Source: Paracoccaceae bacterium (GTDB taxonomy: Bacteria > Pseudomonadota > Alphaproteobacteria > Rhodobacterales > Rhodobacteraceae). Taken from it: a stretch of DNA of 38,807 nt. Position 1 is the stretch's first letter, and every line of letters begins with the position of its first letter. The translations under genes and the position numbers were made by a program. The stretch is from positions 1 through 38,807 of the forward strand of contig PUKW01000048.1 in NCBI GenBank assembly GCA_003550665.1, read 5' to 3'. The notes below the pieces were generated by a model. That model did not search any database. It was not told the DNA's origin and saw only the letters and a program-made list of their open reading frames with translations. This document shows, in pieces, positions 1-38,807 of this stretch.

Positions 1-360
1 CAGCGCGCGCTCGACGAGCTCAAGGATCCGGCGACGCCGCTCGCGCATGGCGCGATGATCCTGTTCGCCGGCGCACTGCTGCTGACGCCCGGATTCCTGA
101 CCGACGCGGTCGGCTTCGCGCTCCTTCTGCCGCCGGTGCGCACCGCATTGCTGCGCCTTGCGATCAGGCGCGGTATCGTCGGGCGCGCGCAGCACCCGTC
201 GGCGGCGGGAGCCGAGGCCGCGCCGGGTTCCGGGCCGCGCGGTCCGGGTTCCGGCCCGCAGCGTGCGGGGCGCGTCGACATCATTGAAGGCGAATTCGAA
301 GAGCACGACTCGCCCCCACGGACCGGCCCGCGCGGCGGTTCCGGCTGGACACGCCATTGA
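1..360 (+). CDS. fxsA: FxsA family membrane protein, 5'-truncated by window edge
   Basis: Frame is open from base 1 (QRALDELKDPATPLAHGAMILFAGALLLTPGFLTDAVGFALLLPPVR), typical FxsA core; stop at 360. Confidence 0.85.
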   Translation, partial: QRALDELKDPATPLAHGAMILFAGALLLTPGFLTDAVGFALLLPPVRTALLRLAIRRGIVGRAQHPSAAGAEAAPGSGPRGPGSGPQRAGRVDIIEGEFEEHDSPPRTGPRGGSGWTRH

Positions 361-428
361 GGCGCGCTCGCCGGGGTGCTAGAGACGTGCCCGACCACGC
401 AGACAGGTTTACCGAGGAGAGACACGAC

Positions 429-959
429 ATGGCCGAGACCGGCAACGGCGCCGCGACGCAGCCCGCAGAGGGCGGCGCGCAGGAGGACAAGCCCAAGGTC
501 AAGATGCAGGTGCTGTCGCAGTATGTGCGCGACCTGTCCTTCGAGAACGCGATGGCGCAGCGCAAGACCAAGCTCGACAAGGTTCAGCCCGACATCCAGG
601 TGTCCGTGGCGCTCGATGCGCGCAAGCGCGACACCGAGAACCAGTATGAGGTGATCCAGAAATACAAGGTGAACTCGACCGACAAGGAGAGCCAAGAGGC
701 GCTCTTCGTGCTCGAGCTCGAATATGCAGGGGTGTTTCAGGTCGAGAACGTCCCGAGCGAGCAGCTGCATCCCTTCCTGCTGATCGAGTGCCCGCGCATG
801 CTGTTCCCCTTCGCCCGGCGCATCATCAGCGACGCGACCCGCGATGGCGGCTTCGCGCCGCTCAATCTCGAGAATATCGATTTTGTCGCGCTCTATCGCC
901 AGCAGATCGCGCGCCAGGCCGAGCAAAAGCAGCAGGAAGGCGCGACGCAGAACGCCTGA
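429..959 (+). CDS. secB: Protein-export chaperone SecB
   Basis: MAETGNGAA...VLSQYVRDLSFENA...LLIECPRMLFPFARRIISDATRDGGFAPLNLENIDF is SecB; internal ATG at 429 preferred over the ORF-track start at 357. Confidence 0.95.
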   Translation: MAETGNGAATQPAEGGAQEDKPKVKMQVLSQYVRDLSFENAMAQRKTKLDKVQPDIQVSVALDARKRDTENQYEVIQKYKVNSTDKESQEALFVLELEYAGVFQVENVPSEQLHPFLLIECPRMLFPFARRIISDATRDGGFAPLNLENIDFVALYRQQIARQAEQKQQEGATQNA

Positions 960-963
960 GCCG

Positions 964-1665
964 TCAGCCCGCCCGGTTCCATAGGCAATCCTCGCCCAGC
1001 GCCGCGGTCAGCGCGGCGTGGGCCTCGGCCTCGGCCTCGGTGATCCGGGCCGGTAGCGCGCGCGGGCGCTGCCCGGGGCGCGATCCGTCGGCGTCCCCGG
1101 CAGACGCGCCCTCCGCCGCACCCGTGCCGGCGGGTGCGAGTGCGAAATCGGGCTGCCGCCCGCCGATGAGCTGCAGATACACCTCGGCGAGGATGCGCGA
1201 ATCGAGCAGCGCGCCATGGATCTCGCGCGCGCTGTTGTCGATGCCGAAGCGCCGGCAGAGTGCGTCGAGGGACGCCGGCGCACCGGGAAACTTGCGCCGT
1301 GCGATGGCCAGAGTGTCCACCGCCCGCTCGGGCGGCAGACCGTCGCACGAGATCCAGCCAAGCTCGGCATTGATGAACCGCATGTCGAAGGCCGCGTTGT
1401 GAATCACGAGCGGCGCATCGCCGATGAAATCGAGGAAGGCCTGCGCGATGTCCTGGAAGGGTGGCTGCCCAGCGAGAAACGCATCCCCCAGCCCGTGCAC
1501 CTCGAAGGCCTCCTGCGGCATCGGGCGGCCCGGGTTGATGTATTGGTGATAGTTACGCCCCGTCGGGACATGGTTGATCAGCTCGACGCCACCGATCTCG
1601 ACGATCCGGTGGCCCTCATCCGGGCTCAGGCCGGTCGTTTCGGTATCGAGAACGATCTCACGCAT
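964..1665 (-). CDS. dnaQ: DNA polymerase III epsilon subunit (3'-5' exonuclease)
   Basis: MREIVLDTETTGLSPDEGHRIVEIGGVEL; DEDDh exonuclease motifs (DTETTG, HNAAFD). Confidence 0.95.
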   Translation of the reverse strand: MREIVLDTETTGLSPDEGHRIVEIGGVELINHVPTGRNYHQYINPGRPMPQEAFEVHGLGDAFLAGQPPFQDIAQAFLDFIGDAPLVIHNAAFDMRFINAELGWISCDGLPPERAVDTLAIARRKFPGAPASLDALCRRFGIDNSAREIHGALLDSRILAEVYLQLIGGRQPDFALAPAGTGAAEGASAGDADGSRPGQRPRALPARITEAEAEAHAALTAALGEDCLWNRAG

Positions 1666-2263
1666 CGCGACCCTCTGTGAGTATGCGGATCAGGTCCTGC
1701 ACATCGCGGCGCGTCTGGTCAATGCTGCGCGTCTCGATGACATGATCGGCGCGGGCGCGCTTCTCGGCGTCGGGCATCTGGCGGGCGAGCAGCGTGTCGA
1801 GCTGCGCCTCCGTCATGCCGGGGCGGTCGAGCACGCGGGCGCGCTGAACCTCGGCGGGCGCGGTCACGACCAGGCTCGCGTCCATCTGTGCGTCGAGCCC
1901 GGTCTCGAAAAGCAGCGGGATATCGAACACCGCGAGCGGCGCCCCGGAGCGGCGGCTCGCGTCGATGAAAGCGGCGCGATCCTCTGCCAGGAGCGGATGC
2001 ACGATCGCCTCGAGCCGTTGCAAAGCGCCGGGATCGTCCCGAAGCCGCGCGCGCAACGCATCGCGCGACACGGCGCCGTCGATGACAGCATCGGGAAAGG
2101 CGGCCCGGATCGGCTCGACGGCCGGCCCGCCCGCCGCATAGATGCGGTGCACGGCGGCGTCGGCATCCCAGACCGGCATGCCGGCCTCAGAAAACAGCGC
2201 CGCCGTGGTCGACTTGCCCATGCCGATCGACCCCGTCAGACCGAGCAGTAACGGCCGCTTCAT
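1658..2263 (-). CDS. coaE: Dephospho-CoA kinase
   Basis: MKRPLLLGLTGSIGMGKSTTAALF P-loop; VWDADAAVH motif; start at 2263 rather than ORF-track 2320. Confidence 0.95.
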   Translation of the reverse strand: MKRPLLLGLTGSIGMGKSTTAALFSEAGMPVWDADAAVHRIYAAGGPAVEPIRAAFPDAVIDGAVSRDALRARLRDDPGALQRLEAIVHPLLAEDRAAFIDASRRSGAPLAVFDIPLLFETGLDAQMDASLVVTAPAEVQRARVLDRPGMTEAQLDTLLARQMPDAEKRARADHVIETRSIDQTRRDVQDLIRILTEGRDA

Positions 2264-3093
2264 GACGCGAGCACCGCGCGGCGCAGCGACGGGTCGACCT
2301 CGGGCCGGAGCCCGAACCACGCTTCGAACCCCGGCACCGCCTGGTGCAGGAGCATCCCGAGACCGTCGACCGTGCGCAGGCCCCGCGCCGTGGCATCCGT
2401 CAGAAACGGCGTCTGCAGCGGGGCATAGACGAGGTCCGTGACGAGCGCCCCCGCCGCGAGCGCCGCGGCGGGCAGATGGAGCGCGGGCTGCCCCGACATG
2501 CCGAGCGATGTCGTATTGACCACGGTCGCAGCATCCGCCACGAGCGCCTCCGGATCGTCCCAGTCGACCACCGTCACGGCCGGACCGAAGGCGTCGCGCA
2601 AGGCTTCCGCGCGCTCGCGCGAGCGATTCGCGATTCGCAGCTCGGGCGCGCCAGCATCGAGCAGACCCGCTACCACGGCGCGCGCCGCGCCGCCCGCCCC
2701 GAATACCGCCGCAGGCCCCGCGGCGGCGTTCCAGCCAGATGCCGACTGGCGCAGATTTTCGATGAACCCGTAACCATCGGTGTTGTCGGCCTCAAGCGCC
2801 CCGCCCGAAACGAAGGTCAGCGTATTCGCCGCACCGATGCGGGCCGCGCGATCGGTGACGCGATCGGCGAGTGCGAGCGCGGCTTCCTTGTGCGGGATGG
2901 TGGCGTTGACCCCGCGAAACCCCATGCGCGGCAGCGCGCGCAGCACCTCGGCCAGATCCGCCGGTTCGACCTCGAGCGGCACGTAATGCCCGGCGATCCC
3001 GTAGCGGCGAAGCCAGTGGCCGTGCAGCCGCGGCGAGCGGCTATGGGCAATGGGCGATCCGAGAACGCCGGCGAGCGGGATGGCTTCACTCAC
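2260..3093 (-). CDS. aroE: Shikimate dehydrogenase
   Basis: GVLGSPIAHSRSPRLHGHWLRRYGI...NATIPHKEAA...NTDGYGF; GTG start at 3093 gives a 4-bp overlap with the maf stop. Confidence 0.95.
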   Translation of the reverse strand: MSEAIPLAGVLGSPIAHSRSPRLHGHWLRRYGIAGHYVPLEVEPADLAEVLRALPRMGFRGVNATIPHKEAALALADRVTDRAARIGAANTLTFVSGGALEADNTDGYGFIENLRQSASGWNAAAGPAAVFGAGGAARAVVAGLLDAGAPELRIANRSRERAEALRDAFGPAVTVVDWDDPEALVADAATVVNTTSLGMSGQPALHLPAAALAAGALVTDLVYAPLQTPFLTDATARGLRTVDGLGMLLHQAVPGFEAWFGLRPEVDPSLRRAVLAS

Positions 3094-3689
3094 GTCTCGA
3101 TGACCCCGCATTGTCCCAGATACCCGATCAGCGAGAGCAGCGGCAGCCCGAGAATGGCATGATAGGACCCGTCGATCCGGGCAAACAGGCGCACCCCTTC
3201 GGCCTCGATCCGGAACCCACCGACCGAGCCCGAGACATCCTCCCAGTTGCGCGCAACATAGCTGTCGAGATAGGCGTCCGAGAGCTTGCGCATCAGGAGC
3301 TGTGCCGTCTCGACCGCGCGCCATTGCGGCGCGCCGTCCCTGTAGATGACCGCCGCGGAGACGAGCTGCGGGCCGCAGTCGCGCATCCGCGCGAGCTGCG
3401 CGCGCAACACCTCGGGGCTTTCAGGTTTGGCAAGGATGGCGCCATCGAGGACAAGCACCTGATCGGCGCCGACGACCATCGCCTCGGGGGCGCGCGCCGA
3501 GATCTTGCGAGCCTTGTGCTCGGCGAGCGCGTCGGCAATGTCGCGCGGTGACGCCCCCTCTTCCTCGAGCGCGGCGCGAAGTCCCGCCTCGTCGATATCC
3601 GCAGCCCGGCAGGTCACGGCGATCCCGGCACCTTCGAGGAGCTGGCGGCGGATCGGGGATCGGGAGGCGAGGATCAGGTCGGGCGCCAT
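3090..3689 (-). CDS. maf: Maf family nucleotide pyrophosphatase
   Basis: LILASRSPIRRQLLEGAGI N-terminal Maf signature; GADQVLVLDG. Confidence 0.92.
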   Translation of the reverse strand: MAPDLILASRSPIRRQLLEGAGIAVTCRAADIDEAGLRAALEEEGASPRDIADALAEHKARKISARAPEAMVVGADQVLVLDGAILAKPESPEVLRAQLARMRDCGPQLVSAAVIYRDGAPQWRAVETAQLLMRKLSDAYLDSYVARNWEDVSGSVGGFRIEAEGVRLFARIDGSYHAILGLPLLSLIGYLGQCGVIET

Positions 3690-4092
3690 GGGGAAAAGCC
3701 TGTTGATGAAGCACGCCGAGCCATCGGGACAGGGCGCACGCGGCGGTGATTGCAGCCCCGGGAGTTGCGTGAAGCGGGATCAAAGTCAAGTACGGGGTCC
3801 GGTCATCCACATGGGACAACATCGCGCGACACCTTGTGGACAAGCGCCCCTCCGCTGCGAAACGGAGAAACCATACAGATGTTAATCCTTGCTTAAGACC
3901 TTTCAAATATCTGAATTAAAAATAAAAATTAAGGGTATGTCGAACTTTCCAGAGTTATCGACAGTGTTATCCACAATGCGCCTTGATGTGCATGCACCAG
4001 TTGATGAACCGGTAATTCCACTTCCCCCCAGCGCCATCATCATCATCATCTTTCTCTTCATTCTTTATAGGTGTAGGACCCGAGGAGGCACC
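3690..4092. promoter_or_regulatory. oriC: Candidate chromosomal replication origin (oriC)
   Basis: 403-bp divergent intergenic region; TTATCCACA at 3967-3975 (exact DnaA box), TTATCGACA 3955-3963, TCATCCACA 3803-3811, TGTGGACAA 3835-3843 (reverse), each of the last three one mismatch from consensus; 19-nt pure A/T tract 3914-3932; partition genes nearby. Confidence 0.8.
3882..3896. promoter_or_regulatory. CtrA-type motif TTAA-N7-TTAA
   Basis: TTAATCCTTGCTTAA, exact two half-sites with 7-nt spacer, next to the A/T tract of the candidate oriC. Confidence 0.5.
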
Positions 4093-4557
4093 ATGACGGG
4101 ATCCGACATGACCGATCTGCTCTGGAGCGCGTATCCGTGGGTGAAGGCGGGACATATCATGGCGGTGATCGCCTGGATGGCCGGGCTGTTCTACCTGCCG
4201 CGTCTCTACGTCTATCACGTCGAACGCGGCTGGGACGCGGAACCGACGCGTGCGCTGTTCGAGACGATGGAGGAACGGCTGCTTCGCGTGATCATGAACC
4301 CGGCGATGATCGCGAGCTGGGGCTTCGGCCTCATCCTGGTGGCCACGCCGGGGCTGATCGACTGGTCGATGATCTGGCCCTGGCTCAAGGCCGTCGGGAT
4401 CGCGGCGATGACATGGTTCCACATGTGGCTGGCCGGGCAGCGCCGCAAACTCATGGCCGGCGACGATGTCCTGACGGGTCGCGGATACCGGATGATGAAC
4501 GAAGTCCCGACGCTGCTGATGGTGCTCATCGTTGTGTCCGTGGTGGTCAAGTTCTGA
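4093..4557 (+). CDS. hemJ: HemJ-type protoporphyrinogen oxidase
   Basis: LLWSAYPWVKAGHIMAVIAWMAGLFYLPRLYVYHVE...NEVPTLLMVLIVVSVVVKF; start after GAGGAGG at 4093, ORF-track extension to 3889 runs through the candidate origin. Confidence 0.9.
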   Translation: MTGSDMTDLLWSAYPWVKAGHIMAVIAWMAGLFYLPRLYVYHVERGWDAEPTRALFETMEERLLRVIMNPAMIASWGFGLILVATPGLIDWSMIWPWLKAVGIAAMTWFHMWLAGQRRKLMAGDDVLTGRGYRMMNEVPTLLMVLIVVSVVVKF

Positions 4558-4597
4558 GGTGCGTTGACTCGCCCGGGCGACGGGTGTAGCGGGACTT

Positions 4598-4613
4598 CGG
4601 GCAGTTCTGCCCG
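4598..4613. other. Short hairpin in the rho leader
   Basis: CGGGCAG-TT-CTGCCCG, 7-bp perfect arms, about 53 bp upstream of the rho ATG. Confidence 0.4.
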
Positions 4614-4666
4614 CATCTCCCAGCGTCTGTGACCATGCGGCGTCACGAACCCACGGAATTCCCCAG

Positions 4667-5938
4667 ATGACCGAGCAACAAGTGAACCTGTCCGACCTCA
4701 AGGCGAAGAGCCCGGCGGACCTTCTCTCGATGGCGGAGGACCTCGAGATCGAGAACGCGCCCTCCATGCGCAAGGGCGAGATGATGTTCTCGATCCTCAA
4801 GGAGCGCGCCGAGGATGGCTGGGAGATCTCGGGCGACGGGGTGCTCGAGGTTCTGCAGGACGGTTTCGGCTTCCTGCGATCCCCCGAGGCCAATTACCTG
4901 CCGGGTCCGGACGACATCTACCTGTCGCCGGACATGATCCGCAGGTTCTCGGTGCATACCGGGGACACGATCGAGGGTCTAATCCAGGCGCCGCGAGACA
5001 ACGAGCGCTATTTCTCGATGACGCGGGTGACGAAGATCAATTTCGAGGAGCCCGAGCGCGCCCGCCACAAGGTGCATTTCGATAACCTGACGCCGCTCTA
5101 CCCGGATGAGCGGCTTCACATGGAAACGGATGATCCGGCGACGCGGGACCGCTCGGCGCGGATCATCGACATCGTCTCACCGCTCGGGAAAGGGCAGCGC
5201 GGTCTCATCGTCGCGCCGCCGCGCACCGGCAAGACCGTCCTGCTGCAGAACATCGCGCATTCGATCGAGAAGAATCACCCCGATTGTTACCTGATCGTGC
5301 TGCTTATCGATGAACGTCCCGAAGAGGTCACCGACATGCAGCGCAGCGTCAAGGGCGAGGTGGTGGCCTCGACCTTCGATGAGCCCGCGACGCGACACGT
5401 CGCGGTCGCCGAAATGGTCATCGAGAAGGCGAAGCGGCTCGTCGAGCACAAGCGCGACGTGGTGATCCTGCTCGATTCGATCACGCGGCTCGGGCGGGCC
5501 TTCAATACCGTGGTGCCGAGTTCGGGTAAGGTGCTCACGGGCGGCGTGGACGCCAACGCGCTGCAGAGGCCGAAGCGGTTCTTCGGCGCGGCGCGCAACA
5601 TCGAGGAAGGTGGGTCGCTGACCATCATCTCGACGGCGCTGATCGATACCGGCAGTCGCATGGACGAGGTCATCTTCGAGGAATTCAAGGGCACCGGCAA
5701 CTCGGAGATCGTGCTCGACCGCAAGGTGGCCGACAAGCGCATTTTCCCCGCCATGGACATCCTCAAGTCCGGGACGCGCAAGGAAGAGCTGTTGATGGAC
5801 AAGGGCGATCTGCAAAAGACGTTCGTCCTGCGGCGCATCCTGAACCCGATGGGGACGACCGACGCGATCGAGTTCCTGATCTCGAAACTCAAGCAGACCA
5901 AGACGAACGCGGAATTCTTCGACTCGATGAACTCGTGA
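4667..5938 (+). CDS. rho: Transcription termination factor Rho
   Basis: [70 protein letters not shown] is Rho. Confidence 0.98.
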
Positions 5939-5957
5939 GGCGGAACCGCCAGGCCGG

Positions 5958-7250
5958 ATGATGGATACGATCTTCGCACCGGCGACAGCGCAGGGTAAGG
6001 CGGGGGTGGCGATCGTCCGGCTTTCGGGGCCGGAGGCCTGGGCCGCGGTCGCGCGCCTCACGCCGCGCCTTCCGTCGCCGCGGGTTGCGTCGCTGAGGCG
6101 TCTGAGCGACGCGAGTGGCGATCTGCTCGACGAGGCGTTGCTCCTGCTTTTCGATGAAGGTCAAAGCTTTACCGGCGAGGAGATGGCGGAGCTGCACCTG
6201 CATGGGAGCCATGCGGTGGTCAAGGCCGTGCTTGAAATCCTGGGTGGTATGCCGGGGCTGCGGATCGCAGCGCCCGGCGAATTCACGCGGCGCGCCTTTC
6301 ACAACGGACGGCTCGATCTGACGCAAGTGGAAGGGCTTGCGGATCTGATCGAAGCGGAAACGCAGGCGCAGAGAAAACAGGCGTCGCGCGTTCTGTCGGG
6401 AGCGATTGGCGCGCGCGCCGCCGAGTGGCGCGGCCGGCTCCTGCGCGGCCGGGCCCTCATCGAGGCGATGATCGATTTTGCCGATGACGAATTGCCGGAT
6501 GGGCTGATCGAGCGCGCAGTGGATGAGATACGTCCTGTGCTCGCGTCGATGCAGCAGGAGCTGGCGGGATCGGCGGCTGCGGAGCGCATCCGTGACGGCT
6601 TCGAAGTCGCGATCGTGGGGCCGCCGAATGCCGGGAAATCCACTCTTTTGAATGCGATAGCCGGGCGCGACGCCGCGATTACCTCGGAGCATGCAGGCAC
6701 CACGCGCGACGTGCTGGAGGTGCGCCTCGAACTCGTCGGCCATGCCGTGACACTGCTCGATATGGCCGGGTTGCGCGAAAGTGCTGACGCCGTCGAGAAG
6801 CTTGGTGTCGCGCGGGCGAAGGCGCGCGCTGCGGCGGCGGATCTGCGCGTCTTTTTGCTGCCGGATGCAGGATGCATGACCGAAGTCGCGGTCGAGGACG
6901 ACGATATCGTGGTGCGCGCCAAGGGCGATCGGGTCGCCGAGGATGTCTTCAAGGTGTCCGGTCTGACGGGTGAGGGGGTCGAGGAGCTGCTCGCGGCGAT
7001 TGGCCGCGTCCTCGGGTCGCGTGTCGCGGGCGCGGCGACGATCACGCATGCGCGACATGCGTCCGGCTTGCGGGTGGCGACGGAGATGCTGGAGCGGATC
7101 GTCGCGGATGGCGGCGGGGCGGGCCGGGAACCAGAACTGATTGCCGAAGACCTCCGCTCCGTAATCCATACGCTTGACTCGCTTGTCGGTCGGGTCGATG
7201 TGGAGGAGATCCTGGGCGAGATCTTCGGGACTTTCTGTATCGGGAAATGA
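5958..7250 (+). CDS. mnmE: tRNA uridine-5-carboxymethylaminomethyl(34) synthesis GTPase MnmE
   Basis: [57 protein letters not shown]-terminal FGTFCIGK. Confidence 0.97.
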
Positions 7251-9127
7251 GGGTGTTTCACGTGAAACATGTCGATGTCGTCGTGGTTGGGGGCGGGCAC
7301 GCCGGCGCGGAGGCCGCGCATGCGGCTGGGCGTCTCGGTGCGCGGGTTGCGCTCGTCACACTCAAGCGCGATGCGATCGGGGTGATGTCCTGCAATCCGG
7401 CGATCGGAGGGCTCGGCAAAGGCCATATCGTGCGCGAGATCGACGCGATGGGCGGGATCATGGGCCTCGCTGCCGACGCGGCCGGGATCCAGTACCGCCT
7501 TCTCAATCGCCGGAAGGGCCCCGCCGTTCAGGGACCGCGCGTGCAGGCCGATCGCGCGCTCTATCGCGGCGCCGTCCAGGCCATGATCGCTGCCAATCCG
7601 CAGATCGACCTGGTCGAGGGCGAGGTGGTCGATTTGCGCGTCGATCACGGGCGCGTCTGCGGGGTCGTTCTCTCGGATGGATCGGAAATCGTGGCTTCGG
7701 CCGTGGTTATCACCACCGGAACCTTCTTGCGGGGCTGCGTCCATATTGGAGACCGCAGTTACCCGGCCGGCCGGGTTGGCGAAGCGCCCTCGATCCGCCT
7801 TGCCGACAGGATTACCGATCTCGGCGTCGGATTCGGTCGCCTGAAAACCGGAACACCCCCGCGACTCGACGGGCGCAGCATCGACTGGTCCGTTCTGGAG
7901 GCGCAGCCGGCCGACACCGACCCGGTGATGATGTCGTTTCGCACCACGGTTCCGCAGAATCGTCAGGTCGCCTGCGGAATCGCGCACACGAATGCGCGCA
8001 CTCATGACCTGATCGCGGAGAATCTGCACCGCTCCGCCATGTATGGCGGCCGTATCGCCAGCTCCGGGCCCCGATACTGCCCGTCGATCGAGGACAAGAT
8101 CGTGCGGTTCAGTGACAAGCCGTCACATCAGATCTTCATCGAGCCCGAGGGTCTTGATGACGACACGGTGTATCCGAACGGAATCTCGACATCGCTACCC
8201 GAGGACATTCAGGACGCCTTCGTCAGGAGCATCCGCGGCCTCGAATCCGTGCGTATTCGCCAGCCGGGCTACGCGATCGAGTATGACTATGTCGATCCGC
8301 GTGCGTTGCGGGGGTCGCTCGAGATGAGGGATCTGGATGGGTTGTTCCTGGCCGGACAGATAAACGGAACGACCGGATACGAGGAAGCGGCCGGGCAGGG
8401 ACTTCTTGCGGGGATCAACGCGGCGCACAGTGCAACGGGCCGTGGGTCGCTCATGCTGACGCGCGCGCAGGCATATATCGGTGTGATGATCGACGATCTC
8501 ACGACCCGGGGCGTTGCCGAGCCGTATCGCATGTTCACCTCGCGCGCGGAATTCAGGCTGACGCTTCGTGCCGATAACGCCGATGAACGTTTGACCGGGC
8601 TTGCCAATGACATCGGGCTGATCGATGCGGATCACCGGGCCGCGTTCGAGGCGAAAGCGACCGCGCTCGAGCAGGCGCGGGTGCTGCTTGGATCGCTCGA
8701 ATGGACGCCCGATGAGCTGCAACGGCTGGGATTGCGGATCAACCGGGATGGCGTGCGGCGCTCCGGGCTCGATCTGCTGGCGTTTCCGGGCGTCAATTTC
8801 GACACGCTGGCAGGCTTCTCTCCACGCGTGGCGGCGATTGCCCCGCAAATTGGCGCCCAGATCGAGCGTGAGGCGCAATATCGTCATTACATGAAGCGTC
8901 AGGACGCGGATGCGCGCGCCTTGCAGCGCGACGCCGCCTTCGTGCTTCCCGGGGATCTCGATTATGACCGCTTCGGGAGTATCCCCACGGAATTGCGGGA
9001 AAAACTTCGGGCGGCGCGTCCGGAGACAATCGACCAGGCGTCGCGGATTGATGGGATGACACCGGCGGCCCTGACCCTGCTGCTCGGGCATGCGCGCCGG
9101 GCGCAGTCCCGCGAGGCCGCCGAATGA
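7247..9127 (+). CDS. mnmG: tRNA uridine-5-carboxymethylaminomethyl(34) synthesis enzyme MnmG (GidA)
   Basis: [55 protein letters not shown]; 4-bp overlap with mnmE. Confidence 0.97.
7254..7269. promoter_or_regulatory. parS: parS centromere site (ParB binding)
   Basis: TGTTTCACGTGAAACA, exact 16-bp palindrome, encodes VFHVKH in the mnmG N-terminus. Confidence 0.93.
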
Positions 9128-9759
9128 CGGGCAGCGGGCCCGGCGGGCATGTCGGTCCGGAGTTGCGCGATGTTTCACGTGAAACACTGGAGCGGCTCGA
9201 ATGTCACGGCGCCCTGCTCACCAAGTGGAACCCGCGCATAAACCTCGTCTCCGCATCGAGCCTTGAGGAGTATTGGTCGCGGCATATCCTTGATTCCATG
9301 CAGCTCTTTTCCCTGCGCCCGGCCGATGCGTACTCCTGGGTCGATATCGGGACGGGCGGTGGATTTCCCGGCCTCGTCGTCGCGATTATCGCCGCGGAGC
9401 AGCAACCACGGATGCGGTTCACTCTTGTGGAATCGGATCACCGAAAGGCCGCGTTCCTCTCCCACGCGATCCGTGAGACCGGCGTCGCCGCGCATGTGAC
9501 CACCGCGCGCGCGGAAGATACGCCGCCGCTCGGCGCGGATGTCATCTCGGCGCGCGCGGTGGCCCCGCTTGACCGGTTGCTCAAACTGGTCGAGCGGCAC
9601 CTTGCGGCGGAGGGGCGCGCGTTGTTGCCCAAAGGCGCGGCTGTCGCGGATGAGCTGCGCTTGGCACTTGAACATTGGCGCTTCGATCTTCACAAGATAC
9701 CGAGCGTGACCAATCCTGGGGCAACGATCCTGTCGATCGGAGATTTGAGCCGTGTCTAA
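9124..9759 (+). CDS. rsmG: 16S rRNA (guanine-N7) methyltransferase RsmG (GidB)
   Basis: [62 protein letters not shown]. Confidence 0.95.
9171..9186. promoter_or_regulatory. parS: parS centromere site (ParB binding)
   Basis: TGTTTCACGTGAAACA, exact 16-bp palindrome, encodes VSRET in the rsmG N-terminus. Confidence 0.93.
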
Positions 9760-10579
9760 GCTGAACCTTCGCGCCCGTCCGCAGATCATCGCGATCACCA
9801 ATCAGAAAGGTGGCGTCGGCAAGACAACCACGGCGATAAATCTCGCCGCGGCCCTTGTGGAGCGCGGCGGCAAGGTTCTCGTCGTGGATTCCGATCCGCA
9901 GGGCAACGCGTCGACGGGGCTCGGCATCTTTTCGGGCGCGCGCGGCAGCACGACCTACGACCTGCTGCTGGAGGGGGCGCCGCTGAAGAACGTCATCCAT
10001 GGCACCCGCATCGACGGCCTCGATATCGTGCCCGCCACGACGGATCTTTCCTCCGCCGACTTCCAGCTCGTGACCAACGAATCGCGCAGCTTCCTGCTGC
10101 GCAACGCGGTCAACCGGCACAGCGTCGGCGAACTCGGCTACGATTACGTCCTGATTGACTGCCCCCCATCCTTGAGCCTGTTGACGGTCAATGCGATGAT
10201 CGCCGCGCATTCCGTTCTGATACCGCTGCAGAGCGAGTATTTCGCCCTCGAGGGGCTGTCGCAGCTCATGCTGACGATCCGGGAAATCCGGCAGAGCGCG
10301 AATCGCGCCCTGCGCATCGAGGGCGTTCTGCTGACGATGTATGACAAGCGCAACAACCTTGCTCAGCAGGTGGAACGCGATGCGCGCGAGACGCTCGGGG
10401 AGCTTGTCTTCGAGGTTGTTGTGCCGCGCAATGTCCGCGTCAGCGAGGCGCCGTCGCACGCCTTGTCGGTGCTGCAATACGATCCGACGTCGCGCGGAAG
10501 CCAGGCCTATCGCGCCCTCGCGGCGGATCTGCTCTCGCGTCACGGTGATCCCAAACCGCTCGAGAGGGTGGGCGCATGA
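9752..10579 (+). CDS. parA: Chromosome partitioning ATPase ParA (Soj)
   Basis: RPQIIAITNQKGGVGKTTTAINLAAALVERGGKVLVVDSDPQGNASTGLG deviant Walker A; DYVLIDCPPSLSLLTVNAM. Confidence 0.97.
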   Translation: MSKLNLRARPQIIAITNQKGGVGKTTTAINLAAALVERGGKVLVVDSDPQGNASTGLGIFSGARGSTTYDLLLEGAPLKNVIHGTRIDGLDIVPATTDLSSADFQLVTNESRSFLLRNAVNRHSVGELGYDYVLIDCPPSLSLLTVNAMIAAHSVLIPLQSEYFALEGLSQLMLTIREIRQSANRALRIEGVLLTMYDKRNNLAQQVERDARETLGELVFEVVVPRNVRVSEAPSHALSVLQYDPTSRGSQAYRALAADLLSRHGDPKPLERVGA

Positions 10580-11460
10580 GCGAGAAGCGCGGTCTGGGAC
10601 GCGGGCTTTCGGCCCTCATGGCGGATGTCCAGCTCGATCCGGGGCCGCCCGCGGCCGGCGAGGTCGAGCGCGCCGACATGCGGCTTCCGATCGAGCGTCT
10701 GGCCCCCAATCCGGACCAGCCACGGCGAAACTTCTCCGACACGGCGCTGGAGGAGCTCACCGAGTCGATCCGCGCCAAGGGCGTGCTGCAGCCGCTGATC
10801 GTGCGGCCGAGCCCGACATCCGAAGGCGATTACGAGATCGTCGCCGGAGAGCGCCGCTGGCGCGCCGCGCAGCGCGCGCAGCTGCATCAGATCCCGGTGC
10901 TTATTCGCGACCTGACCGACACCGAAATGCTCGAAGTCGCGATCATCGAGAATATCCAGCGCGCCGACCTCAACCCCGTCGAGGAGGCGGTCGGGTATCG
11001 CAACCTGCTCGAGCGTTTCGGACACACCCAGGAGCAGCTTGCCGCCGCGCTTGGAAAAAGCCGAAGCCACATTTCCAACCTATTGAGATTGCTTCATCTT
11101 CCTGATGATGTCATCGATCTGCTGCGGGACGGAAAATTGAGCTCAGGGCATGCGCGGGCGCTGATCACCTGCGAAAATCCCGCAGAGGTCGCGCAGCGCG
11201 TGGTTGCGCGCGGACTTTCGGTGCGTGAAACCGAAAAGCTGACCAAGCGATCCGCACCCGGACAGAATCGGACGAAACCGCGGAAAACCGCGGCGAAAGA
11301 CCCCGATACCCGCGCGCTCGAACAGGACCTCTCCGCGCATCTCGGCATGGCCGTCGATATCGCGCATGTTCCCGATACCGGCGCGGGCGTCGTCACGATC
11401 CGCTACACCAGTCTCGAAGATCTCGACAAGCTCTGCCAGGTTCTCTCGACACCGCGCTGA
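10576..11460 (+). CDS. parB: Chromosome partitioning protein ParB (Spo0J)
   Basis: EKRGLGRGLSALMAD; PNPDQPRRNF; GERRWRAAQRAQL; IENIQRADLNPVEEA. Confidence 0.97.
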   Translation: MSEKRGLGRGLSALMADVQLDPGPPAAGEVERADMRLPIERLAPNPDQPRRNFSDTALEELTESIRAKGVLQPLIVRPSPTSEGDYEIVAGERRWRAAQRAQLHQIPVLIRDLTDTEMLEVAIIENIQRADLNPVEEAVGYRNLLERFGHTQEQLAAALGKSRSHISNLLRLLHLPDDVIDLLRDGKLSSGHARALITCENPAEVAQRVVARGLSVRETEKLTKRSAPGQNRTKPRKTAAKDPDTRALEQDLSAHLGMAVDIAHVPDTGAGVVTIRYTSLEDLDKLCQVLSTPR

Positions 11461-11465
11461 CCTGC

Positions 11466-12638
11466 TCAGTCGGCCAGCAGCGCCGCGATGACCGAGTTGA
11501 GGACACGCCGGCCGATGCGCGTCGCGCGCAAGGACGCGCCGTCGCGATCGAGAACGCCGATCTCGGTCAGCGGGTCGATTCGCGAGTCGGGAAGGGTCTC
11601 GCCGGCAAGCCCTGCGAAGCGCTCGAGGTCGATCCCCTCGCAGATCCGCAGCCCGAGCAGGAGATATTCCACGGCCTGATCAGTTGGCGCAAGCGCCGTG
11701 CGGTCGGTTTCGCCATGTCCGGACAGCTCCACCTGCCGGAGCCATTGTTCGGGCTCGGTCAGGGTCTGCGTTGCGAGGCGCGCGGAGCCGCAGGACAGGC
11801 GTCCATGCGCGCCGGGGCCGATACCGGCGTAGTCACCGTAGCGCCAGTAAACCAGATTATGCCGCGATTCCTGACCCTTGGCAGCATGGGTGGAAATCTC
11901 GTAGGCGGGCAGACCGGCCGCATCACAGAGCTCCTGCGTGAGGTCATAGAACTCGGCGGCGGTATCGGCATCGGGAAGATCGCGCAGGCCGCCGGCCGCC
12001 TCGCGGCGCGCGAAGGCCGTGCCCGGCTCGATGGTGAGCTGATAAAGCGACATGTGGCCCTGCGCCAGCGCCAGCGCGCGGGTCAGCTCGGCGCGCCACT
12101 GCGCCAGCGTTTGCCCCTCGCGGGCATAGATCAGGTCGAACCCGACGCGGTCGAAGGTCTCGTTCGCGATTTCGAGCGCTTGAATGGCCTCCCCTGCGGA
12201 ATGAATCCGGCCCAGCCGACGCAGCGAGTCGTCATCGAGCGCTTGAACCCCGAGCGACACACGATCGACCCCGCTGTCGCGGTATCCGCGAAAGCGCCCG
12301 GCCTCGACGGAGCCCGGATTGGCTTCGAGGGTGATCTCCAGATCGTTCGCGATCGGGAAAGTCGCGCGTACCGCCTCGATGACCCGCCCCACCAGTTCGG
12401 GGCTCATCAGGCTCGGCGTGCCGCCGCCGAAATAGAGCGTGTTGAGAACCCGCGGGCCCAGCTGCGAACCGATCCGGTCGATTTCGCTCAGATAGGCGCG
12501 CTCCCAGCGGCGCTCGTCGATCCGGTCGCTCACATGGGAGTTGAAATCGCAATAGGGGCATTTCGCGGCGCAGAAGGGCCAGTGCAGGTAGAGCCCGAAA
12601 CCGCCTGCGCGCCAGTCGTCATGTACCGGTTGCGTCAT
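11466..12638 (-). CDS. hemW: HemW-type radical SAM protein (coproporphyrinogen III oxidase-like)
   Basis: FGLYLHWPFCAAKCPYCDFNSHV radical SAM CxxxCxxC; LYFGGGTPSLM. Confidence 0.92.
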   Translation of the reverse strand: MTQPVHDDWRAGGFGLYLHWPFCAAKCPYCDFNSHVSDRIDERRWERAYLSEIDRIGSQLGPRVLNTLYFGGGTPSLMSPELVGRVIEAVRATFPIANDLEITLEANPGSVEAGRFRGYRDSGVDRVSLGVQALDDDSLRRLGRIHSAGEAIQALEIANETFDRVGFDLIYAREGQTLAQWRAELTRALALAQGHMSLYQLTIEPGTAFARREAAGGLRDLPDADTAAEFYDLTQELCDAAGLPAYEISTHAAKGQESRHNLVYWRYGDYAGIGPGAHGRLSCGSARLATQTLTEPEQWLRQVELSGHGETDRTALAPTDQAVEYLLLGLRICEGIDLERFAGLAGETLPDSRIDPLTEIGVLDRDGASLRATRIGRRVLNSVIAALLAD

Positions 12639-13248
12639 CCGCGAAACACTTTTCGATCAACTGGTTGAATGCGTCGGCGCGGTGGCTGAGGCGGTTCTTC
12701 GCCCATCGGTCCATCTCGGCGAAGGTGCGATCGTGGCCATCGGGCAGGAAGATCGGATCGTAGCCATGCCCGTGCTCGCCGCGCATCGGCCAGACGATGC
12801 GCCCCGGCGCGGTGCCGAGCACGACCGTCTCCGCGCCATCGGGCCACACCAGCGCGAGCGCACAGCAGAACCGCGCGCGCCACGGCTCTTCGGCCCCTGC
12901 GACAATCAGCGCATCATGCACGCGCCGCATCGCCATGCCGAAATCGCGCCCCGCGCCCGTCTCCGCCCAATCCGCCGTATTCACCCCCGGCGCGCCGTCG
13001 AGCGCCGCCACCTCGAGGCCGCTATCGTCCGACAGCGCGGCGAGCCCCGTCGCCTGCGCCGCCGCGCGCGCCTTGAGCCGGGCATTGCCCTCGAAATCGG
13101 GTTCGGTCTCCTCCGGAACCGCGAGGCCGTGCGCCTGCGCGCCGGTCACGGCGACGCCGTAAGGGGCGAGCAGATCGGCGATTTCCTCGAGCTTGCCGGC
13201 GTTATGCGTGGCGACGAGCAGCCGATCCTCGCGAAACCGCCGGGTCAC
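12619..13248 (-). CDS. rdgB: RdgB/HAM1 family XTP/dITP diphosphatase
   Basis: [46 protein letters not shown] start at 13248 overlaps the rph stop; ORF-track extension to 13842 is out of frame with rph. Confidence 0.93.
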
Positions 13249-13955
13249 AGCGCCGCTTTCTGGGCCTGCATCAGGGTCTGCGTCGCCGCCTCGGCGCCGT
13301 CGAGCAGCGCCTCCATCTGCCCGCGCGAAAAGCTCGCCCCCTCGGCCGACATCTGTACCTCGATCAGCTTGCCGGCCCCGGTCAGCACGAAATTGCCGTC
13401 CGCCCCCGCCTCGCTGTCTTCGGCGTAATCGAGATCGATCACCGGCTGCCCGGCATAGATCCCGCAGCTCACCGCCGCGACATGGTCGATGATCGGGTCG
13501 GTGGCGATATCGCCGGCCTTGAGCAGCTTGTTCACCGCAAGCCGCAGCGCCACCCAGCCCCCCGTGATCGCCGCGCAACGGGTGCCGCCATCGGCGTTGA
13601 GCACATCGCAGTCGATGGTGATCTGGCGCTCGCCGAGTGCCGAGCGGTCGATCCCGGCGCGCAGCGACCGCCCGATCAGCCGCTGGATCTCGACGGTGCG
13701 CCCGGTCTGCTTGCCCGAGGCGGCCTCGCGGCGGTTGCGCGTCGTCGTCGCGCGAGGCAGCATGCCGTATTCCGCCGTTACCCAGCCGAGCCCGGTGTTG
13801 CGCAGGAATGGCGGCGTGCGATCCTCGATCGAGGCCGAGCACAGGACCTCGGTGTCGCCCATGCGGATCACGCAGGAGCCCTCGGCGTGGCGCATGGCGC
13901 CGGTTTCGATTGAAATCGGGCGTAAATCGCCTAGGTTTCGACCCGAGGGGCGCAT
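13245..13955 (-). CDS. rph: Ribonuclease PH
   Basis: [77 protein letters not shown]; start at 13955. Confidence 0.96.
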
Positions 13956-14041
13956 CGCGTTTCCTTTCCGTGATTTCCCGCCAGATACTGTCGGCGCGGG
14001 GCGCGATGCAACCCCGATCGGCTGAATGAGAAGGGGGCGCA

Positions 14042-15142
14042 ATGGCCCGGAGGCAGGATCACGGCACGGAGCAGGGCGCGGGGGCGAGTCTTCTGGGCGA
14101 GCTCAACGATCGCTCGCGCGAAGTGTTCCGCCGCGTGGTCGAGAACTACCTCGAATCGGGCGATCCGGTCGGGTCGCGTTCGCTGACCCGCGAGATGAAC
14201 GAAAAGGTCTCCGCGGCAACGATCCGAAATGTCATGCAGGATCTTGAATATCTTGGCCTGCTCGACAGCCCGCATATCTCGTCAGGCCGGGTGCCGACCA
14301 ATCTGGGCCTGCGGCTCTTCGTGGACGGGCTGCTCGATGTCTCCCCGGTCAATGCGGTGGATCGCGAGGCGCTCGATGCGACGATGGGCAGCAATGAGCG
14401 CGACGTCTCGGCCCTGCTCGACCAGGTCGGCTCGGCGCTTTCGGGGATCACGCATGGCGCCAGCCTCGTGCTCGCGCCCAAGCACGAAGCCCCGATCGAG
14501 CATATCGAATTCGTCAGCCTCGCCCCCGCCCGCGCGCTCGTGGTGCTGGTCTTCGCCGACGGCCATGTCGAGAACCGCGTCTTCGAGCCGCCGCCGGGCC
14601 AGACCCCGTCGGCGATGCGCGAGGCGGCCAACTTCCTCAACGCAATGGCGGCCGGACTGACGCTGACCGAGCTGCGCAACCGCATCAAGGGCGAGATCAG
14701 CCGCCGCCGCCAGGAGATCGATGCGCTCGCGCATCAACTCGTCGAGCGCGGCCTCGCAGTGTGGGAAAACGAGGGCGAGCCACATGAGCGGCTCATCGTG
14801 CGCGGCCGGGCGAACCTGCTCGAGGAGGCCGGCGAGCCCGACGAACTCGAGCGCATCCGCCGCCTGTTCGATGATCTCGAACGCAAGCGCGACATCACCG
14901 AGTTTCTCGAACTCACCGAGACGGGCGAGGGGGTGAGGATCTTCATCGGCTCCGAGAACAAGCTTTTTTCACTGACGGGTTCCTCTCTGGTGGTCTCTCC
15001 ATATATGAACGCGGATCGCAGGATCGTCGGTGCGGTCGGCGTGATCGGGCCCACCCGGCTCAATTACGGCCGCATCGTGCCGATCGTGGATTACACGGCG
15101 CAACTGGTCGGGCGGATGCTCTCCGACCGGGGCAAGGGGTAG
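14042..15142 (+). CDS. hrcA: Heat-inducible transcriptional repressor HrcA
   Basis: [75 protein letters not shown]. Confidence 0.96.
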
Positions 15143-15144
15143 AG

Positions 15145-15726
15145 ATGACAGACGCGAAGAAACAACACATCGACGAGACGAGCGCGATGGCGCACGGCGA
15201 GGACGCGCCCGAGGACGCGCCCGTCGCCGCCGCGACCGATCCCGAGATCGCCGCCGAGCTGGCTGCGCTGCGCAGAGAGCGCGATGAGATGCAGGACCGG
15301 CTGATGCGCGCGCTCGCCGATGCCGAGAATGCGCGCAAGCGCGCCGACAAGGACCGCCGCGACGCCGAGACCTATGGCGGCTCGCGCTTCGTGCGCGACA
15401 TCCTGCCCGTTTACGACAGCCTGCAACGCGCCCTCGCGGCCGCGAAGGGCGCCAGCCCGGACGGTGGAAGCGATGCGCCGGTGATCGAGGGGATCGAGCT
15501 GACGCTGCGCGAGCTCGTCAAGATCCTCGAGCGCCACGGCGTCAGCCGTATCGCGCCCGAGGCGGGCGCGCCCTTCGATCCGCAGCATCACGAGGCGATG
15601 TTCGAGGCCCCGGTTCCCGACATCCCCGCGGGCAACGTCATCCAGGTCATGGCCGAGGGCTTCATCCTGCATGACCGGCTGCTGCGCCCGGCGCAGGTCG
15701 GTGTCTCCTCGACCCCGCCGAGCTGA
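15145..15726 (+). CDS. grpE: Nucleotide exchange factor GrpE
   Basis: DRLMRALADAENARKRADKDRRDAETYGGSRFVRDILPVYDSLQRAL...GNVIQVMAEGFILHDRLLRPAQVGVS. Confidence 0.96.
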   Translation: MTDAKKQHIDETSAMAHGEDAPEDAPVAAATDPEIAAELAALRRERDEMQDRLMRALADAENARKRADKDRRDAETYGGSRFVRDILPVYDSLQRALAAAKGASPDGGSDAPVIEGIELTLRELVKILERHGVSRIAPEAGAPFDPQHHEAMFEAPVPDIPAGNVIQVMAEGFILHDRLLRPAQVGVSSTPPS

Positions 15727-15762
15727 CGCGGTGCGCCCTCGCCCCCGGCTGGCGGGTGCGCC

Positions 15763-17454
15763 ATGGCGCTGACCCGGCGCACGCTCTGGCTGTTGCGCCC
15801 GGGCTATCGCTTCGTGCGGTCGCTTTCGCCGGTGGGGCTGGCGCTGGGGACGCTGCTCTTCGCGGCCTCGCTCACGCCGAGCCTGATCCCGCGCGGGCTC
15901 GTGGTGCAAGGGGTGTTGTCGGGCCTGTCGCTCGCGGCCGGGTATGGCATCGGCTTCGGGCTGCGCTGGCTTTGGGATTATCTCGGCCTCGCGCGGCCGC
16001 CGCAGACACGCTGGGCGCTCATTGCCAAGCTCGCGGTCGCCCTGATCTGTGTAGGGATCGCCGCGATCGCGCTGTGGCAGGCCTCCGAGGCGCAGAACTC
16101 CATCCGCCACCTGATGGAGATGGAGCCCGTCGATACCGCGCGCCCCTTCAGCGTCGCGGCGATCGCCGTGGGGGTGTTCTTCGCGCTGATGCTGCTGGCG
16201 CGGCTCTTTGCGATGCTGACCCGGTTCGTGGCGCGGCGTCTGCATCATCGCGTGCCGCGGCGCATCGCGAATCTCTCCGCGATCACCCTGGTCGCCGCGC
16301 TGTTCTGGGCGGTGGGCAACGGCGTTCTGCTGGAGGCGGGGTTCCGGGCCGCCGATTCGACCTATCGCCAGCTCGACCGGCTCCTGCCCGACGACATGCC
16401 CGCCCCCGAGGATCCGCTCAAGAGCGGCAGCGCCGAATCGCTGCTCGCCTGGGAGGATCTCGGCCGCACCGGCCGCGAGATGGTCGCCGAGGGCCCGAGC
16501 GCGCAGGACATCGCCGATTTCACCGGTGACGAGGACGCCGAGGAACCGCTGCGCGTCTATGTCGGGCTCAATTCGGCGGAGACGACCGAGGAGCGGGCCG
16601 CGCTCGCGCTCGCCGAGCTGGAGCGCATCGGCGCGTTCGAGCGCTCGGTGCTGCTCATCAACATTCCGACGGGGACGGGCTGGGTGGATCCCAAGGCGCA
16701 GATGCCCGTCGAGTATCTGCATCGCGGCGATATCGCCACGGTCTCGATGCAGTATTCCTATCTCGCGAGCTGGCTCACGCTGCTGGTCGATCCCGATTAC
16801 GGCGCCGAATCGGCGCGCGCGCTGTTCGACGCCGTCTATGAGCGCTGGCGCCAGACGCCGCCGGACGACCGCCCCGAGCTCTACCTGCACGGGCTCAGCC
16901 TCGGTGCGATGAACTCGGATCTGTCGGCCGATCTGTTCCAGGTGATCCGCGATCCCTTCGATGGTGCCTTCTGGGCCGGGCCGCCTTTCACGGCGCGAAG
17001 CTGGTCGCAGCTCACCGAACGGCGCGCATCGGACTCGCCGGCCTGGCTGCCGCGCTTTCGCGACGGGGCGGTGGTGCGATTTACCGCGCAGGAGAACCAT
17101 CTCGGGGACTTCGAGTCCGAATGGGGCCCGCCGCGCATCGCCTTCCTGCAATACGCCTCCGACCCGATCACCTTCTTCGAGCCGCAGAGCCTCTATCGCC
17201 CGCCGGGCTGGATGGCCGATGAGCGCGGCCCCGATGTCTCGCCGCGCTTCGAGTGGTATCCGGTGGTCACCTTCCTGCAACTCACCCTCGACATGATGAC
17301 GGCCACGAGCACGCCGATGGGCTACGGCCATGTCTTCGCCCCGGCGCATTACATCGATGGCTGGGTCGGGGTGACCGAGCCGGAGGGCTGGAGCGACGGT
17401 GACATCGACCGGCTCAAGGCGAAGCTGACCGACCGCTTCGCCGATCAGGACTGA
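15763..17454 (+). CDS. Membrane-anchored alpha/beta hydrolase family protein (Abhydrolase_9-like)
   Basis: Several N-terminal hydrophobic segments; catalytic-type GLSLG elbow in [79 protein letters not shown]. Confidence 0.8.
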
Positions 17455-20084
17455 TCCGCGGCGAGCCCCTTGAGCTCGTAGATCAGATCGAGCGCGTCGC
17501 GCGGGCTGAGCGTGTCGGGGTCGAGCTGCGCGAGCCGGTCGCGCAGCGGCGCGTCGCGGTCCGGGGCGGGGGCCGCGGCGGGAACCGAGAACAGCGGCAG
17601 GTCATCCACGAGGGTGCGCCGGCTTTGCGAGCGCTCGCCCGATTCCAGCGCCTCGAGCACCACCCGCGCGCGCTCCACGACCGAGCCGGGCAGCCCCGCG
17701 AGCCGCGCGACCTGCACCCCGTAGGAGCGATCCGCCGCGCCGGGGCGGACCTCGTGCAGGAAGATCACCTCACCCTCCCATTCGCGCACCGCGACGGTGG
17801 CGTTCTCGACCCCGTCGAGCTTAGCGGCGAGGGCCGTGAGCTCATGGTAATGCGTGGCAAACAGCGCGCGGCAGCCATTGACGGCGTGCAGATGCTCGAG
17901 CGTCGCCCAGGCGATCGACAGGCCGTCATAGGTCGCGGTGCCGCGGCCGATCTCGTCGAGGATCACCAGCGCGCGCGCATCGGCCTGGTTGAGGATCGCC
18001 GCAGTCTCGACCATCTCGACCATGAAGGTCGAGCGCCCCCGCGCGAGGTCGTCGGCCGCGCCGACGCGGCTGAAAAGCTGGCTGACGAGTCCGATGCGCG
18101 CACGGCGCGCGGGCACGAAGGCCCCGGCCTGCGCGAGCAGCGCGATGAGCGCGTTCTGGCGCAGGAAGGTCGATTTGCCCGCCATGTTGGGCCCCGTCAC
18201 GAGCCGGATCGCCGCGCCCGGCTCGGCGGGGCTGAGGGTGCAGTCATTGGCGATGAAGCTTGCGCCCTCGGCGCGCAGCGCGCGTTCCACGACCGGGTGA
18301 CGCCCGCCCTCGATCTCGAGCGCGCGGCCGCTGTCGAGCTCGGGCCGGCACCAGTCCTCCTCGGCGGCGAGGGTGGCAAACGCCGCAGCCAGATCGAGCT
18401 CCGCGAGCCCCTGCGCAGCAGCCGCGATGGCCTCTGTGCATGCCAGAACCGCGCCGCGCAGCTCCTCGAAGAGCCGTCGCTCGATCTCGAGCGCGTGGCC
18501 GCCCGCATTCAGGATGCGCGTCTCGAGCTGCGAGAGCTCCGTGGTGGTGAAACGCAGCTGATTGGCCGTGGTCTGGCGGTGAATGAAGGTCTCCGACAGC
18601 GGCGGGTTCAGCATGCGCTCGCCATGCGTCGCGGTGGTCTCGACGAAATAGCCGAGCACATTGTTATGCTTGATCTTGAGGGAGTTTATCCCGGTCAACT
18701 CCACATATTGTGTTTGCATCCCGGCGATGACGCCACGCCCCTCGTCGCGCAGCTTGCGCGCGGCGTCGAGATCGGCGTCGTGCCCCGCCGCGATCAGCCC
18801 GCCATCGCGCAGCTGCGGCGGCGGCTCGGCCACCAGCGCGCCCTGCAGGGTCCCGGCGAGCGCGTCATGGCCGTCGAGTGCTGTCGCAGCCGCGCGCAGA
18901 CGCTCGGGCAGCTCGGCATCCGAGAGCATCGCGGCGAGCGCCCCGGCGCGGTCGAGCCCGTCGCGGATCGCGGCGAGGTCGCGCGGCCCGCCCCGCTCGA
19001 GCGACAGCCGCGACAGCGCGCGGTCCATGTCCGGCACCCGGCGCAGGCTCTCGCGCAGCGCCTCGCGCAGTGGCGCATCCGCCGCGAGATGACCCACCGC
19101 GGCGTAGCGCGCGGCGATCTCGGCGGGCTCGCAGGAGGGGCTCGAGAGCCGGCGCTCGATCAGCCGGCCGCCCGCCGCGGTCACACTGCGATCGACCACC
19201 GACAGCAGCGACCCCTCGCGCCCGCCCGACAGGCTCCGGGTGATCTCGAGATTGCGCCGCGTGGCGGCATCGATGCGCATCGCCGCGCCCGCGCTCTCGC
19301 GCACCGGCGCGCGCATCAGCGGCATCTGCCCGCGCTGCGTAAGGTCGAGATAATCTGCGAGCGCGCCCATCGCGGCGATTTCGGCGCGCTCGAAACTCCC
19401 GAAACCCGCCAGCGTGCTCACCCCGTAGAGCGTGCAGAGCCGCCGCTCGCCGGCCGCGCTGTCGAAGCTCGCCCGCGCCAGCGGCGTCAGCGCCGCGCCG
19501 GCCTCCTCGGCGAGCGGGCGCAGCGCGGCCTCCTCCGTCTCCGGCACGAGCAGCTCGCGCGGGGTGAGCCGGGCGAGCTCGGCGCAGAGCGCTTCGGGCG
19601 CGCAGGGCATCACCCGCAACGCCCCCGTCGAGATATCCACCCAGGCCAGCGCCCCCGCCCCGCGCAGCGCGGCGTAGGCGGCGAGGAAATTGTGCCGCCG
19701 CGCCTCCAGAAGGCTCTCCTCGGTCAGTGTGCCGGGGGTCACCAGCCGCACCACCTCGCGCCGGACCACGGCCTTCGAGCCGCGCTTCTTTGCCTCGGCG
19801 GGGTCCTCCATCTGCTCGCAGACGGCGACGCGGTGGCCCTTGCGGATCAGGGCGAGCAGGTAGCTCTCGGCGGAGTGGACCGGCACGCCGCACATCGGGA
19901 TATCGGCCTCCGCGTGCTTGCCGCGCTTGGTGAGCGCGATGTCGAGGGTCTCGGCGGCCTTCGCGGCATCGTCGAAGAACAGCTCGTAGAAATCACCCAT
20001 CCGGTAGAACAGCAGCGCATCCGGATGCTGTGCCTTGATCTCGAGATATTGCGCCATCATCGGCGTGGCGGCGGCCTGCGTCAC
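17445..20084 (-). CDS. mutS: DNA mismatch repair protein MutS
   Basis: [74 protein letters not shown]. Confidence 0.98.
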
Positions 20085-20210
20085 GAAATCCCCCGTTTCC
20101 CCGCCGTGACCCTAGGCAAGCGCGCCTGGCGGTGAAAGCGCCAATGTGCGGCCGTTGTTGTGAGGCGTGCCGCGTGCCGCTATCAGTGATGAAGGCAGGG
20201 AGGACACCAG

Positions 20211-22475
20211 ATGAACGACAATTCGCGTTTCACGCCCGAGGAGGCGTTGGCCTATCACCACGAGCCCAAGCCCGGCAAGTTCGACATCACCCCGTCGAAG
20301 CCGATGACGACGCAGCGCGATCTCAGCCTGGCCTATTCACCCGGCGTCGCGGTACCCGTCGAGGCGATCGCCGCGCGCCCCGAGACGGCCTATGACTACA
20401 CCAACAAGGGCAACATGGTCGCCGTCGTCTCCAACGGCAGCGCGATCCTGGGCCTCGGCAATCTCGGCGCGCTGGCCTCGAAGCCGGTGATGGAGGGCAA
20501 GGCGGTGCTCTTCAAGCGCTTCGCCGATGTCAACGCCGTCGATATCACCCTGGACAGCCAGGACGCCGAGGAGATCATCGCCGCGGTGCGGATCATGGGG
20601 CCGTCCTTCGGAGGCATCAATCTCGAGGACATCAAGGCGCCCGAATGCTTCATCATCGAAAGCCGTCTCAAGGACGAGATGGACATCCCCGTCTTCCATG
20701 ACGATCAGCACGGCACGGCCGTGATCTGCGCGGCGGGGCTGATCAACGCGCTGCACCTGACGGGCAAGACGCTCAAGGAGTGCCGCATCGTGCTCAATGG
20801 CGCGGGGGCCGCGGGGATCGCCTGCATCGAGCTGCTCAAGGCGATGGGCGCGAAGCACGAAAACTGCATCGTGTGCGACACCAAGGGGGTCATCCATACC
20901 GGCCGCGAGGCGGGGATGAACCAGTGGAAGTCGGCCCATGCCGTGGAGACCGATCTGCGCAGCCTCGAGGACGCGATGCAGGGCGCGGATGTGTTCATCG
21001 GCGTGTCGGTGCGCGGAGCGGTGACGTCTGAAATGCTTGCGAGCATGGCGCCCGATCCGGTGATCTTCGCGATGGCCAACCCGGACCCGGAGATCACCCC
21101 GGAGGAGGCGCACGAGGTGCGCGAGGACGCGATCGTGGCCACCGGACGGTCGGACTACCCCAACCAGGTCAACAATGTCCTCGGTTTTCCCTACCTGTTT
21201 CGCGGCGCGCTCGACGTCAATGCGCGCGCGATCAATGACCCGATGAAGATCGCCTGCGCCGAGGCCCTCGCGGCGCTCGCGCGCGAGGATGTGCCCGACG
21301 AGGTCGCGCTCGCTTACGGGCGCAAGCTGAGCTTCGGGCGCGATTACATCATCCCGGCGCCCTTCGACCCGCGCCTCATCCACCGGATCCCGCCGGCGGT
21401 CGCGCGCGCGGGGATGGATACCGGCGTGGCGCGCAAGCCGATCGTGGACATGACGCGCTACGAGCATGACCTGCTCGCGCGGATGGACCCGACTGCGAGT
21501 ATCCTGCAGGGGCTCAACACCCGCGCGCGTGCCGCGCAGGCGCGGATGATCTTCGCCGAGGGCGACGATATCCGCGTGCTGCGCGCCGCCATCGCCTATC
21601 AGCGCTCGGGGCTCGGCCATGCGCTGGTGGTGGGTCGCCACAACGACGTGCGCGACAAGCTCGAGGGCACCGGGCTCGGCGACGCGGTCGAGGAGCTCGA
21701 GATCGTCAACGCCGCCAATACCCGCCATCTGCGCGCCTACAAGGACTTCCTCTATGCGCGGCTGCAGCGGCAGGGCTACGACCGCCAGGACATTCACCGC
21801 CTCGCCGCGCGGGACCGGCACGTTTTTGCCGCGCTGATGCTCGCGCATGGGCATGGCGACGGGCTGGTCAGCGGAGCGACCCGCAAGGCCGCGCAGGCGA
21901 TGGACCTGATCAATCACGTCTTCGATGCCCGCGCGCATCACGGCGCCGCGGGCGTCACGGCGCTTCTGCACAAGGGGCGGATCATCCTCGTGGCCGATAC
22001 GCTGGTGCATGAATGGCCCGACGAGCACCAGCTCGCCGACATCGCGACCAAGGCCGCCGGGGTGGCGCGCCATCTCGGGCTGACGCCGCGCGCCGCCTTC
22101 GTGAGCTTTTCGACCTTCGGGCACCCGGTCTCCGAGCGGGCCGAGAAGATGCAGCGCGCGCCCGAGGTGCTCGATGCGCGCGGGGTGGATTTCGAATACG
22201 AGGGCGACATGTCCGTCGATGTCGCGCTCAACATGAAGACGATGGCGAATTACCCCTTCAGCCGGCTCACCGCACCGGCCAACATCCTCGTGGTGCCGGC
22301 GCGGCATTCGGCCTCGATCTCGGTCAAGCTGATGCAGGAGATGGCCGGCGCCACGGTGATCGGCCCGATCCTGACCGGGGTGACGAAGCCGATCCAGATC
22401 TGCTCGACGGGCTCGACGGTCAACGACATCCTCAACATGGCGGTGATGGCAGCCTGCGATGTCGGCCGCCGATGA
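20211..22475 (+). CDS. maeB: NADP-dependent malic enzyme with C-terminal phosphotransacetylase-like domain
   Basis: EALAYHHEPKPGKFDITPSKPMTTQRDLSLAYSPGVAVPVEAI; VFHDDQHGTAVI; C-terminal PTA-like domain ending STGSTVNDILNMAVMAACD. Confidence 0.93.
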   Translation: MNDNSRFTPEEALAYHHEPKPGKFDITPSKPMTTQRDLSLAYSPGVAVPVEAIAARPETAYDYTNKGNMVAVVSNGSAILGLGNLGALASKPVMEGKAVLFKRFADVNAVDITLDSQDAEEIIAAVRIMGPSFGGINLEDIKAPECFIIESRLKDEMDIPVFHDDQHGTAVICAAGLINALHLTGKTLKECRIVLNGAGAAGIACIELLKAMGAKHENCIVCDTKGVIHTGREAGMNQWKSAHAVETDLRSLEDAMQGADVFIGVSVRGAVTSEMLASMAPDPVIFAMANPDPEITPEEAHEVREDAIVATGRSDYPNQVNNVLGFPYLFRGALDVNARAINDPMKIACAEALAALAREDVPDEVALAYGRKLSFGRDYIIPAPFDPRLIHRIPPAVARAGMDTGVARKPIVDMTRYEHDLLARMDPTASILQGLNTRARAAQARMIFAEGDDIRVLRAAIAYQRSGLGHALVVGRHNDVRDKLEGTGLGDAVEELEIVNAANTRHLRAYKDFLYARLQRQGYDRQDIHRLAARDRHVFAALMLAHGHGDGLVSGATRKAAQAMDLINHVFDARAHHGAAGVTALLHKGRIILVADTLVHEWPDEHQLADIATKAAGVARHLGLTPRAAFVSFSTFGHPVSERAEKMQRAPEVLDARGVDFEYEGDMSVDVALNMKTMANYPFSRLTAPANILVVPARHSASISVKLMQEMAGATVIGPILTGVTKPIQICSTGSTVNDILNMAVMAACDVGRR

Positions 22476-23458
22476 GGCCGGGGCCGCGCAACCTGATCAC
22501 CGATATCGCGGGGCTTGCCGTCGGCAACGCCGAGGACCACGCGCTCAAGTCGGGGGCCACCGTGCTCGTGGCGGAGGCGCCGGTGACGGCGGGCCTGCAT
22601 GTGATGGGCGGCGCGCCCGGCACCCGCGAGAGTGACCTGCTTGCTCCCGACAAGCTGGTGCAGCAGGTCGATGCGCTGGTGCTGTCGGGGGGCTCGGCCT
22701 TCGGGCTGGATGCGGCCTCGGGGGTGGCGGATGCGCTGCGCGAACGCGGGCGCGGCTTCGAGGTCGCCGGGCAGCGGGTGCCGATCGTGCCCGGCGCGGT
22801 CCTGTTCGATCTGTCGAGCGGCGGTGACAAGGGCTGGGACGAGAACCCCTACAAGGCGCTGGGGCGCGGGGCGCTCGATGCTGTGGGAGCGGAGTTCGCG
22901 TTGGGCACGGCCGGCGCGGGCACCGGGGCGACGACGATGGATCTCAAGGGCGGACTCGGCTCGGCCTCGGTGATGCTCGAGGATGGCCCCTGCGTGGGCG
23001 CGCTCGCGGCGGTGAATGCGCTGGGCTCGCCGGTGGTGCAGGGCGGGCCACATTTCTGGGCCGCGCCCTGGGAGATTGGCGGCGAGTTCGGCGGGCTCGG
23101 TCCGGCGCCGGCGCATGACCCCGCCATCGAGCCGCGCCCGCTGCCCGGCGCGGGCGAGTCCACCACCATCGCCATCGTCGCCACTGACGCGACCCTCACC
23201 CAGGCGGAGGCCACGCGCCTCGCCGTGGCCGCGCATGACGGGCTCGCCCGTGCGCTCGTGCCGAGCCATACGCTGTTCGATGGCGATCTCGTCTTTGCCG
23301 TGGCAACCGGGGCGCGCGCACCCGCCGGCCCGGCCGAGCAGCTGCGCCTCGGCCACGCGGCGGCGCTCTGCCTGGCGCGGGCCGTGGCGCGCGGGGTGCA
23401 TGCAGCGCGCCCGGCGCCCGACGATCCGAAGCCCGCCTGGCAGGCGCGGTTCGGCTAG
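22472..23458 (+). CDS. P1 family peptidase (DmpA/NylC-like Ntn-hydrolase fold)
   Basis: NLITDIAGLAVGNAEDHALKSGATVLVAEAPVTAGLHVMGGAPGTRESDLL; LSGGSAFGLDAASGVADAL; GTGATTMDLKGGLGSAS; ATG at 22472 overlaps the maeB stop. Confidence 0.87.
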   Translation: MRPGPRNLITDIAGLAVGNAEDHALKSGATVLVAEAPVTAGLHVMGGAPGTRESDLLAPDKLVQQVDALVLSGGSAFGLDAASGVADALRERGRGFEVAGQRVPIVPGAVLFDLSSGGDKGWDENPYKALGRGALDAVGAEFALGTAGAGTGATTMDLKGGLGSASVMLEDGPCVGALAAVNALGSPVVQGGPHFWAAPWEIGGEFGGLGPAPAHDPAIEPRPLPGAGESTTIAIVATDATLTQAEATRLAVAAHDGLARALVPSHTLFDGDLVFAVATGARAPAGPAEQLRLGHAAALCLARAVARGVHAARPAPDDPKPAWQARFG

Positions 23459-23563
23459 AGCGCGTCGCGTTCATTTGCATTCTCGCGCCGCCCTCTAACC
23501 TCTTGAAATCGCGCGTTCGAGGAGCACAAAACCGGTTCCCACTTTTGCGCAACATGCTTTAGG
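23457..23563. repeat. Interspersed intergenic repeat, copy 1
   Basis: AGAGCGCGTCGCGTTCATTTGCATTCTCGCGCCGCC...AAAACCGGTTCCCACTTTTGCGCAACATGCTTTAGG; ends are imperfect inverted repeats (CTAGAGCGCGTCGCG / CTAAAGCATGTTGCG); homologous to 30677-30780. Confidence 0.75.
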
Positions 23564-24503
23564 GTTCGATCAGTTCGAAATCGGGATCGGCCCGGATTTG
23601 CGCGACATGCGCGGCGTAGGCCTGCGCGAGGGTGTCGCGCTCCGCCTCGGTCCAGGGATCGTAGCGGCCGTACTCGGCGCGGGGGTAGCGCTCCTGAAGC
23701 TCGACGCGCCGGGCGAAGGCGGGCTTGACGCCGTCGCGCGCAACGGCGCGCAGAAGCTCGGCAATCGCGCGGCCCGAGGCGGTGGGCCGTTCCTTGCGCC
23801 CGGCCGGATATGTCAGCTGCGCCGCCTCCACGCCGGGACCGCAGAGCGCGGCGAGGAGGCGCGGCTCGAGCACACGGAAATCCTCGTAGCGCCACACCCG
23901 GATCGCGGCGTGCGGGAACGCCGTGCGCAGGGTCTGCAGCACGCCTTGCCAGTTCGGCCGCCGCGCCATCACCATTGCCTTGAATTCCGCCTCCGGCACG
24001 AACCGCCCCGGCGAGGCCGAGCGCAGGAACTCCACATAGGCGGCGGCGAAGAACTCGGGATAGCCGCGGATCGCGAGATACACCTCGTCGACGCGCAGCG
24101 GCATCGCCTGGGCGAATTTCTGCGCCATGCGGTGCCGGTGTCCGTAGAGCTGACCGCGCTGCACGCAGTGGCCGCAATGGCCGAGCATGTTCTCTTCCGA
24201 CAGCACGATGCGCTCGGGTGCGGTTGCGAGGATCGGCGCGAAGAATGCCGCCGAGAACGCCGCGAGCTCATCATCCGAAACCCGGCGCTTGCCCGAGGCG
24301 AGCGCCGGGCGCAGCCGGGGTGCCACGCCCAGCATCTCGTAGGCATTGACCTGCGCGGGCACGGTCACGTCGCGGCGCAACTTGCGGTGATGGACATAGG
24401 CGATGGCGCGCTCCGCCAGATCCTCCGCGTTGCGGTTGAGTACCGACTGGATATGCGAGGTTGCGGTCTTGTGCGCGCCGCCATGCAGGACGAGCCGGGT
24501 CAT
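23559..24503 (-). CDS. Sulfotransferase-like protein
   Basis: N-terminal LVLHGGAHKTATSHIQSVLNRN resembles the PAPS-binding 5'-phosphosulfate loop; RIVLSEENMLGH. Confidence 0.65.
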   Translation of the reverse strand: MTRLVLHGGAHKTATSHIQSVLNRNAEDLAERAIAYVHHRKLRRDVTVPAQVNAYEMLGVAPRLRPALASGKRRVSDDELAAFSAAFFAPILATAPERIVLSEENMLGHCGHCVQRGQLYGHRHRMAQKFAQAMPLRVDEVYLAIRGYPEFFAAAYVEFLRSASPGRFVPEAEFKAMVMARRPNWQGVLQTLRTAFPHAAIRVWRYEDFRVLEPRLLAALCGPGVEAAQLTYPAGRKERPTASGRAIAELLRAVARDGVKPAFARRVELQERYPRAEYGRYDPWTEAERDTLAQAYAAHVAQIRADPDFELIEP

Positions 24504-24528
24504 CGCGGGGATCGTGCGCGCGCGATGC

Positions 24529-25116
24529 TCAAGGCACGGTGATCAGGAATTGCTGGCCCTGAAGCTCCGGTGGGAAGTCCAGACCGCGCGCCGCGAGCTC
24601 GTCGCGCACCGCCTCGCGCACATGCTTGCGGCCCTCGCGCTGCCAGCCGAAATCGTCGCCCGCGATGATCCCGCCGGGGCGCACCTTGTCGAAGGACAGC
24701 GCGAGATCCCGGCGCACGAAATCATAGAGATGATTGCCGTCGATATAGACCCAGTCGAAGTGATCGTCGGGGTATTCGGCGAGTACCTGCTCGGAAAAGC
24801 CCCTGCGGATCACGACCGCGTCGCGATCGGCGAAGCGGGCGGTGACATGCTCGAACATCTCGCGCATGGCGTCGTGCTGCCTGTTCTTGGCGTGCACCCA
24901 GGTGTCGGGGTTGGCATCGGCCAGAAGATCCCACGGATCGATGAGCACCAGCTCGCGCGGGGCGGTGATCTCGAGGATCGAGGCGGTGAAATCGCCATTC
25001 CAGACGCCGATCTCGGCGCAGCGCCCGCCATGGGGCAGCCGGGCGAGCATCCGCTCGCGGTTGGCCTGGCGTTTGGCCTTGCGTGCGGCGCGCTCGGCGG
25101 CGGGGGTGTCGGTCAT
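24529..25116 (-). CDS. Class I SAM-dependent methyltransferase (Methyltransf_24-like)
   Basis: GGRCAEIGVWNGDFTASILEITAPRELVLIDPWD; DWVYIDGNHLYDFVRRDLALSFDKVRPGGIIAGDDF. Confidence 0.83.
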   Translation of the reverse strand: MTDTPAAERAARKAKRQANRERMLARLPHGGRCAEIGVWNGDFTASILEITAPRELVLIDPWDLLADANPDTWVHAKNRQHDAMREMFEHVTARFADRDAVVIRRGFSEQVLAEYPDDHFDWVYIDGNHLYDFVRRDLALSFDKVRPGGIIAGDDFGWQREGRKHVREAVRDELAARGLDFPPELQGQQFLITVP

Positions 25117-25120
25117 CGGC

Positions 25121-26107
25121 TCACTCCGTCACTGTGGTCGGCGGGGCGGCCCCGCAGAGCTGCAAGAGCTCGGCGCGCAGCGCCGCGTAATCGGGATCAT
25201 CGCGCAGCTCGGCGAGCCGGGCGCGGTGCTGCGCGCGGGCCTCGGCGTCGAGCCGCGCGACCTCGGGATCGGCCATCAGCCGCGCGATCTCTGCCTTCAC
25301 GGCGGGCATGTGGCGCAGGATCGAGCGGTCCGTCGCCCCAAAGCGGCACCAGCGCACCCAGTATTCGGAGGACAGCGTCTGGCGCACATGGTTTGCGCGC
25401 CCGCGGTCGCGCTTGAGCAGGTAGCAGTCGATCGAGCGCACCGCGTAGTGGTTCATCTGTGCGATCCCGTAGCCGAGCGCGCGAAACGGCCGCCGCGGAT
25501 CGCGCCCCGGCACCGCATCGGCGAAGGCCGAGCGCCAGCGCACTGCCGTCTCGTCGGTGTAGTGCGGCGCGTGCAGGCCGAGCTTGTCGAGCGCGGCAGG
25601 GCGGCGAAACAGTGTCTTGACGAAGCGCTTCTCCCCGGCGCCGTCGCCGGCCGGTTCGCACTCGGTCAGCGGCTCGAGCACCCCGTCCAGCAGCCCGACA
25701 TGGCCATTGTTGGAAAACATCCGCCAGGTCACCGGGATCGCGTCGGCGTCGAGGTAATGGTTGAGCAGATCGGCCAGATGCCCTGCACCCACCCCGATAT
25801 TGAGAAACTCGTCCACATCGCTGACGAGCACCCAGCGCGCCGCGTCATAAACCGCGTCCGCGCGCGCGTATTTGAGCGCCGATTTGTGCGGCCCGCGACG
25901 CAGGACTTCGTTGTGGCGGTGATGCACGATCCCGAGCGCGTCGAGTCGCTCCAGCAGCCGGTCGGTGCCGTCGGTGCAGTCATTGGTGTAGATCAGGAAG
26001 GTGTCGAAGCCGATGACGCGGTGATAGGCGACCCATTCGAGCACGAAGGGACCCTCGTTCTTCATCGTCGAGACGATGAGGGCGGGGGCGAAATCATCTC
26101 GGTCCAT
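25121..26107 (-). CDS. Glycosyltransferase family 2 / GT92-like protein
   Basis: ALIVSTMKNEGPFVLEWVAYHRVIGFDTFLIYTNDCTDGTDRLLERL; WVLVSDVDEFLNI (DxD). Confidence 0.85.
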   Translation of the reverse strand: MDRDDFAPALIVSTMKNEGPFVLEWVAYHRVIGFDTFLIYTNDCTDGTDRLLERLDALGIVHHRHNEVLRRGPHKSALKYARADAVYDAARWVLVSDVDEFLNIGVGAGHLADLLNHYLDADAIPVTWRMFSNNGHVGLLDGVLEPLTECEPAGDGAGEKRFVKTLFRRPAALDKLGLHAPHYTDETAVRWRSAFADAVPGRDPRRPFRALGYGIAQMNHYAVRSIDCYLLKRDRGRANHVRQTLSSEYWVRWCRFGATDRSILRHMPAVKAEIARLMADPEVARLDAEARAQHRARLAELRDDPDYAALRAELLQLCGAAPPTTVTE

Positions 26108-26331
26108 GCGTCACCAATCCGGGCATGCCACGCCTTGGCCGCATCATCTGGCGGGCGCGGCGCATACGCATTCAAGATGTAGCAATTTCCGCCCCGGTGC
26201 AAAAGCCTTAATCGCGTCGGCCGCCGCGACCGCGACGCGCCGGCGCGGTTGACATGGCGCGAGTTTCGCGTGTGAATTGCGGTGTCGTGCCGGCCCGGTC
26301 GGGCCGCACCGGAGGAAACAGGGAGAGAGTC

Positions 26332-27291
26332 ATGAAAAAGACGATGGGAGCTGCGTTCTGCGCGGCAATCGCGGCCGGTTCGGGCGCGCATGCCATGGAG
26401 CTGTCGATCGCGACGGGGGGCACCGGCGGCGTGTATTACCCGTATGGCGGCGGGCTCGCCGAGATCATCGGCGATCACGTCGAGGGCTACACCGCCAGCG
26501 TCGAGGTCACCGGCGCCTCGGTCGAGAACATGGCGCTGATCTCGCGCTTTGACAGCGATCTGGCGCTCGCGCTCGCCGACACGGTGTATGACGCCTATCA
26601 CGGCGAGGGCGATTTCGAGGACCGGCACATTCCTGAGACCCGCGCGCTGGCCTCGATCTATCCCAACGCGGTGCAGATCGTCACCCTCGCCGACAGCGGC
26701 ATCGAGAGCCTCGACGACCTGCGCGGCGAGCGCGTGTCGGTCGGCGCGCCGGGCTCGGGCACCGAGGTCAGCGCCGAAACGCTGCTCAATGCCAACGACA
26801 TCACCTATGACGATTTCGACCAGGAGCGGCTGAACTTCAACGAGACCGCCGACGCGCTGCGCGATGGCGACATCGTGGCCGGGTTCTGGAGCGTCGGCCC
26901 ACCGACGAGCTCGATCATGAACCTCGCCGCGACGCGCGACATCGCGATCCTCGAACTCAGCGAGGAGGAGGTTGCCAACGCCATCGACGCGCAGCCGGTG
27001 TTTGCCGAATACTACCTGCCCGGCGGCACCTATGAGGGTGTCGAGGACGATGTGCGCACCATCTCGACGCCCAATGTCCTCGTCGTGCATGCCGACATGG
27101 AGGAGGAACTCGCTTACGAGATCACCCGCGTGCTCTTCGAACACACCGACACGCTGATCGATGTGCATCCGGCCGCCAATGACACCACGGTGGAGTTTTC
27201 GCTCGGCTCGACGCCGGTTCCGTTCCACCCCGGCTCGATCCGCTACTACGAGGAGATCGGCGAAGAGGTGCCGGACGACCTGCGTCCGTGA
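26332..27291 (+). CDS. TAXI family TRAP transporter solute-binding protein
   Basis: Signal peptide then MELSIATGGTGGVYYPYGGGLAEIIGDHVEGYTASVEVTGASVENMALISRFDSDLALALADT; start at 26332 after a GGGAGAG site. Confidence 0.92.
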   Translation: MKKTMGAAFCAAIAAGSGAHAMELSIATGGTGGVYYPYGGGLAEIIGDHVEGYTASVEVTGASVENMALISRFDSDLALALADTVYDAYHGEGDFEDRHIPETRALASIYPNAVQIVTLADSGIESLDDLRGERVSVGAPGSGTEVSAETLLNANDITYDDFDQERLNFNETADALRDGDIVAGFWSVGPPTSSIMNLAATRDIAILELSEEEVANAIDAQPVFAEYYLPGGTYEGVEDDVRTISTPNVLVVHADMEEELAYEITRVLFEHTDTLIDVHPAANDTTVEFSLGSTPVPFHPGSIRYYEEIGEEVPDDLRP

Positions 27292-27767
27292 GCCTTCGAG
27301 CGACGGGGCGGCCGCTCATGGCCGCTCTTTTCCTGCTCCCCCCGAGCGCGGCGTCCGGCGCCGCGCTCGAAATCCTGCGCGCGGATGACAGCGCGCTTGC
27401 CGAAATCGCACTGCCCGAGGACGGCGCATGGTGTCTCGACTGGCGCCATTCGGTCACCGGCGGCGCGGTGCAGGATTGCTTTACCGTCGCGGAAGGCCGC
27501 ATGACCCTCGCGCGAAGTTATCTGCATGACGCCGCCGCCGGGCTCGGCCACATCGCCGGGCGCGGCACGCAGCGGAGCGCGCCGGGCGGCGGTTACTGGA
27601 TCGAGGATATCGACGAGCCGGTGCCGGGCGATGCGCTGCGTCTGCGGGTGGGCAGTGCGCGGGTCGGCCATCGCGTCACCGCGGGCGACACCGAGTTTGA
27701 GCTGTCGCGCCACGCCGCCGGGGAGCGCGTCACGCTGCGCCCGGCCGAATCGTCCAGAGGAGACTGA
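27288..27767 (+). CDS. DUF1850 domain-containing protein
   Basis: LEILRADDSALAEIALPEDGAWCLDWRHSVTGGAVQDCFTVAEGRM; GTG start overlapping the TAXI SBP stop; between TRAP SBP and permease genes. Confidence 0.8.
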   Translation: MSLRATGRPLMAALFLLPPSAASGAALEILRADDSALAEIALPEDGAWCLDWRHSVTGGAVQDCFTVAEGRMTLARSYLHDAAAGLGHIAGRGTQRSAPGGGYWIEDIDEPVPGDALRLRVGSARVGHRVTAGDTEFELSRHAAGERVTLRPAESSRGD

Positions 27768-29785
27768 TGGCCCAGCCGGAGATCCCCGACCAGCTGCGAT
27801 CGGCCGACGCGGTGCAGCCGCGCCCCGTGCTCATCGCCGTCACCATCGTCGCGGTGGCGATGTCGCTGTTTCAGCTCTATGCCGCCGGGGTGCAGCCGCT
27901 CGGGCTGTTCTATCAGCGCAGCATCCATCTCGGCTTCGTCATGGTGCTGGCCTTCCTGATCTTTCCCGTCACCGGTCAGCGCCGGGCGCGGGGGCCGGTC
28001 GGCTGGGTGGTCGATCTGGCCTTCCTGAGTGCCGCGTTCATGTCGGGCTTCTACATCGTCTGGTTTCTCGACGACATCATCGACCGCGCCGGATTCTGGA
28101 CCGAGACCGATATCTGGATGGGCGTGATCGCCACGATCACCGTGCTCGAGGCCAGCCGGCGCGCCGTGGGGCTGGGCATGACCGTGATCGGGATCATCGC
28201 CATCGTCTATGCGATGGCGGGTCCGCGCGGCGCGCTGCCCTGGTTCGGCGAGTGGATGCCGGGCATCATGTCGCATCGCGGTGCCAATCTCGACCGGCTC
28301 GTCGGGCAGCTCTATCTGGGGCAGGAGGGCATCTTCGGGCTGCCGCTCGGAGTGGCGGCGACCTATGTGTTCATGTTCGTCCTGTTCGGCGCCTTTCTCG
28401 AGGTCACCGGGGCGGGGCGCTTCTTCATCGACATGGCCTTCGCTGCGACCGGGCGGCGCCCCGGCGGGCCCGCCAAGGCCGCCGTCATCGCCTCGGCGGG
28501 GATGGGCTCGATCTCGGGCTCGGCCATTGCCAACGTCGTCACCACCGGGGCCTTCACGATCCCGCTGATGAAGCGGCTCGGTTACAAGCCCAAGCAGGCC
28601 GGCGGCATCGAGGCCGCCGCCTCCACCGGCGGGCAGATCACGCCACCGCTGATGGGGGCGGGGGCGTTCCTGATCTCCGAATACACCAACATCCCCTATA
28701 TCGAGATCGTCGGGGTCTCGATCTTCCCTGCGATCCTCTATCTCGGCACGGTCTATCTGTTCGTGCACATCGTCGCGATGAAGGCCGGGATGAAGGGGAT
28801 GCCGGCCTCGGAGCTGCCGCTGGTGCGCACGGTGATGGGGGCGGGGTGGCATTTCATCCTGCCGCTGATCGTGCTCGTGGTGCTTTTGATCAACAACTAT
28901 TCGCCCATGCGGGTGGGCTTTTACGCGATTGGCTCGGTTATCGCGGTCACGGTGCTGCGCGCGGCGGTGGTGATGGCGGTGATCGAGCCGCGCAACGGCA
29001 ATCCGCTCACGCTGGAGCGCATCGGCATCGCCATCATGGGCGGGCTCCGGGGCCTCGTGCGGGCGCTCGAGATCGGGGCGCGCAACGCCGTCGCGGTCAG
29101 CATCGCCTGCGCGGTGGCGGGCATCATCGTGGGCGTCGTCGGGCTCACGGGGCTGGGGCTGAAATTCTCCTCGATGATGGTCGCGCTGTCGGGGGGCAAC
29201 ATCGTGCTCGCGCTGATCCTCGTGCTGCTGGCGAGCCTGGTGCTGGGGATGGGGCTGCCGGTGACGGCGGCCTATATCGTGCTGATCGTGCTGGTGGGCC
29301 CGGCGCTGCAGAACGAGTTCGGCATCCCGCTGCTGATCGCGCATCTGGTGGTGTTCTGGTACAGTCAGGACAGCAATGTCACCCCGCCCATCGCGCTTGC
29401 GGGCTTCGCGGCCGCGGCGGTGGCCGGCTCGAAACCGATGGAGACCAGTTTTCAGGCCTGGAAATTCGCCAAGGGGCTGTATCTGATCCCGGCCTTCATG
29501 GTCTTCAATCCGGAGATCATCCTGGGCGGCGACCCGGCGGTGGTCTTGTGGACGGGCTTTCTGGCGATCATTTCGCTGATCGGCTTCGCCGCGGCGATCG
29601 AGGGGTATCTGTTCACCTGGATGAACCCCGTTTCGCGGGTGCTGGTGATCCCCGGCGTGATCGGGACATTCTATCCCGAGTTGCTGCTCGAGCTGATCGG
29701 GGCGGCGGTGCTGATCGGGGTCATCGCGCTGAACTGGCTGACAGCGCCGCGCGCTCAGGAGGCGGCGAAGTCGTCGCGGGCATAG
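27767..29785 (+). CDS. TRAP transporter fused permease (4TM/12TM)
   Basis: VIASAGMGSISGSAIANVVTTGAFTIPLMKRLGYKPKQAGGIEAAASTGGQITPPLMGAGAFLISEYTNIPYIEI; LGMGLPVTAAYIVL; QDSNVTPPIALAGFAAAAVAGS. Confidence 0.96.
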   Translation: MAQPEIPDQLRSADAVQPRPVLIAVTIVAVAMSLFQLYAAGVQPLGLFYQRSIHLGFVMVLAFLIFPVTGQRRARGPVGWVVDLAFLSAAFMSGFYIVWFLDDIIDRAGFWTETDIWMGVIATITVLEASRRAVGLGMTVIGIIAIVYAMAGPRGALPWFGEWMPGIMSHRGANLDRLVGQLYLGQEGIFGLPLGVAATYVFMFVLFGAFLEVTGAGRFFIDMAFAATGRRPGGPAKAAVIASAGMGSISGSAIANVVTTGAFTIPLMKRLGYKPKQAGGIEAAASTGGQITPPLMGAGAFLISEYTNIPYIEIVGVSIFPAILYLGTVYLFVHIVAMKAGMKGMPASELPLVRTVMGAGWHFILPLIVLVVLLINNYSPMRVGFYAIGSVIAVTVLRAAVVMAVIEPRNGNPLTLERIGIAIMGGLRGLVRALEIGARNAVAVSIACAVAGIIVGVVGLTGLGLKFSSMMVALSGGNIVLALILVLLASLVLGMGLPVTAAYIVLIVLVGPALQNEFGIPLLIAHLVVFWYSQDSNVTPPIALAGFAAAAVAGSKPMETSFQAWKFAKGLYLIPAFMVFNPEIILGGDPAVVLWTGFLAIISLIGFAAAIEGYLFTWMNPVSRVLVIPGVIGTFYPELLLELIGAAVLIGVIALNWLTAPRAQEAAKSSRA

Positions 29786-30633
29786 CCCTGCAGATACAGC
29801 AAGGCGGTGAGGTCGCCGTGATTGATGCGCAGATCGCATTCGGCGGCGACGGCGGGCTTGGCGTGCAGCGCCACGCCCGCGCCCGCTGCATGGAGCATCG
29901 ACAGATCGTTCGCCCCGTCGCCCACCGCCATGATCTGCTCCGGCGCCAGCCCCAGCCGCGCCGCCGTGGCCTGCAGCGCCTCGAGCTTGGCCTGCCGCCC
30001 GAGGATCGGCTCGGCGACGGTACCGGTCAGCCGGCCGTTCTCGACATGAAGGGTGTTGGCCTGATGCGCGTCAAAGCCGAGCCAGCCCGCCACCGCACCG
30101 GTGAAGGCGGTGAACCCCCCCGACACCAGCAGCGTATGCGCCCCGTTCGCGCGCATCGTCGCCACGAGTTCGCGCCCGCCCGGCGCGAGGGTGATGCGCT
30201 CGCCGAGAACGCGGTCGATCATCCCGGCGTCGAGCCCTTCGAGCGCGGCGACCCGCTCGCGCAGGGCGTCCTCGAAATCGACCTCGCCATTCATCGCGCG
30301 GCGGGTGACCGCGGCGACGGCGTCGCCCACACCTGCGGCGTCGGCGAGCTCGTCGATACATTCCTGCCCGATCATGGTCGAGTCCATGTCCGCGAGCAGG
30401 GCGCGCTTGCGCCGGCCCTCGGCGGGCTGCACGGCGAGGTCGATCCCCCGCGCCTGATGCTCCGCCCAGACCGCCTCGCGGGCATCGGGCAGGGCGGGCA
30501 GGTCGAATTCGGCGGCGATGCCGGGCGCCAGCCAGCGCACCGGGCCACCGCTCCAGTCGCGGCGAAGCGCCGCGACGGCGGCCGTGTCGAGATGCGGGGT
30601 TGCCGGGTCGGTGATCAGGGTGGCGATGTGCAT
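29755..30633 (-). CDS. serB: Phosphoserine phosphatase SerB
   Basis: KRALLADMDSTMIGQECIDELADAAGVGDAVAAVTRRAMNGEVDFEDALRERV; LLVSGGFTAFTGAVA; AVGDGANDLSML. Confidence 0.96.
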   Translation of the reverse strand: MHIATLITDPATPHLDTAAVAALRRDWSGGPVRWLAPGIAAEFDLPALPDAREAVWAEHQARGIDLAVQPAEGRRKRALLADMDSTMIGQECIDELADAAGVGDAVAAVTRRAMNGEVDFEDALRERVAALEGLDAGMIDRVLGERITLAPGGRELVATMRANGAHTLLVSGGFTAFTGAVAGWLGFDAHQANTLHVENGRLTGTVAEPILGRQAKLEALQATAARLGLAPEQIMAVGDGANDLSMLHAAGAGVALHAKPAVAAECDLRINHGDLTALLYLQGYARDDFAAS

Positions 30634-30676
30634 GTGCGGTCCGTGTCGCTGTCTCTGCGGTTTGCGGGGCCTTGGG

Positions 30677-30780
30677 GCGCGTCGCCGTCATCCGGGTCCG
30701 CGCCCCGCCTTCCGGCCTGCCGGACCCGGATTCTCGAAGAGCGCGGAACCGTCCCCCGCCGTGTCGCGACATGCTCTAGG
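30677..30780. repeat. Interspersed intergenic repeat, copy 2 (diverged)
   Basis: Ungapped alignment to 23460-23563 (both 104 nt) gives about 66/104 identities by hand count; shared GCGCGTCGC start and ACATGCT(T/C)TAGG end. Confidence 0.6.
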
Positions 30781-30899
30781 ACGATTCTCCCCCCGGCACC
30801 AGTGCGCGTGGATGCATGACCCTCCGCCCGCCGTGACGGCTTTTCTCTCGCGCAAGCACCGGCTACCCTCCGCGTTCCGCAGCTGTATCGCAGACCCGC

Positions 30900-31541
30900 A
30901 TGGCCACATCCGCCGACATCGCTTACGCGCGCATTCGAGACGGCGTCCTCGACGGGCGCTATCCGCCGGGCAGCGCGCTGCGCGAGGAGCAGCTCGCGGC
31001 GGATCTGGGCGTCAGCCGCACACCGGTGCGCGAGGCGCTCCGGCGGCTGAATGCCGAGGCCCTGGTCGAGTTCGAGGCCAATCATGGCGCCCGCGTGGCG
31101 CGTTGGTCGCCCGCCGATATCCGCGAGACCTTCGATCTGCGCGCGATGCTGGAGGGTCACGCCTGCAGCCTGGCGGCGCAGGGACGCAGCGCCGCCCAGC
31201 TCGCCGAGCTGCAACGGCTTGCCGACGCGATGAGCGCGGCGCATGCCGACGCGGCCGGGATCGAACGGATCGCCGAGCAGAATCGCCGGTTTCACGACCT
31301 GATCCTCGAGGCCAGCGGAACCCGGCAATTGCCGCGCATCGTCGGGCGGATCGTGGATGTGCCGCTGGTGCTGCGCACCTTCCTGCAATACAGCCCCGCC
31401 GCGCTCGCGCGCAGCCTCGCCCATCATCACGAGATCACCGCCGCGCTGCACGCCCGTGACGGGGACTGGGCGCGCGCGGTGATGGAGGCACATATCCGCG
31501 CGGCGCGCGCCGCGTTGCTCGGCAACGACGCGCCCGACTGA
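30900..31541 (+). CDS. GntR family transcriptional regulator (FCD subfamily)
   Basis: IAYARIRDGVLDGRYPPGSALREEQLAADLGVSRTPVREALRRLNAEALVEF wHTH; FCD-type C-terminus with FHDLILEASG and HHHEITAALHARD. Confidence 0.92.
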   Translation: MATSADIAYARIRDGVLDGRYPPGSALREEQLAADLGVSRTPVREALRRLNAEALVEFEANHGARVARWSPADIRETFDLRAMLEGHACSLAAQGRSAAQLAELQRLADAMSAAHADAAGIERIAEQNRRFHDLILEASGTRQLPRIVGRIVDVPLVLRTFLQYSPAALARSLAHHHEITAALHARDGDWARAVMEAHIRAARAALLGNDAPD

Positions 31542-31549
31542 AGCGCGCA

Positions 31550-32479
31550 TCACCGATCGCGCGGCACGGGTGGCGGAAACACCCCGGCACGGCCGAGCAG
31601 CCCGGGCGGCGCGTGTCCGAGCTGTTCACCCAGCCACGCGGCCGCTGCCACCGCGGCATCGAGGTCGATCCCGGGCAGGTGACCCATGCGCTGCAGCATG
31701 TAGCTCAAATCCTCGGTGGGGATGTTGCCGGTCGCGGCGGGCGCGAAGGGGCAGCCGCCGAAGCCGCCAAGGCTCGCATCGAGGGCCGTGACCCCACAGG
31801 AGAGCGCCGCGGCGGCATTGGCGAGCCCCGTATTGCGGGTGTTGTGAAGATGCGCCCGCAGCGCGACCCCGGGCGCCGCCGCTTCGACGAGCGCGAAGCG
31901 CTGCGCAACGTCCGAGGGTGCGGCCACACCGATCGTGTCGGCCAGCGCGATCTCGTCGGGCAGATCATCGCCCAGCTGCGCGACAAGGCGCGCCGGTGCA
32001 TCCGGGGCGATTTCGCCCTCGAAAGGGCAGCCGAACGCGGCGCCGATGGTCAGCGTGCCGGGTATCCCCGCCGCGCGCAGCAGCCCGCGCACCTCGCGCC
32101 ACTGTGCGAGGGTCCGGGCGATATCGCAGCCCTGATTGCGGCGGTTGAAGGTCTCGCTGGCCACGACGACGAAGTTGATCTCGTCGACGGCGGCCGCGAT
32201 CGCCCGTTCGGCGCCCTTCAGGTTGAGCGCGAGAGCCGAGAGACTCACACCCGGGGCGTGCGCATTTCGCGCCCGCGCAGCGGCGATGACCTCCGCGGCG
32301 CCCGCCATTTGCGGCACGCGCTTCGGATTGACGAAGCTAGCCGCCTCGATTCGGCGCAACCCCGCTTGCCGGGCCTGCGCGATCAGCTCGGCGCGGCTTT
32401 CGGGCGCAAGGCTGACGGCTTCGTTCTGCAAGCCGTCGCGCGGCGCAACTTCGACGATATGGATCGGGCGGGCAGGCAA
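31550..32479 (-). CDS. Hydroxymethylglutaryl-CoA lyase-like enzyme
   Basis: PIHIVEVAPRDGLQNEAVSLAPESRAELIAQARQAGLRRIEAASFVNPKRVPQMAGAAEV; GGCPFAPAATGNIPTEDL. TTG start at 32479 chosen because GGAGG lies 6 nt upstream. Confidence 0.88.
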   Translation of the reverse strand: MPARPIHIVEVAPRDGLQNEAVSLAPESRAELIAQARQAGLRRIEAASFVNPKRVPQMAGAAEVIAAARARNAHAPGVSLSALALNLKGAERAIAAAVDEINFVVVASETFNRRNQGCDIARTLAQWREVRGLLRAAGIPGTLTIGAAFGCPFEGEIAPDAPARLVAQLGDDLPDEIALADTIGVAAPSDVAQRFALVEAAAPGVALRAHLHNTRNTGLANAAAALSCGVTALDASLGGFGGCPFAPAATGNIPTEDLSYMLQRMGHLPGIDLDAAVAAAAWLGEQLGHAPPGLLGRAGVFPPPVPRDR

Positions 32480-32496
32480 CCGGTCCCTCCGCAAAT

Positions 32497-32508
32497 ATGT
32501 ATACAATA
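32497..32508. promoter_or_regulatory. Operator-like site 1 (candidate GntR/FCD site)
   Basis: ATGTATACAATA (reverse TATTGTATACAT) containing the perfect palindrome TGTATACA; 17 nt before the lyase start codon. Confidence 0.5.
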
Positions 32509-32613
32509 GGATGGCGAATTTCACGCCGTCAACCGGCCCGGACCGACGGCATCGCGCATTTCCCGATACCGGGCCGGAAAAAGACAATTGACATCGGCGC
32601 CGTCAGCGGCACG

Positions 32614-32625
32614 ATGTATGCAATA
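32614..32625. promoter_or_regulatory. Operator-like site 2 (candidate GntR/FCD site)
   Basis: ATGTATGCAATA, 11/12 identical to site 1, 17 nt before the CoA-transferase start codon; flanked by CACGAT...ATCGTG inverted arms (32610-32615 / 32625-32630). Confidence 0.5.
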
Positions 32626-32642
32626 TCGTGGGGAGGAGACCC

Positions 32643-33848
32643 ATGTCCGGAAGCGATGAAAGCGCCCTGCAAGGGCTGCGGGTGATCGAGATGGGCCAGC
32701 TGCTCGCGGGGCCGTTCTGCGGCCAGCTGCTCGCGGATTTCGGCGCCGAGGTTATCAAGATCGAACCGCCCGGCAAGGGCGACCCAATGCGCGAATGGGG
32801 GCGCGAGAAGCCGCACGGGCAGTCGCTCTGGTGGCCGGTGATCGCGCGCAACAAGAAGTCCCTCACCCTCGATCTGCGCACCGAGGCGGGTCAGGATGTC
32901 GTGCGCGATCTCGCGCGCGGGTCGGATATCGTGCTGGAGAATTTCCGCCCCGGCACGATGGAACGCTGGGGCCTCGGCTACGAGGCGCTCAGCGAGCTGA
33001 ACCCGCGGCTCATCATGGTGCGCGTGTCGGGATTCGGCCAGACGGGGCCGTATTCCCACCATGCCGGCTTCGGCGCGATCGGCGAGGCGATGGGCGGGCT
33101 GCGCCACGTCGTCGGCAGCCCGGACCGGCCGCCGAGCCGCATGGGCATCTCCATCGGCGACAGCCTCGCGGCGACCTTCGCGGCGCTGGGTGCCATGATG
33201 GCGCTGCATGCCCGCCACCGCACCGGGCGTGGCCAGGTCGTGGACAGCGCGATCTACGAGGCGGTGCTCACGATGATGGAATCGCTGATCACCGAATACG
33301 ACAAGGCGGGATACATCCGCGAGCGCACCGGGGCGATCCTGCCCAAGGTTGCGCCGTCCAACGTCTACCCGACGGCCGATGGCTCCGGGATCCTCATCGC
33401 CGGCAACCAGGACACGGTGTTCAAGCGGCTCGCGGAGGCGATGGGGCAGCCCGAGCTCGCGGATGACCCGCGCTACGCTACCCACACCGCGCGCGGCGCG
33501 CACCAGGAGGAGCTCGACGCGCTCATCGCGGAGTGGACCGGCGGCAAGGGCGCGGACGATGTGCTCGCCCTGATGAACGATAACGGCATTCCGGCCGGAC
33601 GGATCTACCGCGCGCCCGAGATGCTGGAGGACGCGCATTTCAAGGCGCGCGAGGCGATCGTGCGGGTGATGCACCCGCAACTCGGCGAGCTCGCGATGCA
33701 GAATGTCGCGCCGCGCCTGTCCGACACCCCCGGCGCGGTGCGCCACCCCGGACCCGCGCTCGGCGAGCATACCGAGGCGGTGCTCACCGGGGTGCTCGGT
33801 TATGATGCGGCGCGCGTCGCCCGCTTGCGGGGGGCGGGCGTGATCTGA
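32643..33848 (+). CDS. CaiB/BaiF family (family III) CoA-transferase
   Basis: LQGLRVIEMGQLLAGPFCGQLLADFGAEVIKIEPPGKGDPMREWG; NKKSLTLDLRTEAGQDVVRDLARGSDIVLENFRPGTMERWGLGYE; GGAGGA ribosome site before 32643. Confidence 0.95.
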   Translation: MSGSDESALQGLRVIEMGQLLAGPFCGQLLADFGAEVIKIEPPGKGDPMREWGREKPHGQSLWWPVIARNKKSLTLDLRTEAGQDVVRDLARGSDIVLENFRPGTMERWGLGYEALSELNPRLIMVRVSGFGQTGPYSHHAGFGAIGEAMGGLRHVVGSPDRPPSRMGISIGDSLAATFAALGAMMALHARHRTGRGQVVDSAIYEAVLTMMESLITEYDKAGYIRERTGAILPKVAPSNVYPTADGSGILIAGNQDTVFKRLAEAMGQPELADDPRYATHTARGAHQEELDALIAEWTGGKGADDVLALMNDNGIPAGRIYRAPEMLEDAHFKAREAIVRVMHPQLGELAMQNVAPRLSDTPGAVRHPGPALGEHTEAVLTGVLGYDAARVARLRGAGVI

Positions 33849-33910
33849 CACCATCCGTTGCCCCGAGCGGCACCAGCTACGACGATCATGCAGTCAGGGA
33901 GGAGACGATC

Positions 33911-34885
33911 ATGACGAAGACCGGAGTGTGGGCGGCCACGGCCGCAGCGGCGGCGGCGCTGTCGGCCGGCAGCGCCGCACAGGCGCAGGAGGACATCACC
34001 GTGACCCATTGGGGCGTGCTGATGTATGGCGCGCCCTACGCGATCGCGATGGATCAGGGCTTTTTCGAGGAGGCGGGCGTCGAGATCGGCGACATCCTGA
34101 CCTCCTCGGGCGGCGGCACGACGGTGCGCAACGTGCTCTCGGGCGATCTGCTCTACGGCGAGACGAGCCTCGCCGCGGCGGTCTCGGCGCATCTGTCCGG
34201 GCGCGAGATCGTCATCACCAATACCGGCGCCGATACCGTGGCCGATATTCTCTGGGTCGCGATGCCCGACAGCGACATCGAGTCCATAGAGGATTTCGAG
34301 GGCAAGCGCATCGCCTATACGCGCCCGCAATCGGTCACCGACATGACGCTGCGCATGGCGCTCGACGAGGCGGGAATCTCGTCCGATGACGTCGAGCTCA
34401 TCGCCGCGGGCGGGATTGGTGACGGGCTGACCATGCTCGAACAGGACGGCGCCGACGCCGTGCCGATCCTCGAGCCCGTCTGGGCCGCCAACCGCGACAA
34501 TTACAAGGCGGTGCTGGAGCTCGACGAGGCGCTGCCGCGCATCAGTCAGACCGTCGGCATCACCACGCGCGAGATGGCCGAGCAGAAGCCCGACGAGCTT
34601 CGCGCGCTGATCGAGGGGCGGCGCATGGGCGTGCAGTTCATCCAGGAGAACCCCGAGGAGGCCGCGCGCATCTTCGCCGAGGCCTATGAGAGCGATGTCG
34701 AGGTGATGGAAACCGCCGTCAACGCGATGCTCGATATCGATTACTGGTCCGAGGGCGGGTTCAACTTCGAGCAGATGGACCGCAAGATGCAGGGGCTGCG
34801 GCTCGTGGACGTGATCGACGAGGATGTCGACTGGTCTGAGGTCGTCGATGAGAGCTTCCTGCCCGAAGATCTGCGCAGCGAGTGA
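33911..34885 (+). CDS. ABC transporter substrate-binding protein (NMT1/SsuA-like)
   Basis: Signal peptide; ITVTHWGVLMYGAPYAIAMDQGFFEEAGVEIGDILTSSGGGTTVRNVLSGDLLYGETSLAAAVSA. Confidence 0.88.
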   Translation: MTKTGVWAATAAAAAALSAGSAAQAQEDITVTHWGVLMYGAPYAIAMDQGFFEEAGVEIGDILTSSGGGTTVRNVLSGDLLYGETSLAAAVSAHLSGREIVITNTGADTVADILWVAMPDSDIESIEDFEGKRIAYTRPQSVTDMTLRMALDEAGISSDDVELIAAGGIGDGLTMLEQDGADAVPILEPVWAANRDNYKAVLELDEALPRISQTVGITTREMAEQKPDELRALIEGRRMGVQFIQENPEEAARIFAEAYESDVEVMETAVNAMLDIDYWSEGGFNFEQMDRKMQGLRLVDVIDEDVDWSEVVDESFLPEDLRSE

Positions 34886-34897
34886 GGGAGGCGGCAC

Positions 34898-35728
34898 TTG
34901 GCCGGTGAGATACACGCACGCCTGAGCGGCGTCACGCGCGTCTACCCGGCGGTGGCGGGCAACCCGCCCGTGCACGCGCTGGGTCCGATCGACCTGGAAC
35001 TGCGCCGCGGTGAGTTCTTCTCCATCGTCGGCCCTTCGGGCTGCGGCAAGTCCACCTGCATGGACGTGCTCGCCGGGCTTTCGCCGCCGAGCGAGGGGGA
35101 GGTCGCGTTCGAGGGCAAGCCGGTCAAGGGCAACGTGCCCGACGGGGTCGGCGCGGTGTTTCAGGAGGATGCGTCCTTTCCCTGGCTCACCGTGTCCGAC
35201 AACGTCGCGTTCGGGCTGCGCCGGCAGGGCGTCGATGGCGCCGAGATCGCCAAGCGGGTGGCGTATGCGCTCGGTTTCATGGGTCTGCGCGATTTCGCGC
35301 AGGCCTACCCGGCGCAGCTTTCCGGCGGCATGCGCCAGCGGGTGTGCATCGCGCGCACGCTGGTGCTGCAGCCGCGGCTGATCCTGCTCGACGAGCCCTT
35401 CGGCGCGCTCGATGCCCAGACCCGGCTGCTGATGGGGGACGAGCTTCTGCGGCTGTGGCGCGAAACCGGCGCCACGGTGCTGCTGATCACCCATGCGCTC
35501 GATGAGGCGACGATGCTGTCGGACCGGATTGGCGCGATGTCGGCGCGGCCGGGCCGGTTTCTGGAGACGATCGAGACCGGATGGCCGCGCGATCGCGACT
35601 CGAGCATGCTCGAGGGCGAGACCTTCGGCCATATCACGGGCCGGCTGTGGCAGATGCTGCGCGCGGAGTCGAAGGCGGCGATGGGCTACGGGTCCGAGCC
35701 GGGGCAGGCCGACCGGGAGGCGGGATGA
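34898..35728 (+). CDS. ABC transporter ATP-binding protein (SsuB/TauB-like)
   Basis: FFSIVGPSGCGKSTCMDVLAGL; QLSGGMRQRVCIARTLVLQPRLILLDEPFGALDAQTR; TTG start in the ORF track. Confidence 0.93.
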   Translation: MAGEIHARLSGVTRVYPAVAGNPPVHALGPIDLELRRGEFFSIVGPSGCGKSTCMDVLAGLSPPSEGEVAFEGKPVKGNVPDGVGAVFQEDASFPWLTVSDNVAFGLRRQGVDGAEIAKRVAYALGFMGLRDFAQAYPAQLSGGMRQRVCIARTLVLQPRLILLDEPFGALDAQTRLLMGDELLRLWRETGATVLLITHALDEATMLSDRIGAMSARPGRFLETIETGWPRDRDSSMLEGETFGHITGRLWQMLRAESKAAMGYGSEPGQADREAG

Positions 35729-36474
35729 CGCGGCTCGCCTGGATCCGCCTCGCCATCGTGTTCGCCGCCTTCGCGGTGCTGGAATGGCTGGTGCAGTCGG
35801 GGCGGATATCAACGCACACGATGATACCGCCCACCGCGATGGTCACCGAGCTGTGGGCGCTGCTGGCCTCGGGGGAACTCACCGGTGATCTCGTGCAGAC
35901 GTTGAGCAATGTCGCGATTGCCTGCCTGCTCTCGGTGACGGTCGGGTTCGCGACGGGGGCGGGGGTGCACGCCGTCCCGCGGCTGCGCCGGGCACTCGAT
36001 CCGTTCCTGACGACCTATTACGCCGTGCCGTTCTTCGTCTTCTATCCGCTGCTGGTGTTCATCTTCGGGATGAACAACCTGCCGATGATCGCGATCGGCT
36101 TCATGTTCGCCGTCGTGGCGATGATCATCAATACGCTCAACGGGCTCGACAAGATCCCGCGGGTCTATGCGAAGGTCGCGCGCATGCACCAGATGGGCCG
36201 GCTCGCCACCGCGCTGCGCGTCCAGATCCCGGCGGCGATGCCCAACCTCTTCACCGGGCTGAAGCTGAGCGTCGCGTATTCCTTCATCGGCGTGATCGCG
36301 GCCGAGTTCATCCTCGCGCCGGGGGGGCTGGGATACGCCATTTCCTTTGCCTATGACAACTTCGACAACGAGACGATGTATGCGCTAATGCTGTTCATCC
36401 TCGTGCTCGTGACCGCGATCAACATGACCCTGCACAGCATCGAGCAGCGCCTTCTGCGCCGCCAGGGTCTTTGA
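35725..36474 (+). CDS. ABC transporter permease (SsuC/TauC-like)
   Basis: MTRLAWIRLAIVFAAFAVLEWLVQSGRI...; BPD permease-type ATALRVQIPAAMPNLFTGLKLSVAYSFIGVIAAEFI; ATG overlaps the ATPase stop. Confidence 0.92.
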   Translation: MTRLAWIRLAIVFAAFAVLEWLVQSGRISTHTMIPPTAMVTELWALLASGELTGDLVQTLSNVAIACLLSVTVGFATGAGVHAVPRLRRALDPFLTTYYAVPFFVFYPLLVFIFGMNNLPMIAIGFMFAVVAMIINTLNGLDKIPRVYAKVARMHQMGRLATALRVQIPAAMPNLFTGLKLSVAYSFIGVIAAEFILAPGGLGYAISFAYDNFDNETMYALMLFILVLVTAINMTLHSIEQRLLRRQGL

Positions 36475-36489
36475 ACGGGCCGGGGGACC

Positions 36490-37236
36490 ATGACGCGCAA
36501 TACGACCTATGCACTCGACATCGCGCTGGTGATCGCCGGGATCCTCGTGATCTGGCAGCTGCTGCACATGGGCGCCGGCGATGTGGCGATCTCATCGCCC
36601 GCCGCGACCGCGCTGCGCGCGGGCGAGCTGCTGGCCTCGCCGGGGTTCTGGCCGCACGCCGCCGAGACCGGGCTGGCGCTGCTTTACGCGCTGATCATCG
36701 CGGTGCTGATCGGGCTTGGCGTGGGCACGCTTCTAGGCGCGCACCGCCTGTCGGGCGCGGTGGCCGAGCCGATCCTCGTCGCGCTCTATTCGCTGCCCAA
36801 GATCACGCTCTACCCCGTCATCCTGCTCGTCTTCGGGTTGGGGCTGGAGGCGAAGGTCGCCTTCGGCGCGATCCATGGCGTGATCCCGGTGACGATTTTC
36901 ACCATGAACGCCGTCAAGAACATCAACCCGGTCTTCCTGCGCACCAGCCGCGTGCTCGGCATGGGGCCGATGCAGACCGCGACGCATATCCTGGTGCCAG
37001 CGACGCTGCCCGAGATCGTCTCGGGCCTGCGGGTCGGGTTTTCGCTGACCCTGCTCGGGGTGATCATCGGCGAACTCTTCGCGTCGCATCGGGGCATGGG
37101 CTTTCTGGTGATGCGCGCGATCGGCACACATGACGTCGTCACCATGATGGCGGTGACGCTGATCCTTGCCGTGGCCGCCGTCCTGATCGCCTCGACGCTG
37201 CTCTATATCGACAACCGGCTGCACCGCCGCGTCTGA
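36490..37236 (+). CDS. ABC transporter permease (SsuC/TauC-like), second subunit
   Basis: GVGTLLGAHRLSGAVAEPILVALYSLPKITLYPVILLVFGLGLEAKVAFG; ATHILVPATLPEIVSGLRVGFSLTLLGVIIGELFAS. Confidence 0.92.
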   Translation: MTRNTTYALDIALVIAGILVIWQLLHMGAGDVAISSPAATALRAGELLASPGFWPHAAETGLALLYALIIAVLIGLGVGTLLGAHRLSGAVAEPILVALYSLPKITLYPVILLVFGLGLEAKVAFGAIHGVIPVTIFTMNAVKNINPVFLRTSRVLGMGPMQTATHILVPATLPEIVSGLRVGFSLTLLGVIIGELFASHRGMGFLVMRAIGTHDVVTMMAVTLILAVAAVLIASTLLYIDNRLHRRV

Positions 37237-37275
37237 GCGGTCGCGTTTCTTCGCATTCATGCGCCGCCTTCAGAC
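37235..37275. repeat. Possible partial copy of the interspersed repeat
   Basis: TGAGCGGTCGCGTTTCTTCGCATTCATGCGCCGCCTTCAGAC resembles AGAGCGCGTCGCGTTCATTTGCATTCTCGCGCCGCCCTCTAAC of copy 1. Confidence 0.4.
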
Positions 37276-38366
37276 CCGGCGGGGTCCGCTTGCTGCCGGG
37301 CGACATGGTCGCGCGCCACCGACATGGATTTGACGATGGCGTGGACGGGGTCGCCGGGGCGCAGGCGCATCTGCTCGACGGCGCGGCGGGTGATGCGCGC
37401 GACGATCTCCTGATCGCCCAGCGCGACATGGACCATGACCTCTAGCCCCGCGCCGGGCACGATCCGCGCCACGGTTCCGGCGAGAATGTTCTGCGCCGAG
37501 AGCCCCTCGGGCCGGCCGCGCGACAGGATCACGTCATGCGCCATGATGCGCATGCGCAGCCGCGTGCCCGGCGCCGCCGCGACGGTCGGCAGAAACAGCG
37601 GCCCCGTTGCCGCGTCGAGCCGGGTCAGCCCGTCGGACAGGTGCTCGGCCACGGTCGCGGGCAGCATCGCCGCGAGCTCGCGGATGCCCATGGCGCGCAG
37701 CGCGTCGGGGTCGGCCATGACCTCTGCGGTGGTGCCCGCGCGCACGATGCGGCCGGCATCGAGCACCACCATCCGGTCGGCGAGCATCTGCGCCTCGTTG
37801 ACGTCATGCGTCACGAGCACGACCGGCATCTCCAGATGGGCGCGCAGCGCGATGATCTCGTCGTGGAGCTTTTCGCGCGTGGCGCGGTCGACGGCCGAGA
37901 AGGGCTCGTCGAGCAGGAGCGCCTTCGGCCGGCGCGCGAGCGCGCGCGCCAGCGCCACGCGCTGCTGCTGCCCGCCTGAAAGCTGCGCCGGGTGGCGATC
38001 GGCGAGACCATGCAGGTTGACGAGATCGAGGATGCGCGCGGCCTCGGCCGCATCCTTCCGATCCATTGCCGCCATCACGTTCTGCGCTGCGGTCATGTGT
38101 GGAAACAGGGCGTAGCTCTGGAACACGATGCCGAGGCGGCGCCGGTGGATGGGGACATCCAGCCCCGCCTGCGTGTCGAGCCAGGCAACACCGTCCACCG
38201 CGACACGCGCGCGCTGCGGCCGCCACAGCCCCGCGATGGTGCGCAGCAGCGTCGTCTTGCCCGCGCCGGAATGGCCGACCAGCGCCAGAAGCTCGCCCGG
38301 CGCGACGCGGAACGCCGCATCGAGCGGGATCGGGCTCTCGGCCTGCGCCATCACCTCGAGCGTCAT
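37257..38366 (-). CDS. modC: Molybdate ABC transporter ATP-binding protein ModC
   Basis: GELLALVGHSGAGKTTLLRTIAGLWRPQ; LSGGQQQRVALARALARRPKALLLDEPFSAVD; C-terminal TOBE-like domain (RITRRAVEQMRLRPGDPVHAIVKSMSV). Start MTLEVMAQ at 38366. Confidence 0.85.
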   Translation of the reverse strand: MTLEVMAQAESPIPLDAAFRVAPGELLALVGHSGAGKTTLLRTIAGLWRPQRARVAVDGVAWLDTQAGLDVPIHRRRLGIVFQSYALFPHMTAAQNVMAAMDRKDAAEAARILDLVNLHGLADRHPAQLSGGQQQRVALARALARRPKALLLDEPFSAVDRATREKLHDEIIALRAHLEMPVVLVTHDVNEAQMLADRMVVLDAGRIVRAGTTAEVMADPDALRAMGIRELAAMLPATVAEHLSDGLTRLDAATGPLFLPTVAAAPGTRLRMRIMAHDVILSRGRPEGLSAQNILAGTVARIVPGAGLEVMVHVALGDQEIVARITRRAVEQMRLRPGDPVHAIVKSMSVARDHVARQQADPAGSEGGA

Positions 38367-38379
38367 CGCGCCGCGCCCG

Positions 38380-38807
38380 TCATCCAAGCCGCCGCCCGAC
38401 GCGCGCCGACAGCCAGAAGGTGACCGCGATGGTGAACAGCGAAATTGCCACCAGCACCGACGACATCACCGCCGCGGAGCGATTGTCGAAGGCCTGCACC
38501 CGGTCATAGATGGCGATGGCGATGGTCCGGGTCTCGCCCGGGATCGAGCCGCCGACCATCAGCACGATGCCGAACTCCCCCAGCGTATGCGCGAAGGTCA
38601 GCACCATCGCCGTGACCACGCCGGGCCAGGCCAGCGGCAGCTCGACCGAGCGCAGGCTGCGCAGCGGCGACATCCCGCAGCAGCTGGCGGCCTCGCGCAC
38701 CTCAACGGGGATGGCCTGAAAGCCGCGCTGCGCGGGCAGGATGGCGAAGGGCAGGTTGAAGATGATCGAGGCGATCACCAGCCCCGGAAAGCTGAAGACG
38801 AGCTGGC
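38380..38807 (-). CDS. modB: Molybdate ABC transporter permease ModB, truncated by window edge
   Basis: Open to the window edge (QLVFSFPGLVIASIIFNLPFAILPAQRGFQAIPVEVREAASCCGMSPLRSLRSVELPLAWPGVVTAMVLTFAHTLGEFGIVLMVGGSIPGETRT). Confidence 0.92.
   Translation of the reverse strand, partial: QLVFSFPGLVIASIIFNLPFAILPAQRGFQAIPVEVREAASCCGMSPLRSLRSVELPLAWPGVVTAMVLTFAHTLGEFGIVLMVGGSIPGETRTIAIAIYDRVQAFDNRSAAVMSSVLVAISLFTIAVTFWLSARVGRRLG

Follow-up and report, generated by a model that had tools for sequence, protein, structure and literature searches.

A conserved candidate chromosome replication origin with a CtrA-type site between maf and hemJ in a member of the Rhodobacteraceae

The DNA analyzed here (the window, 38,807 nucleotides) is a complete contig (C329) of a 3.15-Mb draft genome in 371 contigs, whose nearest named relatives belong to the Rhodobacteraceae. 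A divergent intergenic region of 403 bp (positions 3690-4092) separates maf on the minus strand (3090-3689, start at 3689) from hemJ on the plus strand (4093-4557, ATG at 4093). The genes on both sides point outward, with dnaQ, coaE, aroE and maf following one another on the minus strand to the left and hemJ, rho, mnmE, mnmG, rsmG, parA and parB on the plus strand to the right; mnmE was assigned from its reading frame, with no profile scan behind the name. An initial annotation had proposed this gap as the primary chromosome origin, and all the elements that it listed were found in place, including parA (9752-10579, plus strand), parB (10576-11460, plus strand) and two parS sites 3-8 kb from the gap, both of which are perfect TGTTTCACGTGAAACA motifs (7254-7269 and 9171-9186). 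The dnaA gene lies elsewhere, on contig C9, without any DnaA box in the 6 kb surrounding it, and therefore its locus is no rival origin.

Four DnaA-like 9-mers with at most one mismatch were found in the whole window, and all four are inside the gap, which makes up 1% of its length. Two of them form a tandem, TTATCGACA (3955-3963, plus strand, one mismatch) followed after three bases by the perfect box TTATCCACA (3967-3975, plus strand). The other two, TCATCCACA (3803-3811, plus strand) and TTGTCCACA (3835-3843, minus strand), carry one mismatch each, the latter coinciding with a conserved column block in the alignment. This search confirms the one exact and three one-mismatch boxes, two of them in tandem, of the initial annotation. 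The expected number in the window is 1.36. Three of 100 window shuffles reached four or more, and dinucleotide shuffling of the gap produced no such case in 5000 rounds. The tandem TTATCGACA-N3-TTATCCACA is the single occurrence in the draft genome of the pattern TTATCNACA-N3-TTATCNACA when one mismatch is allowed. Two poorer boxes are also present, namely TCATCAACA (3701-3709, minus strand, two mismatches), whose counterpart in many relatives is a better box, and the degenerate TTCCCCCCA (4022-4030, plus strand, three mismatches), whose place is taken in many relatives by a box at or close to consensus.

Duplex stability in the window, taken over 50 bp, is lowest at 3882-3932 (-54.4 kcal/mol against a mean of -82.1 and a standard deviation of 5.0), and the two least stable 50-bp segments are both located in the gap or at its end. 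The 19-nt pure A/T run at 3914-3932 lies within this segment, and the AT-richness is kept in the relatives (81% AT at 3910-3929). The run had been proposed as the unwinding element. It is indeed easily melted and conserved in composition, but conservation in the gap is highest in a block at 4022-4066 instead; the run is a second easily melted segment. As an intergenic region with clustered DnaA boxes and an easily melted A/T-rich segment, the gap has the make-up of a bacterial oriC.

Searching at the DNA level with the gap yielded nothing beyond short matches, in three relatives. Its sequence diverges too quickly for this approach, and the relatives were therefore gathered via hemJ. More than 180 Rhodobacteraceae have an orthologous gap at this position, about 400 bp long; of 108 newly sampled genomes, 106 have it between maf and hemJ (312-480 bp, median 402), and a similar gap is present in most of 80 named loci of the family. 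Counting boxes with no more than one mismatch, these gaps have 6.0 per kb and the maf sequence next to them 0.025 per kb, a density about 240 times higher in the gaps. Four relatives have no hemJ here, and their gap, between maf and rho, keeps box-like sites. Several Paracoccus-type loci (L039, L085, L096 and L106) have no maf between aroE and the gap, while the boxes and the block at the 3' end of the gap are kept upstream of hemJ.

In the alignment of 83 gaps this block, at about 4030-4060, is the most conserved; its consensus is CCCTACA..A.CATCATC.TTTT with a T-rich tract behind it. In the window, positions 4022-4066 comprise the degenerate DnaA box, a G+C cluster, five ATC repeats and a T-rich tract, the repeats and the tract (ATCx5 plus TTTCTCTTCATTCTT on the top strand, 4036-4065) being a candidate element for single-strand DnaA binding and unwinding on the bottom strand that the initial annotation does not list. 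On the bottom strand, 4036-4065 divides into ten successive 3'-NAN-5' triplets. No other part of the window has so long a series; the runners-up have nine triplets each and seem to sit in hydrophobic codons. In most relatives a box precedes the block, as in TTATCCACA-GGCC-CTACA, and a box with at most two mismatches was found within 40 bp upstream of it in 141 of 181 relatives compared to 22% at random gap positions. The block 4022-4066 is probably a DnaA-loading and unwinding module.

The arrangement resembles the basal unwinding system of the Bacillus subtilis type in having a box, a short G+C cluster and a trinucleotide repeat with adenine in the middle of ten bottom-strand triplets. The published search rule for this system requires three or more 3'-NAN-5' triplets close to (within 16 bp of) a DnaA box with no more than two mismatches, and the commonest DnaA-trio triplet is 3'-GAT-5' (PMC8287927). 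The number of triplets at 4036-4065 exceeds that minimum, but the repeats in the window are 3'-TAG-5' instead of 3'-GAT-5' and the nearest box is TTCCCCCCA with its three mismatches. As the triplet rule holds while the box rule and the consensus do not, we did not file the element as a basal unwinding system, although it may work like one.

An exact CtrA-type full site, TTAA-N7-TTAA with the sequence TTAATCCTTGCTTAA, was found at 3882-3896 and is absent from the initial annotation. The pattern occurs 12 times in the genome including the gap site, against six for the reversed pattern, and it appears in shuffled gaps at a frequency of 0.0034. The genome contains both ctrA (contig C182) and chpT (contig C128). 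In a sister species (L004) the equivalent place reads TTAACTATTGCTTAA; all eight half-site positions are identical and three of the seven spacer positions differ, at a whole-gap identity of 68%. A full site is present in 18 of 186 family gaps, so that spacing 7 accounts for 18 TTAA pairs compared to 0-6 for each of the other spacings from 3 to 14. The independent set of gaps is the fairer test since the peak at spacing 7 was first noticed in the other set, and on its own it gives five TTAA pairs at this spacing where the others average about 1.25, a modest enrichment. None of the control tetramers has a comparable peak at 7 (ATAT peaks at 5). By these counts, CtrA-type sites are enriched in a minority of the predicted origins of the family.

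GC skew, which had been suggested as a check of the origin, was sampled in seven relatives, the whole-replicon evidence for this draft genome being that of its relatives. The switch at the locus is clear in three of them, all complete. In G007 negative skew gives way to positive at 3.46-3.48 Mb, where hemJ is at 3,477,014. In G017 it does so from the 1.16-1.18 to the 1.18-1.20 Mb segment, with hemJ at 1,181,512 and the reverse switch between 3.2 and 3.7 Mb; in G073 it turns from negative to positive at the maf/hemJ locus. Three others are weak or displaced, with a weak change slightly to the right of the locus in G144 and G079, and in G161 the most negative skew near the locus and positive values only several hundred kb further on. 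The seventh, G187, has a locally opposite switch and is uninformative because its skew changes sign repeatedly along the chromosome. In the window itself the skew is -0.0004 to the left and +0.0475 to the right of the gap, the left part being only 3.9 kb long.

The address of the gap can be compared with the accepted alphaproteobacterial one, as the origins of Caulobacter and Rickettsia are bounded by hemE and COG1806 (PMC1914354); a literature search on origins of the hemE type from Sinorhizobium and Caulobacter gave no hits. The gap in the window is bounded by maf and hemJ instead, whereas a member of the same family (G008, locus L162) has the order maf, COG1806 (Kinase-PPPase, PF03618), gap, hemE (PF01208), hemJ, rho. 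Because this genome retains both neighbors, the window appears to have a Caulobacter-type origin that is missing them, and the simplest reading is a single ancestral origin with both neighbors lost in this lineage. The gap resembles Caulobacter crescentus Cori in its homologous address (via G008), its DnaA boxes, its A/T-rich segment and its TTAA-N7-TTAA site, and differs in lacking the COG1806 and hemE flanks, in having one full CtrA site compared to five in Caulobacter (PMC1914354), and in that neither IHF consensus was matched; no GANTC motif was found either. G008 itself appears as an intermediate between the two arrangements.

We consider the gap 3690-4092 to be the oriC of the primary chromosome with a probability of about 0.95, as the initial annotation had proposed, in view of the synteny, the box density, the conservation in the family and the skew switches in complete relatives. 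It is an ordinary origin for the Rhodobacteraceae, the usual one at the usual address, since that address is homologous to the accepted one in Caulobacter. The same boxes could serve the transcriptional control of maf and hemJ with the origin lying elsewhere, as DnaA doubles as a transcription factor, yet the skew switches at this locus in complete relatives, the array persists where hemJ or maf is missing and the partition genes and parS sites are close by, which makes such a role on its own very improbable. More weight can be given to the reading that 4022-4070 is the promoter or leader of hemJ outside the origin and that melting begins only at the 3914-3932 run. The block is 23-70 bp upstream of hemJ, where a T-rich leader is plausible, and the run is inside the least stable segment with its AT-richness conserved. 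However, the block and an adjacent DnaA-like box are kept where hemJ is not the next gene (clearly in L171 and L172, more loosely in L169 and L170), the block is also kept in L162 with hemE next and in the Paracoccus loci without maf, and the frequency of boxes just upstream of it is well above that at random positions. As the block is retained without hemJ and before hemE, we assign it to the origin and not to hemJ alone, and the leader reading is doubtful.

The CtrA-type site is more evenly poised. It could be a chance product of an A/T-rich, drifting DnaA-box sequence with no role, which is compatible with the gap being oriC and about as probable as a functional site. It overlaps the position of a DnaA box in relatives, only a tenth or so of the family gaps have it, its enrichment in the independent set is modest, and ctrA is non-essential in the Rhodobacterales studied so far (PMC8116508). 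On the other side are its rarity in shuffled gaps, its intact half-sites in the sister species next to a changed spacer, the prominence of spacing 7 for TTAA pairs and the presence of ctrA and chpT. CtrA is reported to influence replication in some Rhodobacterales (PMC8116508), and we found no report of CtrA sites within a Rhodobacterales oriC in the literature searched, where absence is not proof of novelty. The bolder proposal that in a subset of Rhodobacteraceae CtrA binds an oriC site that replaced a DnaA box, thereby coupling the non-essential CtrA phosphorelay to initiation, together with opening via an ATC-repeat element in a register unlike the 3'-GAT-5' DnaA-trio, is unlikely as a whole. 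A CtrA site within the oriC of some genera would nevertheless make a direct route from CtrA to replication testable, and this site is the only part of the origin that a specialist might follow up.

For the maf-hemJ gap as oriC, the following course of initiation can be proposed from these motifs. DnaA would bind at 3701-3975, where a perfect box is arrayed with several weak ones, and extend via the weak 4022-4030 box to the bottom strand of the ATC-repeat and T-rich block (4036-4065), where the duplex would start to open, aided by the A/T-rich segment around 3897-3932. The helicase would then be loaded and forks would depart both ways, with ParB at the two nearby parS sites segregating the new origins, while phosphorylated CtrA at 3882-3896 might hinder DnaA.

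On this reading the origin of the lineage is fixed and a family-wide footprint of Rhodobacteraceae origins is obtained. A set of 101 Rhodobacteraceae oriCs predicted with Ori-Finder has been curated with proximity to parAB as a criterion (PMC6699656). The gap agrees with that set in family, DnaA boxes, close parAB and a local GC minimum; the account given here differs in naming the flanking genes, as the main text of PMC6699656 does not mention maf, hemJ or hemE.

Two further observations were made among the relatives. The many sign changes of skew along the complete G187 chromosome (C1) suggest repeated rearrangement. In six loci of the Roseobacter/Roseovarius type (L041, L046, L055, L066, L095 and L108) the CtrA-type site has a recurrent position, with about 21-22 bases between it and the maf start.
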